DNA from: Curtobacterium sp. GC_Cur_3
Lineage (GTDB): Bacteria > Actinomycetota > Actinomycetes > Actinomycetales > Microbacteriaceae
Reading direction: 5' to 3'
Length of the DNA stretch: 64,000 bases
Assembly (NCBI RefSeq): GCF_026544205.1
Contig: NZ_JALNUI010000002.1
Coordinates: 124,001-188,000 of the forward strand
The notes beneath the pieces are model-generated. The model was not told the DNA's origin, searched no databases, and worked only from the letters and a program-made list of their open reading frames with translations. Every line of letters begins with the position of its first letter. Within the stretch, counting starts at the first letter, position 1. This document shows, one piece after another, positions 1 to 64,000 of this stretch. Made by a program: the position numbers and the translations under genes.

Positions 1-513
1 GGGGTCGTCAACGTCGTCTTCACCGGGGTCGGCATGGCCCTCGTCGACCGGGTCGGTCGCCGTCCGATGCTGCTCGTGGGTGCCATCGGGATGACGGTGT
101 CCCTCGGGGCCCTCGCCGTCCTGCTCGCGTTCCCCGTGAACAGCAGCACCGCAGCGCTCTCGCTCATCTGCCTCGCCGTGTACATCGTCGTGTACGCGGT
201 GAGCCCGGGCCTCGTCGCCTACGTCGTGATCTCGGAGATCTTCCCGCTGCACGTGCGGGCCAAGGCGACCGCGGCAGCGACCTTCGTGATCTTCGCCACG
301 AACCTGGTCATCGGCGTCTTCTCGCTCCCGCTGCTCGACTCCATCGGCGCACCGGCCACGATGTCGATCTTCGCGGTCGTGTGCCTGGTGTTCGTCGGCT
401 TCTGCCTGAAGATGCCGGAGACGAAGGGCCGGACGCTCGAGGAGCTCGAGGAGCACTTCCGCACCGGCGGCGCCGCGCGTGCCACCGCCGAGCAGGTCCG
501 TACCGGCGCATGA
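1..513 (+). CDS. MFS sugar porter, C-terminal part
   Basis: The gene begins before the window; the reading frame is open from base 1. About 170 residues are visible: the last five or so hydrophobic membrane segments and the cytoplasmic tail. The tail holds PETKGRTLEELE, the sugar-porter signature found after the last helix of major facilitator sugar importers (GLUT/XylE-like). The protein should import a sugar or polyol by proton symport. Its TGA stop lies just before a DeoR regulator, and a SIS-domain protein and a ROK kinase follow, so it is probably the uptake step of that operon. The substrate cannot be read from this fragment. Confidence 0.9.
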   Translation, partial: GVVNVVFTGVGMALVDRVGRRPMLLVGAIGMTVSLGALAVLLAFPVNSSTAALSLICLAVYIVVYAVSPGLVAYVVISEIFPLHVRAKATAAATFVIFATNLVIGVFSLPLLDSIGAPATMSIFAVVCLVFVGFCLKMPETKGRTLEELEEHFRTGGAARATAEQVRTGA

Positions 514-554
514 CTACGATCGAGGCACCTGCACACCACTCCTGGGGGTCGCCG

Positions 555-1328
555 ATGCCGCAGACACCGGCCGAGCGGCGTCAGGCGATCCTCGACCAGG
601 TACGCGACACCGGGTACGTCCGCGCCGTCGACCTCAGCGCGGCGCTGCACGTGGACTCGTCGACGATCCGGCGCGACATGGAACGCCTCGAGCGGGCGGG
701 CCTGATCCGGCGCATGCACGGCGGGGCGCTCCCCGCGGACCCGGCCGACACGATCGACACCCCCTACGAGGTGCGGCGCTCGCAGCACCTCGCCGAGAAG
801 ACCGCCATCGGGGTCGCCGCGGCGGCCATGGTCACCGACGGCCAGTCCGTCCTCATCGACAACGGCTCCACCGCCTACCAGGTGGCGGCGGCGCTCGGCG
901 ACCACCGCGGCCTCACCGTGGTGACGAACGACCTCATGGTCGCGATGTGTCTCCGGGCGCAGCGCGTGCACCAGGTCCACGTGACCGGGGGCCTGCTGCT
1001 CGACACGGTCTTCACGCTCGTCGGACCGGTCGCGACGCACGCGGTCGAGGGGCTGCACGTCGACTGGGCCTTCCTCGGCGCCGAGGGCGTCGACCCCGAC
1101 GCCGGCATCACCAACATCAACGTCGTCGAGCTGCCCCTGAAGCGGGCGATGATCGGCGCCGCGCAGCACGTCGCCGTGGTCGCCGACAGCTCGAAGCTCG
1201 GCCGGCGCTCACTCGCCACCGTGTGCGCGCTCGACGACGTGGACGCCGTCATCACCGACGACGGTCTCGCGCTCGACGACCGAGCCGCCTACGGGGACGT
1301 GCTCCGCTGCGTGCCCGTGCCGCGCTGA
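555..1328 (+). CDS. DeoR/GlpR family transcriptional regulator
   Basis: This 257-residue protein is a sugar-phosphate-responsive repressor. Residues 5-55 form the DeoR winged helix, with DSSTIRRDMERLERAGL as recognition region and the family hallmark RRMHGGA behind it. The rest is the DeoRC sensor domain, with DNGSTAYQVA as part of the phosphosugar site. I chose ATG 555 because a GGGGG run lies 7 bases upstream; an in-frame ATG at 510 overlaps the stop of the transporter (ATGA) and would add 15 residues. The position between a sugar porter and two sugar enzymes suggests local autoregulation, with the ROK kinase or SIS product as likely effector. Confidence 0.9.
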   Translation: MPQTPAERRQAILDQVRDTGYVRAVDLSAALHVDSSTIRRDMERLERAGLIRRMHGGALPADPADTIDTPYEVRRSQHLAEKTAIGVAAAAMVTDGQSVLIDNGSTAYQVAAALGDHRGLTVVTNDLMVAMCLRAQRVHQVHVTGGLLLDTVFTLVGPVATHAVEGLHVDWAFLGAEGVDPDAGITNINVVELPLKRAMIGAAQHVAVVADSSKLGRRSLATVCALDDVDAVITDDGLALDDRAAYGDVLRCVPVPR

Positions 1329-1387
1329 GCGCTCGTCCGCTCATCCTCCCCAGATCCACCCGTCCCAGAACCAACGAGGGAACCACC

Positions 1388-2437
1388 ATGTCCAACGGCA
1401 CCGCCGAGACCTCCTCCTACATCGACGACATCACCGAGCAGCCGGCCGCGCTCCGACGCCAGGCGGACGCCCCGCTCCCGGCAGCGCTCCGCGACGTCGA
1501 CCTCCGTGACCACGACCGCATCGTCCTGACCGGGATGGGTTCGTCCGACTACGCCGCGGTCCCGATCGAACGGGCGCTCGCCGCGGCGGGCCTGCCCGTC
1601 GTCCGGATCGACGCCGGCCAGCTCCTCGACGTCCCCCAGCGCGTCACGAACCGCACGCTCCTGTGGGCGACGTCGCAGTCGGGGCGGAGCGGCGAGGTCG
1701 CGGCCCTGGCCGACCAGCTCACCGGGTCGTGCCGGCCCGCGCTCACCATCGCCACGACGGACGACACGACGAGCCCGCTCGCCGGCATGGCCGACATCGT
1801 GCTCGAGCTGCACAGCGGTCCAGAGGCCACGGTCAGCACGAAGAGCTACCTCAACACCCTGGCCGCCCAGCACCGCGCCCTCGCCCTGATGACGGGCGGC
1901 TCGGTCGAGGCTGTCGACGAGGAGGTCCGCCGGATCGCGGACGACGTCGCCGCGCTGCTCGACGCGTGGCCCGTCCCCGACGCCCTCGCCGAGCAGGCCT
2001 GGAACGCTCCCCGCGCCCGGTTCGCCTACATCGGGATCGGCGACGACGCGGCGACCGCGCTCACGGGCGCCCTCATCACGAAGGAGTCGAGCAAGGTGCC
2101 GGTCGAGGGCTTCGTCGGCGGCGCGTTCCGCCACGGCCCGTACGAGCTCGCCGGTCCCGGCCTGACCGCCGTGCTGTTCGGTCCGGGCGGTGCGGAGGAC
2201 CCGTTCCTGCCCGGGCTCGCCCGTGACCTGGTCCGCTCCGGCTCGACCGTCCTCACCGTGGGGCCGCGCGCGTACGACGGCACCGAGCTCCTCGCCACGC
2301 CGGACCGGGACAGCGCACTCGCACGGCTCGCGGTCGGGTCCGTCCGCACCCAGCTGCTCACCCTCGCGTTCGCGAAGGCCACCGGCGAGGTCGCCGGGCG
2401 CTTCCGCTTCGGCCAGAAGGTGACGGCCGCACTGTGA
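1388..2437 (+). CDS. SIS-domain sugar isomerase/deaminase-like protein
   Basis: The 349-residue protein has two SIS (sugar isomerase) domains and no glutaminase domain. GMGSSDYAA (about residues 49-57) and SQSGRSGE (96-103) are the phosphosugar-binding Ser/Thr loops of the first domain; KESSKVPVEGF and FRHGP mark the second, as in GlmS, FrlB and AgaS relatives. It likely isomerises, deaminates or deglycates an amino-sugar or fructosamine phosphate in the cytoplasm. A GAGGGA ribosome site precedes ATG 1388. Its stop overlaps the start of the ROK kinase (GTGA), so kinase and SIS enzyme are probably translated together and act in succession. Confidence 0.85.
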   Translation: MSNGTAETSSYIDDITEQPAALRRQADAPLPAALRDVDLRDHDRIVLTGMGSSDYAAVPIERALAAAGLPVVRIDAGQLLDVPQRVTNRTLLWATSQSGRSGEVAALADQLTGSCRPALTIATTDDTTSPLAGMADIVLELHSGPEATVSTKSYLNTLAAQHRALALMTGGSVEAVDEEVRRIADDVAALLDAWPVPDALAEQAWNAPRARFAYIGIGDDAATALTGALITKESSKVPVEGFVGGAFRHGPYELAGPGLTAVLFGPGGAEDPFLPGLARDLVRSGSTVLTVGPRAYDGTELLATPDRDSALARLAVGSVRTQLLTLAFAKATGEVAGRFRFGQKVTAAL

Positions 2438-3357
2438 GCGCCCCGGCCGTCTGCCGCGTCGGCGTCGACCTCGGCGGGACCGGGTCGCGGGTGATCGGCA
2501 TGGTGGACGACGAGGTCGTCGCCGCGGTCGACGTCCCGTCGGCCGAGCTCGGCGCGGGGACCGAGACAGAGCGCGTCGACCGGCTCGCACAGCTCGTCGA
2601 GCGGGTCGTCCCCGCCGGTGCGGACCTGGCAGCGGTCGGCATCGGGGCGAGCGGCCCCGTCGACGTCGCGGCCGGCGTCGTCCACAACAGCGCGACGCTG
2701 CCCTGGTTCACGGGCTTCCCCGTCGTCGACCAGCTCCGTGCCCGGCTCGGCGTGCCCGTCGGCATCGACAACGACGCGGTCGCGGCGGCCTACGGCGAAC
2801 TCCGTGCCGGCGCGGGCACCCAGACCGACCGGCTCCTCATGGTGACCCTCGGAACCGGTGTCGGTGTCGCGATGCTCGTCGACGGCCGACCGCTCCGCGG
2901 TGCCGACGGCGCGCACCCCGAGGGCGGGCACATCCCGATCAGCAGTGACCCCGAGCGCTGCTACTGCGGGCTCACCGGGTGCTTCGAGCAGGCCGCAGCG
3001 CGCAGCACCCTGCAGCGACGGCTCAGCGAGGCCATGGGTGGCGTCGCAGCCGATCGCACCCTGATCGCCGAGGCGATGGCCGCGGCCGAGCACGACGAGC
3101 GGGTGCGAACGGTCTTCCGCGACTACGCGGTCGCCGTCGGCCGCGGACTCGCCGCCCTGCACACGCTCTGGCAGCCGAGGGTCACGGTCCTCGGCGGCAG
3201 CGCGGCGATCTGCCTGCCCCTCATCCGCGAGGACCTGCTCCGGACGCTCGACCGGTCCGAGGACTACCGCGTCGACGTGGACCTGCGCGCAGCGGTGCTC
3301 GGGGACAACGCCGGCGCCATCGGCGCCGCCCTGGCGATCAGCGCGGACGCCCGCTGA
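2434..3357 (+). CDS. ROK family sugar kinase
   Basis: The protein has 307 residues and starts at GTG 2434, overlapping the stop of the SIS gene. VDLGGTGSR (residues 11-19) is the phosphate-binding loop, IDND (111-114) carries the catalytic Asp, LGTGVGVA is the second ATP-binding loop, and GHIPIS with CYCGLTGC (176-183) is the ROK zinc site. It should phosphorylate the hexose or amino sugar brought in by the operon's transporter. No helix-turn-helix precedes the kinase fold, so it is an enzyme and not a ROK repressor. It is the last gene of the operon; a perfect 50-bp palindrome follows. Confidence 0.88.
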   Translation: MSAPAVCRVGVDLGGTGSRVIGMVDDEVVAAVDVPSAELGAGTETERVDRLAQLVERVVPAGADLAAVGIGASGPVDVAAGVVHNSATLPWFTGFPVVDQLRARLGVPVGIDNDAVAAAYGELRAGAGTQTDRLLMVTLGTGVGVAMLVDGRPLRGADGAHPEGGHIPISSDPERCYCGLTGCFEQAAARSTLQRRLSEAMGGVAADRTLIAEAMAAAEHDERVRTVFRDYAVAVGRGLAALHTLWQPRVTVLGGSAAICLPLIREDLLRTLDRSEDYRVDVDLRAAVLGDNAGAIGAALAISADAR

Positions 3358-3382
3358 CCGGGTCGCGTCGACCGTGACCAGA

Positions 3383-3432
3383 TGACGGCCTGGAGGCTCG
3401 TGGCGGGCCCGCCACGAGCCTCCAGGCCGTCA
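3383..3432. repeat. Family A palindrome, likely bidirectional terminator
   Basis: This is a perfect 50-bp palindrome (25 + 25 bases, no spacer) with the centre between 3407 and 3408. Each arm contains GCCTGGAGGCTCGTGGCGGG. It sits 26 bases after the ROK kinase and 39 bases before the end of the convergent gene, the expected place for a shared terminator. There is no T tract. The GGAGGCT/AGCCTCC core recurs at seven other gene ends in the window, so it is also a dispersed repeat. Confidence 0.85.
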
Positions 3433-3471
3433 CTGGCCGGCCGATCCGTGTGTCGGGGCCAGACCGATGGG

Positions 3472-3846
3472 TCAGTCCGTGCGTCCGACCAGCCGCCGGA
3501 GGAACTTCCCGACCGCGGTGCGCCGTGGCCGCCACCCGTGGGCGCGGAGCACCTCGTTCACCGGCTTCGAGATCCACAGGGAGTTGAACGTGTACGACCC
3601 GGACGCGCTCCCGGAGGTCCTGGCCGACGTCTTCGTGAGCCGGGTGTACTCGCCCGTCTCGGGCAGCAGCCGCACGACGTACCGGTAGGTGAACCGCTCG
3701 CGGCCGGTCGCTCCTGCCCAGCCGGCGACGACGGCCCCGTCCTCGAGGACGACCGAGAAGGGGTGCTCAGTCGCGTGGTCCAGGGCCAGCAGCGCGGCCT
3801 GCACCTCGGCCTCGGAGGACGGTCGATCGGCGGGCAACGTGGTCAT
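3472..3846 (-). CDS. conserved hypothetical protein
   Basis: I do not recognise this 124-residue protein. It is soluble, with no signal peptide or membrane segment. A mixed alpha/beta middle part (FSVVLEDGAVVAGW, RYVVRLLPETGEYTRLT) is followed by a basic C-terminus (RPRRTAVGKFLRRLVGRTD) that could contact membrane or nucleic acid. It is convergent with the ROK kinase and divergent from a TetR gene 107 bases away, so the TetR protein might control it. Codon use is typical of the window. Confidence 0.65.
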   Translation of the reverse strand: MTTLPADRPSSEAEVQAALLALDHATEHPFSVVLEDGAVVAGWAGATGRERFTYRYVVRLLPETGEYTRLTKTSARTSGSASGSYTFNSLWISKPVNEVLRAHGWRPRRTAVGKFLRRLVGRTD

Positions 3847-3878
3847 GGAGGCACGCTACCAAGGGCCGACGCTTCCTC

Positions 3879-3892
3879 TCCGGACGGCCGGA
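3879..3892. promoter_or_regulatory. candidate operator between divergent genes
   Basis: TCCGG-ACGG-CCGGA is an inverted repeat in the 107-base divergent region between the hypothetical gene (start 3846) and the TetR gene (start 3954). Position and symmetry fit a TetR-type operator. The motif is short and GC-rich, so chance is possible. Confidence 0.3.
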
Positions 3893-3953
3893 AAGCGCGT
3901 TCCCCTCCTTCTGGGGCTGGCTCGTCGGCGGTCCCGAGCGGTGGGATCGGTGT

Positions 3954-4592
3954 ATGCACACGCACGAACTTGACGCCCCCGCCGGAGACACGGAGTCGAT
4001 GCGATCGCGCATCGTCGCCGGGATGATGCAGTCGCTGCGCACCCGGCCACTGCACGAGGTCACCGTCGAGAGCGTCGCCCGCGAGGCCGACACCACCCCC
4101 GAGACCGTCGAGGCCGTGTTCCCGAGCTGGGACGGCCTGCTCCTCGCCACGATCGACCACTGGAACGAGCAGCGCACCGGCCCGCTGATGGGCATCGCCG
4201 AGCAGCACGGCACGATCCGGTTCCTGCGCGCCATCGTGACGTCGAACATCGCCGACCCGTCGCTGATGCGCTTCCTGACCTCGACGCTGAACATCGCCGC
4301 CGCGCCCGACCACCCGCTCGCGCCGATGCTGCACATGCGGTGGCGTCGGTTCCACGCCTTCGTGCAGCGTGCCCTCGAGCGCGACGTCCAGCTCGGCCGG
4401 GAGCCCGGCACGATGGAGCCGGCTCGCGGTTCTGAGCAGCTCCTCGCCACGTACGAAGGACTGCAGCTGCAGTCGATGGTGCGGCCGGACATGGACCTGC
4501 TCGAGGCCTACGACCGCGCCGTCACCCGGCTGCGCGAGGGCTGGGCCCGCGAGTACGTCGCCCCCGTCTGGGACCTCGAGCTCGCGAGCTGA
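3954..4592 (+). CDS. TetR/AcrR family regulator
   Basis: This 212-residue protein has an N-terminal helix-turn-helix (residues about 15-60: MRSRIVAGMMQSL...VTVESVAREADTTPETVEAVF) followed by an all-helical ligand-binding domain, the TetR layout. The recognition helix differs from the common VSxxTLYxHF form (TTPETVEAVFPSW), so it is a divergent member. No strong ribosome site precedes ATG 3954. It is divergent from the hypothetical gene at 3472-3846, with a candidate operator between them. The ligand is unknown. Confidence 0.8.
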   Translation: MHTHELDAPAGDTESMRSRIVAGMMQSLRTRPLHEVTVESVAREADTTPETVEAVFPSWDGLLLATIDHWNEQRTGPLMGIAEQHGTIRFLRAIVTSNIADPSLMRFLTSTLNIAAAPDHPLAPMLHMRWRRFHAFVQRALERDVQLGREPGTMEPARGSEQLLATYEGLQLQSMVRPDMDLLEAYDRAVTRLREGWAREYVAPVWDLELAS

Positions 4593-4613
4593 GCCCGCCG
4601 GCGTCGGCGCGGG

Positions 4614-4913
4614 TCAGCTCTGGTCGATGTCGAACACGACCACGTGCTGGCTGCCGGCGCCGATGAACTGGCCGACGGGCTGGTGCGACGGGTGCGGCAG
4701 GTAGGCCGCCAGGGACTCCCGGTCGCGGAACTCGACCACGAGCATCCAGTCGAAGTCGCCCTCTTTCCCCTCGGTGCTCACGCTCGACCCTGACTGCACG
4801 GAGAGCACCCCCTCGATCTTGGTCAGGTGCTCCCGCGCGAGCGAGTCGGCCTCGACGGACCGGTCCCCGTCGGCGTTCCACTGGACCAGGACCACGTGCG
4901 TCACTCCGGACAT
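4614..4913 (-). CDS. Dabb family (stress-responsive A/B barrel) protein
   Basis: The 99-residue protein starts VTHVVLVQWNADGD and has the dimeric ferredoxin-like fold pattern of the Dabb family: a hydrophobic first strand, a helix (ADSLAREHLTKIEGV), and strands DFDWMLVVEFRD and QHVVVFDID, with the typical HPSHQPV segment. Such proteins are small cytoplasmic dimers, some acting as monooxygenases or cyclases; the substrate is not predictable. I chose ATG 4913, preceded by GGAGGAGA, over an in-frame ATG at 4967. It lies downstream of a TetR gene on the same strand, with 78 bases between. Confidence 0.8.
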   Translation of the reverse strand: MSGVTHVVLVQWNADGDRSVEADSLAREHLTKIEGVLSVQSGSSVSTEGKEGDFDWMLVVEFRDRESLAAYLPHPSHQPVGQFIGAGSQHVVVFDIDQS

Positions 4914-4991
4914 CGAGTTCTCCTCCACCGGTCGTCCGCCCTGGACGACGTGTTCGCAGCATGCCACTGTGCCCGCGTCGGCACCACCAGG

Positions 4992-5645
4992 TCAGTGGCG
5001 CCGCATGACCGCCCGCCAGATCTGGTTCGGCCGGAGCGGCGGCCCGGCGAGCGGGTCCCGCACCCCCTCGGGAGCGCGGAACCCATCCAGCAGCAGGCCC
5101 ACCCAGCGTCGATGCAGTTCGGGTGCCACGTCGCCGAAGGCCTCGATGGTCCGGGCCATCGAGAGCTGCAGCACGGCGACGTCCTCGAGTGCAGCGTCGG
5201 CGCGGACGCTGCCGTCGTCCTGTGCGGCGTGGAAGAGGGTCTCGACGCCGGTCTGGATCTCCGCCCGCAGCGCGAGCAGGGTCGGGGCGCCGGTGAACCG
5301 CGTGGTCATGAGCTCGCTGTAGCCCTCGCGACGCGCCTCGATGTCGGCGGTGCGCCGGACGAAGGTCGCGAAGCCGTCCCAGGGCTCACGCGCCGCCAGG
5401 TCCGTGCAGGCGCGCACCAGGTCGAGGACCTCCTGGAGCGGCTCGCGCAGGACGGCTTCCCACAGGGCTGCCCGCCGCGGGAAGTGTCGGTAGAGGGTCG
5501 CGTTGCCGACCCCCGCCGCCGCCGCGATCGGTTCCAGCGGTGCGCCGAGACCGCGTTCCGCGAACGCCGTCCGGGCGGCGTCCACGATCGCCGCGCGGTT
5601 CCGCATGGCGTCCTTCCGCGGTGGTCGTCCGGCGGTGTCGCTCAC
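4992..5645 (-). CDS. TetR/AcrR family regulator
   Basis: This 217-residue regulator has the classical TetR domain at residues about 12-60: RNRAAIVDAARTAFAERG, then PIAAAAGVGNATLYRHFPRR as helix-turn-helix. The C-terminal helical domain resembles those of small-molecule-sensing repressors. It is divergent from a DoxX gene, and the region between them holds a 42-bp nested dyad that I read as its operator. It probably represses itself and the DoxX gene; the inducer is unknown. Confidence 0.9.
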   Translation of the reverse strand: MSDTAGRPPRKDAMRNRAAIVDAARTAFAERGLGAPLEPIAAAAGVGNATLYRHFPRRAALWEAVLREPLQEVLDLVRACTDLAAREPWDGFATFVRRTADIEARREGYSELMTTRFTGAPTLLALRAEIQTGVETLFHAAQDDGSVRADAALEDVAVLQLSMARTIEAFGDVAPELHRRWVGLLLDGFRAPEGVRDPLAGPPLRPNQIWRAVMRRH

Positions 5646-5675
5646 GATCGGAGTGTACGACGCCGGACCGGGAAT

Positions 5676-5717
5676 ACGGACGGCGGTGTCCGGTTTGAAC
5701 CGGGGAGTACCGTCCGT
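5676..5717. promoter_or_regulatory. nested dyad operator between tetR and doxX genes
   Basis: The inner palindrome CCGGTT-TG-AACCGG (5690-5703) is enclosed by an outer inverted repeat, ACGGACGG (5676-5683) and CCGTCCGT (5710-5717). Both are centred at 5696.5, with 6-base spacers on each side. The site lies 31 bases from the TetR start and 33 bases from the DoxX start. Concentric symmetry of this size fits cooperative binding of two TetR dimers. Confidence 0.65.
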
Positions 5718-5749
5718 TTCACTGCAGCACCGATCCCACTGGAGTCACC

Positions 5750-6097
5750 ATGCACATCGCCGCCGTCGTCCTCTCCCTCCTGCTCGCTGTCGCCATGCTC
5801 GGCTCCGGGGTGATGAAGCTGCTGGGCACCAAGCAGATGATCGAGAACATGCGCGTGGTCAACGTGTCCGTGCCGCAGATGCGCGTCCTCGGCGTGCTCG
5901 AGGTCCTCGCCACGATCGGACTGGTCGTCGGCCTGTGGGTCCCCGCGATCGGCATCGCCGCCGCGATCGGCGCGGTCGTCTACTTCGCCGGCGCGGTCAT
6001 CGCGCACGTGCGGGCACACGAGAAGAACCTGCAGCCCGCAGCGGTGCTGCTCGTGCTGGCGGTCGCGACCCTGGTCGTCCTGCTCCTCGCGCGCTGA
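5750..6097 (+). CDS. DoxX family membrane protein
   Basis: The 115-residue protein consists of four hydrophobic segments with the DoxX hallmark near the start (LGSGVMKLLGTKQMIENM) and VLGVLEVLATIGLVVGL in the second helix. DoxX-like proteins are small inner-membrane proteins, some linked to quinone or thiol redox stress. It is divergent from the TetR gene at 4992-5645 across a strong dyad, so it is the likely regulated target. Confidence 0.88.
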   Translation: MHIAAVVLSLLLAVAMLGSGVMKLLGTKQMIENMRVVNVSVPQMRVLGVLEVLATIGLVVGLWVPAIGIAAAIGAVVYFAGAVIAHVRAHEKNLQPAAVLLVLAVATLVVLLLAR

Positions 6098-6132
6098 ACG
6101 GGACAGCCCGGCATCCGTGTCAGGATCGATCA

Positions 6133-6888
6133 GTGAGCACCAGGGAGAACGACGCGGCTGCAGGACCGACGGGCCCGACCGTCCCGTCGGTCGTGGTGAT
6201 CGCCGCCATGGCCGAGGAAGCCGCAGCGTTCGCCGCCTTCGCCACCGATCCTCCTGCGGAGCCCGTCGGCGGCGCACCCTGGTTCGTCACCGTGAACGGA
6301 GCGGACGTGGCCCTGGTGCGGAGCGGGATCGGGTTCACGAACGCGACGATCGCCGCTGCCCGCTGCTTCCACCTGTTCGGGTCAGCGGTCCCGATGATCA
6401 GCATCGGTTCCGCCGGCGGGCTCGCGACGGACGTCGAGCTCGGTGACGTCGTCGTCGGCCGGGACTACGTGAACCTCAACGCGGATGCGACGGTCTTCGG
6501 CTACCGGATCGGGCAGGTGCCCGGGATGCCCGAGCGCTACGCGGCCGACCCGCACCTGGTGGACCACGCCCTCGGCGCCGAGGTCCCGTTCCGCGTCCGA
6601 CCGCACGTCATCGGCTCGAGCGAGGTGTTCGTGGCGGACCAGCGCGCTCGGGCCCTGCGGGAGGTCTTCCCGGACGTCGGCGCGGTCGACATGGAGTCCG
6701 CGGCGATCGCGCAGTTCGCCCATGTCCACGACGTCCCGTTCGTCTCGGTTCGCGGCATCAGCGACCTCTGTGCGCCGACGGGGGACCAGTTCCGGGCCCA
6801 CCTCGACGATGCTTCCGACCGCGCGGCACGCGTGGCGGTCAGCCTGGTGACGGCATGCCACCGCGCGATGGCGTCAGCTGCCGACTAG
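6133..6888 (+). CDS. MTA/SAH nucleosidase-like phosphorylase superfamily protein
   Basis: The 251-residue protein belongs to the PNP_UDP_1 superfamily. VVVIAAMAEEAAAF opens the fold, ISIGSAGGLATDVELGDVVV is the phosphate/ribose loop, VDMESAAIAQFA carries the conserved Met-Glu that holds the ribose, and RGISD contributes the catalytic Asp. This pattern fits 5'-methylthioadenosine/S-adenosylhomocysteine nucleosidase (recycling of SAM by-products), though other nucleoside substrates are possible. GTG 6133 has AGGA 8 bases upstream. Its stop shares the bases CTAG with the stop of the convergent MFS gene. Confidence 0.82.
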   Translation: MSTRENDAAAGPTGPTVPSVVVIAAMAEEAAAFAAFATDPPAEPVGGAPWFVTVNGADVALVRSGIGFTNATIAAARCFHLFGSAVPMISIGSAGGLATDVELGDVVVGRDYVNLNADATVFGYRIGQVPGMPERYAADPHLVDHALGAEVPFRVRPHVIGSSEVFVADQRARALREVFPDVGAVDMESAAIAQFAHVHDVPFVSVRGISDLCAPTGDQFRAHLDDASDRAARVAVSLVTACHRAMASAAD

Positions 6889-8114
6889 GCGACCGGCGTC
6901 GAGGCCGTCGGCGTCGGGTCCACGACCTCGGCGTCCGCGACCTGCGGCACGGCACTCGAGCGCCGCAGCCCCAGCCCGACCAGCACGACAGCGCCGACCA
7001 CGGCGATCCCGGCCGACAGCCAGAAGTCCCCGGCGATGCCGACGGTGCTGACGGCCACGCCGCCCAGGACCGAACCCGCGGCGATGGCGAGCTGGATCGT
7101 GGTGACGAACAGGGCGAGCCCGGTCTCGGAGCCGCCGGGGGAGGCCGTCGACATCCACGTCTGCATCCCGAGCGGGAGTGCGCCCCAGACCAGGCCCCAC
7201 ACGACCAGCAGGGCGAAGACGCCGACGACCGAGTGCGCCAGGAGCGGGAGCGCGACGACGGCGGCGGCGAGGACGAACTTCGACGCCCCGATCGTGCCGA
7301 GGACACTGCGGTTCAGGGTGAACCCGGCGGCGAAGTTGCCGACGATCCCGGCCACACCGAACACCAGCAGCGCGAGGGTCACCGTGTCCGGGCCGACCCC
7401 GACGAGCTGCTGGAGGAACGGCGCGACGTACGTGTAGGCGGCGAACTGCGCGGCGAAGACGAACGCGGCGGCGATGAGCCCGACACGCGCCCGAGGGACC
7501 CGGAGCAGTGCGCCGAGCGTGCTGAAGCGCACCCGCTGCACGGCCGGGATGCTCGGCAGCATCACCAGCTGCAGTACGAGGGCCACGACGCCGAGCGCGC
7601 CACCGATGACGAACCCGAGACGCCAGCTGCCGATCGACGACACGAACGCACCGAGCGGCAGGCTCACCACGGTGGCGACGGAGACGCCGGCGGTGATGAA
7701 GGACGTCGCGCGGATCGTGGCGGAGGGCTTGACGAGCCTCCCGGCGATGCCGGCGCCGATCGCCCAGAAGCCGCCGATGCCGACCCCGAGGAGCATGCGT
7801 GCGACGAGCAGGATGCCGAAGGACGGGGCGATGGCCGCAAGGCCGTCGGCGACCACGAGCAGGACGGTCAGGGCGACGAGGACGACCCGGCGGTCGAGCT
7901 GCGAGGTGGCGACGGTGACGACCGGGGCCGCGACGGCTCCGACCAGTCCGGTGGCGACCACCATGAGGCCAGCGGTGCCGATCGGCACGTCGAGGTCGGT
8001 GGCGATGGCGGGCAGGAGCCCGATGGGCAGGAACTCGGAGAGCACCAGGACGAAGGACCCGAGTGCGACGGAGACCACGCTGAGCCACCCGCGGCGCTCT
8101 GCTGACGATGTCAT
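6885..8114 (-). CDS. MFS efflux transporter (AraJ/DHA1-like)
   Basis: The 409-residue protein has about twelve membrane segments. LSEFLPIGLLPAIATDLDVP in helix 1 and LTVLLVVADGLAAIAPSFGILLVAR in the following segments are typical of DHA1 drug:H+ antiporters such as AraJ and YdhP. It likely exports small toxic molecules or sugars. The gene is convergent with the nucleosidase; the two stop codons overlap in the palindrome CTAG (6885-6888). No clear ribosome site precedes ATG 8114. A regulator is not adjacent. Confidence 0.88.
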   Translation of the reverse strand: MTSSAERRGWLSVVSVALGSFVLVLSEFLPIGLLPAIATDLDVPIGTAGLMVVATGLVGAVAAPVVTVATSQLDRRVVLVALTVLLVVADGLAAIAPSFGILLVARMLLGVGIGGFWAIGAGIAGRLVKPSATIRATSFITAGVSVATVVSLPLGAFVSSIGSWRLGFVIGGALGVVALVLQLVMLPSIPAVQRVRFSTLGALLRVPRARVGLIAAAFVFAAQFAAYTYVAPFLQQLVGVGPDTVTLALLVFGVAGIVGNFAAGFTLNRSVLGTIGASKFVLAAAVVALPLLAHSVVGVFALLVVWGLVWGALPLGMQTWMSTASPGGSETGLALFVTTIQLAIAAGSVLGGVAVSTVGIAGDFWLSAGIAVVGAVVLVGLGLRRSSAVPQVADAEVVDPTPTASTPVA

Positions 8115-8209
8115 GGCCAGTGCAAAGCCGAGGGCGTCTCGTCCATTCCCGTGTGTCGGCGGTGTTCTGCGGGACCGGTTCTCCGGGACGTGGGAGTTCC
8201 GATCGCGCC

Positions 8210-8259
8210 CTGACGGATCTGGTTCGCGATCGTCGGGTTCCTCCGACCGGATCCGTCAG
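8210..8259. terminator. inverted repeat downstream of DHFR-like gene
   Basis: CTGACGGATCTGGT (8210-8223) and ACCGGATCCGTCAG (8246-8259) pair with one mismatch around a 22-base loop. The repeat lies in the 238-base gap between the DHFR-like gene and the MFS gene, both on the minus strand, so it may end the DHFR-like transcript. The remainder of the gap shows no gene. Confidence 0.45.
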
Positions 8260-8352
8260 CGCCCGTTTCGAATTCGACCCGGGGGCGTGGGCGTGCGCCC
8301 GCGCTCGGGCCATGGGCTCGGGCGGACGCGGCTCGGAGCAGTCCGTTGCGGA

Positions 8353-8919
8353 TCAGCGCCGGACCGCGTACCGCAGCGCCACCGCCCCCGTGCTGAACGT
8401 CCGCGTCGACAGCAGCTCGAGCCCCACCTGGCGCTCGCCGCGGGGGAAGAACGGCCGGCCGCCCCCCACGAGCACCGGGCAGACCCGCAGGCGGTACTCG
8501 TCGACCAGGTCGTGCTCCGCCACCGAGGCCGCCAGGTCCGCGCCGCCGACCGCGATCTCGCCGTCGCCGGGCTCGTCGCGGAGCCGCGCGACCTCCTCGG
8601 CGACACCGCCGGTGGCCAACCGGGTGTTCGTGCCGGTCACGCTCGTCAGGGTGCGCGAGAACACGACCTTCGGCAGCTGCTTCCAGCGCTCGGCCCACTC
8701 CTGCTCCGCGGCGTCCCACGAGCCGGCCTGGTCCGGGTCCTCCCAGTACGACATCGTCTCGTACAGCCGTCGGCCGAGCAGGTGCACGTCGACGCCGCGG
8801 ATCTCCTCGAGGAAGGCGCCGAACTCCTCCGCGTCCGGCGGCGCCCAGTCGAAGCCGCCGTCGGGCCCGACGATGAACCCGTCGAGCGAGACGCTCATGG
8901 AGACCGTCACCCGTTTCAT
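8353..8919 (-). CDS. dihydrofolate reductase family protein (RibD C-terminal fold)
   Basis: This 188-residue protein starts MKRVTVSMSVSLDGFIVGPDG, the first strand and loop of the YwjB/RibD_C reductase family. LLGRRLYETMSYW and GEIAVGGADLAASVAEHDLVDE (NADPH-binding GG motif) are diagnostic, as is the end CPVLVGGGRPFF. These are NADPH-dependent reductases of pteridine-like or unknown substrates, usually not the housekeeping DHFR. I chose ATG 8919 because the family begins at this Met; an in-frame ATG at 8976 gives an arginine-rich extension without similarity to the family. Confidence 0.85.
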   Translation of the reverse strand: MKRVTVSMSVSLDGFIVGPDGGFDWAPPDAEEFGAFLEEIRGVDVHLLGRRLYETMSYWEDPDQAGSWDAAEQEWAERWKQLPKVVFSRTLTSVTGTNTRLATGGVAEEVARLRDEPGDGEIAVGGADLAASVAEHDLVDEYRLRVCPVLVGGGRPFFPRGERQVGLELLSTRTFSTGAVALRYAVRR

Positions 8920-9023
8920 GGGGCGCAACATACGCCCGCAGCGCTCCCGGCGCATTCCTGAGCCAGCACGCACCACCGCTGCCTACCGTTCCGGGCGTAC
9001 CACCGACGAGAGGAAGCACCACC

Positions 9024-9380
9024 ATGGCAACTGGAGTTGCAGCAGTCTGGGTCCCGGTCACCGACATGGAGCGCGCAGTCGCGTTCTACCGCGACACCCT
9101 CGGTCTCACCGTCACCGACCAGTCCGAGGACTGGAGCGAGATCGACGCCAACGGCCTGCGCATCGGCCTGAACGCGCGCGAGTCCGCCGGCCCCTCGAAG
9201 GACGGCGGCGCGGTCGTGTCCTTCCAGCCCGACGGCAGGATCGAGGACGAGGTCGCCTCGCTCCGCGACAAGGGCGCCGACATCCAGGGCGAGATCAGCG
9301 AGCACCCGTGGGGCAAGATCGTCCCCTTCAAGGACAGCGAGGGCAACGACCTGCAGCTGTACGCACCGCCGGCCAACTGA
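9024..9380 (+). CDS. VOC family (glyoxalase/bleomycin resistance-like) protein
   Basis: The 118-residue protein has the paired beta-alpha-beta-beta-beta modules of the VOC superfamily: AAVWVPVTDMERAVAFYRD with a Phe-Tyr helix end, GLTVTDQSEDWSEIDANGLRIGL, then DEVASLRDKGADIQGE and the closing FKDSEGNDLQLY, where the Glu/Gln of the metal site normally lies. It may be a glyoxalase- or fosfomycin-type enzyme or a binding protein. ATG 9024 follows GAGAGGAAG, a good ribosome site. A perfect palindrome starts 8 bases after its stop. Confidence 0.85.
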   Translation: MATGVAAVWVPVTDMERAVAFYRDTLGLTVTDQSEDWSEIDANGLRIGLNARESAGPSKDGGAVVSFQPDGRIEDEVASLRDKGADIQGEISEHPWGKIVPFKDSEGNDLQLYAPPAN

Positions 9381-9388
9381 GCAGGTGA

Positions 9389-9432
9389 CGGACGGGAGGC
9401 TCCCTGCCAGCTGGCAGGGAGCCTCCCGTCCG
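9389..9432. repeat. Family A palindrome
   Basis: A perfect 44-bp palindrome (22 + 22) with the centre CCAG|CTGG and the core GGGAGGCTCC. It lies just after the VOC gene and before the kinase gene, so it likely terminates the former. No T tract follows. Confidence 0.8.
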
Positions 9433-9509
9433 CCGGTTCGCGCGTCAGCGGGCGCTCCAGGAGTTGTTGGTCCGGCTCGGTGTCGAGCTGCGGTGCGGCG
9501 TGCGGGTGG

Positions 9510-9529
9510 GCGAGACGGGGGTGTCTCGC
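9510..9529. repeat. Family B-like short palindrome
   Basis: GCGAGAC-GGGGGT-GTCTCGC in the leader region of the histidine kinase gene resembles the CGAGACxCCGGTGTCTCG units clustered at 20174-20453. It could fold into a 7-bp stem. Confidence 0.4.
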
Positions 9530-9585
9530 GGGCTGTTCGTACCGGGGCCTGCGGGCGGGACGGGGCAGCCGCTACCGTTGTCGGC

Positions 9586-10890
9586 ATGACCAGCGCGGGG
9601 GCGACGAGCGAGGACTGGTCGCGCCTGCCCGTCGGACGACGCGAGCACCGGCAGGACGTGGTCCTCGCCCTCGTGCTCGCAGCGGGCCTCGCGATCTCGA
9701 CCGTGCTGTACGGCTCGTCGGGCATGTTCGACGGCCAGGCGCCGTGGTGGGTGTGCGCCCTCATGGTCGTCGCGAACGCGGGGCCGATCGCGTTCCGGCG
9801 CCGGTACCCCATGACGGTGGCGGTGCTCGTCGCGTTGGCGTTCGCGGGCACGCAGCTCCTCCACGTGCCCGAGGGGCTGTTCATCAACTTCACGCTGTTC
9901 ATCGGGCTGTACACGGTCGGCGCGTGGTGCTCCGACCGGGTGCGAGCCGAGGCTGTGCGGTGGACGGTCATCGCGGGCATGTTCGCATGGGTGTTCCTGG
10001 CGATCGTGTTCCGCTGGTCCGTCCCCTCGGCGGCGTCCGGGGACAGCGACACCCTGATCCCGTCGTACGTCGCGAGCTCGCTCCTGACGATCATCATCAA
10101 CCTCGTCTACTTCGGCGCCGCCTGGTACTCCGGCAACCGCGCCTGGGCCTCGGCGGTCGCCAAGGACGCCCTCGACCAGCGGACGGTCGAGCTCGCGGTC
10201 GAACGCGAGCGAACCGCGGCGCAGGCCGTCACGCTCGAGCGGGTCCGGATCGCGCGTGAGCTGCACGACGTCGTCGCGCACCACGTGTCGCTCATGGGCG
10301 TCCAGGCAGGTGCTGCTCGGCGCGTGCTGGACCGTGACCCCGCCCAGGCCGCGGTGTCGCTCGGCGTGGTCGAGGAGAACGCCCGCACCGCGGTGGAGGA
10401 GCTCCGGCGGATGCTCGGCACGCTGCGCGAGAACGACGGTGACACCTCCCGCGCGCCCCTCGACGACGCCCCGAGCACCGAGGGCATCAGCCGTCTCGCC
10501 GAACTCGTGGACGCCGCGACGACCGCCGGGCACCCGTCGCGGTACTCGGTCGTCGGGGAGGAACGGCCGGTCCCGCCGACCGTCGCCACGGTGGCCTACC
10601 GCATCGCCCAGGAGGCCGTGACGAACGTGCTCAAGCACGCCGGACCCGACGCTCGCGCCGACGTCCGCCTGCGCTACCTGCCGGACGCGGTGGAGGTCGA
10701 GGTGACGGACACCGGGATCGGGGGCCGAGCCTCCAGGCCGTCGACAGGGGACGAGGACGACCGCAGCCGAGGCAGCGGACTCGGCCACGTCGGGATGCGG
10801 GAACGGGTGGCCGCGGTCGGCGGGACCGTGGAGATCGGGCCGCGCGCCCGGGGAGGGTACCTGGTGCGCGCATGGCTGCCGACACCGTGA
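9586..10890 (+). CDS. NarL-type sensor histidine kinase
   Basis: The 434-residue kinase has several N-terminal membrane segments (residues about 25-185), a short coiled linker rich in Glu/Arg, the HisKA_3 dimerisation helix RELHDVVAHHVSLMGVQAG with the phospho-acceptor His227, and a C-terminal HATPase (DTGIGG, GSGLGHVGMRERV). It should phosphorylate the response regulator encoded next, which overlaps it by 19 bases. ATG 9586 is the first sensible start. A 16-base arm identical to family A lies inside the ATPase domain (10727-10742) and encodes RASRPS between the two glycine boxes, a region that is variable in this family. Confidence 0.9.
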   Translation: MTSAGATSEDWSRLPVGRREHRQDVVLALVLAAGLAISTVLYGSSGMFDGQAPWWVCALMVVANAGPIAFRRRYPMTVAVLVALAFAGTQLLHVPEGLFINFTLFIGLYTVGAWCSDRVRAEAVRWTVIAGMFAWVFLAIVFRWSVPSAASGDSDTLIPSYVASSLLTIIINLVYFGAAWYSGNRAWASAVAKDALDQRTVELAVERERTAAQAVTLERVRIARELHDVVAHHVSLMGVQAGAARRVLDRDPAQAAVSLGVVEENARTAVEELRRMLGTLRENDGDTSRAPLDDAPSTEGISRLAELVDAATTAGHPSRYSVVGEERPVPPTVATVAYRIAQEAVTNVLKHAGPDARADVRLRYLPDAVEVEVTDTGIGGRASRPSTGDEDDRSRGSGLGHVGMRERVAAVGGTVEIGPRARGGYLVRAWLPTP

Positions 10891-11627
10891 ACGTCCGTGT
10901 GGTCCTGGCCGACGACCAGGACCTGGTGCGGGCCGGGTTCCGGGTCATCCTCGAGTCGGAACCCGGCATCTCGGTCGTCGGCGAAGCGGCGGACGGCGCC
11001 GCTGCGGTCGAGGCCGTGCTGGCACACCGGCCGGACGTGGTCTGCCTCGACGTGCAGATGCCGGGCGTCGACGGGATCGAGGCCGCCCGTCGGATCGCCG
11101 CGCTGGAGGACCCGCCAGCCGTCCTCGTCCTGACGACGTTCGACAACGACGACACGCTGTTCCAGGCCCTCGACGCCGGGGCGAGCGGGTTCCTGCTGAA
11201 GAACGCCTCGCCGGAGCAGCTCGTCGACGCCGTGCTGACCGTCGCTGCCGGGGACGCGCTGCTCGCGCCGGACGTCACGCGGCGGGTCATCAGCCGCGCG
11301 ACGGCGGGGGCGAGTGCTGGGTCCACCGCCGGGGCGGCTGCGGCGTCCGCGGCGTCCGCGTCGTCTGCGGCGTCTGCGGCGTCTGCGGCGTCCGCGCCGG
11401 ACGTCGCCGAGCCGTGCGTGGTGCCGGGGCTGACCGAGCGCGAGACCGAGGTGCTCCGACTGCTCGGTCGGGGCCTGAGCAACGCCGAGATCGCCGGACT
11501 GCTCTTCGTTGGTGACGCCACGGTGAAGACGCACGTGTCGAACGTGCTGCAGAAGCTCCAGCTCCGCGACCGGGTGCAGGCCGTCGTGTGGGCGTACGAG
11601 CACGGGGTGGTCCGCTCGCGCGGCTGA
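10872..11627 (+). CDS. NarL/LuxR-type response regulator
   Basis: The 251-residue regulator has a receiver domain (residues 7-125) with acidic pocket DD (14-15), phospho-acceptor Asp60 in CLDVQMPG, and the Lys of FLLKNASPE, then a LuxR helix-turn-helix (about 186-240: LTERETEVLRLL, NAEIAGLLFVGDATVKTHVSNVLQKL). The linker is an unusual Ala/Ser tract (about 148-176) made of short DNA repeats. ATG 10872 overlaps the kinase; GTG 10887, which overlaps the kinase stop as GTGA, is an alternative. The ABC exporter that follows is its likely target. Confidence 0.92.
   Translation: MAADTVNVRVVLADDQDLVRAGFRVILESEPGISVVGEAADGAAAVEAVLAHRPDVVCLDVQMPGVDGIEAARRIAALEDPPAVLVLTTFDNDDTLFQALDAGASGFLLKNASPEQLVDAVLTVAAGDALLAPDVTRRVISRATAGASAGSTAGAAAASAASASSAASAASAASAPDVAEPCVVPGLTERETEVLRLLGRGLSNAEIAGLLFVGDATVKTHVSNVLQKLQLRDRVQAVVWAYEHGVVRSRG
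11334..11397 (+). repeat. trinucleotide/9-bp tandem repeat in regulator linker
   Basis: About seven imperfect copies of GCGGCGTCT/C encode an Ala-Ala-Ser tract between receiver and DNA-binding domains. Copies differ mostly at third positions. Slipped-strand changes here would lengthen or shorten the linker without frameshift, because the unit is a multiple of three. Confidence 0.7.
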
Positions 11628-11686
11628 CGCCCGGCTCCTCCGCTCGCGCGGCTGACGCCCGGCTCCTCCGCTCGCGCGGCTGACGC
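11612..11686. repeat. 28-bp tandem repeat over the regulator stop codon
   Basis: The unit beginning CCGCTCGCGCGGCTGACG is repeated at 11612, 11640 and 11668 (two full copies and a partial third). The first copy contains the last codons and TGA of the response regulator, so the gene end has been duplicated into the intergenic region. Each copy also holds a CGCGCG core. Confidence 0.85.
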
Positions 11687-11764
11687 GTCTCATCCGCGCG
11701 GGGGAGAGCCAGGACCCGCCGCGGGAGGGAGGCGCGGGGTCGGCCCGCTCCGTAGCGTCGGACG

Positions 11765-11786
11765 TGCGGTGGGGGACCCCACCGCA
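11765..11786. promoter_or_regulatory. 22-bp dyad upstream of ABC exporter
   Basis: TGCGGTGGGG-GA-CCCCACCGCA is a perfect dyad ending just before the ribosome site (GCAGGAGGGGAA) of the ABC ATPase gene. It may be the binding site of the upstream response regulator or a leader hairpin limiting translation. Confidence 0.5.
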
Positions 11787-11801
11787 GGAGGGGAAGACGC
11801 G

Positions 11802-12683
11802 ATGCTCAGTGTCGACGGGGTCACGAAGCAGTTCGGTGACCGCCGCGTGCTCGACGACGTGACGTTCACGGTCGGCCGAGGACGGCTCACCGGGTTCGTC
11901 GGCGGCAACGGTGCCGGCAAGACGACCACCATGCGGATCATGCTCGGGGTGCTCGCCGCCGACAGCGGGACCGTGTCGATCGACGGCCAGACCGTCGGGC
12001 CGACCGACCGTCGGCGCTTCGGGTACATGCCCGAGGAACGTGGCCTCTACCCGAAGATGCCCGTGGCCGAGCAGGTCACGTACCTGGCCCGGCTGCACGG
12101 TGTGGAGCGCCGGGCTGCAGCCACCCGAACCGCGGAGATGCTCGACCGGCTGGGGCTCGGCGGCCACGCCAGCGACCCGGTGGAGAAGCTGTCCCTCGGC
12201 AACCAGCAGCGCGTGCAGGTCGCCGCGGCGCTGGCGCACCGGCCCGAGGTGCTCGTGCTCGACGAACCGTTCTCCGGCCTCGACCCGATGGCCGTCGAGA
12301 CCGTGCTCGGCGTGCTCCGCGAGACCGCGGCCGACGGCGTCCCCGTGCTGTTCTCCAGCCACCAGCTGGACGTCGTCGAGCGGCTCTGTGACGACGTCGT
12401 GGTCATCGCCGACGGTCGCATCCGGGCAGCGGGCCCACAGGAGGAACTGCGCCGCAGCGCCGGCCCGGCGGCGTGGGAGCTCCTGGTCGACGGCGACGCC
12501 GCCTGGATCCGCGACGAGCCCGGCGTGCACGTGTGCGAGTTCGACGGCGGGTACGCCGTGTTCGAGGCCGACGACGCCGTCGCACAACGCGTGCTCCAGC
12601 GCGCGGTCACCACGGGGACGGTGGGGTCGTTCGGCCGCCGCGTGCCCCGTCTCAGCGAGGTCTTCCGGGAGGTCGTCAAGTGA
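11802..12683 (+). CDS. ABC-2 type exporter, ATP-binding protein
   Basis: The 293-residue ATPase has Walker A GGNGAGKTTT (Lys40), signature LSLGNQQRVQVA, Walker B VLVLDEPF with FSGLDPM as D-loop, and the switch His in FSSHQLDVVERLC. The C-terminal DUF4162-like extension (from about residue 205) is typical of NatA/drug exporters. It pairs with the permease whose GTG start overlaps its stop. Position after a kinase/regulator pair is common for actinobacterial exporters of antimicrobial peptides or lipids. ATG 11802 has a strong GGAGGGGAA site. Confidence 0.92.
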   Translation: MLSVDGVTKQFGDRRVLDDVTFTVGRGRLTGFVGGNGAGKTTTMRIMLGVLAADSGTVSIDGQTVGPTDRRRFGYMPEERGLYPKMPVAEQVTYLARLHGVERRAAATRTAEMLDRLGLGGHASDPVEKLSLGNQQRVQVAAALAHRPEVLVLDEPFSGLDPMAVETVLGVLRETAADGVPVLFSSHQLDVVERLCDDVVVIADGRIRAAGPQEELRRSAGPAAWELLVDGDAAWIRDEPGVHVCEFDGGYAVFEADDAVAQRVLQRAVTTGTVGSFGRRVPRLSEVFREVVK

Positions 12684-13753
12684 ACAGCTTCAGCCAGGCG
12701 GTCCGGCTCGTCTCCGCCCGCGAGATCCAGGCACGGCTCCGCAGCAAGGCCTTCGTCGTGTCCGCCGCCATCCTGCTCGTGATGGTCGTCGCCTCGATCG
12801 TCATCGGCGGCCTCGTCGGGAAGGCCAGCTCCGACGACACCACCCCGGTCGCGGTCGTGGACGGCGTCTCGCTGCCCTCCACCGGCGGCCTCGACGTGAC
12901 GCGCGTCGACGACCGTGCCGCTGCCGAGCGACTGGTCCGCAGCGGTGACGTCGACGCCGCGATCGTCCCTGAGTCGGGCCCGCTCGGCTTCGGCGTGGTC
13001 GGCCTCGACCAGGCGCCGACGGACGTCGTGCAGGCGCTCGCCGTGTCGCCGCGCGTCGAGCTCCTCGACCCGGACGCCCTGCCGCCCGGCCTCGTGTCGC
13101 TCGTCGGGGTCGCGTTCGGCGTCGTGTTCTTCGCCGCCTCGGTCACGTTCGGGCAGTCCATCGCCCAGAGCGTGGTGGAGGAGAAGTCGACCAGGGTCGT
13201 CGAGATCCTGATGGCGGCGATCCCCGCCCGTGCGCTGCTCGCGGGGAAGGTGCTCGGCAACAGCGTGATGGCGCTCGGGCAGATCGTCGCGATCACGATC
13301 GCCGCCGCCGTGACCCTCGCCGTGACCGGGCAGGACAACCTGTTCACGCTGCTCGGACCGAGCATGCTCTGGTTCGTGGTGTTCTTCGCGATCGGCTTCG
13401 TGCTCCTCGCGGCGATGTTCGCGGCGTCGGCAGCGCTGGTGTCCCGCCAGGAGGACGTCGGCAGCGTGACGACCCCGGTGATGATGCTCGTGATGATCCC
13501 GTACTTCCTGATCATCTTCGCGGCCGACGACCCCACGGTGCTCGGGATCATGTCCTACGTGCCGTTCAGCGCTCCGATCGGGATGCCGATGCGCATCTTC
13601 CTCGGGACCGCCGAGTGGTGGGAGCCGATCGTGTCGCTGCTCGTCGTCATCGCGTCGGCCGCGCTCGTCGTGGTGATCGGCGCCCGGGTCTACGAGAACG
13701 CCCTGCTCCGGACCGGGGGTCGGGTCAAGCTCACCGAGGCGCTGCAGCGCTGA
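12680..13753 (+). CDS. ABC-2 type exporter permease (NatB-like)
   Basis: The 357-residue membrane protein starts with one membrane helix (about residues 24-47), then an extracytoplasmic domain of about 110 residues, then five to six helices. VVEEKSTRVVEILMAAIPAR is the signature of the ABC-2/NatB/YhaP permease group. It forms the export channel with the ATPase encoded upstream; the genes overlap by four bases (GTGA). The substrate is unknown; sodium, bacitracin-like peptides and drugs are known for relatives. Confidence 0.9.
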   Translation: MNSFSQAVRLVSAREIQARLRSKAFVVSAAILLVMVVASIVIGGLVGKASSDDTTPVAVVDGVSLPSTGGLDVTRVDDRAAAERLVRSGDVDAAIVPESGPLGFGVVGLDQAPTDVVQALAVSPRVELLDPDALPPGLVSLVGVAFGVVFFAASVTFGQSIAQSVVEEKSTRVVEILMAAIPARALLAGKVLGNSVMALGQIVAITIAAAVTLAVTGQDNLFTLLGPSMLWFVVFFAIGFVLLAAMFAASAALVSRQEDVGSVTTPVMMLVMIPYFLIIFAADDPTVLGIMSYVPFSAPIGMPMRIFLGTAEWWEPIVSLLVVIASAALVVVIGARVYENALLRTGGRVKLTEALQR

Positions 13754-13782
13754 CGCGGCGGCGCCAGCGCTGCGTTGCCGGC

Positions 13783-14820
13783 TCACGCGCTGACCGCGAC
13801 CGTCCGCCCCGTCCGCGCCGACTCCTGCGCTGCCAGCACGATCGACAGCGTCCGCAGCCCCACCCGCACGTCGGGCTGGGGCTGCACGCCGGTGCGGACC
13901 GCGTCGAGGAACGTGCGGAGCATCACCGCGTCGAGGTCCGCCCCGTAGCGCGCCTCGATCGGCAGCCCTGTCTCGGCCACGATCCCGTGGGCGGCCGGCC
14001 CGAAGACGTCGAGCGACACCGTGCCACCGGTCCCCGCGACGTCGAGCGTCAGGCCGCCCCACACCGCCGACGTGTCCGGCATGCTCCACGAGCAGTCGAT
14101 CGCCGCGATGAGGCCGTTCGCGTACGTGATCGTGACGAGCCCGCCGGTCTCGGCGCTGGCCCCGCCGCCCGCCCGCTCCGCGTGCAGCACGCGGTTCGTC
14201 ACCGCCGTCACCGTCCGCGGCGCCGAGCCCGTCAGCGCCTCGAGCAGGTCGGCGATGTGCACGACGTGGTCGGCCAGTGCCCCGCCGCCCGACAGCGCCG
14301 GGTCCGTGAACCAGTCCCGGCTGAGCGGCAGCATCCCGTTGTTGGCCCCGCGCACGGAGAAGAGCTGCCCGAGTGCCCCGGCGTCGTGTGTGGCCCGGAG
14401 CTTCGCGAACGCCGAGGCGAACCGCACGGGGAACGCGACCATGAGCAGCACGCCGGCACGTTCGACGGCGTCGCGGATGGCCAGGCCGTCCTCCCACGTG
14501 GTGGCCAGGGGCTTCTCGCAGAGCACGTGCACACCCGCTGCCGCTGCGCGCTCCACGAGCTCCCGGTGGCGGGCGTTCTCGCTCGTGACGACGACCGCGT
14601 CCGGCCTCCACGCGAACAGCTCGTCGTACGAGTCCGCGTACTCCACCCCGAGCGCCTCGGCCAGCTCCCGTCCCCGCAGTTCGTCCGTCGTCGTCCCGGT
14701 GCTGACGCCGTCGGGGTCGGAGCCGATGACCTCGACGTCCGGCATCGCCCGCAGCGCCGACAGGTACCCGACGGCGTGGGTGTGTGCGAAGGACAGCACC
14801 CCGATCCGCAGCGCCGTCAC
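13783..14820 (-). CDS. Gfo/Idh/MocA family oxidoreductase
   Basis: The 345-residue enzyme has an N-terminal Rossmann fold (ALRIGVLSFAHTHAVGYL) and CEKPLATTWEDGL, the EKP motif whose Lys is catalytic in this family. The usual GxGxxG is degenerate (GVLSFAHTH), which is seen in a subset of the family that begins with an AHxH motif. GTG 14820 overlaps the stop of the upstream paralogue as GTGA, so both are translated together. They probably act on related sugar or inositol substrates, or form a complex. Confidence 0.87.
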   Translation of the reverse strand: MTALRIGVLSFAHTHAVGYLSALRAMPDVEVIGSDPDGVSTGTTTDELRGRELAEALGVEYADSYDELFAWRPDAVVVTSENARHRELVERAAAAGVHVLCEKPLATTWEDGLAIRDAVERAGVLLMVAFPVRFASAFAKLRATHDAGALGQLFSVRGANNGMLPLSRDWFTDPALSGGGALADHVVHIADLLEALTGSAPRTVTAVTNRVLHAERAGGGASAETGGLVTITYANGLIAAIDCSWSMPDTSAVWGGLTLDVAGTGGTVSLDVFGPAAHGIVAETGLPIEARYGADLDAVMLRTFLDAVRTGVQPQPDVRVGLRTLSIVLAAQESARTGRTVAVSA

Positions 14821-15824
14821 GACAGCACCTCCGGTTGTCCGCTCGCGATCGAGCGCAGCGCGGCGTTGGCGATCCGCACGGCGGCGGCCCCGTCCTCTGC
14901 GGTGACCCGGGGAGCGGGACCGGTGCCGGCGATCGCCCCCACGAAGTCGGCGAGCTCCAGCCCGTACGGGTCCTCGGCCGGGTCGACCTGCGGCAGGAAC
15001 CCGTCGACGGCCTCGGGCACCGCGAGGTCCGCGACGGAGTCGAGTTCGTCGCGGGACCGGTGGGACAGGCTGCCCAGGGTCCCGGTCACCGAGTACTCGG
15101 TCGTGAACGCCAGGTGCTGCGGCCCCCAGACCCCGGCGACGTGGCTGATCGCGCCCGACGCGTGCGTCAGCAGCACGTGTGCGGCGGCGACCGGCTCGGT
15201 CTCCGTCCCGGAGTGCACCGCGATCGCGGAGACGGTCGTGACCTCCCCGGCGATCCACCGCGCGATGTCGAGGTCGTGGATCATCTGGTCCATCACGATC
15301 CCGCCCGACAGCTCCGTGTCCGCGAACCACGCGGTCCGGATCGGGAAGGCCCCGGACCGCACGAACCGCAGGACCGCCAGATCGCCCAGGAGGCCCGTGG
15401 CCACGGCCTCCTGCAGGCGCGCGTACGCGGGGAACCAGCGCACCACCTGGGCCGGGTACAGCGCTCGGCCCGCGTCCCGAGCGCGCTGCACCAGGTCCGC
15501 CGCGTCGGCATCGGTCCGCGCGAGCGGCTTCTCGGAGATGACGTCCTTGCCGGCGTCGAGGGCTGCGCGGACGACCTCCGCGTGGGCGAACGTCGGCGTC
15601 ACGACGTCGACCACGTCGACGACGTCGAGCAGGGCCGCGAGCGAGTCGACCACCGTGATCGAGGACCCGGTGGCGAGAGCGGTGTCCGCGAAGGCCGCCG
15701 CGAGGTCCTCGGCGCCGTCCCGGGCGAAGACCACCACCGGCCCGAGGCGCAGCAGCCCGGGCATGTGGGCGTGGGCGATGCCACCGGCCCCGACGAGGCC
15801 GATCCGGAGCGGTGTCGCGGGCAT
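14817..15824 (-). CDS. Gfo/Idh/MocA family oxidoreductase
   Basis: The 335-residue enzyme shows a standard NAD(P)-binding motif (RIGLVGAGGIAHAHM), SEKPLARTDADAADL with the catalytic Lys, and the C-terminal alpha/beta domain (DQMIHDLDIARWIAGE with the conserved HDLD). ATG 15824 follows AAGGAG at the right distance; an in-frame ATG at 15866 is less likely. It is the first gene of a two-gene operon of paralogues. No transporter or sugar regulator is adjacent, so the substrate cannot be assigned; a role beside the compatible-solute genes upstream is possible. Confidence 0.9.
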   Translation of the reverse strand: MPATPLRIGLVGAGGIAHAHMPGLLRLGPVVVFARDGAEDLAAAFADTALATGSSITVVDSLAALLDVVDVVDVVTPTFAHAEVVRAALDAGKDVISEKPLARTDADAADLVQRARDAGRALYPAQVVRWFPAYARLQEAVATGLLGDLAVLRFVRSGAFPIRTAWFADTELSGGIVMDQMIHDLDIARWIAGEVTTVSAIAVHSGTETEPVAAAHVLLTHASGAISHVAGVWGPQHLAFTTEYSVTGTLGSLSHRSRDELDSVADLAVPEAVDGFLPQVDPAEDPYGLELADFVGAIAGTGPAPRVTAEDGAAAVRIANAALRSIASGQPEVLS

Positions 15825-15904
15825 CGGGCTCCTTGCGGGTGGGTCGACGGTGACGGTGCTGCCCATGCTAGCCAGCTGCCCGCACCGGCCGCGCTGGCCG
15901 CGGG

Positions 15905-17119
15905 TCAGTCGACCTGGTCGGCCTCGACCGCTGCGCTCAGGCGTTCGAGGACGTCCGGCACCGCCGACCGCACCCGGCTCCAGCTCGGGATGAACGGCTT
16001 GTCGTTCGGCCTCGCGGTGAACGCGCTGCCGGCGTCGAGGACCGCCTGCGTGAAGAGCTCGACCGCTGCCTCCTCGGCGTGCTGGTCGAACGCCAGCCCG
16101 TTCATGACGGCCTCGTGCCGGTAGACCTCGACGATGTCGAGCGCGTTCCGGTAGTACGTCGCCTTGAGCACCCGGAAGGAGTCCGACGTCAGCGGGACCC
16201 CCATCGTGGCGAGCTTCCGGAACAGCGACTGCACGATGTCGTTGCCCATCCGTGCGAGTCCGCCGCTGCCGTCGGCCTCCGCGAGCGGCTGGTGCTTGTG
16301 GTCGTAGTCGTGGGCGATCTCGACCTGACAGACCTGGCGCGTGGCGTAGTCGCGGTACACCTCGGACAGCATCCCGATCTCGAGCCCCCAGCCGCCCGGG
16401 ATCTTCAGGCCGTTCAGCACGTGCGCGCGCATCGCGAATTCACCGGACAGTGGGTAGCGGAAGCTCGCGAGGTACTCCAGGTACTCGGACTCCCCGTACA
16501 CCTGGCGGAGCGACCGGAGCAGCGGCCCGACGAGCAGCCGTCCGACCCGTCCGTTGATGCGACCGTCGGCGACGCGGGCGTAGTAGCCCTTCGAGAACTC
16601 GTAGTCGAACGCCGGGTTCGCGAGCGGGTACAGCAGCCGCGCGAGCATGCCCCGCTCGTACGTCGTGATGTCGCTGTCGTGCAGCGCGATGCACTCGGCC
16701 CGCTCCGACGCCAGGGCGTACCCGGTGCAGTACCAGACGTTGCGGCCCTTGCCCGGTTCACCCGGTGCCAGGCCGGCGCGGTCGAGCTCGGCGTCCAGGG
16801 CACGGAGGCGCGGCCCGTCGTTCCACAGGATCCGGTGCCGCTGCGGCAGACGCGAGAAGAACTCCCGGGCGTGCTCGAACTGTGCGCGGTCGGCCCGGTC
16901 GAGCCCGATGACGATCTCGCTGAGCCAGTCCGCCTCGGCCAGCTCGTCGACGATGCGCTCGAGCGCCGGTCGTTCGAGCTCCGAGTACAGCGCCGGCAGG
17001 ATCAGGCTCATCGGGCGCTTCTCGGCGAAGCCCCGGAGCTCGTCCTCGATGCTCGCGGTGCTGCGCCGGGTCAGGTCGTGGAACGTCGTGATGACGCCGT
17101 TCTGGTGGAAGTCGCTCAT
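15905..17119 (-). CDS. GT81 glucosyl/mannosyl-3-phosphoglycerate synthase
   Basis: The 404-residue protein matches the GT81 family (GpgS/MpgS). SLILPALYSELERPALERIV opens the GT-A fold, GKGRNVWYC (123-131) lies in the nucleotide-sugar site, and LHDSDITTYE carries the metal-binding DSD (148-150). AHDYDHKHQPL is a conserved C-terminal box. It should transfer a hexose from a GDP/NDP-sugar to 3-phosphoglycerate, the first step to glucosyl- or mannosylglycerate. The neighbouring phosphatase resembles the mannosyl type, so mannosylglycerate is slightly favoured. Its ATG overlaps the stop of that phosphatase (ATGA). Confidence 0.83.
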   Translation of the reverse strand: MSDFHQNGVITTFHDLTRRSTASIEDELRGFAEKRPMSLILPALYSELERPALERIVDELAEADWLSEIVIGLDRADRAQFEHAREFFSRLPQRHRILWNDGPRLRALDAELDRAGLAPGEPGKGRNVWYCTGYALASERAECIALHDSDITTYERGMLARLLYPLANPAFDYEFSKGYYARVADGRINGRVGRLLVGPLLRSLRQVYGESEYLEYLASFRYPLSGEFAMRAHVLNGLKIPGGWGLEIGMLSEVYRDYATRQVCQVEIAHDYDHKHQPLAEADGSGGLARMGNDIVQSLFRKLATMGVPLTSDSFRVLKATYYRNALDIVEVYRHEAVMNGLAFDQHAEEAAVELFTQAVLDAGSAFTARPNDKPFIPSWSRVRSAVPDVLERLSAAVEADQVD

Positions 17120-17916
17120 CGGTCGCCCCTCAGGAAGTGGTTCAGTCCCTCGGCCCACCCCTGCGGGGCCGTGGTGGTCGTGCGGTGGACCCGCTCGGCG
17201 CGGTCGTCGGCGAGTGGTCCTGGTGCCGGTCCGACGCCGCGGACGACGACGGCCAGGTCGACGGTGTCGAGCATCGCGGTGTCGTTCGGCCCGTCGCCGA
17301 GGCCGATGGTCCGCGGCACGGACCCGGCCCGTCGTTCGTGGTCGGCGACGAGTGTCCGGACGGCGGCGCCCTTGTCGCGTCCGGCCGGCAGCACGTGCCA
17401 GAACCGGCCGCCGCGGACCAGGTCGAAGCCCGCCTCGGACAGGGCAGACCGGAATGCCTCGGCGCGGTCGTCGTCGCGTGCGTCCCAGCGCACCACCTCG
17501 GAGGCGGTGCGACACCGGGCAGCGTTCGCCCCGTCGAGGTCGAGTCCCGTCCAGGCGGCGACCTCCGCGTCGGACGCGCCGGAGAACGTCGTGACGTGCA
17601 GGGCCAGCGATCGTCGGACCCGCTCGAGTGCGGCGTGGAGTCGATCGAGGTCGCCGTCCGCGGGCCCGGTCAGCTGTTGGGCGTTGACGCCCACGACGAC
17701 CGCGCCGTTCTCGGCGACGAACGGCTGTCCCTCGAGGCCCGTCCGTGCTTGCAGCGCCCTGATCTCGACCGCGGTCTTGCTGCTGCAGAACACCACGGGG
17801 ACGCTCGCTCGCCGCAGTCGGTCGAGCATCGGCAGCGCCGCGTCGAACGTGTAGTCGTGGTGGTCGAGCAGGGTGCCGTCGAGGTCGGTGACGACCATCA
17901 GGTCGGGTTCTGGCAT
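17116..17916 (-). CDS. HAD-IIB phosphatase, mannosyl-3-phosphoglycerate phosphatase type
   Basis: The 266-residue protein has HAD motif I VVTDLDGTLLD (nucleophile Asp11, acid Asp13), motif II FCSSKT, motif III Lys in GRDKGAAV and motif IV GLGDGPNDTAML. FCSSKTAVEIRALQ and PFVAENGAVV are typical of the MPGP subgroup. It would remove phosphate from hexosyl-3-phosphoglycerate to give the compatible solute hexosylglycerate, the second step after the GT81 enzyme encoded by the overlapping gene. This pair protects against osmotic, heat or drought stress in other actinobacteria. Confidence 0.85.
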   Translation of the reverse strand: MPEPDLMVVTDLDGTLLDHHDYTFDAALPMLDRLRRASVPVVFCSSKTAVEIRALQARTGLEGQPFVAENGAVVVGVNAQQLTGPADGDLDRLHAALERVRRSLALHVTTFSGASDAEVAAWTGLDLDGANAARCRTASEVVRWDARDDDRAEAFRSALSEAGFDLVRGGRFWHVLPAGRDKGAAVRTLVADHERRAGSVPRTIGLGDGPNDTAMLDTVDLAVVVRGVGPAPGPLADDRAERVHRTTTTAPQGWAEGLNHFLRGDR

Positions 17917-18000
17917 CGGTCTCCACTCGCGGCTGGCTGGGCTGCGGGCGGCGATGCCCGCCGACCAGCCTGCCACCTGCGGTGGACGCGCGGGTGAACA

Positions 18001-18041
18001 GACGGGAGGCTCCCCACCGGACCGGTGGGGAGCCTCCCGTC
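18001..18041. repeat. Family A palindrome
   Basis: Twenty-base arms (GACGGGAGGCTCCCCACCGG and its complement) pair perfectly around a single A. The element lies between the MATE gene end and the phosphatase gene start, both on the minus strand, so it likely terminates the MATE transcript. Confidence 0.8.
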
Positions 18042-18059
18042 CGGTGGCCTGCCCGTCCG

Positions 18060-19493
18060 TCACGCCGCCTGTTCCAGCACCGCCTCGGCGCGCTCCGCGC
18101 TGCCCGCGTCGAGCCCGCGGTCGATGCGGCCCCGCGCCGCCAGCCAGATGACGACGCCGGCGAGGAAGACCAGGACCTCGGTGATCGTCAGCGCCCAGAT
18201 GATGCCGGCGAGCCCGAACCACAGGTTGCCGAGCAGGACGATCGGGATGAACAGGACGCCTTGCGCCAGCGACATCGCGATCGCCGGGGTCGCGAGCCCC
18301 GCCGCCTGGAACAGGGACGTGAACAGCCCCGTGAACCCGTTCACCACCGTCGCGACGAGCTGCGCGACCAGGATCGTCAGGCCGATCGCCAGCACCGAGT
18401 GGTCCGAGGAGAAGACGGTGAAGACCTGCTCCCGGAAGACGAACACCGTGCCGGAGAACAGCAGCACGATCGCCCCGACCGTCAGCGCCGATGCCCGCAG
18501 TGCCGAGCGCAGGCGCTCCCGGTCGCCCTTGCCGTACGCGTAGGCCAGCAGCGGCAGGACCCCGATCGTGACGCCCATCACCAGGAACTCCGGTACCTGG
18601 GCGATGCGGACGGCGACGCCCATCGCGGCCAGGGGGTCGTCGCCGTACTGCGCGGCCAGGTTGTTGAGCACGAGGGTCGTGACGATGAGGAACCCGGCCT
18701 GCAGCAGCTCGCTGACGCCGATGCCGAACACCGGCTTCAGGACCGAGCGGCGGAGCGTGAACCAGCGCAGCGACAGGCTGACGTTCTCGCTGTGCGTGCC
18801 GAGCCAGCGCACCCAGTAGACGATGCTCACGAGGTTGGCGAGCCCCACCGCGAGCGCGGCCCCGGCGACGCCCCAGTGCAGCACCAGGATGAAGAGCACG
18901 TCGAACACCAGGTTCCCGACGGTCGACAGGATCAACCCGACCATCGCCTGGCGGGCGGCTCCCTCGGCGCGGATCATCTGCTCCAGACAGAACGCCGCGG
19001 CGAGCACCGGCACGAAGGCGAGCATGACGCTGACGTAGGCGCTGGTCGCGGGCACCGCTGCGGCGTCCGCCCCGAGCAGCCCGACCAGCGGCCGCAGGAA
19101 CAGCAGTCCGAGGCCGCCGAGCACGATGCCCGTCATGACCGACCCCCAGACGGCGAAGGACGCGACGTGCTTGATCTCGCCGGCCTTCGCGGGGTCGTGC
19201 TCCGAGGCGCCGAGCAACCGCGACATGAGCGAGCTGCCGCCGACGCCGAACACCCCGCCGACCGCCATCACCAGCCCGAGCAGCGGTGTGCCGAAGGTGA
19301 TCGCGGCCAGCAGCGAGGTGTCGTGCTGCGCGCCGATGAAGCCCGCGTTGATGACGTTGTACAGCGCGCTGACGACCATCGCCGCGGCCATCGGCACGCA
19401 CAGGTGCACGAGGGCCCTGACGATCGGGGCGGCGGAGAGGTACCAGCGGTTCTTCTCCGCTGCGGTGGTGGGTATGGCGGTCGTGGTGGTCAT
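18060..19493 (-). CDS. MATE family multidrug exporter
   Basis: The 477-residue protein has twelve membrane segments in two MatE halves (ALVHLCVPMAAAMVVSALYN; GVSELLQAGFLIVTTLVL). The short basic/charged N-terminus and FGTPLLGLVMAVGGVFGVGG are typical of bacterial NorM/MepA-like Na+ or H+ drug antiporters. ATG 19493 follows GGAAGGGAA. A MarR gene lies 170 bases upstream on the same strand, the usual arrangement for a drug-inducible MepR-MepA pair. Confidence 0.9.
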   Translation of the reverse strand: MTTTTAIPTTAAEKNRWYLSAAPIVRALVHLCVPMAAAMVVSALYNVINAGFIGAQHDTSLLAAITFGTPLLGLVMAVGGVFGVGGSSLMSRLLGASEHDPAKAGEIKHVASFAVWGSVMTGIVLGGLGLLFLRPLVGLLGADAAAVPATSAYVSVMLAFVPVLAAAFCLEQMIRAEGAARQAMVGLILSTVGNLVFDVLFILVLHWGVAGAALAVGLANLVSIVYWVRWLGTHSENVSLSLRWFTLRRSVLKPVFGIGVSELLQAGFLIVTTLVLNNLAAQYGDDPLAAMGVAVRIAQVPEFLVMGVTIGVLPLLAYAYGKGDRERLRSALRASALTVGAIVLLFSGTVFVFREQVFTVFSSDHSVLAIGLTILVAQLVATVVNGFTGLFTSLFQAAGLATPAIAMSLAQGVLFIPIVLLGNLWFGLAGIIWALTITEVLVFLAGVVIWLAARGRIDRGLDAGSAERAEAVLEQAA

Positions 19494-19663
19494 GGTCGTT
19501 CCCTTCCGTGCGGGCGCACGGATCGCGCGCCGACGGATCGTCGGCACGGCATGGCGGATGCCCCGACGGCAGAGCCGCCGCGGCATCAATGAGGGCGCGT
19601 CGGCGGGACCGTCGCGTGGGCAGGCTGGCGCCTCCGGCGGACGGCCGGGAGGCTCTGCTGCAG

Positions 19664-20101
19664 TTACCGGGTGGGTTCCGGCAGCTCGGCGGTCACCTTG
19701 AGCAGGAGGTCGCGGAGCGTGGCGCGCTCGTCCGGACTGAGCGGGGCGAGCAGGCGGTCGTCGAGGGCGAGCATCGCGTCCTCGAACCCGGCGATCAGGT
19801 CGATGCCGGTGGGGGTGGCGTAGACGAGCTTCGTCCGGGCGTTGCCGGCGTCCGCTCGTCGTTCGATGAGGCCCCGTTTCTCGAGCCCCTGCAGGAGGCT
19901 GGACACGCTGGCCGCACTGGTCCGGGTCATCGCGGCGATGTCGCGCTGGATGGCGCCCGGGTTCTGCTGCAGGTAGCCGAGCACGAAGCTCTGCTCGTGC
20001 GAGAGCTCGCGCTCCCGCACCCACTCGTCGGCGGCCTTGCGCTGGGCCCACCCGATCCAGCGCATGAGCTGGAGGGGTGTGTCGAAGTGCGGTGCCTGCA
20101 T
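19664..20101 (-). CDS. MarR family regulator, likely leaderless mRNA
   Basis: The 145-residue regulator has the winged helix at about residues 35-100 (QNPGAIQRDIAAMTRTSAASVSSLLQGLEKRGLIERR and the wing DAGNARTKLVYAT). ATG 20101 is chosen because a promoter with TTGACA, a 17-bp spacer and TAGAGT ends only 7 bases before it, leaving no room for a leader or a ribosome site. It is upstream of the MATE exporter on the same strand and likely represses both in the absence of a drug ligand. Confidence 0.88.
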   Translation of the reverse strand: MQAPHFDTPLQLMRWIGWAQRKAADEWVRERELSHEQSFVLGYLQQNPGAIQRDIAAMTRTSAASVSSLLQGLEKRGLIERRADAGNARTKLVYATPTGIDLIAGFEDAMLALDDRLLAPLSPDERATLRDLLLKVTAELPEPTR

Positions 20102-20137
20102 GATCAGAACTCTAAGTGTTTGACCTCTAACTGTCAA
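20102..20137 (-). promoter_or_regulatory. sigma70-type promoter of marR with repeat half-sites
   Basis: On the minus strand TTGACA (20137-20132) is a perfect -35 box, followed by 17 bases and TAGAGT (20114-20109) as -10. The direct repeats GTTAGAG and CTTAGAG overlap the spacer and -10 and could be MarR half-sites. Transcription would begin at or next to the ATG. This AT-rich stretch stands out against the GC-rich surroundings. Confidence 0.7.
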
Positions 20138-20173
20138 CCGAGGGGTTCGGTGATGGCGCTTGCGTGTGGAAGT

Positions 20174-20453
20174 GAGACGCCGGTGTCTGGGATCGAGACG
20201 CCGGTGTCTGTGCGAGACGCCTCGTTGTTCACGAGACGCCGCAGTTTTCGGCGGTGTCTCGGGCGCATGGAGGTGTTTCAGCGAGACGCCGGTGTCTCGA
20301 TGCTGAGCGTGCGAGTTCTGCGGACGTAGGTGTGCGGGCCCGAGGCGCCGGTGTCTTCCTGAGGCGCCGCGGTTTTCCGCGGTGTCTTGGCAAAACGCCG
20401 GTGTTTTGCGTTCGGGGGGCGTCCGGAGTCAGTGGGACGCCGGCGTCTCGCGG
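20174..20453. repeat. cluster of Family B palindromic units
   Basis: The 327-base gap between marR and the DUF808 gene holds no gene but at least seven related units: GAGACGCCGGTGTCT at 20174 and 20195, a hairpin at 20232-20261, CGAGACGCCGGTGTCTCG at 20282-20299, a GC hairpin with TTTT loop near 20361-20387, GCAAAACGCCGGTGTTTTGC at 20390-20409, and GGACGCCGGCGTCTC at 20436-20450. Spacing is irregular. The last unit encodes the final residues of the DUF808 protein. Confidence 0.8.
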
Positions 20454-21319
20454 GCGGGACGCAGGCGGCGGACGGCGGTGACGACGAGCACGACGAGGGC
20501 GCCGAGCACGAGACCGAACACAGCCGAGGACGCCGTGTCCGCGAACCACTCCACGACGGGCCCGGCGGGCTCCACCGCGTGGGTGATCACGTGCAGCACG
20601 TCGTACGGTCCGTGCCAGAACGTCTCGGCGAGGTTCGCGATCACGAGGTGCCCACCAACCCAGAGCATGGCGACGGTCCCGACGATGCCGATCGTGCGGA
20701 ACACGGCGGGCATCGAGCGCACCACGCCGTCACCGAAGCGCCGCAGCCCCTCGGACGGGTGTTCCATGAGCCGCAGCCCGACGTCGTCGATCTTCACCAG
20801 CAGTGCCACCGCTCCGTAGACCAGCGCGGTCATGCCGAGCGCGATGAGGGCCAGCGCACCGAGGGTCAGCCAGAAGCCCATGTCGGGGTCGAGGCTGGCG
20901 AGGGCGATGAGCATGATCTCGGTGCTGAGGATCAGGTCGGTGCGGATGGCGCCGAACACGAGCTTGCGTTCGTCGCGGGAGTCGTCCTCGGCGGAGACGT
21001 GGTGGTGGCCGAACCACTCGGCGACCTTCTCTGCGCCCTCGAAGCAGAGGTACGTGCCACCGATGACGAGGAGCCACGGCAGCACCCACGGCGCGAACGA
21101 CGACAGCAGCAGCGCCACCGGGATGATGATGACGAACTTGTTGAACAGGCTGCCGAGGGCGATCCGCCCGACGACGGGGAGCTCCCGGGCGGGTGCGAGT
21201 CCCTGCACGTACTGCGGGGTGACGGCGGCGTCGTCGATGACGACCCCGGCGGTCTTCGCGCTCGCCTTGAGCGCGGCGGAGAGGATGTCGTCGACGACGG
21301 CGAGCAACCCGACTGACAT
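20429..21319 (-). CDS. DUF808 (YedI-like) membrane protein
   Basis: The 296-residue protein starts SVGLLAVVDDILSAALKASAKTAGVVIDDAAVTPQYVQG, the conserved N-terminus of the DUF808/YedI family, and has about seven membrane segments with GGTYLCFEGAEKVAEW and DLILSTEIMLIALA, both family hallmarks. The function is unknown. The C-terminus (RPARETPASH) is encoded by a Family B repeat unit, so the gene end has probably been altered by the repeat cluster next to it. Confidence 0.88.
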   Translation of the reverse strand: MSVGLLAVVDDILSAALKASAKTAGVVIDDAAVTPQYVQGLAPARELPVVGRIALGSLFNKFVIIIPVALLLSSFAPWVLPWLLVIGGTYLCFEGAEKVAEWFGHHHVSAEDDSRDERKLVFGAIRTDLILSTEIMLIALASLDPDMGFWLTLGALALIALGMTALVYGAVALLVKIDDVGLRLMEHPSEGLRRFGDGVVRSMPAVFRTIGIVGTVAMLWVGGHLVIANLAETFWHGPYDVLHVITHAVEPAGPVVEWFADTASSAVFGLVLGALVVLVVTAVRRLRPARETPASH

Positions 21320-21419
21320 GTGCGGTCCCCGGTCTCAGGCCACGCGGGCGGCGCGGTGGACGTCGTCGACGGTGGGACGGGAGGGAGCTGCCTGCATGGG
21401 GAGAACCCTATTGGTTCAC

Positions 21420-22178
21420 TCAGGTGGTGGCGCTGAGTGCTACCCGCGCCGCCCGCACCACGTCGCTGTCGGTGACGAAGTGCGCGGAACCGTCGTCGGC
21501 CCCGCCCATGGGCACACCCGCGTGCGCGCTGTCGGCGGCCGGGCGCTTGGCGGAGAGGTGCACGGCGGCCGCACCGGTGGCGACCAGGGCCGGCACGTCC
21601 GCGGGGATGACCCCGGCGCCGGCCATGACCTGCACGGGCCCGGCGGCCGACACCATGCGGGCGATCGTCGCCGCGCCGGTGAGGGCGGTGGGGGCGGCGC
21701 CCGAGGTCAGGACCCGGGTGAACCCGAGGTCGGCGAGCAGGGCGACGGCGGCGACGGGGTCCGCCGCGTGGTCGATCGCCCGGTGCAGGGTGACCTCGAC
21801 GTCGTCGCGGAGCGCGCGGGCGGTGCCGACGAAGCGCCGCAGGACGTCGTGGTCGAGCGACCCGTCCGCCCCGAGCGCGCCGACGACGACGCCGGCGACG
21901 CCCGAGCGCACGACGGCCTCGAGCTCGCGGTCCATCAGCTCGACCTCGTCCGCGTCGTACACGAAGCCACCCGGGCGGCACCGGACCAGGGCGTGCACGG
22001 GGATGCCCGTCGCGACCGCGGCCTCGACGAGCCCCTGCGACGGGGTCAGGCCGCCGAGCTCGAGCCCCACGCAGAGCTCGACCCGGTCGGCGCCGCCGTC
22101 ACGGGCGACGACCGCACCCGCCGGCGAGGTGACGGCGATCTCGAGGGAGACCGGGGAGTCGGAGTGGGCTGTGGTCAC
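21420..22178 (-). CDS. cutC: CutC family protein
   Basis: The 252-residue protein has the TIM-barrel pattern of CutC: LEIAVTSPAGAVVARDGGADRVELC at the N-terminus, GLTPSQGLVEAA, VHALVRCRPGGFVYDADEVELM and VTLHRAIDHAADP. CutC was linked to copper tolerance, but the real reaction is unclear. GTG 22178 overlaps the stop of the M81 peptidase gene (GTGA), so it belongs to that operon. In this context a role in catabolism of the imported substrate is as likely as copper handling. Confidence 0.92.
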   Translation of the reverse strand: MTTAHSDSPVSLEIAVTSPAGAVVARDGGADRVELCVGLELGGLTPSQGLVEAAVATGIPVHALVRCRPGGFVYDADEVELMDRELEAVVRSGVAGVVVGALGADGSLDHDVLRRFVGTARALRDDVEVTLHRAIDHAADPVAAVALLADLGFTRVLTSGAAPTALTGAATIARMVSAAGPVQVMAGAGVIPADVPALVATGAAAVHLSAKRPAADSAHAGVPMGGADDGSAHFVTDSDVVRAARVALSATT

Positions 22179-23743
22179 GCGATGGCTCCGAGCGGTTCGT
22201 TCGAGGGCGGGATGATGCGGGCACCGAGGTCGGGCGCCGACGGGAACACCCGATCGTACGGGAACATCGGCCGTGCGATCCGGTGGTGGCCGAGGCGCTC
22301 GAGGTCCTGGTCGACCCCGCCGGGCGTCAGCGCGAGCATCCAGTCGGCGGCCATGTCGAACAGCTCCGGCTCGAGGTAGCCGATCTTCACGATGACGACG
22401 TCGGCCTGGCGCGGGGCGAGGTCGAGGTCCGTGAAGTCGTGCTCGTGGTGGTACGGCTTGCGCAGCGTCGTGAGGATGGCGAACACGCTGCCGACCTGCA
22501 GCACGACCTCGGTCTCGGCGTCGCGGTCACCGTGCTTGACCGCGTGCACCCGCCCGGTCATGGTGATCGGTCCGGCGTGGAGGTCGTCGACGGCGGCACC
22601 CGCGGTCACGGTGACGGTCGCACCGACGCCCGCGGCCACCGCGGTGGCGACGGCGTCCGGGCCGGGGACGCTCGCGTAGATGACGGTCGGGCCGTCGGCC
22701 GACTGGAACTCCGGCCGTGCGAGCACCTCGGTCAGCCCCCACGTCATGTCGCCGGACCCACCGGCGGTCGGGTTGTCGCCCGAGTCCGAGACGAAGTACG
22801 GCCGGGCGGCGCCGGGAGCGAGCGCGGCGTCGAGGCACTCGGCGAACGAGCCCGTCGGCGCCACGAAGACGAAGTCCTCGCGCACGTCCCAGAACGCGCG
22901 GGCCAGTCGCTCGGCCCCGGCGGCCACGGCGTCCTGGTCCCACCCGGTGACGACGGTGACGGCACGGTCGCGCGGCTGGTCGGCCCACGCGTACCCGACC
23001 CAGATCGCGGCGTCGAGCACGCCGTCCGTGGCCTCGACGGCGGGGACCTGGGCGTAGAGCGACGCCGCGGGCTCGAGCCGCGTCGAGGTCTGCTCGCCGG
23101 GCAGCAGCACCGGGATCGGGACCCACGCCTTCACGGGGCGCTGCGACCCGGCCGGGCGGGTGGTGAGCACATCGACGAGGTTCCGGACGGCGCGCTCCTT
23201 CGTCTCCATGGCGTCCTCGTGCGGGGCCATCCGGTAGCAGGTGACCAGGTCGACCTGGTGGGCCAGCTCCGCCGTGACGTTGCCGTGCAGGTCCATCGAC
23301 GCCGAGACGATGACGTCGGGGCCGATCACCGCGCGGATGCGTCCGAGCAGGTCGGTCTCGGCGTCGTCCAGCCCCTCGACGACCATCGCGCCGTGGATGT
23401 CGTACCAGAGCCCGTCCACCGTGGTCGAGTCGACGAGCGACTGCAGCCGCGAGACGATCTCGGACGCGAGCGACTCGTACGCCTCCCGCGTCACCATCCC
23501 GCCGGGCAGCGCGTGCCCGATCAGCGCGCCGCGGAAGTCGGCGGCGTCGGACAGCCCGGCGAGGAAGTCGTAGCGGGCCACGACCTCGTCTCCGCGGTCC
23601 GGGTGGAACGCCTCGGCCTTGGTCCTGGTCGGCGTGAACGTCGACGTCTCGATGGCCAACCCGGCGATGGCGATGACCGGCCGCCGAGCCGGAGAACCGG
23701 CCGGAGACTGGGCGGGACGATGCGTGGGTACGGTGTCAGACAC
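22175..23743 (-). CDS. M81 family metallopeptidase (MlrC-like)
   Basis: The 522-residue protein belongs to the M81/MlrC family, whose founder degrades linearised microcystin. IETSTF (31-36), DIHGAM (115-120) and DLHGN (151-155) with the following MAPHEDAMET hold the predicted zinc ligands and catalytic residues. The second half (SDSGDNPTAGGSGD) is a family landmark. GTG 23743 has AGGAGT just upstream. It overlaps the ROK regulator by 8 bases. With a divergent dipeptide importer it probably hydrolyses an imported peptide or amide in the cytoplasm. Confidence 0.88.
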   Translation of the reverse strand: MSDTVPTHRPAQSPAGSPARRPVIAIAGLAIETSTFTPTRTKAEAFHPDRGDEVVARYDFLAGLSDAADFRGALIGHALPGGMVTREAYESLASEIVSRLQSLVDSTTVDGLWYDIHGAMVVEGLDDAETDLLGRIRAVIGPDVIVSASMDLHGNVTAELAHQVDLVTCYRMAPHEDAMETKERAVRNLVDVLTTRPAGSQRPVKAWVPIPVLLPGEQTSTRLEPAASLYAQVPAVEATDGVLDAAIWVGYAWADQPRDRAVTVVTGWDQDAVAAGAERLARAFWDVREDFVFVAPTGSFAECLDAALAPGAARPYFVSDSGDNPTAGGSGDMTWGLTEVLARPEFQSADGPTVIYASVPGPDAVATAVAAGVGATVTVTAGAAVDDLHAGPITMTGRVHAVKHGDRDAETEVVLQVGSVFAILTTLRKPYHHEHDFTDLDLAPRQADVVIVKIGYLEPELFDMAADWMLALTPGGVDQDLERLGHHRIARPMFPYDRVFPSAPDLGARIIPPSNEPLGAIA

Positions 23744-24920
23744 GGACACTCCTGTTCCTGGTGGTCGACTGGGGGATCGGCGTGGAGAGCTCCTGCAACG
23801 AGGCCGCGAGACCCCGCTGCAGCGCGAACTGCCCCGCACCGACGAGACCCGCGTCGGCACCGAGCGACGCGCGCTCGATCACGAGGTGCTGCGTCACGAG
23901 CGGGTGGCAGCTCTCGTAGAGCTGGCTCCGCACCGCGGCGACGAACGGGTCGAGGGTGGAGAGGATGCCGCCGAGGTAGACGGCGTCCGGGTTGAAGAAG
24001 TTCACGTTGGCGGCGAGCACCTCGCCGAGGTACCGACCGGCCAGGCGCACGGCCCTGGTGGCCTCGGGGTCGGCGTCCGACGCGAGCCGCACGACCTCGG
24101 CGGTCGAGGACACCGGCACCCCGGCCGCGCTGAGGATCCGCACGAGGGCGGCCCCGGACGCGACGGTCTCCAGGCACCCGGTGTTGCCGCACGAGCACGG
24201 GGTGTCCCCGGCCGCGTCGATGCGCACGTGCGTGATGTCGCCCGCGGCCCCGGTCGAGCCGCGGTAGAGCCGGCCGTCGATGACGATCCCGGCACCGATC
24301 GCCGAACCGGCCTTGATCGTGATCGCCTGCCGGCGCGACGACGGCTGCACGGTCTGCTCGCCCGCGGCCATGCAGTTCGCGTCGTTGTCGACGGCCGCGG
24401 GGACGCCGAAGTGCTCCTCGAGCCACGCCGCCACGGGGAAGCCGTTCCACCCGGGCATGCGGCTGGGCAGGTCGACCACCCCGGCCTCGACGTCGACCGG
24501 ACCGGGCAGGCTCAGCCCGACACCGCGCAGGCCCTCCGCGCCACGGGTCGCGATGAGCGAGTCCAGCAGCTCCGCCAGCCGGGCCAGCCCGGCGGTCGGA
24601 CCGTCGGAGAGCGCGAACGGGACGTTCGAGACGGACTCGAGCGAGCCTCCCGCCAGGACGATGCCGACCCGCGCGTGTCCGCCACCGACGTCCGCGGCGA
24701 CCGCGTACTCGTCCACCCCGCCGATCCGGAGCACCTTGCGGGGGCGACCGCCCGTCGAGACGTCGGTGCCCTCCTCGGCGAGGATCCCGTGGTCGAGCAG
24801 CTGGGCGACGACGTGCGAGACGGTCGACGGCGCGGCCCCGAGGAGCTGCGCGATCTCGGTGCGGCTCGACGCCTGCCCCGATGCGACGAGTTCCAGCACC
24901 CGCGAACTGAGGTCCGGCAC
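23736..24920 (-). CDS. ROK family transcriptional repressor
   Basis: The 394-residue regulator has an N-terminal winged helix (residues about 3-60, SSRTEIAQLLGAAPSTVSHV) fused to a ROK sugar-binding domain. ADVGGGHARVGIVL replaces the canonical DxGGT loop, so ATP binding is probably weak, while CSCGNTGCLE keeps the zinc site. GTG 24920 with GGAGAAA upstream is favoured; TTG 24932 is a second choice. It heads the M81-CutC operon and is divergent from the ABC importer, so it likely represses both through the region 24921-25137. Confidence 0.87.
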   Translation of the reverse strand: MPDLSSRVLELVASGQASSRTEIAQLLGAAPSTVSHVVAQLLDHGILAEEGTDVSTGGRPRKVLRIGGVDEYAVAADVGGGHARVGIVLAGGSLESVSNVPFALSDGPTAGLARLAELLDSLIATRGAEGLRGVGLSLPGPVDVEAGVVDLPSRMPGWNGFPVAAWLEEHFGVPAAVDNDANCMAAGEQTVQPSSRRQAITIKAGSAIGAGIVIDGRLYRGSTGAAGDITHVRIDAAGDTPCSCGNTGCLETVASGAALVRILSAAGVPVSSTAEVVRLASDADPEATRAVRLAGRYLGEVLAANVNFFNPDAVYLGGILSTLDPFVAAVRSQLYESCHPLVTQHLVIERASLGADAGLVGAGQFALQRGLAASLQELSTPIPQSTTRNRSVRV

Positions 24921-25137
24921 GACTTTCTCCAATCCGGCACGAAGACCAGCACATGGGCCGAAGACGGCCAGGAAACTGCCGTCGTTCCGGGAGCCTAGCC
25001 GCCTCGTCGAGACCGGAGCCCTTTCGCCCGTTCCGCAGAAACGAAGTATTTACACGAGAACGTTTGTTTTTCCAACGGCTTTTGCCATTGACTGTGCCCC
25101 ACCCCGACCACCAGAACCACTCGCACTAGGAGTCCGC
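24921..25137. promoter_or_regulatory. divergent control region of M81 and ABC importer genes
   Basis: This 217-base divergent region has an unusually AT-rich core near 25036-25090. It contains AAACG (25039-25043) and CGTTT (25061-25065) as an inverted repeat with 17-base spacing. On the minus strand TTGGAA, 17 bases, TAAATA is a possible promoter. An AT-rich palindromic core fits ROK repressors such as NagC and Mlc. The exact elements are uncertain. Confidence 0.4.
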
Positions 25138-26934
25138 ATGACCAAGCCCCGTCGCTGGGCCCTCCTCACCGGAGCCGCGCTCGCGGTGAGCGCACTGCTC
25201 GCCGGGTGTTCCGGAGGCGGTTCCGCCACCACGAACGCGAAGTCCGACGCAATCAACTACGCGCTGCCGGCGAACTTCACGCCGAACTGGATCCTGCCGA
25301 TCGGCACCGCCGCGCACCTCAACACGAACAACGGCTCCATCGCGCAGTCCCTGTACGAGCCCCTGGTGGCGTACGACGGCTCCACCGGCAAGATCGCCTG
25401 GAACAAGCAGGGCTCGATCGCCACCGCCGCCGACTTCGCGAGCGACGGCACGAGCGTCACGGTGACCCTGGGCGACCGCACGTGGTCGGACGGCAAGCCG
25501 ATCACCAGCCGCGACGTCGAGTTCTGGTACAACCTCATCAAGGCCGACAAGGCGCAGTGGGGCTCCTACTCCGAGGGCAAGGTCCCGGACAACTGGACGT
25601 CCTTCAAGACCGTCGACGACACCCACTTCACGATCACGTTCGACAAGGCCTACAACTCCGACTGGATGCTCGCCAACCAGCTCAGCCTGGTCGTCCCGCT
25701 CCCGCAGCACGCCTGGGACAAGACCGGCGCCGACGCGAAGGTGACCGACGCCGACGAGACCCCCGCCGGCGCCAAGCAGGTGTGGAAGTACATCAACACC
25801 GCTGCCGGCAAGATCGCCGACTACGACTCCGACCCGCTGTGGAAGACCATCTCCGGCCCGTACGGCGTCAAGTCGTTCACCACGGCCGGCAAGGTCCAGC
25901 TCGTCGCCAACACGAAGTACGACGGCGGCCAGAAGGCCCAGATCAAGACGGTCAACCTGCTGCCGTTCACGACGTCGGACGCCGAGACGAACGCGGTCCG
26001 CTCCGGCGAGGTCGACTACGGCTACATCCAGGCCACGGACATGGACCAGAAGGACTCGTTCACGGGCAAGGGCTACGACGTCAAGCCGTGGACCGGCTGG
26101 GCGATCACGTACATGCCGTACAACTTCAACAACCCGACCATGGGCGCCGTCTTCAAGCAGCTCTACGCCCGCCAGGCCGTGCAGATGTCGGTCGACCAGG
26201 CCAGCCTGTCGAAGGTCGTCTTCAACGGCACCGCGACTCCGACCTACGGCCCGGTCCCGCAGGCGCAGGCATCGGACTACGTCTCCGAGGCGCAGAAGGA
26301 CAACCCGTACCCGTTCAGCACGAAGAAGGCCGCGGCACTGCTCACGAGCCACGGCTGGACGAAGCAGGGCGGCACGATGGTCTGCACTGACCCGGGCAGC
26401 GGCGACAGCCAGTGCGGCGAGGGCGTCGCGAAGGGCACGAAGTTCACGATGCAGGTGCTGTCGCAGTCCGGCTCGTCCGTGACCGACAACATGATGAGCG
26501 CGATCCAGTCCTCGCTCGCCAAGACCGGCATCGGCTTCACCATCAAGACCGCGCCGGTGTCGAGCGTCCTCTCGCAGACCCCGACGTGCACCAGCGACGA
26601 GGACAGCTGCAAGTGGGACCTGTCCTTCTTCGGCACCGCCGGCAGCTGGTACTTCCCGGCGTACCCGACCGGTGAGGCGCTGTTCTCCACCGGCGGCTCG
26701 GCGAACTTCGGCAGCTACTCCAACAAGTCCGTCGACGACCTGGTCAGCGCGACCACGACCTCGACCGACTCGGCCGCGGTGCAGGACTACAGCGAAGCGG
26801 TCGCCAAGGACCTGCCGGTGATCTGGCTGCCGAGCCCGGACTACCAGATCTCGGTCGTCAAGAGCGGTCTCACCGGGTTCCAGCAGGACTCGCTGGCCAA
26901 CTTCCACCCGTCCCAGTGGAAGTGGAGCAAGTAG
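25138..26934 (+). CDS. ABC importer, peptide-binding lipoprotein (family 5)
   Basis: The 598-residue protein has a lipoprotein signal (KPRRWALLTGAALAVSALLAGCS, cut before Cys24) and the SBP_bac_5 fold: IAQSLYEPLVAYDG, WSDGKPITSRDVEFWYN, and a long two-lobed body. These proteins bind di/oligopeptides, nickel chelates or glycosides outside the membrane. ATG 25138 follows CTAGGAG. It is first of an operon with two permeases, a double ATPase and a ROK kinase. The kinase suggests a ligand with a sugar part, such as a muropeptide or glycoconjugate, but this is inference. Confidence 0.92.
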   Translation: MTKPRRWALLTGAALAVSALLAGCSGGGSATTNAKSDAINYALPANFTPNWILPIGTAAHLNTNNGSIAQSLYEPLVAYDGSTGKIAWNKQGSIATAADFASDGTSVTVTLGDRTWSDGKPITSRDVEFWYNLIKADKAQWGSYSEGKVPDNWTSFKTVDDTHFTITFDKAYNSDWMLANQLSLVVPLPQHAWDKTGADAKVTDADETPAGAKQVWKYINTAAGKIADYDSDPLWKTISGPYGVKSFTTAGKVQLVANTKYDGGQKAQIKTVNLLPFTTSDAETNAVRSGEVDYGYIQATDMDQKDSFTGKGYDVKPWTGWAITYMPYNFNNPTMGAVFKQLYARQAVQMSVDQASLSKVVFNGTATPTYGPVPQAQASDYVSEAQKDNPYPFSTKKAAALLTSHGWTKQGGTMVCTDPGSGDSQCGEGVAKGTKFTMQVLSQSGSSVTDNMMSAIQSSLAKTGIGFTIKTAPVSSVLSQTPTCTSDEDSCKWDLSFFGTAGSWYFPAYPTGEALFSTGGSANFGSYSNKSVDDLVSATTTSTDSAAVQDYSEAVAKDLPVIWLPSPDYQISVVKSGLTGFQQDSLANFHPSQWKWSK

Positions 26935-26957
26935 GTCGCTGACGCGACCATCGGCCT

Positions 26958-26994
26958 GGAGGCGCGGTGCGGGTCCGACCCGCACCGCGCCTCC
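26958..26994 (+). terminator. intercistronic hairpin after binding-protein gene
   Basis: Seventeen-base arms (GGAGGCGCGGTGCGGGT and complement) pair perfectly around CCG. It lies 24 bases after the binding-protein stop and 38 bases before the first permease. A hairpin here commonly stabilises the binding-protein mRNA and lowers permease expression. The GGAGGC/GCCTCC start relates it to Family A. Confidence 0.7.
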
Positions 26995-27032
26995 GTCCCG
27001 GCTCACGAACGCCACTCACCAACGGAAGCCGC

Positions 27033-27992
27033 ATGACCACAGTCCTCTACCTCACCCGGCGGGTGCTCCAAGCCCTCGTGGTGATCCTCATCGTCACGAT
27101 CGTCGTGTTCTGCCTGCTGCACGCCCTGCCCGGCGGTCCCGCCCGCGGCGTCCTCGGCGTCTCCGCGACGCCGGTGCAGATCGCGGCGTTCAACCAGGCG
27201 CAGGGCCTCGACCAGCCGCTGCCCGTGCAGTACGTCCGGTTCCTCGGACGCCTGCTCACCGGGGACCTCGGCACGTCGTACACGCTCAACGAACCGGTCT
27301 CGCAGCTCATCACGGAGCGGCTCCCGAAGACCCTCGTGCTGACCGGCCTGTCCGCGGTCCTCGGGCTCGTCGTCGCGATCCCGATCGGGATGTGGCAGGC
27401 CGCCCGCCGCAACGGTGCGGTGGACTACACGGTCACGGCGCTCGCCTTCGTCTTCTACTCGACGCCGGCGTTCTTCCTCGGCCTCGTGCTCATCGTCGTG
27501 TTCAGCCAGCAGCTGCCGTGGCTGCCGTCCCAGGCGCCGAGCGGCACCACCCTCGCCGAGGTCTTCCAGGACCCGGCCGGTCTCGTGCTCCCGGTGCTGA
27601 CCGGTGCGCTCGCGATGATCGCCGTGTTCAGCCGGTACATGCGGGCCTCGACGCTGGAGAACCTGCAGGAGGACTACGTCCGCACCGCCCGAGCCGGCGG
27701 GGCCTCCACCGCGACCATCCTGCGGCGGCACGTGTTCCGGAACTCGCTGACGCCCGTCGTCGCGATGCTCGGGTACTACCTGCCCGTGCTGTTCGGCGGT
27801 GCGCTCGTCACCGAGCAGCTGTTCAACTACCCCGGCATGGGCCTGCTCTTCTGGAACGCCGCGCAGTCCTCGGACTACCCGACGCTGCTCGGCTGCGTCC
27901 TCGTCATCTCGATCGCGACGGTGATCGGCACGCTCCTCGCCGACGTCGCACAGTCCTTGATCGACCCCCGTGTGAAGGCGGACCGCGCATGA
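27033..27992 (+). CDS. ABC importer permease (DppB-like)
   Basis: The 319-residue permease has six membrane segments. LYLTRRVLQALVVILIVTIV is the typical DppB first helix, and DYVRTARAGGASTATILRRH is the EAA loop that contacts the ATPase. FNYPGMGLLFWNAAQSSDYP is the conserved C-terminal part. It forms the channel with the second permease encoded next. Confidence 0.93.
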   Translation: MTTVLYLTRRVLQALVVILIVTIVVFCLLHALPGGPARGVLGVSATPVQIAAFNQAQGLDQPLPVQYVRFLGRLLTGDLGTSYTLNEPVSQLITERLPKTLVLTGLSAVLGLVVAIPIGMWQAARRNGAVDYTVTALAFVFYSTPAFFLGLVLIVVFSQQLPWLPSQAPSGTTLAEVFQDPAGLVLPVLTGALAMIAVFSRYMRASTLENLQEDYVRTARAGGASTATILRRHVFRNSLTPVVAMLGYYLPVLFGGALVTEQLFNYPGMGLLFWNAAQSSDYPTLLGCVLVISIATVIGTLLADVAQSLIDPRVKADRA

Positions 27993-28051
27993 CCGACACG
28001 TCCTCGATCGACCAGCACCGTCCGGCAGCAGTGATGGGAGTCCGCGCATGA
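27989..28051 (+). CDS. possible 20-residue coupling ORF between permeases
   Basis: ATG 27989 overlaps the stop of the first permease (ATGA) and the 20-codon frame ends with a TGA that overlaps the ATG of the second permease. The start and end share the same GCGCATGAC context, which suggests a small duplication of the start region. Translation could couple the two permease genes. It may have no product of its own. Confidence 0.35.
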   Translation: MTDTSSIDQHRPAAVMGVRA

Positions 28052-28944
28052 CCCAACTCGCCCCGTCAGCCCCTGGCGCCCCGCTCATCGAGCCGGTCGC
28101 CGCGACCGGGTTCCGCCTGGCCGCCCGCCGGTTCTCGCACAACACACTCGCGGTCATCGGCCTCGTCGTGATCGTCGTCATCGTGCTGTTCTGCTTCGTC
28201 GGCCCCTTCCTGTACCCGACCGACCAGACGCACACGCTCCTCGAGCAGGCCAACCAGCGCCCGAGCGGCTCACACTGGCTCGGCACCGACGCCGTCGGGC
28301 ACGACGTCCTCGGCCGCCTGATGTACGGCGGCAAGGTCTCGCTCCTCGTCGGCATCGCCGCCGGGGTCCTGGCGACCGTCGTCGGCACGCTGTGGGGCTC
28401 GATCGCCGGGTACGTCGGCGGCTGGGTCGACGCCGTGATGATGCGCATCGTCGACGCCGGCATCGCGATCCCCGCGCTGTTCATCCTGCTCGTCATCTCC
28501 GCGATCACCACGCCAGGGGTCCCCGGGCTCATCCTGATCCTCGGCCTGGTGTCCTGGCTGGTGCCGTCCCGCCTGATCCGCGCCGAGACCCTGACGCTGA
28601 AGAACCGCGACTACGTCCTCACCCTGCGCGCGATCGGCGGCTCCCACGCCCGCGCGATCGGCAAGCACCTGCTGCCGAACTCGGTGTCCACGATCGTGGT
28701 CGCCGCGACGTTCCAGGTCGCCGACGCGATCCTCCTCGTCGCCTACGTCTCGTACCTCGGCCTGGGTGTCCAGCCGCCCGCGACGGACTGGGGCGGCATG
28801 CTCTCGGCGGGACTCACCGCCGCCTACTCGGGACGCTGGTGGCTGATCGTGCCGCCGGGTCTCGCCGTGATCCTCGTCGTCTGCGCGTTCAACGCGGTGG
28901 GCGACGGACTGCGGGACGCCTTCGACGTGCGGGGCCGCGGATGA
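28048..28944 (+). CDS. ABC importer permease (DppC-like)
   Basis: The 298-residue permease shows the DppC pattern: a cytoplasmic N-terminus, a first helix (LAVIGLVVIVVIVLFCFVG), the loop HWLGTDAVGHDVLGRLMYGG, and the EAA loop NRDYVLTLRAIGGSHARAIG. Its last codons overlap the ATPase start (ATGA). A GGGAG site lies within the short overlapping frame upstream. Confidence 0.93.
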   Translation: MTQLAPSAPGAPLIEPVAATGFRLAARRFSHNTLAVIGLVVIVVIVLFCFVGPFLYPTDQTHTLLEQANQRPSGSHWLGTDAVGHDVLGRLMYGGKVSLLVGIAAGVLATVVGTLWGSIAGYVGGWVDAVMMRIVDAGIAIPALFILLVISAITTPGVPGLILILGLVSWLVPSRLIRAETLTLKNRDYVLTLRAIGGSHARAIGKHLLPNSVSTIVVAATFQVADAILLVAYVSYLGLGVQPPATDWGGMLSAGLTAAYSGRWWLIVPPGLAVILVVCAFNAVGDGLRDAFDVRGRG

Positions 28945-30644
28945 CCGCCGACCAGATCCTCCGGATGACCGACCTCGGGGTCACCTTCAGCACCGAGTCC
29001 GGCACGGTCGACGCCGTCCGCGGTGTCTCGCTCACCGTCGCCCCCGGCGAGACGCTCGCGCTCGTCGGCGAGTCCGGCTCGGGCAAGTCCACGGTGGCGC
29101 TCGCCGCGATGGGCCTGCTCTCCGGCAACGCCACGGCCACGGGCAGCGCCGTCGTCGCCGGCCACGAGGTCGTCGGCGCCGCCGAACCCGCCCTGCGCGG
29201 GCTGCGGGGACAGACCGTCTCGATGGTCTTCCAGGAGCCCGCGACCGCGCTCGACCCCCTCACCCGGGTCGGCGCGCAGATCGCCGAGGTCGTCCGCAAC
29301 CACCGCTCGGTCTCCGCGTCCGAAGCCGCGGCAGCAGCCGTCGACCTGCTCGACCGCGTCGGCATCCCCGACCCGGCCGAGCGCGCGAAGGCGTTCCCGT
29401 TCCAGCTCTCCGGCGGGCAGCGCCAGCGCGTCGTCATCGCCATGGCCATCGCGAACAGCCCCGCGCTGCTCATCGCCGACGAGCCCACGACCGCACTCGA
29501 CGTCACGGTGCAGGCCGAGATCCTCGAGCTGCTCCGCGCGCTCGCCGTCGACAGCGGCACCGGCGTGCTGCTCGTCACCCACAACATGGGCGTCGTCGCC
29601 GACTTCGCCGACCGGGTCGCCGTGATGCTCCAGGGCGAGATCGTCGAGACCGGCAGCGTCGAGGACGTCCTGCTCCGCCCGCAGCACGAGTACACGAAGC
29701 GCCTGCTCGCCGCGGTGCCGCGGCTCGACACCGCCGAGTCCGTGGCCGCGCGCGACCGTGCGGTGGCTCCCGTCGCGCCCGTGGTGGCGTCCGACCCGGA
29801 CGGGAGGCCCGACACGGCTCCGGTGGTCGACCTGCGGGACGTCTCGGTGACGTTCGGGCGCGGGGCACGGGCGGTCCACGCGCTGAGCGGGATCGACATC
29901 GCCGTGCACGCGGGTGAGACCGTCGGCCTGGTCGGCGAGTCCGGCTCGGGCAAGTCCACGGCGGCGCGCGTCGCGCTCGGGCTGATCCGACCGACCGGCG
30001 GTTCCGTGCACCTCTTCGGGCAGGACCTCCGCCGGATCCCGCGTCGCGACCGACAGTCGCTGCGGTCGGGCATCGGCGTCGTGCTGCAGGACCCCGTGGC
30101 CTCGCTCGACGCCCGGATGTCCGTGGCCGAGTGCATCGCCGAACCGCTCGCCGTGCACCGCCGGGGGACCTCCTCCGCGGACCGGCGGAAGCGCGTGGAC
30201 GAGGTGCTCGACGCCGTGCGGCTGCCCCGGGCGCTGGCGTCCCGTGCGCCGCGCGAGCTCTCCGGTGGGCAGCGGCAGCGCGTCAGCCTGGCGCGGGCCC
30301 TGGTGCTCGAGCCCCGGCTGCTCGTCGCCGACGAACCCACCTCGGCGCTCGACGTCAGCGTGCAGGAGGCCGTGCTCGACGTCCTCACCGAGCTGCAGGC
30401 CGAGTTCGGGTTCGCGTGTCTTTTCGTCTCGCACGACCTCGCCGTCGTGCAGCACTTCGCCGAGCGGGTCGTCGTGATGCGCCGCGGTGTCGTCGAGGAG
30501 CAGGGCACCACCGGTACGACGCTGCTGCACCCGACGACCGACTACACCAGGCGGTTGCTCGCGGCCGTCCCCGTGCCGGACCCCGTGCTGCAACGGCAGC
30601 GTCGGGCCGAGCGGCTCGCCACCCTCGCGGCGGTGACCTCGTGA
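28941..30644 (+). CDS. ABC importer, fused double ATPase (DppD-DppF)
   Basis: The 567-residue protein carries two complete ATPase domains. Each has a Walker A GESGSGKST (Lys49 and Lys338), a signature LSGGQRQRV, and a Walker B (LLIADEPT, LLVADEPT). Most dipeptide importers encode these as two proteins; fusions are common in actinobacteria. The linker at about residues 270-295 is Ala/Pro/Val-rich. It energises the two permeases and overlaps the ROK kinase gene (GTGA). Confidence 0.94.
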   Translation: MTADQILRMTDLGVTFSTESGTVDAVRGVSLTVAPGETLALVGESGSGKSTVALAAMGLLSGNATATGSAVVAGHEVVGAAEPALRGLRGQTVSMVFQEPATALDPLTRVGAQIAEVVRNHRSVSASEAAAAAVDLLDRVGIPDPAERAKAFPFQLSGGQRQRVVIAMAIANSPALLIADEPTTALDVTVQAEILELLRALAVDSGTGVLLVTHNMGVVADFADRVAVMLQGEIVETGSVEDVLLRPQHEYTKRLLAAVPRLDTAESVAARDRAVAPVAPVVASDPDGRPDTAPVVDLRDVSVTFGRGARAVHALSGIDIAVHAGETVGLVGESGSGKSTAARVALGLIRPTGGSVHLFGQDLRRIPRRDRQSLRSGIGVVLQDPVASLDARMSVAECIAEPLAVHRRGTSSADRRKRVDEVLDAVRLPRALASRAPRELSGGQRQRVSLARALVLEPRLLVADEPTSALDVSVQEAVLDVLTELQAEFGFACLFVSHDLAVVQHFAERVVVMRRGVVEEQGTTGTTLLHPTTDYTRRLLAAVPVPDPVLQRQRRAERLATLAAVTS

Positions 30645-31561
30645 CCCCGGTGCTCGCCGGCATCGACGTCGGTGGGACGAACACCAAGGTGGTCCTGGCG
30701 ACCACCGAGCTCGAGGTGATCGACCGACGCGACCTGCCGACCCCCGCGCACGCGGGCGGCGGGGCGATCGTGGACGCGGCGCTCGGGGTGGTGACGGACC
30801 TGCTCGAGACGCACCGAGCCTCCTTGGCGGGTGTCGGGGTGGGCGCGGCCGGCGTGGTCGACGCGACCACCGGCACCGTGCTCGTCACCGGCAACTCGTT
30901 CACCGGGTGGGCCGGGCACGGCGTGACCGCGCACGTGTCCGAGCGGCTCGGTGTCCCCGCGACGCTCGACAACGACGTGAACGCGTTCCTGCTCGGCGAG
31001 GTCGCTGCCGGCGCCGTCGTGGGGGAGCGTGACGTGCTCGGGATGACCCTCGGGACCGGTGTCGGCGGGGCACTCGTGCTCGGCGGTTCGCTGTTCGCCG
31101 GACCCCGCGGAGCCGCGGGGGAGATCGGCCACGTGCCGGGCTTCGGCGACGGACTCTGCACCTGCGGGCAGCACGGGCACCTCGAGACGATCGCGGCGGC
31201 GCGGGGCATGGCCGCCCGCTACGAGGCCGCGACCGGACGACGCCTGCCGGTGCACACGATCGCCGACGCCGCACGGGCCGGGGACCCGGACGCGGCCGAG
31301 GTCTTCCGGACCGCCGGGTGGGGGATCGCCCGGGGCATCCTGCTCACGGCGGGGATCCTCGACGTGACGACGGTCGTCATCGGGGGCGGGGTCGCCCGGG
31401 CCTGGGACCTGCTGTCCCCGGCGATCGAGGCGGCCATCGCTGCCGAGCCGCCCGTCAGCGGGGCGTCGATCCGGGTCGAGCCGTCGACGCTCGGCTCCGA
31501 CGCGGTCGCCCTCGGGGCGGCGGCGCAGGTGCGGGCGCGGGTGCTGGCGGCGGTCGCGTAG
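30641..31561 (+). CDS. ROK family sugar kinase
   Basis: The 306-residue protein has the phosphate loop GIDVGGTNTK, catalytic LDNDVNAF and second ATP loop LGTGVGGALV. The zinc motif is CTCGQHGHLE, with His in place of the third Cys, as in some glucokinases and N-acylmannosamine kinases. It probably phosphorylates a sugar released from the imported compound. GTG 30641 overlaps the ATPase stop. It is the last gene of the importer operon and a paralogue of the kinase at 2434-3357. Confidence 0.87.
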   Translation: MTPVLAGIDVGGTNTKVVLATTELEVIDRRDLPTPAHAGGGAIVDAALGVVTDLLETHRASLAGVGVGAAGVVDATTGTVLVTGNSFTGWAGHGVTAHVSERLGVPATLDNDVNAFLLGEVAAGAVVGERDVLGMTLGTGVGGALVLGGSLFAGPRGAAGEIGHVPGFGDGLCTCGQHGHLETIAAARGMAARYEAATGRRLPVHTIADAARAGDPDAAEVFRTAGWGIARGILLTAGILDVTTVVIGGGVARAWDLLSPAIEAAIAAEPPVSGASIRVEPSTLGSDAVALGAAAQVRARVLAAVA

Positions 31562-31610
31562 GCGCGCGGGCCGGCCGGCCGCCCGGCCGCTCGCCGGCTT
31601 GCACGCCCGA

Positions 31611-31682
31611 GCCGAGTCTCGGCGTCCCGGACACCACTCGCGGCCGGCGTCGCGAGTGCTGTCCGCCGAGACGAGACTCGGC
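31611..31682. repeat. compound palindrome (Family C)
   Basis: GCCGAGTCTCGGCG (31611-31624) and CGCCGAGACGAGACTCGGC (31664-31682) form outer arms, each itself partly palindromic. CACTCGCG and CGCGAGTG form an inner stem around GCCGGCGT. It lies between the convergent ROK kinase and Ser/Thr kinase genes and may terminate both. The GC-only run before it (31569-31599) shows no gene. Confidence 0.65.
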
Positions 31683-31697
31683 GGGGCCTGCCGGCGG

Positions 31698-33164
31698 TCA
31701 GCCGGCGGTCGGGGGCGCCAGGGGGATCGCGTCGCTCGTCGAGCGGAGCGACTCCTGGCGCAGTTCGAGCTGCGAGACCGCCAGCGCGGCCAGGTCGCGC
31801 AGGTTCGCCAGGTCGGCTTCGGTCGCCGTGCGCGGACGGGTGTCGAGCACGGCGAGGGTGCCGATCGCGGTGCCGTCGTGGCGGACGAGCGGCACGCTGA
31901 CGTAGAACCGGATGCCGAGCGGCCCGGTGACGAGCGGGCTCTTCCGCATCTCCGGGTGCGTCGAGCCGTCGGGGATCACCACGGGGACGGGGACCGGGGC
32001 GAAGCCGTTCCGGAAGCTGATGTGCCGTGCGGACTCGTCGATGCCCTCGGCCAGGTACGACTGCGACCACTCGCGGTCCTGGTCGAGCACCTCGACCAGG
32101 GCGATCGGGGCGTCGAACAGGCGTGCCGCCATGGCCGTCGTCCGCTGCAGGGCCTCTTCGGGCAGCAGGTCGAGCGTTGCCGGGTGCGACCCCGTGGCGG
32201 GGCGCTGGCCGGTGGCGGTGCGCGTGCCGGTGCTCGGTCCCGTGCTGCGCGTCCTGTCCGTCTCCGTCGCGGCGGCCGCAGTGCCGGGCGCATCCGTGTC
32301 GACCACGCGGTCCTCGGCCGTGGTGTCCGCGATGACGACGTCGCGGAGCAGGCCGACCAGGGCCTCCCCGATCGGTCGCTGCGCCGGGTCCCTGGCCGTC
32401 ATCGCAGTCAGGGCACGCTGCCAGTGCGTCGGCAGCGGGTCCGGCACGACGGGGTCGCGCGACAGGCGGGCGACCGCGGACTCGACGAGCGACCCGGGGA
32501 ACTCCCGCCGGCGGGTGAAGCACTGCAGCAGCACCAGGCCGAGGGAGTAGACGTCGCTCGCCGGGCCGACGTCGCCACCGCGGGCCTGCTCCGGGCTGAG
32601 GTAGGCGGCCGTCCCCGTCGTCACGCCGTCGGCGGTGAGCCGTTCGACGCCGTCGGCCAGCGCGATGCCGAAGTCCGTCAGCCGAGCCCGGGCGCGGTCC
32701 GCCCGGTTGCCGTAGTCCACGAGCAGGATGTTCGACGGCTTGATGTCACGGTGCACGACGCCGCGGTCGTGGATGTAGTGGAGCGCCTCGGCCATGTCGT
32801 AGCCGACCTCGGCGATGTGCCGCGAGGCCAGTGGCCCGAGCCCCAGGCGCTCCTCGAGGTCCTGCCCGTGCACGAGCGCCATCACGATGAACCGCTGCGG
32901 GGTCCCGTGCTCGTCCTCGACCACGCCGGCGTCGAGCAGGCTGACCAGGTTGTGGTGGTCGAGCGACGCCAGGACGCCCTGTTCGGCCTCCTGTCGCGCG
33001 ATGTCCACGAGGCCCGGGTGGAAGACCTTCACGGCGACGGGCCGGTCGAGGCTCTCGTCGAGTGCGTCGTACACGACCGACATCCCGCCTCGGCCGATGA
33101 CCGTCCGGAGCCGGTAGCGCCCGCCGAGGAGCGCGTGTGGCGCCTCCTGACCTTCCGTCATCAT
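31698..33164 (-). CDS. Ser/Thr protein kinase with C-terminal GAF domain
   Basis: The 488-residue protein has a Hanks-type kinase domain (about 17-280): GRGGMSVVY, Lys46 in VAVKVF, HRDIKPSN with Asp140, and DFG (164-166). A Thr/Ala-rich linker leads to a GAF domain (about 345-475: ALQRTTAMAARLFDAPIALV, FYVSVPLVRHDGTAIGTLAV). There is no membrane segment, unlike PknB-type kinases, so it is cytosolic and may sense a small ligand or redox state through GAF. ATG 33164 and ATG 33161 are adjacent alternatives. Confidence 0.9.
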   Translation of the reverse strand: MMTEGQEAPHALLGGRYRLRTVIGRGGMSVVYDALDESLDRPVAVKVFHPGLVDIARQEAEQGVLASLDHHNLVSLLDAGVVEDEHGTPQRFIVMALVHGQDLEERLGLGPLASRHIAEVGYDMAEALHYIHDRGVVHRDIKPSNILLVDYGNRADRARARLTDFGIALADGVERLTADGVTTGTAAYLSPEQARGGDVGPASDVYSLGLVLLQCFTRRREFPGSLVESAVARLSRDPVVPDPLPTHWQRALTAMTARDPAQRPIGEALVGLLRDVVIADTTAEDRVVDTDAPGTAAAATETDRTRSTGPSTGTRTATGQRPATGSHPATLDLLPEEALQRTTAMAARLFDAPIALVEVLDQDREWSQSYLAEGIDESARHISFRNGFAPVPVPVVIPDGSTHPEMRKSPLVTGPLGIRFYVSVPLVRHDGTAIGTLAVLDTRPRTATEADLANLRDLAALAVSQLELRQESLRSTSDAIPLAPPTAG

Positions 33165-33240
33165 GCGTGCATCATCCCATCCGGCCGCGTCCCGGGCGCG
33201 CGTTGATCCCGAGCACGCGCTGCTCCGGTCGCGCTGCTCG

Positions 33241-33310
33241 GCAAGACACCGGTGTTCCGTCGTCGCGCCGCGACCTTCCGCGGCGCGACCCGTGAACACC
33301 GGTGTCTTGC
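33241..33310. repeat. Family B nested palindrome
   Basis: The outer arms GCAAGACACCGGTGTTC and GAACACCGGTGTCTTGC enclose inner arms GTCGCGCCGCG (33262-33272) and CGCGGCGCGAC (33279-33289). Both pairs share the centre 33275.5, and each outer arm contains the self-palindrome ACACCGGTGT. It lies in the divergent region between the kinase and pcp. A sister copy lies at 57265-57334. Confidence 0.8.
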
Positions 33311-33336
33311 GTCGGAACAGCCGTAGCATCGGGGAC

Positions 33337-33987
33337 GTGGCCACCAGTGCAGCACCCGTCGTCCTCCTGACCGCGTTCGAGCCGTTCGGCGGTGCCGAGC
33401 GGAACCCCTCGTGGGACGCCGTCCAGGCGGTCGCCGCGGCGTGGGACGGCCCCGGCACCGTCGTCGTGGAGCAGCTCCCCGTCGTCTTCGCCGAGGTCCG
33501 AGCGGCCCTCGTCGCCGCGATCACCGAGCACCGCCCCGACCTGGTCATCGCGACCGGTGTCGCCGAGGGGCGCGATGCCGTCACCCCCGAGCGCGTCGCG
33601 GTCAACGTCGACGACGCCCGCATCCCGGACAACTCGGGCGCGCAGCCGATCGACGAGCCCATCGACCAGCGCGGACCGGACGGGTTCCTGACGACGCTGC
33701 CGATCAAGCGCATCGTCCGTGCCGCGACCGAGGCCGGCGTCGCCGCGTCCGTGTCGAACACGGCGGGCACGTTCACCTGCAACCACGCCTTCTACGAGCT
33801 GATGTCGATCGCGGCGAACGAGTCCTTCCGCGCCGGGTTCGTGCACGTCCCCGCGACGCCCGAGTCGGCGACCGGGGACGTCCCGACGCTGCCGCTCGAG
33901 GACATCGTCACGGCGCTCCAGGTCGCCGTCCGGGAGAGCCTCGACCCCGCGGCCGACGCGGTGCTGGTCGGCGGCGCCGAGCACTAG
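33337..33987 (+). CDS. pcp: pyroglutamyl-peptidase I
   Basis: The 216-residue cysteine peptidase (family C15) removes N-terminal pyroglutamate. LLTAFEPFGGAERNPSW is the N-terminal signature; the triad is Glu85 (TPERVAVN), Cys148 (NTAGTFTCNHAFY) and His170 (FVHVP). GTG 33337 is the only suitable start. A second, about 92% identical copy of its last about 90 bases lies at 43852-43944, beyond the foreign block, so the original neighbour after pcp was the AAA ATPase now at 43986. Confidence 0.93.
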   Translation: MATSAAPVVLLTAFEPFGGAERNPSWDAVQAVAAAWDGPGTVVVEQLPVVFAEVRAALVAAITEHRPDLVIATGVAEGRDAVTPERVAVNVDDARIPDNSGAQPIDEPIDQRGPDGFLTTLPIKRIVRAATEAGVAASVSNTAGTFTCNHAFYELMSIAANESFRAGFVHVPATPESATGDVPTLPLEDIVTALQVAVRESLDPAADAVLVGGAEH

Positions 33988-34193
33988 TCGTGCGGGCGCG
34001 CCCGTCGCCGGGCCGCAGCAGGGCGCGAAGCCGGAGTGCGGCCGGTCGAGCGCTACGTTCGAGGCGCTCGCCGTCGACCAGGACCTCGCGACGGCTTTCC
34101 TGATCCGGGCCCGCGCGCTCATGATCGAGCGGAGCGGGCTGCGCGGCCAGATGCTCTCGTTCGTCCGGTCGCAGGACGGCCGGACGTCATTGC
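33988..34193 (+). pseudogene. internal fragment of AAA ATPase gene (left copy)
   Basis: From about 33997 to 34193 the sequence matches 44392-44580, the middle of the AAA ATPase gene, at roughly 88-90% by eye (GTCGACCAGGACCTCGCGAC is shared). About 445 bases of the ATPase 5' part are missing between the pcp stop and this fragment. It has no start and runs into the conjugation gene, so it is a remnant marking the left end of the foreign block. Confidence 0.85.
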
Positions 34194-34205
34194 GTAGTCC
34201 GGCAC

Positions 34206-35324
34206 GTGCTCGAAGCGCCCGGCGCAGCCGTGATGACCTCGAACAACGTCGAGGACCTCACCACGGCGCAAGAGCTCGCGGCGATCTTCGAGGCCAGCAC
34301 CAAGGACGCGGACAGCAAGAGCGACGCGCAGTTCGACTCGCAGGGCCGCGACCTGTTCGCCTACGCCCTCCTCGCCGCGAAGCTCGACGGGATGGGGCTC
34401 GGGCAGGTCTACAGCTGGATCACGAAGCAGGAGCACGCGGAGATCCGCGCGATCATGCAGAAGCATGGCCAGACCGGCCCGGCATCGGCACTGGTTGGCC
34501 TGCAGGGACAGCCGGACAAGACGCGGGGCAGCGTCTACGCCACCGCGCAGCGGATGGCGTCCGCGATCGCCAACGACACGCTGCTGACGTGGACGAGTGC
34601 GCCCGGAGTGCGGAAGTTCAACGCGGAATCGTTCGTCCGCGGCACGGACACCGCAGTGCTGATCTCCCGGAACGGTCCCGGATCGGGCGGCGCGTTCGTC
34701 GCAGCGCTGGTGCGGTCGATCTCCCGCGCCGGAGAGCGGGCGGCGGCCGCGGACGGTGGCCGCATCACGACGCCCGTGGTGTTCGAACTCGACGAGGTCG
34801 CAAACATCGTCCGGTGGCCCGAGCTGCCCGACGTGGTCTCGTTCTACGGCTCGATGGGCCTGATCCTCTGCATGTACTTCCAGTCGTGGGGGCAGATCGT
34901 CCGAGTGTTCGGCAACGAGGGTGCCGACACCCTGTGGAGCGCATCGTCGATCCGTGTCTACGGCGGCGGGGAATCGACGCAGTCGCCGTTCCTCAAGCGG
35001 TTCTCCGAGAGCATCGGCAACTACGACGAGTGGACCACCAACACGTCGTCAGGCCGCAACGGGTCGACACGATCGCGGGTGTCGAAGTCGAAGCCGATCC
35101 TTCAGCCCGACGTGCTGGCGCACCTGCCGAAATGGCGGGCAGTGTTCGACGGGAGCGACGTCGGGCCGGTGCTGATCCGCACCCGGCCGTGGTTCCTGGA
35201 CAACGTGCTCAAGACCATGATCGAGGGCCGAGAAGTCAAGAACGGGAAGATCGTCAAGGAGAAGAAGACGGCCGCAAAACGGCCGTCGACAGCGGAAGGC
35301 ACCGGCCGTGTCGAGCCCGTTTGA
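34206..35324 (+). pseudogene. conjugative coupling protein (TraG/VirD4-like), 5'-truncated
   Basis: The 372-residue frame begins abruptly at VLEAPGAAVMTSNNVEDL, the segment that follows the Walker A region in VirD4/TraD-type coupling ATPases; the nucleotide-binding P-loop and membrane part are absent. The rest keeps VVFELDEVANIVRWPELP (Walker B region) and YFQSWGQIVRVFG (TraM-recognition/TraG-D C-terminal domain). In a complete plasmid it would link relaxase-bound DNA to the secretion channel. Here it is cut by the junction at about 34193, so it is very likely non-functional. Confidence 0.82.
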
Positions 35325-35898
35325 TCCTGACCGCTGGCCCGCCGGCTACGGCCCCGGGTCCAGTGGCACCGGCGGAGCCGGCGGGGGAAGAGGGGACGAG
35401 CCCCCGCCGTTCGACGACGAGGACGCACCACCGCCCGTCGATGACGAGGACGCACCGTCGGCGGATCCCAGCACCGATGAGGTCGTTCCGTCTGGACTAG
35501 AGGACCCCGCGGCCGCACCGCCACGGAAGCCGAAGCAGGATCCCCGCGAAGCGTTCCTGCAGTGGGTGAGCGAGCAGATCGGGCAGGTCGAGGCGTATCA
35601 GCAGCCCATAGCGCAGAAGCCGGCGTGGTGCCCGGAGTGGTGGAAGCACCCGGAGGTCGTGCAGCGGCTGTACGTCGCGTGGAAGGCACACCAGCAAGCG
35701 GTCGAGCGCATGTCCGAGGGCAAGGGCGCGAAGTCCGCGTGGTGGGTGCAGCACTTGGACCACCACGCCCGCGTCTTGTTCGACAAGCAGCAGGGGCCGT
35801 TCAGGTCCTGCAACCAGTCTGGTCACCTTGCCGACAACGACGGCAAGCCGCTAGCGATTGTCGTCGAACTGCCAGGAGGTGACGTCGAGGTGTTGTGA
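35308..35898 (+). CDS. DUF4913 domain protein
   Basis: The 196-residue protein has an acidic, Pro/Asp-rich N-terminus (residues 1-75, repeats of DDEDAPPP) and a DUF4913 domain (about 80-190) with WCPEWWKHPEVVQRLYVAWKAH and SAWWVQHLDHHARVLFD. DUF4913 genes occur beside conjugation genes on actinobacterial plasmids and ICEs; the function is unknown. GTG 35308 overlaps the end of the coupling-protein frame by 17 bases. Confidence 0.82.
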   Translation: MSSPFDPDRWPAGYGPGSSGTGGAGGGRGDEPPPFDDEDAPPPVDDEDAPSADPSTDEVVPSGLEDPAAAPPRKPKQDPREAFLQWVSEQIGQVEAYQQPIAQKPAWCPEWWKHPEVVQRLYVAWKAHQQAVERMSEGKGAKSAWWVQHLDHHARVLFDKQQGPFRSCNQSGHLADNDGKPLAIVVELPGGDVEVL

Positions 35899-35969
35899 AG
35901 TTCGAAGAATCGGGGCCAATCCCGATTCAGGAGAAAGCGCGATCGCAGTCGTTGGCTAGATTGCACATT

Positions 35970-36716
35970 ATGACCGAGATGCTAGCGGCGCTGTTGGGCG
36001 CACTCCTTGGTGGCCTTCTATCCGCTGGAGTGAGTGCGTGGCAGACGGGCAAGGTCCTGAAGCACGAAACTGCAATGGCCGCAGCCGAGCGCCGTGAGGC
36101 CGAGCGGACGGAAGACGCACGTCGACAGTCAGTCGTTGCTGATCAGTTGATCGCGGCTCTCGCCAGCTATCTGACGATCGCCGAGGGCCGCCTCGAGGCT
36201 GCTGCCCACTTCGTGCGAGTGCGCACGACCGAGGATGTTCACCGTGATCGCGACCGTCGAGCGTCCGCCCTGCTCGAATCTGGTGCCAGCTACGCGCACT
36301 CCCTCCCTTTGCCGGTAAGAGAGCGATGGGATGCACTCGTTTGGCTGGTCCGTTTCAACACCTCGAAGCAGCCCGAGCGGTCCGATGACGACCGGCGACG
36401 TGACTACAGCGATCTGCTGAACTACAGCGAGTACGTGCGGCGATCACTGCGCGCCGTCAGCGAGGATGACCCGATGCCTCCGCCGTACCCCGCGCCCGAT
36501 GTGCGCCGTGCGGAGCACCGGATATGGGGCTACAAGCCCGCGACGGGAAGCAATGAGCCCGACCTTTCCGACTGGCAGCTCAGCTCTCGCCTCGTCGGAG
36601 AGGTGACCTTCAGCACGGGAGAGGTGCGCTGGTACGGCCCTAACGGACTAGTAGAGGTTATATCGCCGGAGCCCACAGACCTGCCGTCTTCGGCGCCCGT
36701 CACCGACAGCCCGTGA
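35970..36716 (+). CDS. hypothetical membrane-anchored coiled-coil protein
   Basis: I do not recognise this protein. From ATG 35970 (248 residues) it starts with one membrane helix (MLAALLGALLGGLLSAGVSA) and a charged coiled coil (KHETAMAAAERREAERTEDA), then a helical body and a short C-terminal domain ending GEVRWYGPNGLVEVISPEP. GTG 35895, which overlaps the DUF4913 stop (GTGA), would add 25 residues. Base composition is visibly less GC-rich than the chromosome, as expected for plasmid cargo. Confidence 0.6.
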   Translation: MTEMLAALLGALLGGLLSAGVSAWQTGKVLKHETAMAAAERREAERTEDARRQSVVADQLIAALASYLTIAEGRLEAAAHFVRVRTTEDVHRDRDRRASALLESGASYAHSLPLPVRERWDALVWLVRFNTSKQPERSDDDRRRDYSDLLNYSEYVRRSLRAVSEDDPMPPPYPAPDVRRAEHRIWGYKPATGSNEPDLSDWQLSSRLVGEVTFSTGEVRWYGPNGLVEVISPEPTDLPSSAPVTDSP

Positions 36717-36829
36717 TGCTCGAAGCCTTACCTTCTATCGTTCCCCGTTCCGGAGCGCGAGCTGCGTCCGTGCAGGGGGACGGAGCGTTGCTAGGAGGGA
36801 GTCGCTCCGCGGCCGGCTAGGAAGCGAGG

Positions 36830-36949
36830 TCAGGCCTTGCTGACGTGGCCGTCGAGCCCCTCGTACAGATCGAAGTTCCGCTCACCGATCAAGGCGACAA
36901 GGGTGTCGAACGCCTCAGTTAACGAAACTTCAGTGGTGAGGTCGTTCAT
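36830..36949 (-). CDS. small ORF, unknown
   Basis: A 39-codon frame on the minus strand reads MNDLTTEVSLTEAFDTLVAL and ends YEGLDGHVSKA. The amphipathic pattern (EAFDTLVALIGERNFDLYEG) looks protein-like, but there is no clear ribosome site and the frame is short. It may be a real small protein or the end of a decayed gene. Confidence 0.35.
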   Translation of the reverse strand: MNDLTTEVSLTEAFDTLVALIGERNFDLYEGLDGHVSKA

Positions 36950-37044
36950 GCCGGAGTCCCGGACGGAACATCAACTGATCTCCGGTCTCGGGAACAGCAC
37001 ACGGTTTCGCGAGGATTCGACTACTGGCCCTCGAGGGATCCCGC

Positions 37045-37299
37045 TCACGCGGTCCTTTCGTCGTGGTTGGCCAGAAGATCTGCCCAAGGTTCACCTGAGT
37101 GACCACATCGCAGAGCCGCCGAGCCCGGTGACTGCTTGGGGGTGTATTGCTGCTTTCCGCTAGCGATCCAGCCGGCATGGGCGGCGCATCTTCCCATGTA
37201 GAACTTCTTCGACACCTTGCCGCCGTTCGGGAGTGGCCATCGCTCTTGTCGAGCGCAGACACCGCCCCACCAACGACGGCGCTGCCGTGCGACCGGCAA
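37045..37299 (-). CDS. doubtful small ORF, Cys/His-containing
   Basis: The 84-codon minus-strand frame includes RWPLPNGGKVSKKFYMGRC and GSAALRCGHSGEPW. Spaced Cys and His residues could make a small zinc-binding protein, yet the N-terminal part (QRRRWWGGV) looks like translated non-coding DNA. The surrounding 620 bases between 36717 and 37339 hold no other gene that I can support. Confidence 0.25.
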   Translation of the reverse strand: MPVARQRRRWWGGVCARQERWPLPNGGKVSKKFYMGRCAAHAGWIASGKQQYTPKQSPGSAALRCGHSGEPWADLLANHDERTA

Positions 37300-37339
37300 C
37301 GAGTCCCCGGGCGAAGTCGGTCGCCCTTAGAGTTCTCGC

Positions 37340-37708
37340 ATGACTGCGAGCGACGGCACCGGTTCCTCACCAGGCGATCCTGGCTTGTCCGGTGAGGCTG
37401 AACTACACATCGCCTCAAGTGACTGGTTGCAGGACACCAAGGAACCGCGACCAGGAGATAGTGAGCCGATCCTAATTACAGTTCTTGAGGCACAGTTCAT
37501 TGCTGCGATCGCGAGAGCGGCATGTGATGGCCATCTTGCATACGTCGACACCCTCCGGCTCGTGAGCATGTTCCTCAATGCCCGCGTCATCGAGCATCAG
37601 AATGATCCGTCGGTCCTCATGTCCCGGACATCTGCGGACATCTGGACCGAAATCGACAAGCTGCCCTGGCCGCGTGGGGGCAAACCGCAGGGTCAACCCG
37701 ACGTGTGA
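37340..37708 (+). CDS. hypothetical protein
   Basis: I do not recognise this 122-residue soluble protein. It has a Gly/Ser/Pro-rich start, then helices (VLEAQFIAAIARAACDGHLA, VDTLRLVSMFLNARVIEH) and a C-terminal DIWTEIDKLPWPRGGKP. TAGAGT lies 6 bases before the ATG and could be the -10 box of a leaderless transcript, but no -35 box is evident. It lies within the foreign block, in lower-GC DNA. Confidence 0.5.
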   Translation: MTASDGTGSSPGDPGLSGEAELHIASSDWLQDTKEPRPGDSEPILITVLEAQFIAAIARAACDGHLAYVDTLRLVSMFLNARVIEHQNDPSVLMSRTSADIWTEIDKLPWPRGGKPQGQPDV

Positions 37709-38180
37709 CGCCGCGAGCCAACCTAAGGGATGCTCCCGGAAACCGCGCGGTTCAGCTCGATGCGGTCGAGCGAGACGGGGATCCCTTGGTCGGCTGAGGG
37801 TCGTGCGAGCGCTGGAGTACTGAGACTTGCGCGAACATGCTGAGATAATCCATATTATCGGCGCGCCATATCGATGGCTCCGCCTACCGTTGCAAGGCCG
37901 ATGATGTCGATGCAGTCTGCCGAAACGAGGACCTGCTCGAGGAGCAGTGCCCGCGGCCGGCCCTCTGCCGCATCGGTGAAATTGGTCGGGCTACCGCAGT
38001 GCTCCTGCCGCCAGCATCTGTCAGAGTGAGCCGTGTGACGGTGGTGGGGCGACATGCGGCCGTGCTCTCAACCTGTGAGGCCGCGGTCATGCAGACTCTC
38101 CGCCTCGATTCCGTGACTATTCCGAGAGCTTTGAACCGCAACTGGCAGTGAGAACTACCCGTTGCGGCGCAGCTCTCGCG
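37709..38180. other. region without supported gene
   Basis: About 470 bases without a convincing gene. A minus-strand frame at 37855-38055 contains the protein-like stretch RALLLEQVLVSADCIDIIGL but starts with His/Arg-rich nonsense, so it may be a gene remnant. Composition is mixed, with an AT-rich spot (TGAGATAATCCATATTATCG) near 37840-37860. Confidence 0.4.
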
Positions 38181-38687
38181 CTACGACGCCTGCCGAAGCG
38201 TAACCAGGGTTCCACCGTGGGAGGGCAAGTCAATTACTGCCTTCCGAGATACAGGACGCAGAACCGAGTTGCCACCTAGACGAGTAACTGTGACGCGTAC
38301 TTTCTCGGACGGATTGGCACTCAACCATCCGTGCGAGGTTGGCCTGAAGCCCTGCTTTTTCAGCGACTTTTCTACCTCGCTAACGACGTCACCGTCCAAC
38401 AAAACGCGGTAGGTGACTTCCGGGCCCTCCACGACCGTGTCAGCACCATAGTGCTCCTCAAATAGCACTACATGACCCTTGTGGTCGGTCTTTAAACTGA
38501 GACGCTGAGCGACCCCATCCACTACCGCGTACGTGTCCGCACTTACGGAACACCCGCTCAGTGCAGGTAGCGCCACGCCCGCAAAAACCAAGGCTGATAC
38601 GAGTTGGATGGTGAATCGCTTTCCTCTAGTAGAGGTAGTAAGTCGCCCCCGACGGGAAGGTGTTAGCGATGACAGAAACAGATCCAC
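38181..38687 (-). CDS. lipoprotein, unknown function
   Basis: The 168-residue protein has a long basic N-terminus, a hydrophobic stretch (IQLVSALVFAGVALPALSGC) with lipobox LSGC, so it is probably lipid-anchored outside the membrane. The mature part is a small beta-rich domain (YAVVDGVAQRLSLKTDHKGH, VTYRVLLDGDVVSEVEKSL). The only in-frame start is ATG 38687, 62 bases inside the end of the preceding gene, so translation is likely coupled to the cutinase-like protein. I know no family for it. It lies within the AT-richer cargo. Confidence 0.7.
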   Translation of the reverse strand: MDLFLSSLTPSRRGRLTTSTRGKRFTIQLVSALVFAGVALPALSGCSVSADTYAVVDGVAQRLSLKTDHKGHVVLFEEHYGADTVVEGPEVTYRVLLDGDVVSEVEKSLKKQGFRPTSHGWLSANPSEKVRVTVTRLGGNSVLRPVSRKAVIDLPSHGGTLVTLRQAS

Positions 38688-41475
38688 TCACCCCCTCGAG
38701 ATGGCTGATGGTAGTAGCGTCAATTGAGAGCGGAACCTCTGAATCCATCCAGGCAAGATCCAAATCCCCTCCGTCCACACTCACGATGTCAAGCAGGGAA
38801 GAGTCGGTGGTCCTCTCGAAGGTCAGATTTGAGAGAGTTGCATTTTTCACAAAAAGGGTTATGTGGCCACCAATTGCCGTGCTGAGATCATGAAGGTTGA
38901 GGCTGTCGCATGCCGTCGCATCATAAACGTGGTCGGACTCGTCACTGAGTTTCTGCTGAACCTCATTCGTACTTACATTGCATGTCCCGAAGGCCTGCAA
39001 CCACGGCTCTGCGTTGGTCGGCACTGCGCGAGGCGTCTGGGCGGGGATCGCGGGCAGCGTGACTGATGGTGAATGCACGTGGATCGAATTCCCGGTCAAT
39101 GGCGAACTATTGCCGTAGTCGTCGACGGACCAGGCGGTTCCTGCAGCGTAGACACCGGAACGGACTCGGACAGACTCGTGGAGCTTGACGTCTCCGTTTG
39201 CACGAATTACCCCCTGGATTGAAGTGTCGTAAGAGACGTCAATGTTGCCGCCAGCAATGACGTCTCCCTGGATCCTGCAGCCGGGCATGATGATCACGTC
39301 GCCGCTTGCGATAATGTCGCCACTATATTGACCATTCGACCCACAAACGAATTTACCGTCAACGAGTACATCTGCATTTCGCCGCAGTGCCGCCCGATCG
39401 CCGGTTTCAAGGTCGGAGCGCGATATGATTGCGCTGTCGGGTTCCGCGGGTCCAGCCGAAACAGACGAAACGCTCGAACTTCCGGAGTGATTAAAGGAGC
39501 GCACCCCGAAGGATACCGACTCGCCATACTCGATACCACTCATCGTCCAGCTGATTTCCTCAGCGCTTATGTCCGATGCGAAGCTGTCGAGTACGTCGCC
39601 CTCAGAACTCACCACTTGGTAACCGATTGCTCCGGCGACCTTGGCCCAGGTTGCCGTCACTTCATGGCGCGATGCGACAACGGCAACGTCTGGCGTATTG
39701 GGAGATGTTCCGTTACTCGCGGCGGTCACCGTGATGCGTGCGTTTGACACACTCGCGAACGAATCCGGCCGACGAACGGTTACTGAGACAGTGTGGTCTC
39801 CTCCGGAGCTCAGTTGCGCTTTCACGGTTTGGCCATCATCCCTAAGCGCTGAGCCGTCGACGGACCACTCGAAGGTGGTGCCCGGTGCGTATGCCACATC
39901 AGAAGAAGCAGTGGCGGTGAATTCCTGACCCACTTCGACCGCACCAGGAAGACCAATCGCAGTTTGGCCTCCACGTACCCCCTTTGAAGTCAACTCCCCT
40001 AAGGCGCTGGCGCCCTCTGCGAAGTCGCCACCTGTCTGTCGTGCAAAGTCCTCGTTATACGGATCGAGCGTGGTCGCCAGACGCGCAGACTGTGTTTCGG
40101 CGGGCTTGTTCGACAGGGTTCCCGAAACTATGGTCACGTGATGCTCTTTTGCTGCCGCGACCAATTCATCACGAGACGGTACTTCACCGTACTCTTCGGA
40201 CGTCTGGTGCGTAGATTCGAGCTCTTGTTCTGACAGCAGCACGAGCGTCATGGGCCTCGCCGTCGCCGGATGTCCCTGAATATACGACATCATTTCTTGG
40301 CTAAGACGGGCGGTACTACTAGGGAGTGCCCATCCGTAGGGCGCTCCATAACCCGGATCCAGCCAGTTGTCGTACTCGTTGTCGAACGGGTTGGCTGTGC
40401 AGGTCTCACCTTCCGACTTAACCCCGTCGGATATCGGCGGGAGCCCGTAATATTGCTGATCGTATGGCGAGTTTTTGGTGCCGAGAAGCAAGTTACGCGA
40501 AAAACAGGCATTAGGGTTAGAGGCCAAGATTGTGTCAATTGATTCGGAGAGTTGCTCCTTGGCAAGCGGAAGGTCATCCGCAACGTCAGCCACATTCACG
40601 AAGTATCCAACGTCGGCAGACGGCAGGGTTTCGAAGGGATTGACGCCGGGCATTCCGACCTCGTTCGCAATCGCCGCGGCCGCTCGACGAGCTTCATCGC
40701 CGTACGTCAGGTGAGGAGAGAAAAAGTCTTTGCCGGATTCCTTCGCCGCGTTGATCAGGAAGGGTATATCCCGATATTGTATCTCGACATTGCCTATTCT
40801 CATCGTCGCTACCGAGTTACAGATCGGGTCCGCGTAATGGCATTCAGAAATGGCGTTTTGTACCCCGACGGTAGACCAATCATCATGCTTGCCAAACACG
40901 CCAGAGTGATTCACGTCATATGTGCCAGTGTCTTCCGCGGACGCCGAGTTGAACTGCGGGTCTCCGAAAAAGAATGCGCCAATGACATTCGTCAGATCAC
41001 TAGAGTTAGCCAGCTTCATCCCTGCCTGGATAGCCATGGCGCCCTGCGAATAACCCGCAAGGATGACTAAGGTGTTGGGGCACTGTTGCTTGAGTTGGCG
41101 TATACTTTCAACAGTAGACTGCCCGCCTGCTGCGACAGAGTTGTCGAATGTTTTCGTTATATGAAGCAGCTTGCCGATCGCATTGATGCTGTCGGTCCCC
41201 TGAATGCTAACGGCTGGGTAATCTACACCTTGGGCAGAAATGGTTCGGCCTGTACGTCCGGTGATGCTGACCAGTTCGGAGTAGACAGCAGATAAGGGCG
41301 CACCTAGGCCGTAATTGTCTGGTTCTTCTGCTTCTGGCGGCTCGCCGGACCCTCGGGCGCCCATAAACGCGTAGTCCGAGCATGCTGCCGCTGCCGCGGG
41401 TGCTGAGAGCCCGATGGCGCCAGCGGCAAGCGTTACGGTGGTGATCGAAGCCAACAAAACAGTTGCTAGGCGCAT
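38626..41475 (-). CDS. secreted multi-domain cutinase-like protein
   Basis: This 949-residue protein has a signal peptide (1-30) and then several modules. Cutinase/serine esterase (31-275): GARGSGE, nucleophile Ser143 in GYSQGA, Asp216 between Cys212 and Cys219 (CHYADPIC), His255 in SPHLTYG; all triad and disulfide residues are present. A Rossmann-like part (about 285-500) resembles a vWA domain whose metal motif is lost (YFVNVADVADDL, MTLVLLSE, FARQTGGDF). Then a PKD-like (510-586) and an FN3-like (592-677) module, a bactofilin-like beta-helix (705-785: SGDIIASGDVIIM, QGDVIAGGNIDV) and a C-terminal domain. No membrane anchor or sorting signal is seen. RBS GGGGGAAAA precedes ATG 41475. Confidence 0.85.
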   Translation of the reverse strand: MRLATVLLASITTVTLAAGAIGLSAPAAAAACSDYAFMGARGSGEPPEAEEPDNYGLGAPLSAVYSELVSITGRTGRTISAQGVDYPAVSIQGTDSINAIGKLLHITKTFDNSVAAGGQSTVESIRQLKQQCPNTLVILAGYSQGAMAIQAGMKLANSSDLTNVIGAFFFGDPQFNSASAEDTGTYDVNHSGVFGKHDDWSTVGVQNAISECHYADPICNSVATMRIGNVEIQYRDIPFLINAAKESGKDFFSPHLTYGDEARRAAAAIANEVGMPGVNPFETLPSADVGYFVNVADVADDLPLAKEQLSESIDTILASNPNACFSRNLLLGTKNSPYDQQYYGLPPISDGVKSEGETCTANPFDNEYDNWLDPGYGAPYGWALPSSTARLSQEMMSYIQGHPATARPMTLVLLSEQELESTHQTSEEYGEVPSRDELVAAAKEHHVTIVSGTLSNKPAETQSARLATTLDPYNEDFARQTGGDFAEGASALGELTSKGVRGGQTAIGLPGAVEVGQEFTATASSDVAYAPGTTFEWSVDGSALRDDGQTVKAQLSSGGDHTVSVTVRRPDSFASVSNARITVTAASNGTSPNTPDVAVVASRHEVTATWAKVAGAIGYQVVSSEGDVLDSFASDISAEEISWTMSGIEYGESVSFGVRSFNHSGSSSVSSVSAGPAEPDSAIISRSDLETGDRAALRRNADVLVDGKFVCGSNGQYSGDIIASGDVIIMPGCRIQGDVIAGGNIDVSYDTSIQGVIRANGDVKLHESVRVRSGVYAAGTAWSVDDYGNSSPLTGNSIHVHSPSVTLPAIPAQTPRAVPTNAEPWLQAFGTCNVSTNEVQQKLSDESDHVYDATACDSLNLHDLSTAIGGHITLFVKNATLSNLTFERTTDSSLLDIVSVDGGDLDLAWMDSEVPLSIDATTISHLEGVSGSVSVIANTFPSGATYYLY

Positions 41476-41612
41476 TTTTCCCCCAGGATCAGTCTGCGCT
41501 CAGGTTGGCAGTCGAGACCCGGCCCGGTCTACCCCCCACATGGGGTTCAGGATCGAGATCGAGAGCCAGGGCTCAACAAGGGGACTCCCCCGTTGCCGTC
41601 GTGTCCCGTCGG

Positions 41613-43863
41613 TTACCGCTCGAGGCCGTCGTCGCCGCGTGACAGGTCTGGTGCCGGAGACGGGTCCAGCGTGAGAGAGCTGTCGGCGTTGCTCGACGTC
41701 GACATCTTTTCGGGGTTGATACCGGCCTGGCGGAGCATCTCTCGGTCTCGCAATTCGAACTCGTCGTACTGCGGCTCGCCGACTCTCCCGGTCGCGGCGA
41801 TCGCGTCGGAGTCGGTCTGCCCTTGCCGGCGATCGACGCCGTCTCGGTCGCCGTCTCGTCGCGGCTGTCGGAGGTGTCGGAGGTGATCCTGGCGACGTCG
41901 GTGTCGGTCTGGCTCTCGACGGCCGCGGCCGCCGCGGCACCGAGCGCGGCACCCTCGGCAAGCGCGGCTGCATCGCCGTCGCGCTGCTCGGGGTTCGGGT
42001 ACCGCGACGCCAGACGGTCGTTCCGCTCCTGCTCGCGCGCCGCTTCCCGCTGCGCATCCCGTTCGGCCTGCTCGCGCTGCCGGTCGGTCTTGCGCTGGGC
42101 CTCGCGGACGGCGAAATCGCGCTCGCGTTCGGCCTTCCGCTGGGTCTCCTGCAGCTGCCGGCGACGTTCGTCCGCGGCGCGCTGCGCCTGGCGGGCAATC
42201 TCCGAGGTGATGGTCTGCCCTGCCCGGCCTGCCTGGCGGCCAACGTGCTCGAGTGTCTGGTCGAGAGGATCGCTCATGATGATTCCTTCCTGTCCGGTGG
42301 GGGACGACGCCGCAGCCCCCGGAGTGGTCTCGGTGCCGCCCGTGGTCGCGGGTGCGGCCTCCGTGGTGGTCTCGGCGACGACGTCGGTGGCCCTGGCCAC
42401 CGGCGTCGACGTCGCCTGCTGCACGGCCTGGGCGGCCGAGACGAGGGCTGTCCGTGCCGCGGCCGACTGCTCGGCCGCGTGCGCGGCGTAGTGCTCGCGG
42501 GTGGACTCGGCCACCTCGGGTGCAGTCGATAGCGCGGCCGCCTTGTGGAGCGCGGTCACGCGTTCCTGGAGGCGGTCCGCGACGGGGTTGCCGCGGAGCT
42601 TGTCCGGGATCGCCTGCGGCTCGGACGGGTCGATGCGGTACTTCGTGCGGAGCACGTCGACCTCGGCCGCGGTGCGGTGCCAGTCGAACATCCGCCACGG
42701 CTCCGACGGGAGGCGTCCGAGATCCTGCGTCCACGCCGGCTGCTCGAGGGCGAGGTCTGCGCCCCGCTCGCGGAGGCGGACGCCGATGTAGTGGTGCCGT
42801 TCCGCGAGGTGGTCGCGCCACTCAGCGGGCAGGAGCTCGTCCTGGTGCCGGCAGTCGTCGGCGATCCACGCCGGGACGCCATCGACGGGCTCCCGGTCCA
42901 CGAGTAGGACGGTCGGCTGGCCGACCCCTCGAGGGCCTGCTCGATACGCCAGTGCAGCACCGCAGGGACGTCGTCAGCGGTTCCGAGCTCACGCTGCTGG
43001 TAGGCGTCCTGCAGCGTCGCGATCGGGTCGTGGCCGTAGTCCTCCGCGTGCCGGAGCGATGCCGCGAGGGCACCCCACGACTCCTGCCCCTCAAGCGAGG
43101 ACGCAAGCTCGACGCCGAGGGCGCGTTCCACGATCGCGCCGATACGGAGCTCGTCGGCACGGGCGGCGACGTCGGCGTGCTGGTCAATGAGCGTGACGAG
43201 GTCCTCGACGCGGTCCTGCTCGGCGCGGATCGTCTCGTGAGCGGACAGCATCCGCTCCGAGCGGGCCGCGATCTGCTCGAGGGCGTCGGGGACGGTCGCG
43301 GCGTCGTCGAGGGCGAGGTACAGGCGGTTGCTCTCCTTGCCGCGGGACAGGGCCGTGTAGGCGTCCTCGCGGCTCATGGTGGCGTCGCCGAGGACGTGGG
43401 TGTTGTCGGTGGTGAGGCCCTGGGAGCGGCTGATGGTGCGGGCGTAGCCGACCGCGACATGGCGGCTGACGTACCCGGCGGGGAGCTGGATCACGGCGCC
43501 GTGCTCGGCGTGGGCCACGTCGAGGGCGCCGTCGTCGAGGATCCCGGTGACGGTCCACAGGTCGCCAATCTTGACCCGGTCGCTGCCGCCCTGGATGCGG
43601 AGGTCTGAGCCGTTGCGGCGGGTGACGATGGTGTCGCCGACGTGCGTGGCGAGACCGTCACGGAGGTTCACCGACCGGGGGGTGTCGAGGTCGCCGGTGG
43701 AGATTCGGTACGCCTGTGCGCGGGCGTGGAGGTCCGCGACGGCCGTCGCGGTCGGGGCGAGCATCAGCGACCGCACGCCGTCGTGGGTGTCGTGCTGCCA
43801 GCCCTCGAAGACCGCGGCGGTCATCCGCTCGCTGCGCAACGGGCCGCTGGCCGACATCGTCAC
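41613..43863 (-). pseudogene. MobF-type relaxase (TraA/TrwC-like), truncated and frameshifted
   Basis: The reading frame begins at the junction near 43850 and has lost the relaxase domain and first helicase half. It keeps the RecD-like helicase C-terminal part: YARTISRSQGLTTDNTHVL and YTALSRGKESNRLYLAL. Two single-base losses break it: near 42926-42935 (GAGGGGTCGG on the coding strand) and near 41818-41824 (CAAGGGCAG). With both restored it ends SRGDDGLER at 41613. A strong site GGAAGGAATCATC precedes an in-frame ATG at 42277, which could start a separate coiled-coil protein. A living element would need the missing nickase domain. Confidence 0.8.
42277..42277 (-). promoter_or_regulatory. internal start with strong ribosome site in relaxase frame
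   Basis: GGAAGGAATCATC-ATG on the minus strand, in frame with the relaxase tail. The product would start MSDPLDQTLEHVGRQAGRAG, with a long charged coiled coil (Gln/Arg/Glu repeats). Separate downstream gene or internal start cannot be told apart here. Confidence 0.45.
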
Positions 43864-43939
43864 TGCACTCGAGGTCGCCGTCCGCGAGAGCCTCGACCCG
43901 GCGCCCGACGCGGTGCTGGTCGGGGGCGCCGAGCACTAG
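43852..43939 (+). pseudogene. second copy of the pcp 3' end
   Basis: GACATCGTCACTGCACTCGA through GAGCACTAGTCG repeats the end of pcp (33901-33990) with about 7 differences in 91 bases, and keeps the frame and TAG stop. The AAA ATPase starts 46 bases later. It marks the right end of the foreign block and shows that pcp and the ATPase gene were adjacent in the donor or ancestor. Confidence 0.88.
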
Positions 43940-43985
43940 TCGAGCGGCCCTGGTCACGGTCAGCGGGCAGCGCCAGGATGCACTC

Positions 43986-45632
43986 GTGCTCGACGATGCA
44001 GACCGGGACCTCATGCGTGCCTTCGCACGCTTCCTCGACCACGCGAACGACCTCGCGGCGACGGAGCAGCGCGCCCAGCTGACCCCGATCGGCGAACGGC
44101 TCCGTGACCACCTCGGCGCCGACCCGCAGACCATCCCCGTGGTCACCGAGGAACTCGCCGACCACCGGCTGGTCGACGCCGACATCGCGCTCGACGAACT
44201 GACCGGCCCCGACCCGGACGCGCTCGTCGGCATCGCCGGGGACGACGGCCGCTTCCACAGCTCGATCAGCGAGTTCGTCGCGCACGCCCACACGCGCTGG
44301 TCGCTCGGTCCCGTGAGCTACGCGGCCCGCGCCACCGGCCCGGACACGACACGGCGGGTGGTGTCCTTCGGGCTGCGCCTCATCACCTTCGAGGGAGCGC
44401 CCGTCGTCGTCCTGCAGCGCGGCGCGAAGCCCGAGTACGGCCGGTCGAGCGCCACGCTCGAGGTGCTCGCCGTCGACCAGGACCTCGCGACGGCCTTCCT
44501 GACCCGGGTCCGCGCGCTGATGATCGAGCGGAGCGTGCTGCGCGGGCAGGTGCTCTCGTTCGTCCAGTCGCAGTACGGCGCCGACGCCGGCGCGACGTTC
44601 CTGCGGCGGCCGGACACCACCGCGGACGACGTCGTGCTGGCCGACGGGGTGCTCGACGAGGTCGTCGCGCACGTCGTCGGGATCGGCGAACAGCGCGAGG
44701 CACTGCTCGCCGCGGGGCAGCACCTGAAGCGCGGGGTCCTGCTCTACGGGCCGCCCGGAACCGGCAAGACCCTGACGATCCGGCACCTGCTGCACCGGAC
44801 CGAGGGCGTCACCGCGGTGCTCCTGACCGGCTCGAGCATCGCCGCGATCGGTGCCGCGGCCGAGGTCGCCCGCACCTTCCAGCCGTCCATCGTCGTGCTC
44901 GAGGACATCGACCTCGTCGCCATGGAGCGTGACATGACGCCGCAGCCGCTGCTGTTCGAGGTGCTAGACGCGCTCGACGGCCTCGACGGGGACGCCGACG
45001 TGGCGTTCGTGATGACGACCAACCGGGTGTCGGTGCTCGAACGGGCACTCGCCGACCGACCGGGGCGCGTGGACCTCGCCGTGGAGGTGCCACTGCCCGG
45101 CCTGCCCGAGCGGACGCGGCTGTTCCGTCGCTACGCGGGCGCGCTGCCGTTCTCCGACGAGGTCCTCGCGCAGGCGGCCGAGCGCGCCGAGGGCACGACG
45201 GGCTCCTTCGCAAAGGAGCTCATGCGGCGGAGCGTCCTCGGTGCCGCCATGCGCGGCGCCGAGCCCTCGGACACCGACCTGCTCGACGCGCTCGAGTCCC
45301 TGCTCACGGCACGCTCGGCGCTGACGCGGAAGCTGCTCGGCACCCGCGGCGACGGCGACGGCGACAGCGACAGCGACAACGACAACGACAACGACGCCGA
45401 CGGGGACGGCGGCCCGGACGACATCGAGCCTGAGGACGTGGTGGACTTCGCGTTCGTCGCCGGCCGGGGCGAGCCCGGCTTCCCGGTGATCGTGCCCGCG
45501 GTCATCGATGAGGACGAGCGCGAGCACGAGCACGAGGACGAGCGCGAGCGCGAGCGCGAGCACGAGCACGAGCACAGGGGCGACACAGGACTCGGAACCA
45601 GTCCGGACGATCGGCCTCCTGCCGACCAGTGA
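43986..45632 (+). CDS. AAA+ ATPase (CDC48/FtsH-like domain) with acidic repeat tail
   Basis: The 548-residue protein has an unrecognised N-terminal domain (1-230), then one AAA domain: Walker A YGPPGTGKT (Lys261), Walker B IVVLEDID, sensor MTTNR and arginine-finger region DRPGRVD. The tail is low-complexity: alternating Asp/Ser/Asn with Gly (near 45346-45420) and Glu/Arg/His repeats (45505-45585). GTG 43986 with CAGGA upstream is favoured; ATG 44013 is an alternative. It likely remodels or unfolds a protein or complex; the target is unknown. An internal fragment is duplicated at 33997-34193. Confidence 0.85.
   Translation: MLDDADRDLMRAFARFLDHANDLAATEQRAQLTPIGERLRDHLGADPQTIPVVTEELADHRLVDADIALDELTGPDPDALVGIAGDDGRFHSSISEFVAHAHTRWSLGPVSYAARATGPDTTRRVVSFGLRLITFEGAPVVVLQRGAKPEYGRSSATLEVLAVDQDLATAFLTRVRALMIERSVLRGQVLSFVQSQYGADAGATFLRRPDTTADDVVLADGVLDEVVAHVVGIGEQREALLAAGQHLKRGVLLYGPPGTGKTLTIRHLLHRTEGVTAVLLTGSSIAAIGAAAEVARTFQPSIVVLEDIDLVAMERDMTPQPLLFEVLDALDGLDGDADVAFVMTTNRVSVLERALADRPGRVDLAVEVPLPGLPERTRLFRRYAGALPFSDEVLAQAAERAEGTTGSFAKELMRRSVLGAAMRGAEPSDTDLLDALESLLTARSALTRKLLGTRGDGDGDSDSDNDNDNDADGDGGPDDIEPEDVVDFAFVAGRGEPGFPVIVPAVIDEDEREHEHEDEREREREHEHEHRGDTGLGTSPDDRPPADQ
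45346..45585 (+). repeat. low-complexity repeats encoding AAA tail
   Basis: Runs of GAC/GGC/AGC/AAC triplets (about 45346-45410) encode an Asp/Gly/Ser/Asn tract, and GAGCAC/GAGCGC hexamers (about 45515-45573) encode Glu-His and Glu-Arg repeats. All units are multiples of three, so length can change without breaking the frame. Confidence 0.75.
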
Positions 45633-45665
45633 GCAGCGGCCGCCCGCCGCCAGCGCCGTGGTGCC

Positions 45666-46436
45666 TCAGCGCGCGACGACGGTCGACGACTGCGCGGACC
45701 GTCGGAACTGCGCGGACCAGGCCACCGCCACGGCGATCACGATCAGCAGGACGGCACTGACCAGCCCCGTGCCGACAGCGAGACCGCCCCGCGCGTGCGG
45801 GACCGCGACCCAGTCCGCGAGGGACGCCCCCACCGGCCGGGTGAGCACGTACGCCGTCCAGAACGCCGTGACGGGGCCGAGCACGCCGCCCACGCGACCG
45901 AGGACGACGACGGCCATGGCGGCGACGAAGACCATCCCACCGGCGAAGTACCCGAGGTGGAAGGTGCTGGCGAGCAGGTCGCCGGCAGCGGTGCCCATCG
46001 CGAACGTGGCGATGACTGCGGCCCAGTAGAAGCACTGTCGGCGCCGGCTGGTGATGGTGTGCACGTCGAGGCTTCCCTCGGTGCGGCGCCACACCACGAA
46101 CACGGCGACGAGGCCGACCAGGAACACCGGTGCGGAGACCAGGTAGGGGACGCCGAGTGCGACGTGGGTGACGTCGGCGATCATCGTGCCGAACACCCCG
46201 ACCATCGACACGGCCGCCCAGTACCTCCAGGGCGCGTACCGGGTCGCGGCGAGCTGCACGACGAGGACCACCGCGAAGAGCACCGCCGTGGCCAGGACCG
46301 TCGGGACGGGATCGAACCGCGTGACGAGGAAGTCGGAGAGCGCCTCGCCCATCGCCGTGGTGAGCACCTTGATGACCCAGAACGACGTCGTTGGGTCGGG
46401 CACACGGTTCGGTGCGATGCGGGTCGTCACGGTCAT
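45666..46436 (-). CDS. COG4705-type membrane protein
   Basis: The 256-residue protein has six to seven membrane segments and the repeated family motif RVPDPTTSFWVIKVLTTAMGE near the N-terminus and FWTAYVLTRPVGASLADW near the end. It is a paralogue of the protein at 47113-47919. COG4705 proteins are uncharacterised membrane-anchored proteins. ATG 46436 overlaps the DedA stop (ATGA). It is the last gene of the three-gene operon. Confidence 0.85.
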   Translation of the reverse strand: MTVTTRIAPNRVPDPTTSFWVIKVLTTAMGEALSDFLVTRFDPVPTVLATAVLFAVVLVVQLAATRYAPWRYWAAVSMVGVFGTMIADVTHVALGVPYLVSAPVFLVGLVAVFVVWRRTEGSLDVHTITSRRRQCFYWAAVIATFAMGTAAGDLLASTFHLGYFAGGMVFVAAMAVVVLGRVGGVLGPVTAFWTAYVLTRPVGASLADWVAVPHARGGLAVGTGLVSAVLLIVIAVAVAWSAQFRRSAQSSTVVAR

Positions 46437-47116
46437 CCTCGTCGGTCCCGACCGGCCGCGGCGGGCTGGTCCGCCGGATCGCCGTCCGTTCCTGACCGGC
46501 GGCCCGTCCGACGGCGGAGCGCCCCGATCACGATCGGGAGCACCGAGACCAGGACGATCACGATCATGAGGACGTCGATGTTGTGTGCCACGAACGGGAT
46601 CCCGCCGAGCAGCACCCCGACGGCGGTCAGGCCTGCAGCCCATGCGATCGCCCCGATGAGGTTGAACAGCAGGAACCGGCGGTAGTGCATCCCGGCGGTG
46701 CCGGCCGCGAGGGGGACGTAGGTCCGGACGACGGGGACGAACCGGCCGAGGACGAGTGAGAGCCCGCCCCACCGGGTGAAGAACGCCTCTGCCTCGTTGA
46801 GCCGAGCGGTGGTGAGCAGACGCGCGTCGTCCCGGAACCAGCGACGCCCGAAGCGCTTGCCGAGCCAGTACCCGACCTGGTCACCGGCGATCGCCGCGAG
46901 GGACGCGACGAGCGCGACCTGCCACGGCGTGACGCCCAGGGCGCTGCTGATGATCGCGGCGGTGACGAGCAGGGAGTCGCCGGGCAGGAACGGGAACAGC
47001 ACCCCGGACTCGATGAAGATGAGCACGGCGATGCCCACGAGGACGTACGGACCGAAGGCGTGCAGCACGGATGCTGCGTCGAGGAGGTGCACGGCGAGGG
47101 GGACGGTGGCGGTCAC
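46433..47116 (-). CDS. DedA family membrane protein
   Basis: The 227-residue protein has the DedA/SNARE-associated pattern: FIESGVLFPFLPGDSLLVTA, GDQVGYWLGKRFG, and the conserved GRFVPVVRTYVPLAAG with its essential Arg residues. Relatives (YqjA, UptA) are proton-driven or undecaprenyl-phosphate flippases. GTG 47116 overlaps the stop of the upstream COG4705 gene (GTGA) and its own stop overlaps the next start, so the three genes are tightly coupled. Confidence 0.92.
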   Translation of the reverse strand: MTATVPLAVHLLDAASVLHAFGPYVLVGIAVLIFIESGVLFPFLPGDSLLVTAAIISSALGVTPWQVALVASLAAIAGDQVGYWLGKRFGRRWFRDDARLLTTARLNEAEAFFTRWGGLSLVLGRFVPVVRTYVPLAAGTAGMHYRRFLLFNLIGAIAWAAGLTAVGVLLGGIPFVAHNIDVLMIVIVLVSVLPIVIGALRRRTGRRSGTDGDPADQPAAAGRDRRG

Positions 47117-47919
47117 GATGAGACACCCAGCTGCGCCTGCGGAGCGGTGGTGTCGCGACGCAGACGGATCGAGAGCCAGCTGATGACCGCGGCGATGAGG
47201 ACCAGGAACACGATGCTGGTGGTGATGGTGCCGATGCCCAGGCCACCGTCCTTGACCGGCGACGAGAGCAGGTCGCCGGTGGAGGCGCCGAGCGGGCGGG
47301 TGAGGACGTAGGCGATCCAGAAGCACACGACCGGTCCGCGGTGCCCGATGAACCAGACGGCCGCGGTCAGGGCGATCGCCCCGGCGAACAGGAGCAGCGA
47401 CGGGAAGTACCCGAGCCCGGTCTGCTCCGCGATCAGGTCACCGGCGGCGGTGCCGAGGGCGAACGTGAACAGGATCGCCAGCCAGTAGAACGCTTCCCGG
47501 CGGATCGTGTCGATGCTGTGGATCGAGATCGTCCCCTCGGATCGGTACCAGATGACGAAGACGGCTGCCAGCGCCACGGCGAAGACGGTCGTGCTGAGGG
47601 CCAGCGGGACGCCGAGCCCGTCCGTCAGGTTGTCCGTGATGCACGTGCCGACGATGCTGATCAGGACCACGGTGACCCAGTACAGCGGCGGCCGGTAGGC
47701 GCGGGTCCGGAACTGCAGGACCAGGAACACGACGAGCGCGACGGCCATGACCAGGGTCGTCAGCGGCAGGCCGAGCCCGACCGTGTCGCTGAGGAGGTCC
47801 GCCGCGGTCTCACCGACGGTGGTGGCGAGGATCTTGATGACCCAGAACGACACGGTCGGGTCCGGCACCTTGTTCGAGCGGACGCGGGTCCGCAGCCGGG
47901 CTGCAGGCGCGTGGGACAT
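47113..47919 (-). CDS. COG4705-type membrane protein
   Basis: The 268-residue protein has about seven membrane segments and the same motifs as its paralogue (KVPDPTVSFWVIKILATTVGE; FWIAYVLTRPLGASTGDLL). ATG 47919 follows GAGGAGAACGTC; an in-frame ATG at 47973 is less likely. It is first of the COG4705-DedA-COG4705 operon and divergent from a sensor kinase gene, so the two-component system is its likely regulator. Confidence 0.87.
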   Translation of the reverse strand: MSHAPAARLRTRVRSNKVPDPTVSFWVIKILATTVGETAADLLSDTVGLGLPLTTLVMAVALVVFLVLQFRTRAYRPPLYWVTVVLISIVGTCITDNLTDGLGVPLALSTTVFAVALAAVFVIWYRSEGTISIHSIDTIRREAFYWLAILFTFALGTAAGDLIAEQTGLGYFPSLLLFAGAIALTAAVWFIGHRGPVVCFWIAYVLTRPLGASTGDLLSSPVKDGGLGIGTITTSIVFLVLIAAVISWLSIRLRRDTTAPQAQLGVSS

Positions 47920-47992
47920 GACGTTCTCCTCGTCGGGACGGACCGGACCGCGGATGCGGGAGCGGCGATGCATCGACGCTAGGAACGCGGGG

Positions 47993-48009
47993 CCAAGACT
48001 TCACCAAGA
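47993..48009. promoter_or_regulatory. candidate response-regulator direct repeat
   Basis: CCAAGA occurs at 47993-47998 and 48004-48009, an 11-bp period (CCAAGACTTCACCAAGA), in the divergent region between the COG4705 operon and the kinase gene. Winged-helix OmpR-type regulators usually bind direct repeats with 10-11 bp period. Confidence 0.4.
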
Positions 48010-48105
48010 AACGAGATCGGTCTCGGCGTGCGGCAGGATCGGTGCCGACGCACCGACGTCGGAACACCCCCGTGTCCCGGTGCCGGCGCCGTGGAGGGAG
48101 CACAG

Positions 48106-49194
48106 GTGAGGTCACCGTGGTGGTCATCGATCGCTGACGCAGCGGTCACGTGGTCGTTCCGTTCCGGACAGGAGCGTGACCCGGACCGGTTGGCGTACCG
48201 CCGGTCCGTCGTCGGCATCGCGTTCCAGGTCGCCGTCGTCTCCGCGGCGCTGGTCGCCGCGATCATCGCGCTGGTGGTCGGGTACGTCCTCTGGCAGCTC
48301 ACCCCGGGACAGCTGCACGAGGCTCCGGGGGCGAGCGACGTCCGCATCTCCCTCGACACCGTCGACCTGAGCATCGCGGTGGTCGGGGTCGGCGGATTCT
48401 CGATCGTCCTCGCCGGCATCGCCGCGTGGAGGATCGCACGCCGGGCGGTGCGTCCCATCGCCGAGGCCGCCCGTGTCCAGCGCACGTTCGTCGCCGATGC
48501 CAGCCACGAACTCCGGACGCCGCTGGCGGTGCTGCATGCTCGCGTACAACGGCTGCACATGATGACGCCGGCGGACGACCCGCGGCACGCCGTCGTGGAC
48601 GAGCTCCGAGGCGACACCCGTGTGCTGATCGACATCGTCAACGACCTCCTGGACGCTGCTGCGGGGAACAGCGGAGCGAGCGGAATGGCCGACCTCGCCG
48701 ACGCCCTGGCGACCCTGCGGCGGGACATGACCGTCCTCGCGGTGGAGCGGGAGGTGCACCTCGACGTCAGGCCGGTCGACGCGGCACTCGCCGGGGCCAC
48801 TCTGGCGGTGTCGGAGACGCAGCTGCACCGGTGCCTGGTCGCCCTGACGGACAACGCGATGGGTCACACGCGCGCCGGTGGACACGTCCGGGTGTCGACG
48901 AGCGCGAGCGGCGCCTCCGCCGTGATCCGTGTCACGGACGACGGACCCGGCATCACCGGAATCCCTCCCGCCCGCGTCTTCGACCGCTTCGCCCACGGCA
49001 CGCCGACGGGGCCGGCGGGCGCTGCCGCTCCGCGCACCGGGTACGGCATCGGGCTCGCGCTGGTGCGCGACGTCGCCGTCCGCGCCGGCGGCGACGTCGC
49101 CGTGGAACGCACGGGTGCGGAGGGCACCGTGTTCGCGCTCCGGCTGCCGGTGCGACCCGGCGGACCATCCGACGACCGGGAGGGCCGCCCGTGA
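48106..49194 (+). CDS. sensor histidine kinase (HisKA type)
   Basis: The 362-residue kinase has two membrane segments (about 38-62 and 85-115) around a short outside loop, the phospho-acceptor helix ADASHELRTPLAVL with His134, and an HATPase domain (N box ALTDNAMGHTR, DDGPGI, GYGIGLALVRDV). GTG 48106 has GGAG upstream. It is transcribed with the OmpR-type regulator, which overlaps it (GTGA), and divergently from the COG4705-DedA operon. Confidence 0.9.
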   Translation: MRSPWWSSIADAAVTWSFRSGQERDPDRLAYRRSVVGIAFQVAVVSAALVAAIIALVVGYVLWQLTPGQLHEAPGASDVRISLDTVDLSIAVVGVGGFSIVLAGIAAWRIARRAVRPIAEAARVQRTFVADASHELRTPLAVLHARVQRLHMMTPADDPRHAVVDELRGDTRVLIDIVNDLLDAAAGNSGASGMADLADALATLRRDMTVLAVEREVHLDVRPVDAALAGATLAVSETQLHRCLVALTDNAMGHTRAGGHVRVSTSASGASAVIRVTDDGPGITGIPPARVFDRFAHGTPTGPAGAAAPRTGYGIGLALVRDVAVRAGGDVAVERTGAEGTVFALRLPVRPGGPSDDREGRP

Positions 49195-49850
49195 CGCTCC
49201 GACTCCTGCTCGTCGAGGACGACCCACGACTCGGCCCCCTGGTCGCCGAGGTCCTGGGTGACGAATGGGAGGTGACACTCCGCGCCGACGGGGAGAGCGC
49301 ACTGGAGGTCGCCGCCCAGCAGTACTTCGACGTGATGGTCGTCGACCGCCGGCTGCCCGGCATCGACGGCACCGAGGTGATCGCCACCCTGCGGGAGCGC
49401 CGCATCAGCACGCCGGTGCTCATGCTGACGGCGCTCGGGGCGGTCAGGGACCGGGTGTCGGGCCTCGACGCCGGCGCGAACGACTACCTCGTGAAGCCGT
49501 TCGACTTCGACGAGCTCACCGCACGACTCCGAGCGCTGACGCGGGACTACTCCGGCACGGGGGCCACGATCGAGATCGGCGGATGGGCCTTCCACCCCGA
49601 CGACCACAGCATCACGTCCCCGTACACGGGCAGGGTGATGCTGACGGAGAAGGAGACCGCGATGCTCCGCCTGCTCGCGAGTGCACCAGCGCGCGCCTTC
49701 ACCCGCCAGCACCTGCTCTCCGCGGTCTTCGAGCACGGCGAGCAGGTCGGCACCGTCGACACCTACGTGCACTACATCCGGCGCAAGACCGACCGCGACC
49801 TGATCACCACCATCCGCGGCGTCGGCTACCGACTCGGCACCCCGGCCTGA
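49191..49850 (+). CDS. OmpR/PhoB-type response regulator
   Basis: The 219-residue regulator has a receiver (residues 3-115) with Asp10/Asp11, phospho-acceptor Asp52 in VVDRRLPG and LVKPFDFDEL, and a Trans_reg_C winged helix (MLTEKETAMLRLLASAPARA; TVDTYVHYIRRKTDRD). GTG 49191 overlaps the kinase stop with GGGAGG upstream. It probably controls itself and the divergent COG4705-DedA operon through the direct repeat near 48000. Confidence 0.92.
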   Translation: MTLRLLLVEDDPRLGPLVAEVLGDEWEVTLRADGESALEVAAQQYFDVMVVDRRLPGIDGTEVIATLRERRISTPVLMLTALGAVRDRVSGLDAGANDYLVKPFDFDELTARLRALTRDYSGTGATIEIGGWAFHPDDHSITSPYTGRVMLTEKETAMLRLLASAPARAFTRQHLLSAVFEHGEQVGTVDTYVHYIRRKTDRDLITTIRGVGYRLGTPA

Positions 49851-49971
49851 ACACGACCCGCTGACACCTCCCGTCCGTCGAAGTGCGGACTGGTGCGCTC
49901 CGCCGACCAGGGTCAGGATGCAACCAGTTGCACACTGCAACGACCCTGCTTCGTCCGACAGAGGAGTCGTC

Positions 49972-50703
49972 ATGAAGAAGTCCATCGCAGCCGCGTTCGC
50001 CGCGGTCGTCGTCGTCGCCGGTGGCGTGTTCGCCGCCGCCCCCGCCTCGGCCCTGACCGCCAGCCCCCAGGTCGTCGGCGGGGAGAAGGCGCCGTCCACC
50101 GCCTGGGACGTCCAGCTCCAGGCTTCCGGCGGCTCCATCCCGTCCGGGTACGTCAGCACCTGCACCGGCGAGCAGGTCTCCGCCTCGTGGGTGCTCACCG
50201 CCCGCCACTGCATCGACGGCATCGGCGCGATGAACGTCTACCACTCCAACTCCACGGTCAACCGCGGGACCCCGGTCGCGGTCGACCGGGTGAGCGCGGC
50301 CCCGACCGGGGACATCGCCCTCGTGCACCTGCGGAGCACCTACAGCCTGTCCTCGTACGCGCCGCTGGACCTGGCAGCGACCGCGAAGTCGACCGGCACG
50401 GGCACGATCCAGGGCTACGGTCTGCGGGCGAACGCCGTCCAGTCCGACGGTCTGTACCAGGCGAGCGTCTCCCTCACGGGTGCGAGCACCGACGCCTTCG
50501 GCGGTCGCGCGCAGCACGTCACGGGCGTGAGCGGCGCCTCCAACCACGGGGACTCCGGCGGGCCGCTGCTGGTCGGCGGCAAGGTCGTTGCGGTCTGCTC
50601 GACCGGCGACAGCGCTGACCCCGGCGCGAACACGTCGGCCGGCTCCAACTACGCGCTGCTCTCGCAGTCCGCGTCCTGGATCCGCTCCACGGCCGGCATC
50701 TGA
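49972..50703 (+). CDS. secreted trypsin-like serine protease
   Basis: The 243-residue protein has a Sec signal (MKKSIAAAFAAVVVVAGGVF, cut near ASA at 25-27) and a short propeptide before VVGGEKAPS, the usual activation site of trypsins. The triad is His79 (LTARHC), Asp114 (GDIALV) and Ser195 (GDSGGP). It is a small S1 protease released outside the cell, perhaps for nutrition or plant/microbe interaction. GAGGAG precedes ATG 49972. A Family A palindrome follows the stop. Confidence 0.93.
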   Translation: MKKSIAAAFAAVVVVAGGVFAAAPASALTASPQVVGGEKAPSTAWDVQLQASGGSIPSGYVSTCTGEQVSASWVLTARHCIDGIGAMNVYHSNSTVNRGTPVAVDRVSAAPTGDIALVHLRSTYSLSSYAPLDLAATAKSTGTGTIQGYGLRANAVQSDGLYQASVSLTGASTDAFGGRAQHVTGVSGASNHGDSGGPLLVGGKVVAVCSTGDSADPGANTSAGSNYALLSQSASWIRSTAGI

Positions 50704-50712
50704 ACCACCTGA

Positions 50713-50756
50713 CGGACTGGAGGCTCAGTGCCAGCCCGCGCCGAGCCTCCAGTCCG
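50713..50756. repeat. Family A palindrome (imperfect centre)
   Basis: The arms CGGACTGGAGGCTC (50713-50726) and GAGCCTCCAGTCCG (50743-50756) are perfect; the central 16 bases are degenerate. It lies 9 bases after the protease stop, upstream of a co-directional SDR gene. Confidence 0.75.
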
Positions 50757-50827
50757 CCGTTCGGTCGCCTTCTGGTCGCGACCAGCTGGCTGGACGGCCG
50801 CCCCGGCGCGCTGAGCACACTGGGTCC

Positions 50828-51715
50828 ATGAGCCAGTACGACAAGCGTGACCCGAACAGCCTCTACCCCGCCCCGCCGTTCCCGAAGCAGGAGCAGTCGC
50901 TCCCCGGAGCCGCCTGGAAGATGGACCCGAAGCCGGACCACGGCGAGGAGAGCTACGTCGGCCGCGAGCGCCTGACCGGCTACCGCGGCATCGTCACCGG
51001 TGCCGACTCGGGCATCGGCCGTGCCGCCGCGATCGCGCTGTCGCGTGAAGGCGCCGACCTGGTGCTGTCCTACCTCCCCGACGAGCAGGAGGACGCCGAG
51101 CAGGTCCGCGACCTGCTCGAGGGCGAAGGACGTCGTGCGGTGCTCGTGCCCGGGGACATCTCCGACGAGCAGTACTGCAAGGACCTCGTCCAGAAGGCCG
51201 TCGACGAGCTCGGTGGCCTCGACACCCTCGTGATGGTCGCCGGGCGCATGGAGAGCAACGAGGACATCCTCACGCTCGACACCGAGATGTTCGACTCGAC
51301 GTTCAAGACGAACATCTACTCGCTGTTCTGGCTGACGAAGGCCGCCGTGCCGCACCTCGAGCCCGGTTCGACGATCGTCACGACCGGCTCGATCCAGGCG
51401 TCGTCGCCGACGCCGGACAAGATCGACTACGCCGTCTCGAAGGGTGCCATCAAGCTCTTCACCGAGGCCGTCGCCCAGCAGCTCGCGCCGAAGGGCATCC
51501 GGGTGAACTCGGTCGCGCCCGGCCCCGTGTGGACGCCGCTGCAGCCGGGCTCCGACGACGCCGAGACGGTGTCGCAGTTCGGTGGGGACTCGCCGTTCGG
51601 TCGCCCCGGCCAGCCGGCAGAACTCGGTGCCGCGTACGTGCACCTGGTCAGCCCGGAGTCGAGCTACCAGTCGGGCTCGACCATCACGATCGCGGGCGGG
51701 ACCCCCGCCTTCTGA
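50828..51715 (+). CDS. SDR family oxidoreductase (YhdF/YghA-like)
   Basis: The 295-residue enzyme has an N-terminal extension (KRDPNSLYPAPPFPKQEQSLPG) typical of the YhdF/YghA/general stress SDR group, the cofactor motif TGADSGIGRA, NNAG replaced by MVAG, and the catalytic YAVSK. It likely reduces a sugar or aldehyde with NAD(P)H. In Bacillus relatives belong to the general stress regulon; here no regulator is adjacent. Confidence 0.9.
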   Translation: MSQYDKRDPNSLYPAPPFPKQEQSLPGAAWKMDPKPDHGEESYVGRERLTGYRGIVTGADSGIGRAAAIALSREGADLVLSYLPDEQEDAEQVRDLLEGEGRRAVLVPGDISDEQYCKDLVQKAVDELGGLDTLVMVAGRMESNEDILTLDTEMFDSTFKTNIYSLFWLTKAAVPHLEPGSTIVTTGSIQASSPTPDKIDYAVSKGAIKLFTEAVAQQLAPKGIRVNSVAPGPVWTPLQPGSDDAETVSQFGGDSPFGRPGQPAELGAAYVHLVSPESSYQSGSTITIAGGTPAF

Positions 51716-51772
51716 TCGACCACCCGTGATGCGGGGTCGACGACGACCCCACATCACGGTGACGACGACCGG

Positions 51773-52627
51773 TCACCCGGCGCGGACGCCCTCGACTCCC
51801 AGCACACCGAGGAGTGCGAGGGCGTCGGCGTCCGGTGAGCCCGTCGGTGCCGTGTAGAGCACGAGCCACTGGCCGCGGTCGACCAGGGCGAGGCTGTCGC
51901 AGTCGACCGTCACCGGGCCGACCACGGGGTGGTCGAACGTCTTGGACAGCACAGTCGTCGTCGGGACGTCGTGACGGTCCCACAGCCGCGCGAACTCCGC
52001 GTTGTCCGCCCGGAGCTCGTCGACGAGCCCGACGACGGACGGGTCCTCCGGGTACTCCGCCCGGACGGCACGCAGCTGCCGGACGACGTGCTGGCGGAAC
52101 TCGGCACCGTCGGAGATGCCGTAGGGCGGCACCGTGTCCTCGGGGTGCGACCCGGGCGGGAACGCCTGCCGGGCGAGGTTCCGCTCGGACGGGAGCCGCG
52201 CACCGAAGTCCTCCATGAGCGCGGCCGCGAGCGGGTTCCACGCGAGGACCTCGAACGTGGCGGAGAGCACGATCGCCGCCGTCTGCGGCAGGCGCTCGAC
52301 GAGGGCGATGATGCTCGGCCGGACGTCGCGGCGCACCCGTCCGTGGTGGAGCGGCGCCGTGCCCGCCAGGGTGTGCAGGTGCGCCGACTCGACGGCAGAG
52401 AGGCGGAGCGACCCGGCGATGCCGGCGAGCACCTCGGCGGACGGCCGGGGCGCGCGGCCCTGCTCGAGTCGCACGTAGTACTCGGTCGAGATGTGGGCCA
52501 GGACGGCCACCTCTTCACGCCGCAGTCCGGGCGTCCGCCGTCGCGCGCCCGTCACGAGGCCGACGTCCGACGGCTGCAACCGCTCCCGCCGCGAACGGAG
52601 GAACGCCGCCAACTCCTGCTTGTCCAT
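51773..52627 (-). CDS. XRE family regulator with MmyB-like ligand domain
   Basis: The 284-residue protein has an N-terminal helix-turn-helix (residues 5-75: LRREEVAVLAHISTEYYVRLEQGRA) and a C-terminal MmyB-like PAS-fold domain (from about 105: RPSIIALVERLPQTAAIVLS, FEVLAWNPLA). This class is numerous in actinobacteria and usually lies divergent from an SDR gene, as here (52715). It likely represses that SDR gene; in relatives a fatty acid binds the C-terminal domain. Confidence 0.9.
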   Translation of the reverse strand: MDKQELAAFLRSRRERLQPSDVGLVTGARRRTPGLRREEVAVLAHISTEYYVRLEQGRAPRPSAEVLAGIAGSLRLSAVESAHLHTLAGTAPLHHGRVRRDVRPSIIALVERLPQTAAIVLSATFEVLAWNPLAAALMEDFGARLPSERNLARQAFPPGSHPEDTVPPYGISDGAEFRQHVVRQLRAVRAEYPEDPSVVGLVDELRADNAEFARLWDRHDVPTTTVLSKTFDHPVVGPVTVDCDSLALVDRGQWLVLYTAPTGSPDADALALLGVLGVEGVRAG

Positions 52628-52663
52628 GCCAGGAGTCTGCGCCCGGTGCGCCGCTGCCGTCGT

Positions 52664-52678
52664 GGTACCGGTCGTACC
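52664..52678. promoter_or_regulatory. candidate XRE operator
   Basis: GGTAC-CGGTC-GTACC is a perfect 5-bp-arm inverted repeat in the 87-base divergent region between the XRE gene and the SDR gene. The 15-bp size fits an XRE dimer site. Confidence 0.5.
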
Positions 52679-52714
52679 TGGCTGCGCCGATCGACGCCGG
52701 GGGACGCTGACGCC

Positions 52715-53521
52715 ATGACCGAGAACAGCATCCAGTCCACTCCCGACACGTCCACGACCGCTCCGATCGGCCTGCTCACCGGCAAGGTCGTGTTCATCAC
52801 CGGCGCCAGCCGCGGCATCGGAGCCGCAGCGGCCCGGCTCTTCGCCCGGGAAGGTGCGGCCGTCGTGCTCGCCGCCCGGGACACCGCAGCGCTCGAGACC
52901 GTCGTCGACCAGGTCCGCGCGGCCGGCGGGGTCGCCGACGCCGTCCCGCTCGACCTCGCCGACCCGGAAAGCATCCGCGCTGCCGTCACGCGCGTCGACG
53001 AGCTCCACGGACGCCTCGACGGTGCGTTCAACAACGGCGCGACGATCCAGCACCCCGGGCCGCTCGACACGACGAGCGACGAGGACATCGACGCGCAGTT
53101 CGCCGTGAACTTCCGCGGGCACTGGGTCGCGATGACCGCTGAGGCTGCCCTGATGCGCCGGACGGGTGCCGGAGCCATCGTGAACACCTCGAGCATCGGC
53201 AGCCGGCGCGCGAACCCGGCACTCCCCGCGTACGGCGCCATGAAGCGGGCGCTCAACAGCATCACCGAGACCGCGGCCGTGACCTGGGCGTCCGACCGCA
53301 TCCGGGTGAACGGGATCACCCCGGGCGGCACCGCGACCGAGATGATCGACGCCTGGGAGGCGGCGACCCCGGGCATCATCGAGCAGGTCAACGCCTCGAT
53401 CCCGCTCGGACGGATGGCGGAGCCCGAGGAGGTCGCCGAGGTCGCCGCGTGGCTCCTGAGCGACCGTGCCGCGATGGTGACCGGCGCGATGATCCCCGTC
53501 GACGGCGGTGCGGGCGCCTGA
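52715..53521 (+). CDS. SDR family oxidoreductase
   Basis: The 268-residue enzyme is a classical SDR: TGASRGIGAA cofactor motif, NNGA (as NNAG variant), Ser of NTSSIGS, and YGAMK as YxxxK. It ends with VTGAMIPVDGGAGA, the typical C-terminus. It is divergent from the XRE/MmyB regulator, a very common pairing, and is its likely target. The substrate is unknown. Confidence 0.92.
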   Translation: MTENSIQSTPDTSTTAPIGLLTGKVVFITGASRGIGAAAARLFAREGAAVVLAARDTAALETVVDQVRAAGGVADAVPLDLADPESIRAAVTRVDELHGRLDGAFNNGATIQHPGPLDTTSDEDIDAQFAVNFRGHWVAMTAEAALMRRTGAGAIVNTSSIGSRRANPALPAYGAMKRALNSITETAAVTWASDRIRVNGITPGGTATEMIDAWEAATPGIIEQVNASIPLGRMAEPEEVAEVAAWLLSDRAAMVTGAMIPVDGGAGA

Positions 53522-53631
53522 CGCGTCCGGCGGTGGGCCAGCGCGCCTGACGGCCAGCGGGCTCCCGCGACGTCCGCTGGACCCTGCCCCGCTGACGATC
53601 GCGCCACTGCACGCGCATCGTGACTGCGTGA

Positions 53632-53675
53632 CGGGTTGGAGGCTCGGTACCAGCTGGCACCGGGCCTCCAGTCCG
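53632..53675. repeat. Family A palindrome
   Basis: A 44-bp imperfect palindrome centred at 53653.5 (CCAG|CTGG) with arms GGAGGCTCGGTACC and GGCACCGGGCCTCC. It lies after the SDR gene and before the second copy of the poxB end; a C9 run (53690-53698) follows. Confidence 0.75.
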
Positions 53676-53700
53676 ACCGTGGCTGGGTCCCCCCCCCGCG

Positions 53701-53786
53701 TCAGATGAACTGGCGGAAGTTCGTCGACGCCAGGTCGAGCAGCTCGTCGCCGCGTCCGTCAAGGACGGTGCGGATCACGTCGAGGG
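53701..53786 (-). pseudogene. second copy of the poxB 3' end
   Basis: The minus-strand frame ends GDELLDLASTNFRQFI, against GDELLDLASTNFRQFV in poxB (54660-54745). About 10 of 86 bases differ (roughly 88% identity). A palindrome stands just beyond both copies. Between the copies lie two genes found nowhere else in the window, so the unit looks like a cassette acquired by recombination at the poxB end. Confidence 0.85.
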
Positions 53787-53854
53787 TGGAGCTCGGCTCC
53801 CGACACCCGGGGACGGAAGGCGCCCTTCGTCCCGTGGTCTGGGATGGTCGACGT

Positions 53855-54442
53855 GTGCGTCCATCGACGGTCCTCCTCACCTGCCTCACCGCGGTCTTCG
53901 GCATCGCGACGATCGTCCTGGCGGTCCGTGTCAGTACCGCAGGCGTCGAGGAGGTCCTCCAGGTGCTCCGCCTGGGTGGGATCGTCACGGTCGGTTTCGG
54001 CGCGGCGCTCCTCATCACGGTCGTGAACCGCCGCCGACGCGATCGCCTCCGGACGGCGAGCGAAGCGCACCCGGGCACCCTCTTCGTCAACGCCCACTCC
54101 ACGGGCTCGACCGCCGCTGAGCTGGCGGCATGGAGTCCGGGCCTCCGGGTCGCGTTCCCCTGTGATCTCGGCTTCGACACGAACGGCCTGACGAGCTGGC
54201 CCACTCGTGCCGGCGAGGAGGGGACGCTGATCGCGACACGACGGGAGATCAGCGGTTTCGACGTGTTCGACGAGCCGACACCGCTCGGCAGTACCAGTCG
54301 CTGGGGGATCGCGGTCCGCCTGACGTCGAGCACCGCCGGTTCCGGCCGCGTGCACTTGTGGCTGCTCGACGGGGAGCCGTACGCGGACGAGTTCGCCATG
54401 CGGGCGACGATCGCACGCATCGAGTCAGCGCTCGGGCCGTGA
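53855..54442 (+). CDS. hypothetical membrane protein in cassette
   Basis: I do not recognise this 195-residue protein. Two membrane segments lie near the N-terminus (STVLLTCLTAVFGIATIVLA and LGGIVTVGFGAALLITVV), followed by a cytosolic domain of about 130 residues (GTLFVNAHSTGSTAAELAAW, SRWGIAVRLTSSTAGS). GTG 53855 is chosen after the GGGATGG run; the upstream frame is the translated poxB fragment. It lies between the two poxB-end copies and is coupled to the 52-residue gene that follows. Confidence 0.6.
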   Translation: MRPSTVLLTCLTAVFGIATIVLAVRVSTAGVEEVLQVLRLGGIVTVGFGAALLITVVNRRRRDRLRTASEAHPGTLFVNAHSTGSTAAELAAWSPGLRVAFPCDLGFDTNGLTSWPTRAGEEGTLIATRREISGFDVFDEPTPLGSTSRWGIAVRLTSSTAGSGRVHLWLLDGEPYADEFAMRATIARIESALGP

Positions 54443-54597
54443 GCCATGAGCTCCACCGGCTCCTCGACCTCGGCACGGAGTTCGCGCGCCCCGGCCTGGA
54501 GTCTCTCGGCATCCGCAGCGTCGAGCTCATGGACCTGAGGGCAACGAGTTCACTCTCGACGCCCGCACCCGTGTCACCTGACGGCCCGCTCGGCTGA
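54439..54597 (+). CDS. small hypothetical protein, translationally coupled
   Basis: GTG 54439 overlaps the stop of the membrane-protein gene (GTGA). The 52-residue product starts VSHELHRLLDLGTEFARPGL and ends with a Ser/Pro-rich tail. It has no membrane segment. The overlap suggests a real gene, but no family is known to me. Confidence 0.45.
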   Translation: MSHELHRLLDLGTEFARPGLESLGIRSVELMDLRATSSLSTPAPVSPDGPLG

Positions 54598-54616
54598 CCG
54601 GTTGCACCGTCAGGCG

Positions 54617-54656
54617 GACGGGAGGCTCGGTACCAGCGCGCGCCGGGCCTCCCGTC
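54617..54656. repeat. Family A palindrome
   Basis: Arms GACGGGAGGCTCGG (54617-54630) and CCGGGCCTCCCGTC (54643-54656) with a GCGCGC centre, between the convergent cassette and poxB. The TCCCGTC end is 3 bases from the poxB stop. Confidence 0.75.
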
Positions 54657-54659
54657 GCG

Positions 54660-56384
54660 TCAGACGAACTGCCGGAAGTTGGTCGACGCCAGGTCGAGCA
54701 GCTCGTCGCCGCGGCCGCTCAGGACGGTGCGGATCGCGTAGAGCGTGAAGCCCTTCGCCTGCTCCAGCGTGACCGCCGGCGGCATCGACAGCTCCTGCCG
54801 GTTCGCCTTGACGGAGACCAGGGCCGGCCCGTCATGGGCGAGGGCGGCGGCGAGCGCATCCTCCAACTGGTCGGATTCGTCGACCCGGAAGCCCTTCAGC
54901 CCGATCGCCTCGGCCACCGCGGCGAAGTCGGGGTTCGTCAGCTCGGTACCGAAGTTCACGAAGCCGGCGGCCTTCATCTCGAGCTCGACGAAGTTCAGCG
55001 ACGAGTTGTCGAACACGACGATCTTCACCGGCAGCTTGTTCTGCATGATCGTGACGAGCTCACCGAGGAGCATCGTCAGGCCACCGTCGCCCGCCATCGC
55101 GATCACCTGCCGGTCGGGGAACGCGGTCTGCGCGCCGATCGCCTGCGGCATCGCGTTCGCCATCGATCCGTGCCAGAACGACCCGATCAGCCGCCGCTTG
55201 CCGTTCATCGTGAGGTAGCGCGACGCCCAGACGACGGGGGAGCCGACGTCCGGGATGAACACGGCGTCGTCGGCGGCGAGCTGGTCGAGGACCCTGGCGA
55301 CGTACTGCGGGTGCAGGGGCTTGTGCTTCCCGGCGGGCACGGCCAGGTCGTCCAGCTTCTCCCGGGTCTTCCGGTGGTGCTTGCGGGCGTCCTCCAGGTG
55401 GTGCGCCGGCTTCGACGCGGTCAGCAGGGGCAGGAGTCCGAGAGCGGTGTCCTTCACGGTGCCGACCAGGCCGATGTCGACCGGGTGCCGCTTGCCGAGC
55501 TGTTCGCCGCGGATGTCGACCTGCACGTGCTTCGCCTTCGCGGGGAAGAACTGGGGGTAGGGGAAGTCGGTGCCGAGCATGAGGACGACGTCGGCGTCCT
55601 CCATCGCGCGGTAGCCCGACGCGAACCCGAGCAGCCCGGTCATCCCGACGTCGTACGGGTTGTCCCACTCGATGTGCTCCTTGCCGCGCATCGCGTGCAC
55701 GATCGGGGCCTGCAGGCGTTCCGCGAGGGCGACGACCTCGTCGTGCGCGCCCGCGACACCGGCACCCGCGAGGATCGTGATCCTGTCGGCGCCGTTCAGC
55801 AGGTCGGCCGTGCGCTGGAGCTCGGCGTCGGAGGGGATGATGCGCGGCTCTGCGCGGTCGATCCGGACCGCACGGGCGTCCTTCGCCTCGGCGAGCAGGA
55901 CGTCGCCGGGGATGACGAGCACGGCCACGCCACGCTTCTCGACGGCCTCGCGGATCGCGATCTCGAGCAGGCGGGGCATCTGGACCGGGTCGGCGACGTA
56001 CTCGACGTAGACGGAGCACTCGCGGAAGAGCTCCTGCGGGTGGGTCTCCTGGAAGTACCCGGTGCCGATCTCCGCCGTGGGGATGTGCGCAGCGATCGCG
56101 AGGACGGGCACGCGGGATCGGTTCGCATCGTAGAGGCCGTTGATCAGGTGCAGGTTGCCCGGTCCGCAGCTGCCCGCGCAGACCGCGAGGTCCCCGGTCA
56201 GGTCGGCTTCGGCCGCCGCGGCGAACGCGGCCGCCTCCTCGTGGCGGACGTGCTCCCAGCTGATCGTGCCGTCCTTGCGGATGGCGTCGGTGAAGCCGTT
56301 GAGGGAGTCCCCGGGGAGACCGTAGACGCGGTGGACGTCGTTCTCGCGGAGCGTGGCGACGATGGTCTCGGCGACGGTTGGCAT
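54660..56384 (-). CDS. poxB: pyruvate dehydrogenase (quinone)/pyruvate oxidase
   Basis: The 574-residue ThDP enzyme has the N-terminal PYR domain (YGLPGDSLNGF with catalytic Glu in HEEAAAFAA), a central FAD-binding domain (ILAGAGVAGAHDEV) and a C-terminal ThDP motif (MAGDGGLTMLLGELV...NSSLNF). The end LYAIRTVLSGRGDELLDLAS is the PoxB-type C-terminal helix that binds membrane. It decarboxylates pyruvate to acetate and passes electrons to quinone or oxygen, mainly in stationary phase. AGAGGAA precedes ATG 56384. Its last about 86 bases are duplicated at 53701-53786. Confidence 0.93.
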   Translation of the reverse strand: MPTVAETIVATLRENDVHRVYGLPGDSLNGFTDAIRKDGTISWEHVRHEEAAAFAAAAEADLTGDLAVCAGSCGPGNLHLINGLYDANRSRVPVLAIAAHIPTAEIGTGYFQETHPQELFRECSVYVEYVADPVQMPRLLEIAIREAVEKRGVAVLVIPGDVLLAEAKDARAVRIDRAEPRIIPSDAELQRTADLLNGADRITILAGAGVAGAHDEVVALAERLQAPIVHAMRGKEHIEWDNPYDVGMTGLLGFASGYRAMEDADVVLMLGTDFPYPQFFPAKAKHVQVDIRGEQLGKRHPVDIGLVGTVKDTALGLLPLLTASKPAHHLEDARKHHRKTREKLDDLAVPAGKHKPLHPQYVARVLDQLAADDAVFIPDVGSPVVWASRYLTMNGKRRLIGSFWHGSMANAMPQAIGAQTAFPDRQVIAMAGDGGLTMLLGELVTIMQNKLPVKIVVFDNSSLNFVELEMKAAGFVNFGTELTNPDFAAVAEAIGLKGFRVDESDQLEDALAAALAHDGPALVSVKANRQELSMPPAVTLEQAKGFTLYAIRTVLSGRGDELLDLASTNFRQFV

Positions 56385-56427
56385 GCGGTTCCTCTCGTGG
56401 TGGACTCCTCCCGGTCTAGTCGGTGTC

Positions 56428-56481
56428 GGCGTCCTGAGTGTTCTCTGGCGTCCGGTGTCCTGGCGTCCTGTGTGTTCTCTG
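56428..56481. repeat. direct repeat upstream of poxB and PAP2 genes
   Basis: GGCGTCCTGAGTGTTCTCTG (56428-56447) and GGCGTCCTGTGTGTTCTCTG (56462-56481) differ by one base at a 34-bp period, in the divergent region of poxB and the PAP2 gene. It could be an activator site in this shared promoter region, or a tandem duplication. Confidence 0.55.
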
Positions 56482-56528
56482 ATCGGACCGAGCCGTGACT
56501 TCGCCCGTCGGGCTGGGACGATGGTCGG

Positions 56529-57245
56529 ATGATCGACGACGCGCCGCCGCTCCGCCCCCGCCGACGAGAGCCCGACGCGAACGGCATCCTCGTCCGGTCC
56601 GCGTACCCGCTGTCGACGCTCGTGATCGGCATCGCCGCGGTGCTCGTCCTGACCGTCGTCGGGTTCTTCCTGGGCACCGTCGACATCGGTCTCGCGAAGG
56701 CCCTCAACGAGCTGCACACCGGAGCGCTCCGGGCGTTCACCGACGGCGTCTACCACGCGATCAGCCCCGTGCCGGCGATCATCGTCACCGTCGTCGTCAC
56801 CGGGGTGATCTGGGCGGTGCAGCGGAACATCCGGCCGGCTGCTGCCTTCGCCGGGGTGGTCGCGATCACGTGGGTGCCGTCGGCGATCGTCAAGGAGCTC
56901 GTGCACCGCGCCCGGCCCGACGTCAGCGTGCTGCCGCACCCGTTCCCCGTGCAGCCGGACCCGGGCTACCCGAGCGGGCACACGGTGTTCATGGTGGCGT
57001 TCACCATCGCGGTGTGCTGGGTGCTGCGCGACACCCGGTGGCACGGGGTCGCCGTCGTCGTGGGCACGGTGGCCGTCGTCGTCGTGTGGTTCTCGGTGAC
57101 GATCGACGCGGTGCACTACCCGACCGACGCGCTGGCCTCGGTGGCGTGGGCGCTCGCCGTGGCCCCGGCCGCCCGGCTCGTGTGGGTCGACTGGCTGATG
57201 CCGCGGCTGCCGGTGTTGCGTCCGGCGAGGCCCGTCGCGCGCTGA
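56529..57245 (+). CDS. PAP2 family phosphatase
   Basis: The 238-residue membrane protein has six segments and the lipid phosphate phosphatase motifs: KELVHRARP, YPSGHT, and TIDAVHYPTD in place of the usual SRxxxxxHxxxD (catalytic His kept, Arg replaced). It may dephosphorylate undecaprenyl-diphosphate or another lipid phosphate outside the membrane. The Arg loss makes full activity uncertain. It is divergent from poxB. Confidence 0.87.
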   Translation: MIDDAPPLRPRRREPDANGILVRSAYPLSTLVIGIAAVLVLTVVGFFLGTVDIGLAKALNELHTGALRAFTDGVYHAISPVPAIIVTVVVTGVIWAVQRNIRPAAAFAGVVAITWVPSAIVKELVHRARPDVSVLPHPFPVQPDPGYPSGHTVFMVAFTIAVCWVLRDTRWHGVAVVVGTVAVVVVWFSVTIDAVHYPTDALASVAWALAVAPAARLVWVDWLMPRLPVLRPARPVAR

Positions 57246-57264
57246 CACGGGCGCGGGCGAGCCG

Positions 57265-57334
57265 GCAAAACACCGGCGTTCCTCGTTCACGCCGCGGATG
57301 TCCGCGGTGCGACTGACGAACACCGGTGTCTCGC
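57265..57334. repeat. Family B nested palindrome
   Basis: The outer arms GCAAAACACCGGCGTTC and GAACACCGGTGTCTCGC enclose an inner hairpin CACGCCGCGG-ATGT-CCGCGGTG. It has the same architecture and nearly the same arms as 33241-33310. It lies between the convergent PAP2 and MFS genes, a terminator position. Confidence 0.78.
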
Positions 57335-57340
57335 GGCAGC

Positions 57341-58585
57341 TCAGGCCGTGCGCACGGTCCTTCCGCGCGCGGCCAGCAGCGCGAGCACCGCGACGACCGC
57401 CGCAGCGAGCATCACGATCGCCAGGGGAGCGGCCGTCGTGGACCCGCCGATGCTCACCAGCGGCGACACCAGCGCAGCGAGGCCGAACTGCAGCGCGCCG
57501 AGCACCGCCGACGCACTGCCGGCAGCGGACGGCACGGCTCCGAGTGCCAGCGCCGTCGCGTTGCCGAGCACCAGGCCGAGGCTGCCGACCGCGGTGAACA
57601 GCGGCACGGCCAGGGCGATCACCGGGGCGCTGGTCGCGACGAGCACGGCGAAGGCCACCGTCGACGCGAGGACGAGCACGATGCCGAGGGACAGCACGCC
57701 CCGCACGGAGTGGCGCTCGGTGAGCTTGGCGGACAGGATGCTGACGCCCATCAGCGCCAGGGCGTTGATGCCGAACGCGATCCCGTACTCGACCGTGCCG
57801 AAGCCGATCATCTCCTGGTACAGGAACGGCGACGCCGAGATGTACGCCATCATCACCGCGAACGCGAAGCCGAACACCGCCGTGTAGCCGAGGAACGTGC
57901 GCGAGCGGAGGGCCCGCAGCGGCGATCCGGTCGCCTGGCGCTCAGCGCGGACCTCGTCACGGCGGGAGCGCAGGTGGGTCTCGCGGATCACGGCCAGCAC
58001 TGCGACGAGCATGACGACCGACAGCCCGAGCACGATCGTGAGCAGCCCGCGCCAGCCGATCGGACCGGTGAGCAGTCCGCCGAGCAGCGGTGCGACGACC
58101 GGGGCCACGCCACCGACGATCATCATGAGCGAGAACGCCCGTGCGGCGGGCTTGCCGGTGGCCAGGTCGGAGATGACCGCGCGGCTGATGACCATGCCGG
58201 CCGCTCCGCCGAGCCCCTGCAGCAGTCGGGCAGCGATGAGCACGCCGATGCTGGGCGCGAAGACCGCAGCCGCGCTCGCGAGGACGCACAGCACGGCCCC
58301 GGCGACGAGCGGGGGGACCCGGCCGAACCGGTCGGACAGCGGCCCGAAGACGAGCTGCCCGACGGTCACACCGACCAGGAACGCGGTCAGGGTGAGCTGC
58401 ACGGTGGTCGCCGAGGTCTGCAGCTGGGTCGTCATCTCGGGGAAGGCCGGCAGGTACAGGTCGGTGGCGAAGGGTGCCACGGCGCTGAGCAGGCCGAGCA
58501 CGAGCAGCAGGGCGGTCGTGATGCCCTGCTGCCGGGTCGTGGGTGTCGCGATGTCCGCGCGGATGGTACCGGTGTCCGTCGTCAT
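57341..58585 (-). CDS. Bcr/CflA-type MFS drug exporter
   Basis: The 414-residue protein has twelve membrane segments. FATDLYLPAFPEMTTQLQTS is the Bcr/CflA hallmark and GPLSDRFGRVPPLVAG the MFS loop 2-3 motif. It likely exports drugs such as bicyclomycin, chloramphenicol or sulfonamides by proton antiport. ATG 58585 is next to a strong palindrome and divergent from a MarR gene, so it is under MarR control. Confidence 0.9.
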   Translation of the reverse strand: MTTDTGTIRADIATPTTRQQGITTALLLVLGLLSAVAPFATDLYLPAFPEMTTQLQTSATTVQLTLTAFLVGVTVGQLVFGPLSDRFGRVPPLVAGAVLCVLASAAAVFAPSIGVLIAARLLQGLGGAAGMVISRAVISDLATGKPAARAFSLMMIVGGVAPVVAPLLGGLLTGPIGWRGLLTIVLGLSVVMLVAVLAVIRETHLRSRRDEVRAERQATGSPLRALRSRTFLGYTAVFGFAFAVMMAYISASPFLYQEMIGFGTVEYGIAFGINALALMGVSILSAKLTERHSVRGVLSLGIVLVLASTVAFAVLVATSAPVIALAVPLFTAVGSLGLVLGNATALALGAVPSAAGSASAVLGALQFGLAALVSPLVSIGGSTTAAPLAIVMLAAAVVAVLALLAARGRTVRTA

Positions 58586-58594
58586 GATGATGTG

Positions 58595-58617
58595 ATCATA
58601 ACCCAATTGGTTATGAT
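58595..58617. promoter_or_regulatory. MarR operator
   Basis: ATCATAACC-CAATT-GGTTATGAT has 9-bp perfect arms (23 bp). A third half-site, GCATAACC, lies at 58619-58626. On the minus strand TATGAT within the right half can act as -10 for the exporter. The operator covers the promoter of the exporter and lies 36 bases before the MarR ATG. It is AT-rich against its context. Confidence 0.8.
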
Positions 58618-58653
58618 TGCATAACCGTTGACGATCGGCGCTACAGTGCACCC

Positions 58654-59112
58654 ATGGACTCCGCCGTGACCGACGAGGCGCTCGCCGACCTCGCGGACCT
58701 CGTGCTCCGGGTCTCGCGCGAGATCGACCCGAACGGCAGCTCGGCCCTCGACGTCGTGCCGCTCACCGGGACCGAGGTCCTCGTCCTGCGGTGGGTCGAC
58801 ATGCACCCGGGGACGTCACCCAGCGCCACGGCCGAGGCGACGGCACTGCAGCGGAGCAACCTCAGCGCCGCGCTCCGGTCGCTCGTGGCGAAGGGCATGG
58901 TCGACCGACGTGCCGACCCCCGCGACGCCCGGCTCGTGCAGCTGTTCGCCACCGAGCAGGCGGCCGCGAACATCCGGGTGTTGCGTGCGCACTGGGCGGG
59001 CAGGCTCCGTGCGGCGCTGGGCGACGCGACGACCGACGACTCGGGCCGGGTGGCCGACGCCGTCGCGCTGCTGACGCGGTTCGACGACGGGCTCCGACCG
59101 GCCGGGTCCTAG
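58654..59112 (+). CDS. MarR family regulator
   Basis: The 152-residue regulator has a winged helix (about 42-100): TEVLVLRWVDMHPGTSPSAT, ALQRSNLSAALRSLVAKGMV, and the wing RRADPRDARLVQL with the DxR wing motif. TACAGT lies 6 bases before ATG 58654, so the mRNA may be leaderless. It is divergent from the exporter and should repress it through the palindrome. Its stop shares CTAG with SoxR. Confidence 0.9.
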   Translation: MDSAVTDEALADLADLVLRVSREIDPNGSSALDVVPLTGTEVLVLRWVDMHPGTSPSATAEATALQRSNLSAALRSLVAKGMVDRRADPRDARLVQLFATEQAAANIRVLRAHWAGRLRAALGDATTDDSGRVADAVALLTRFDDGLRPAGS

Positions 59113-59627
59113 GCGGCACCCTCGGCGTGCTCGACGCCTTCCGCGCCCACCGCCCCCTCGTCGTCCTCGATCGGGAGCAGCCGTCGGGCGCCGTGCCCCT
59201 CGGAGCCGAGCGCGTCCCCGGGGTTCACGACCAGGCAGGCGTTGAGGGAGACGCACCCGCAGCCGATGCAGCGGGTCATCTCCTCCTGCAGCCGCGCGAG
59301 CTCGAGCTGGCGGGCGCGGAGTCGTGCCCGCCACCGCTCGTTCAGCCGGGCCCAGTCCCGCAGTGACGGCATCCGGTCCTCGGGGAGGGCCGCGAACTGG
59401 TCGGCGACCTCGCTCAGGGGGATGCCGAGCCGCTTGGCGACCTGGATGATGGCGATCCGCCGCTCCATGTGCCGCGGGTACAGGCGCGTGCCGCCGTCGG
59501 TCCGTTCGGGGCGGATCAGGCCCTTGCGCTCGTAGAAGTGCAGCGCCGACGCGGCGACGCCCGTCCGCGCGACGACCTCACCGATCGTCAGCAGGTCGGT
59601 CGGACGCGGCCCAGGGATCTCGACCAT
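59109..59627 (-). CDS. soxR: redox-sensing activator SoxR
   Basis: The 172-residue MerR-family protein has the N-terminal helix-turn-helix (LTIGEVVARTGVAASALHFY), a dimer helix and the [2Fe-2S] ligands Cys120, Cys123, Cys125 and Cys131 (CIGCGCVSLNAC), the exact SoxR spacing. Oxidation of the cluster by redox-cycling compounds turns target genes on. The C-terminus is longer and acidic (DDEGAVGAEGVEHAEGAA). ATG 59627 is chosen because the family begins at this region. Its targets may include the nearby genes, but no SoxR box was identified. Confidence 0.93.
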   Translation of the reverse strand: MVEIPGPRPTDLLTIGEVVARTGVAASALHFYERKGLIRPERTDGGTRLYPRHMERRIAIIQVAKRLGIPLSEVADQFAALPEDRMPSLRDWARLNERWRARLRARQLELARLQEEMTRCIGCGCVSLNACLVVNPGDALGSEGHGARRLLPIEDDEGAVGAEGVEHAEGAA

Positions 59628-59670
59628 GGTGGAGATCCTACCGAGCGGCGTCAGCAGCGGCAGCGGTGAC

Positions 59671-59694
59671 CGCAGCCGCAGCCGCAGCCGCAGC
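59671..59694. repeat. CGCAGC hexamer repeat
   Basis: Four perfect CGCAGC copies lie between soxR and the YdcF gene, with imperfect copies around them (AGCAGCGG). A simple-sequence tract without known role. Confidence 0.6.
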
Positions 59695-59716
59695 ACGAGC
59701 ACCGGTCGCAGCCCCG

Positions 59717-60764
59717 TCACCGCTGCTGGAACGACTCCCAGAGCAGGAACCCGGTGAAGGCGACGAACGGCAGGAACGCCACGAGGTTCAACCACCGGTG
59801 CTCGACGATGACCGCGATGAACTCCCGCAGGAACGCGCTCGGCACGTAGTACGGCGCCGTGGGCGAGCCGATCACCTGCGCCGGCAGGTCGAGCTGCCGG
59901 GCCAGCACCGCGGCCCGCAGCACGTGGTAGTTGTTCGTCACGACGACGACGTGGCCGTCCCGTCCCGCCTCGGTCTGCACCGCGCGCGAGAAGCGGAGGT
60001 TCTCCCGCGTGGACCTCGACGCGGTCTCGGGCAGGACGTCCCCGGGGTGCTGCGCCGTTCGCGAGCAGGTACTCGGCCATCGCCGTCCCCTCGGCCCGTG
60101 GTTCGTCGGAGCCCTGTCCGCCGGACGGGATCAGCACCGGACGCCGGCCGGCCGCGAGCTCCGTGCGGTACAGCGCGAGTGCCCGGTCGAGACGGCTCCG
60201 AAGCAGCGGCGGGACGTCGCCACGGACGAGCCCGGAGCCGAGCACCACGATCGCGTCCGGCGTCTCGCGGAACCGCATCCGCCCGTAGACGACGGAGTAC
60301 ACCGCGAACGCGACGAAGGCGAGCGCCACGTACACGCAGAGGAACACGAGCAGCACGACGGCCGACACCGCCACGGAACCGACAGCGGTCTGCTGACCCC
60401 CGGTGGCGACGGTGAACACCACGACGGCGACGGTCGGCAGCACGAACACGAGCACGCCGGCGACGAGCGAGAGCAGGTTGCCGAGGCTGCGGCCCTCGCG
60501 CCGGAGCATCTGCACGCCGTTCACGACGAGGGCGACCCCGAGGGCGACGACGGCGAGCGGGACGAGCAGCACCACGAGTCCGCTGACGACGCCGAACCCG
60601 GGGACGGCTGCGGTGAGGATCGACACCACCGCGGCCGCACCGAACAGGACGGCGGCGGTGAGGAAGACCCCGTTCCGCAGCATCCGCCGGTCGTGCCGAC
60701 GGCACAGCACGTAGAGCAGCAGGAAGACCAGCGCGGGGACGAGCCCGGCGGCGGGAGCGATCAC
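59717..60764 (-). pseudogene. YdcF/DUF218 family membrane protein, frameshifted
   Basis: The reading frame has several membrane segments (VPALVFLLLYVLC and others) followed by the DUF218 domain: AIVVLGSGLVRGDVPPLL, PVLIPSGGQGSDEPRAEG, AEYLLANGAA. There it breaks: CCCCGGGG near 60043-60050 has one extra base. In the restored frame it continues GDVLPETASRSTRENLRFS and VVVVTNNYHVLRAA, ending at 59717. The protein would be an envelope vitamin B12/ElyC-like or precursor-handling protein. The break may be a true mutation or a sequencing error in a homopolymer. GTG 60764 is the likely start. Confidence 0.8.
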
Positions 60765-60870
60765 GGGGTGGCCGTTCGGAGCGCGGTCATGCCAGCACGG
60801 TACCGGTTCCGTGTGACATCTCGTACGGTGGATCGGTGCCCACCCGGGTGCCCCGTGCCAGGCTCGGAGC

Positions 60871-61914
60871 ATGACCTACATCGCCAGCGACGACCGCTAC
60901 GACTCGATGACGTACCGCCGGACGGGCCGCTCCGGCCTCGACCTGCCGCTGCTCTCCCTGGGCTACTGGCACAACTTCGGGGACGACATGCCCTTCGAGG
61001 ACCAGCGGGCGATCAGCCGTCGCGCGTTCGACCTCGGCATCACGCACCACGACCTCGCGAACAACTACGGCCCGCCCTACGGCGCCGCCGAGGTCAACTT
61101 CGGCCGGCTCATGCGCGAGGACTTCCGCCCGTACCGCGACGAGATGGTCGTCTCGACGAAGGCCGGCTGGGACATGTGGCCCGGCCCGTACGGCCAGGGC
61201 GGCGGGTCGCGCAAGTACGTCCTCGCCTCGCTCGACCAGTCCCTGACCCGGATGGGACTCGACTACGTCGACGTCTTCTACTCCCACCGCCTCGACTCCT
61301 CGACGCCGCTCGAGGAGACCATGGGCGCACTGCACACCGCCGTGCAGCAGGGCAAGGCGCTGTACGTCGGCATCTCCTCGTACGACGCGGCCCGCAGCCG
61401 CGAAGCCGTCGAGATCCTCCGTGACCTCGGCACCCCACTCCTGATCCACCAGCCCTCGTACTCGATGCTGAACCGCTGGATCGAGACCGAGGGGCTCCTC
61501 GACGCGGCTGGCGAGCTCGGCTTCGGGGTCATCGGGTTCACCGCGCTGGCCCAGGGCCTGCTGACCGGCCGTTACCTCGATGGTGTGCCCGCGGACTCCC
61601 GCGCGGCCGCCGGCAAGACGCTCGACCCGTCGTCGATCACGCCGGAGGTCGTCCAGCACCTCAACGCGCTGAACGCCGTCGCCGAGGCGCGCGGCCAGTC
61701 CCTGGCGCAGCTCGCCCTCGCCTGGGCGCTCCGCGACGAGCGCGTCACCTCGCTCGTGATCGGGGCATCACGCGTCTCCCAGCTCGAGGACAACGTCGCC
61801 GCCCTGGCGAACCTGTCCTTCACCGACGAGGAGCTCCGGACCATCGACGAGCACTCCGTCGGCATCACCGACGTCGACCTGTGGGCAGGTGCGCGCTCCG
61901 GCGCCGTCTCCTGA
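60871..61914 (+). CDS. aldo/keto reductase (YghZ-like)
   Basis: The 347-residue enzyme matches the YghZ (L-glyceraldehyde 3-phosphate reductase) group: YRRTGRSGLDLPLLSLGYWH, catalytic Asp61 and Tyr66 (HDLANNYGPPYG), Lys97 (VSTKAGWDMW) and His139 (YSHRLD). NADPH site residues include GASRVSQLEDN. It reduces aldehydes such as methylglyoxal or glyceraldehyde-3-phosphate. It is convergent with a second, degenerate aldo/keto reductase; a palindrome lies between. Confidence 0.93.
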   Translation: MTYIASDDRYDSMTYRRTGRSGLDLPLLSLGYWHNFGDDMPFEDQRAISRRAFDLGITHHDLANNYGPPYGAAEVNFGRLMREDFRPYRDEMVVSTKAGWDMWPGPYGQGGGSRKYVLASLDQSLTRMGLDYVDVFYSHRLDSSTPLEETMGALHTAVQQGKALYVGISSYDAARSREAVEILRDLGTPLLIHQPSYSMLNRWIETEGLLDAAGELGFGVIGFTALAQGLLTGRYLDGVPADSRAAAGKTLDPSSITPEVVQHLNALNAVAEARGQSLAQLALAWALRDERVTSLVIGASRVSQLEDNVAALANLSFTDEELRTIDEHSVGITDVDLWAGARSGAVS

Positions 61915-61923
61915 CGCACCCAT

Positions 61924-61971
61924 GACGGACTGGAGGCTCGGTGCCAGCTGGCACCGAGCCTCCAGTCCGTC
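61924..61971. repeat. Family A palindrome
   Basis: A perfect 48-bp palindrome (24 + 24) with centre CCAG|CTGG and core GGAGGCTCGGTGCC, 9 bases after the aldo/keto reductase stop. It is the best copy of the consensus. Confidence 0.85.
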
Positions 61972-61988
61972 CCGGCGCACGTTCTGAC

Positions 61989-62043
61989 CCATCGCGTCTG
62001 CGATGGTAAGTCGTTCCGCGCGTTGCGTGTCGGAAGGAACGAC
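61989..62043. terminator. hairpins between convergent aldo/keto reductase genes
   Basis: CCATCGC-GTCT-GCGATGG (61989-62006) is a 7-bp stem with a tetraloop. GTCGTTCC (62010-62017) and GGAACGAC (62036-62043) form another stem. Both lie about 70-125 bases after the end of the minus-strand reductase and may end its transcript. Confidence 0.5.
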
Positions 62044-62113
62044 CTCCTACGCGCGTTTCGACCCACCACGTGCGATTCCGCACCCCACGCGCGGGACGAC
62101 CCCCAGCGCACCC

Positions 62114-63139
62114 TCACACGCGGACGCGCCCCCGCAACCGCTCCCGGGACAGCGCCGCCAGCAGCACGCCGGTGTCCTGCTCGAGCAGGTGCGTCCCGGG
62201 CGCCACCACCGCGTCGACCGCGTCGAGCAGGTCGTCGTCGAGCACGACCTCGGCGGCCTGCGCGTAGGCGTCCACGTGCGACACGGTCCGCGGACCGACC
62301 ACCACCGAGGCCACGTCCGGGTGGGTCAGCGCGAACCCGACGGCGAGTTCGAGCAGGGTGAGCCCGGCCTCGTCCGCGAGCAGCCCGAGCCGGTCGACGG
62401 CCTCGAGCTTCCGACGGTTGGCCGGCGCGCCGATGTCGTACTCCGCCGGCCGCGCGACGCTGTGTGGCGACCGCGGCTGCACGGTGCCGATCCGGTAGGC
62501 ACCGGCGAGCCACCCGCCCGCGAGCGGTGCGCCGGCCAGGACCCCGAGGCCGAACCGCCTGGCGACCGGGAACACGGTCCGCTCGGCCGTCCGGGTCAGC
62601 ACCGAGTACGGCGCGTGCGTCGCGGTGGCGCGCTTCGCCCCGGAGCGGAGCCACTGGGCCTCGACGAGCTCCTCGGCGGGGAACCCGGGGATCCCGAACG
62701 CCCGGATCTTGCCCTGTCCGACCAGGTCCGCGAGCGCGTCGAGCGTCTCGTCGAGCGCCGTCGCGGGGTCGGGCCGCGCGGGCTGGTAGAGGTCGATGAC
62801 GTCGGTGCCGAGCCGGGAGAGGCTCCGCTCGACGGCTCGGAACATCCACCGCCGACCGGCGCCGCGGTGGGCGGGGTCGCCGTCGGTCGGGTCGCCGAAG
62901 CGGACGGACAGGAAGACGTCGTCGCGCCGGTCGGCGAGCGCAGCGCCGACCGCGACCTCGGCGAGCCCGCCACCGTGCGCGTCGGAGACGTCGACGGCGG
63001 TGATGCCCCGGTCGAGTCCGTCGACGACCAGCCGTGCCGCGCCGTCGAGGTCCCGCGTCGCGACCCCGGCGAGCGCCCGGGTCCCGAGGGTCAGCGCGCT
63101 GACGGGCGCACCCGACCGGCCCATCGTGCGCTGCTCCAT
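62114..63139 (-). CDS. aldo/keto reductase-like protein lacking catalytic residues
   Basis: The 341-residue protein has the full aldo/keto reductase fold (MGRSGAPVSALTLGTRALAG to VVGPRTVSHVDAYAQA), but the catalytic tetrad is lost apart from Asp50: Tyr is His55 (DVSDAHGGG), Lys is Arg80 (FLSVRFGD) and His is Ala121 (YQPARPDP). Such degenerate members exist in actinobacteria and may bind NADP or act as regulators rather than reduce. ATG 63139 is the family start. Confidence 0.85.
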   Translation of the reverse strand: MEQRTMGRSGAPVSALTLGTRALAGVATRDLDGAARLVVDGLDRGITAVDVSDAHGGGLAEVAVGAALADRRDDVFLSVRFGDPTDGDPAHRGAGRRWMFRAVERSLSRLGTDVIDLYQPARPDPATALDETLDALADLVGQGKIRAFGIPGFPAEELVEAQWLRSGAKRATATHAPYSVLTRTAERTVFPVARRFGLGVLAGAPLAGGWLAGAYRIGTVQPRSPHSVARPAEYDIGAPANRRKLEAVDRLGLLADEAGLTLLELAVGFALTHPDVASVVVGPRTVSHVDAYAQAAEVVLDDDLLDAVDAVVAPGTHLLEQDTGVLLAALSRERLRGRVRV

Positions 63140-63331
63140 GCGCGCCACGATATGGGCGTCGACGGGTGGTCGGGACGCCGGTGACGAACCGTGACGCGGA
63201 CCGGTCGCAGCCCGTCCGACATGACGTCGGATGACGTCCCTGGAGCGGTTCCACGACGTCCCGTGACGGCGGGTTGCGGTGCGTGTCGGGAGGCTCGCGG
63301 TGCGCCCGCAGCACTGCCTACGGTCCTCGAC

Positions 63332-64000
63332 ATGACCCGATCCGACACCGTCCAGCCCGGCGCCCCGGCCCCTCGGCCCGGCCGCGCCGTCCGCCGTCGC
63401 GTGGTCGCCGCACTGGCCGCCGCCGTCACCGCCTCCGTGGTCCTGGCCGGCTGCTCGGCCGGTGCCGTCTCCGCGACCCGCGACACGGGTCCGGTGCGCG
63501 GCGGGACGCTCGTCTACGCGACGGACCGCGAGCCGACGTGCCTCGACCCGCACAACTCCGGGGACATGCCGCAGACGTACATCGCCCGGCAGTACCTCGA
63601 CTCGCTCGTGTCCCTGCAGCGTGACGGCAGCGTCGTGCCGTGGCTCGCGACGAGCTGGCGGATCTCGGACGACGGCACGCAGTACGACTTCACGCTGAAG
63701 CGGGGCGTGGAGTTCACGGACGGCACCCCGTTCGACGCGCAGGCGGTGGTGGACAACTTCACGCAGATCCTCGACCCGGCGACGCAGTCGAGCACCGACC
63801 TGCTCTACCTGACCGGGTACTTCGAGAAGGCCACGGCCATCAGCGACCACGTCGTGCGGATCGACCTGAAGCGGCCGTACTCGCCGCTGCTCGCCGCGCT
63901 GTCGCAGGCGTTCTTCGGCATGGAGTCGCCGAAGGCCATGGCGCGGGGGCTCGCGGCGAACTGCGAGTCGCCGGTGGGGACCGGGCCCTTCGTCGTGCAG
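63332..64000 (+). CDS. ABC importer peptide-binding lipoprotein, N-terminal part
   Basis: The frame is open to the window end (223 codons). A basic start (RPGRAVRRRVVAALAAA) leads to a lipobox LAGC, then the SBP_bac_5 domain (TLVYATDREPTCLDPHNSGD, FTLKRGVEFTDGTPFDAQAV). It should be an extracellular binding protein for peptides or similar ligands. It continues beyond base 64000; permease and ATPase genes probably follow outside the window. ATG 63332 is the only suitable start. Confidence 0.9.
   Translation, partial: MTRSDTVQPGAPAPRPGRAVRRRVVAALAAAVTASVVLAGCSAGAVSATRDTGPVRGGTLVYATDREPTCLDPHNSGDMPQTYIARQYLDSLVSLQRDGSVVPWLATSWRISDDGTQYDFTLKRGVEFTDGTPFDAQAVVDNFTQILDPATQSSTDLLYLTGYFEKATAISDHVVRIDLKRPYSPLLAALSQAFFGMESPKAMARGLAANCESPVGTGPFVVQ

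Follow-up and report, generated by a model that had tools for sequence, protein, structure and literature searches.

The 64,000-nucleotide stretch of Curtobacterium sp. GC_Cur_3 analysed here (the window) holds a gene for a 949-residue modular cutinase, which lies as cargo in a 9.8-kb fragment of a conjugative plasmid, flanked by 105-bp repeats at a pyroglutamyl-peptidase gene. Features are as follows, in window coordinates.

33891..33995, plus strand: left 105-bp direct repeat, at the 3′ end of the pyroglutamyl peptidase gene (33163-33987)
34206..35324, plus strand: TraG/TraD-type coupling protein gene, 3′ part
35308..35898, plus strand: DUF4913 gene, plasmid backbone
38181..38687, minus strand: gene of a small lipoprotein with a lipobox-like LSGC; 168 codons if read from the first possible start
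38626..41475, minus strand, stop codon included: gene for the predicted secreted modular cutinase, 949 aa
38629..39408, minus strand: bactofilin-like beta-helix module, residues 690-949 (profile, HHalign, model)
39448..39708, minus strand: FN3-like module, about residues 590-676 (FN3con E = 0.082; model)
39721..39963, minus strand: PKD-like Ig module, about residues 505-585 (Pfam below cut-off; model; relatives)
39964..40650, minus strand: degenerate region, probably derived from a vWA domain and without its MIDAS motif, about residues 276-504 (G915 alignment; position as in relatives)
40651..41385, minus strand: cutinase domain, about residues 31-275 (Pfam, fold, catalytic residues)
41386..41475, minus strand: signal peptide-like region, residues 1-30 (read from sequence)
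41611..43834, minus strand: MobF relaxase gene, 3′ part, apparently split over two reading frames
43843..43947, plus strand: right 105-bp direct repeat, sharing 89.5% identity with the left one

Our data agree with the original prediction of a secreted 949-residue protein at 38626-41475, but place its gene on the minus strand. All 949 codons are uninterrupted, the plus-strand frame of the same interval has many stops, and the hydropathy maximum at the N-terminus is 1.98. From this end the modules follow as a signal peptide-like start, cutinase, degenerate and probably vWA-derived region, PKD-like module, FN3-like module and divergent bactofilin-like beta-helix module. The DNA is AT-richer, as had been noticed, with GC contents of 57-59% in the region of the gene and about 72% in its surroundings. 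Codon-position GC values (0.59/0.49/0.61) are ordered as in genes, with a low third position, and are much like those of the Leifsonia gene described below. Within Curtobacterium, the protein is present in 1 of 66 genomes. Rfam and tRNA searches found none.

The N-terminal module matches PF01083 (Cutinase) over residues 31-225 with 70.7 bits (E = 1.9e-19; cut-off 25.9), which answers, for this module, the HMM search that had been proposed as a check. The predicted triad (S143, D216 and H255) is complete, and the cysteines for both disulfides (C32, C132, C212 and C219) are present; by analogy with solved cutinases, we take them to pair as C32/C132 and C212/C219. The predicted model has the alpha/beta fold of cutinases (Z 15.7, 152 aligned residues and 3.2 A against 1cuv), in common with the CE5-type family represented by 1cuv of Fusarium solani and 4psc of Trichoderma reesei. 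Family motifs are also retained, including the GYSQG nucleophile, C-x3-D-x2-C with the catalytic Asp, and the His in PHLTYG. However, solved cutinases are single enzyme domains, whereas the window cutinase is one module of five and about 25% identical to them. These features point to a putative ester hydrolase, with catalysis and substrate being predicted. The acetylxylan esterases 1bs9 and 1qoz were also among the sequence and structure matches, as would suit a CE5 enzyme acting on plant hemicellulose and not on polyesters. We consider such an enzyme rather unlikely, since cutinases are the top fold matches (Z 15.7, versus 13.8 for the highest-scoring acetylxylan esterase), although this gap is small and the fold leaves the substrate unfixed.

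The surroundings of the gene resemble conjugative plasmids of Clavibacter, Curtobacterium and Frondihabitans, with which the window shares the order TraG, DUF4913, MobF and, among the matches listed, protein identities of 72-75% for TraG and 69-77% for MobF. In contrast to these plasmids, the window has only a fragment beside chromosomal-type genes, and the cutinase and lipoprotein genes occupy the cargo slot. In a relative, the site is empty. The fragment lacks the beginning of the coupling-protein gene as well as roughly half of the relaxase gene. Plasmid genes and repeats uphold the proposed mobile block, but with the coupling-protein and relaxase genes incomplete, the word transferable suits what it once was better than what it is now. 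The suggested search for the same architecture on plasmids did not find it; the whole protein gave six records that match the cutinase part only (five Rhodococcus and one Gordonia), and the non-cutinase part gave two Haloarcula records, which led nowhere.

The relaxase gene adjoins the cutinase gene, many mycobacterial cutinases were among the matches, and the protein weakly resembles Culp6 (19.1 bits; cut-off 570), all of which might fit an envelope-lipid hydrolase of LysB-like or Culp-like type that aids conjugation or contact with mycolic-acid bacteria. This appears very improbable to us, because the phage search gave no match to the protein, the cargo slot in four plasmids is empty or holds unrelated genes, and conjugation genes were found in 0 of 5 Leifsonia neighbours scanned. 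The viral contigs searched contained no relative of the protein.

Most cutinase-vWA relatives keep a recognisable vWA domain (12 of 13 vWA regions match PF00092), whereas the corresponding region of the window protein is degenerate. At the MIDAS position it reads NVADVAD, compared with DTTGSMS in Cellulomonas and DSSDAMS in Leifsonia. The Pfam search of the window protein gave no vWA match at E<=1, and the middle region did not align significantly to a 13-sequence vWA profile or to most single vWA regions. Alignment to the vWA region of genome G915 scored 56 (shuffle mean 11.3, sd 5.7; 0 of 2000 as high), with a BLASTP E of 7e-4, and the G915 region in turn aligns to four other vWA regions with z of 12.5-25.2. 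The predicted model has low pLDDT here; a separate model built from a three-row alignment with a misplaced first strand reached a pLDDT of 32. Among the fold-search matches listed for the full model, which were filled by cutinase and FN3, there was no vWA. The predicted degenerate vWA is thus probable from the G915 alignment and from its place as in relatives, but is not borne out by the MIDAS, which is gone, or by Pfam.

The two Ig-like modules that follow, weak by sequence alone, are borne out by the model and by relatives. The PKD profile gives 11.9 bits on the window protein (cut-off 23.5), and no FN3 match at E<=1 was found by Pfam search. In the model, pLDDT is mostly 60-92 for both modules, and about 83-92 in most blocks of the PKD-like one; FN3 structures were found by the fold search, and the relatives L048 and L049 pass PF00801.

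For the C-terminal module, PF04519 (Bactofilin) scored 20.3 bits on the window protein, below the cut-off of 27.9, but the window C-terminus aligns to an eight-member module with an HHalign E of 2.9e-13 and the Leifsonia protein passes PF04519 (37.7 bits), so that the bactofilin-like beta-helix of the original prediction stands as a likeness. The L055 module passes PF04519 too. Regular short strands were modelled over residues 701-790 with pLDDT of about 88-96; no bactofilin was among the fold-search matches listed, which were again filled by cutinase and FN3. In the window protein, both 'vWA' and 'Bactofilin' are best read as probable likeness or ancestry, not as membership. Bactofilins proper are intracellular polymers of an internal cytoskeleton. 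The window-type module has a predicted short-strand beta-helix-like repeat in common with them, and differs in its C-terminal place in a large enzyme, in its predicted export (signal peptide-like start ahead of an enzyme whose family is exported) and in a second conserved half outside PF04519 coverage.

The window module is about 60 residues shorter than its Leifsonia counterpart. A remnant of the missing part was sought downstream of the gene and rejected (best full-sequence score 1.2 bits). The short module, the lost MIDAS, the low GC and the incomplete plasmid genes nearby would all be expected of a decaying surface protein or adhesin, its enzyme head disused, within a plasmid remnant. We regard decay as improbable, given the open frame of 949 codons, the gene-like GC order of its codon positions and the retention of all catalytic and cysteine residues.

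The combination of modules had been called unfamiliar, and as a singleton it is rejected. One other genus has the same build, in a Leifsonia poae protein that aligns along the whole chain in the same module order (collinear BLAST segments 2-297 and 473-814). Seven more cutinase-vWA loci were found in Microbacteriaceae and Cellulomonas triticagri, and G618, G659 and G526 could each be aligned to a six-row profile across 689-758 of 796 positions. The cutinase-vWA-PKD core defines a group of cutinase-vWA-PKD(-FN3) surface proteins, with which the window protein has the cutinase head and module order in common. No family above its own cut-off spans the chain in NCBIfam, we met no name for this architecture in Pfam or NCBIfam, and the literature searched gave no description of it, with no paper that combined cutinase with von Willebrand factor in Microbacteriaceae or actinobacteria, or cutinase with vWA and PKD domains.

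In the window and Leifsonia proteins the last module is the bactofilin-like one, in contrast to six of the seven cutinase-vWA relatives, whose C-termini carry a sortase-like signal or membrane helix. Among the 13 cutinase proteins first compared, four have an LxxTG motif with a C-terminal membrane helix (Cellulomonas, G1078, G659 and G526), and five have the helix without LxxTG (G618, G509, G575, G670 and G593, the last of these in the 3′ piece of a split gene). The C-terminus of the window protein has no sortase motif and no membrane helix (hydropathy maximum 0.85). L188 passes the NCBIfam LPXTG anchor model. Substrates of class E sortases carry an LAXTG signal, according to PMC5148588; by that description, the Cellulomonas relative is alike, ending in LAATG, a helix and a basic tail, and the window protein differs, with no LAXTG-type signal.

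Read from its first possible start, the lipoprotein gene shares 62 bp with the cutinase gene. In 5 of the 13 loci first compared (window, Leifsonia, Cellulomonas, G621 and G782), the lipoprotein or a relative of it is encoded no more than about 100 bp away from the cutinase frame, in line with the predicted coupling of the two genes. The five loci are divergent in sequence, and in four of them the gene order is reversed relative to the window, which indicates that the pair is not one copied block. The Leifsonia partner has no lipobox cysteine. Lipoprotein relatives also occur in nine stretches without a nearby cutinase, and at none of the 78 further cutinase loci L070-L147. A weak match on the other strand at the G618 cutinase locus (E = 0.07) was left out of the counts. 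On a tree of 31 cutinase domains, in which the modular group was not resolved and a long-branch warning applied, partnered cutinases were not clustered (5 changes versus a shuffled mean of 4.8). In the first 13 loci, a C-terminal anchor was absent in 4 of 5 partnered and 0 of 8 unpartnered cases (Fisher p = 0.007, for a pattern noticed after looking). As a general rule, replacement of a lost anchor by the lipoprotein was rejected, as it was not upheld in 33 further family cutinases: 31 show no anchor signature, including one truncated at the end of its contig, and none has a credible partner.

The latter counts, together with the bare C-terminus of the window protein, would suit a freely secreted esterase whose accessory modules bind substrate or stabilise the enzyme, next to an unrelated lipoprotein gene. 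We doubt this possibility, although it deserves some weight, because lipoprotein relatives adjoin cutinase in five divergent loci, four of them with reversed order. We favour, with a probability of roughly 55%, a secreted, envelope-associated CE5-like ester hydrolase. The N-terminal cutinase would be the active head, and the degenerate vWA region and two Ig-like modules would serve as its stalk or spacer. The bactofilin-like beta-helix module at the C-terminus and the small lipoprotein may keep the enzyme attached to the bacterial surface or matrix, in place of the sortase-like signal or membrane helix of most cutinase-vWA relatives; for the beta-helix, attachment is suggested by its position. 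Likely targets would be polyesters of the plant surface (cutin, suberin) or acetylated polymers of the wall, and the plant cuticle or other polyesters of the original prediction would be plausible substrates in this sense. The lipoprotein-cutinase pair offers a concrete, testable gene set, and modular cutinases of this kind are candidate surface-displayed polyesterases.

A conserved bactofilin-like module of about 310 residues ends exported hydrolases in several actinobacterial families, raising the question of whether beta-helices of the bactofilin type have an assembling or anchoring role on the outside of the cell, too. The module ends SGNH hydrolases as well, being preceded by NIDO-GDSL/SGNH-PKD in L047 and L050 (Pfam), and L148 and L150 resemble this architecture by eye. 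A tie of the lipoprotein to the module is unsupported, with no partner match at L047, L050 and L148-L151. A weak lipoprotein match was seen at L040 (E = 0.045). It is conceivable, but a long shot, that the two genes form a horizontally moving surface system in which the lipoprotein docks the esterase, the beta-helix assembles outside the cell into enzyme-tipped filaments or a lattice, and heads (cutinase, SGNH) and tails (sortase signal, membrane helix, beta-helix) behave as interchangeable cassettes. To judge from the architectures compared, esterase heads appear exchangeable between tail modules; in L154, an apparent SGNH-like head, recognised by eye, precedes vWA-PKD-LPVTG.

The original prediction placed the modular cutinase at 38626-41475 without naming a strand, and these coordinates hold for an ORF of the minus strand; the plus strand of the same interval has many in-frame stops. 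Local GC content is 57–59% against about 72% over most of the window, which bears out the AT-richer DNA that had been described, and GC by codon position in the gene is 0.59/0.49/0.61. The window lies on the 192-kb contig C12 of a source assembly of 3.76 Mb and 66 contigs. The source shares its family with Leifsonia poae, which makes it Microbacteriaceae, and Curtobacterium is the tentative genus, since plasmids of that genus give the best relaxase matches. Features of the region are as follows.

33891-33995, left 105-bp direct repeat, forming the 3′ terminus of a pyroglutamyl peptidase gene
34206-35324, plus strand, 3′ part of TraG, matching plasmids of Clavibacter, Curtobacterium and Frondihabitans
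35308-35898, plus strand, DUF4913 gene, matching plasmids of the same three genera
38181-38687, minus strand, partner lipoprotein gene, overlapping the cutinase gene and downstream of it, with lipobox-like LSGC
38626-41475, minus strand, modular cutinase gene of 949 codons
41611-43834, minus strand, 3′ part of MobF, matching plasmids of the same three genera and about half of their 4.1–4.5 kb gene
43843-43947, right 105-bp direct repeat, 89.5% identical to the left

A cutinase with a complete triad had been predicted, and this is confirmed: PF01083 (Cutinase) matches residues 31–225 far over the Pfam cut-off, S143, D216 and H255 are all kept together with C32, C132, C212 and C219, and the AlphaFold2 model shows a cutinase fold (Z 15.7 against 1cuv). 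The other predicted modules fared less well in Pfam, where PKD and Bactofilin score under their cut-offs and vWA and FN3 give no match in the window protein. The C-terminal module did match its relatives: HHalign pairs the last 260 residues with an alignment built from eight such modules (E = 2.9e-13). This beta-helix module measures about 310 residues, of which the Pfam Bactofilin call covers the first part only, and the other seven of the eight copies are 34–44% identical to the Leifsonia copy. Over the full chain the mean pLDDT is 64; the cutinase core and residues 701–790 of the beta-helix are confident, both Ig-like modules are good and most of 276–504 is poor. A Foldseek search with the model returned many tandem FN3 matches.

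We read the middle region of the window protein as a putative vWA domain that has lost its metal site, an ancestry which we infer from alignments to the vWA region of genome G915 and from the position between cutinase and PKD, where relatives carry their vWA. In global alignments with 13 single vWA regions, z was −0.7 to 3.4 for 12 and 8.2 for G915; a separate run against G915 scored 56 (2000 shuffles, mean 11.3, sd 5.7, maximum 45), and BLASTP against G915 alone gave E = 7e-4. The G915 region aligns with the vWA of Leifsonia, G782, Cellulomonas and G618 at z 12.5 to 25.2. The metal-site motif reads DTTGSMS in Cellulomonas, DSSDAMS in Leifsonia and NVADVAD in the window. The ancestry of the predicted degenerate vWA is suggested by G915 and position, but its fold did not emerge from the model, and a profile of the 13 relatives' regions gave no significant match.

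Among 66 genomes of the genus, the whole protein occurs only in the window's own; G406 and G415 have different proteins with the cutinase at the C-terminus. In the family search (398 genomes; six-row alignment A2, model of 796 positions), near-full alignment was found only in the window's genome (to 796/796) and Leifsonia poae VKM Ac-1401 (to 769/796), both of which are rows of A2, and G618, G659 and G526, outside those rows, align to positions 689, 701 and 758 of 796. Cutinase and Bactofilin clear their Pfam thresholds in the Leifsonia protein, but PKD scores only 19.9 where 23.5 is required and the integrin-type vWA model 16.1 where 24.8 is required, and FN3 is not among its Pfam matches; its vWA and Ig modules are assigned because it aligns with Cellulomonas (22–713, 28%) and G618 (35–600, 32%). 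Among the loci read, nine are of the cutinase-vWA kind: the window, Leifsonia, Cellulomonas triticagri, G1078, G618, G659, G526, G782 and G593, the last assigned by BLAST and by eye only. The G593 gene (L194:2465-4662) spans two overlapping reading frames, apparently split, and its 3′ piece ends in VTG and a helix.

These nine and the cutinases of G621, G509, G575 and G670 form a hand-picked first set of 13 proteins. At their C-termini, four have LxxTG and a membrane helix, five a membrane helix without LxxTG, and four (window, Leifsonia, G782, G621) neither. The long C-terminal parts of the G621 and G782 cutinases, both partnered, are alike by eye and match no named module.

In Leifsonia the gene immediately preceding the cutinase gene encodes a protein whose ectodomain aligns with that of the window lipoprotein at a score of 58 (1000 shuffles, mean 27.4, sd 4.7, none as high); on its own this pair would be weak, as two other ORFs of 6543 scored higher (63 and 59). 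A profile built from the pair picked out the adjoining upstream gene of the cutinase in Cellulomonas (E = 6.5e-6) and G621 (E = 1e-4), and a four-member profile did so for G782 (E = 0.033; E < 1e-4 once the profile was widened). The partner is thus present at 5/13 first-set loci, overlapping or 27–100 bp from the cutinase frame, a distance taken in G621 and G782 to the open-frame end, not the start codon. Overlap, lipobox and the relatives beside four further cutinases agree with the coupled lipoprotein gene of the original prediction; gene order in the window is reversed relative to those four. Lipobox-like cysteines occur in the Cellulomonas, G621 and G782 partners, and the Leifsonia partner has a membrane helix only. 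None of 78 loci of mostly mycobacterial cutinases matched the profile (best E = 0.65). It matches 13 of 279 family genomes, the window's and G621 included, and tblastn found no cutinase in the nine matching stretches read from seven of the others; the four genomes with the weakest matches are G667, G148, G577 and G467. Because matches occur with no cutinase nearby, the partner belongs to a broader group of small proteins attached to the membrane, some of which adjoin modular cutinases.

In the first set, a C-terminal anchor is absent in 4/5 partnered and 0/8 unpartnered proteins (Fisher p = 0.007, for a pattern noticed after looking). A general rule that the lipoprotein replaces the anchor in cutinases at large was rejected with 33 further family loci (34 stretches fetched, one without cutinase): an anchor signature is missing from 31 cutinases, including one that a contig end truncates, and none of the 33 loci has a credible partner, the four weak matches falling inside the cutinase frames themselves or in a frame some distance away. 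The rule may still apply to vWA-bearing cutinases, since the vWA profile had no match among these 33. When partner status is mapped onto a tree of 31 cutinase domains, the partnered ones do not group together (5 changes, against a mean of 4.8 for shuffled labels).

From its sequence and predicted fold the cutinase head would be active, and the protein would be an envelope-associated esterase. The vWA/Ig region may serve as a stalk, and the beta-helix and lipoprotein may give attachment, roles suggested by position and by what relatives use instead. Curtobacterium, Leifsonia poae and Cellulomonas triticagri have plant links, which together with family knowledge point to plant material as the probable substrate. 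No description of a cutinase with vWA was found in the literature covered, which mostly excludes subscription papers, and no such protein appeared, by title or abstract beginning, among the cutinase/sortase or bactofilin papers listed. The enzyme is a known one; we did not find its architecture and gene partner described.

The setting of the gene is that of a plasmid fragment. In Clavibacter pCM-NP1 and CMM84 unnamed2 nothing occupies the slot that separates DUF4913 from mobF; a pCfp1-type plasmid of C. flaccumfaciens has genes for a CPBP protease and a hypothetical protein there, and Frondihabitans genes for a TetR regulator and an MFS transporter. In the window this slot is filled by the cutinase and lipoprotein genes along with a few smaller ORFs. 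Being empty or differently loaded across these conjugative plasmids of Microbacteriaceae (L198–L201), it looks like an insertion hot spot. The 105-bp repeats bound a plasmid fragment of 9.8 kb, no integrase is among the ORFs scanned between them, and G447 carries the uninterrupted site. The mobile block predicted here stands as a TraG-DUF4913-MobF setting but not as a complete block, with only 3′ parts of TraG and MobF. Further copies of the TraG and MobF DNA, 91–92% identical, lie on contigs C44 and C66 of the same genome and suggest a resident related plasmid. The DNA that holds the Leifsonia cutinase gene is likewise of lower GC content (61%); upstream of the gene is a tyrosine integrase gene, and downstream of it a transposase of an insertion sequence.

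Proteins that combine NIDO, a GDSL/SGNH hydrolase and PKD form another modular group that ends in the beta-helix module; Pfam identifies L047 and L050 as such, and by eye L148 and L150 look alike. The module is also C-terminal in the further proteins L055, L149 and L151. Bactofilin matches in L051 and L054 are weaker and under the cut-off; these two and L057 have, by eye, pilin-like N-termini followed by bactofilin-like repeats, and are possibly pilus-linked. In other actinobacteria, cutinase is fused to RCC1-like repeats (L019, L020).
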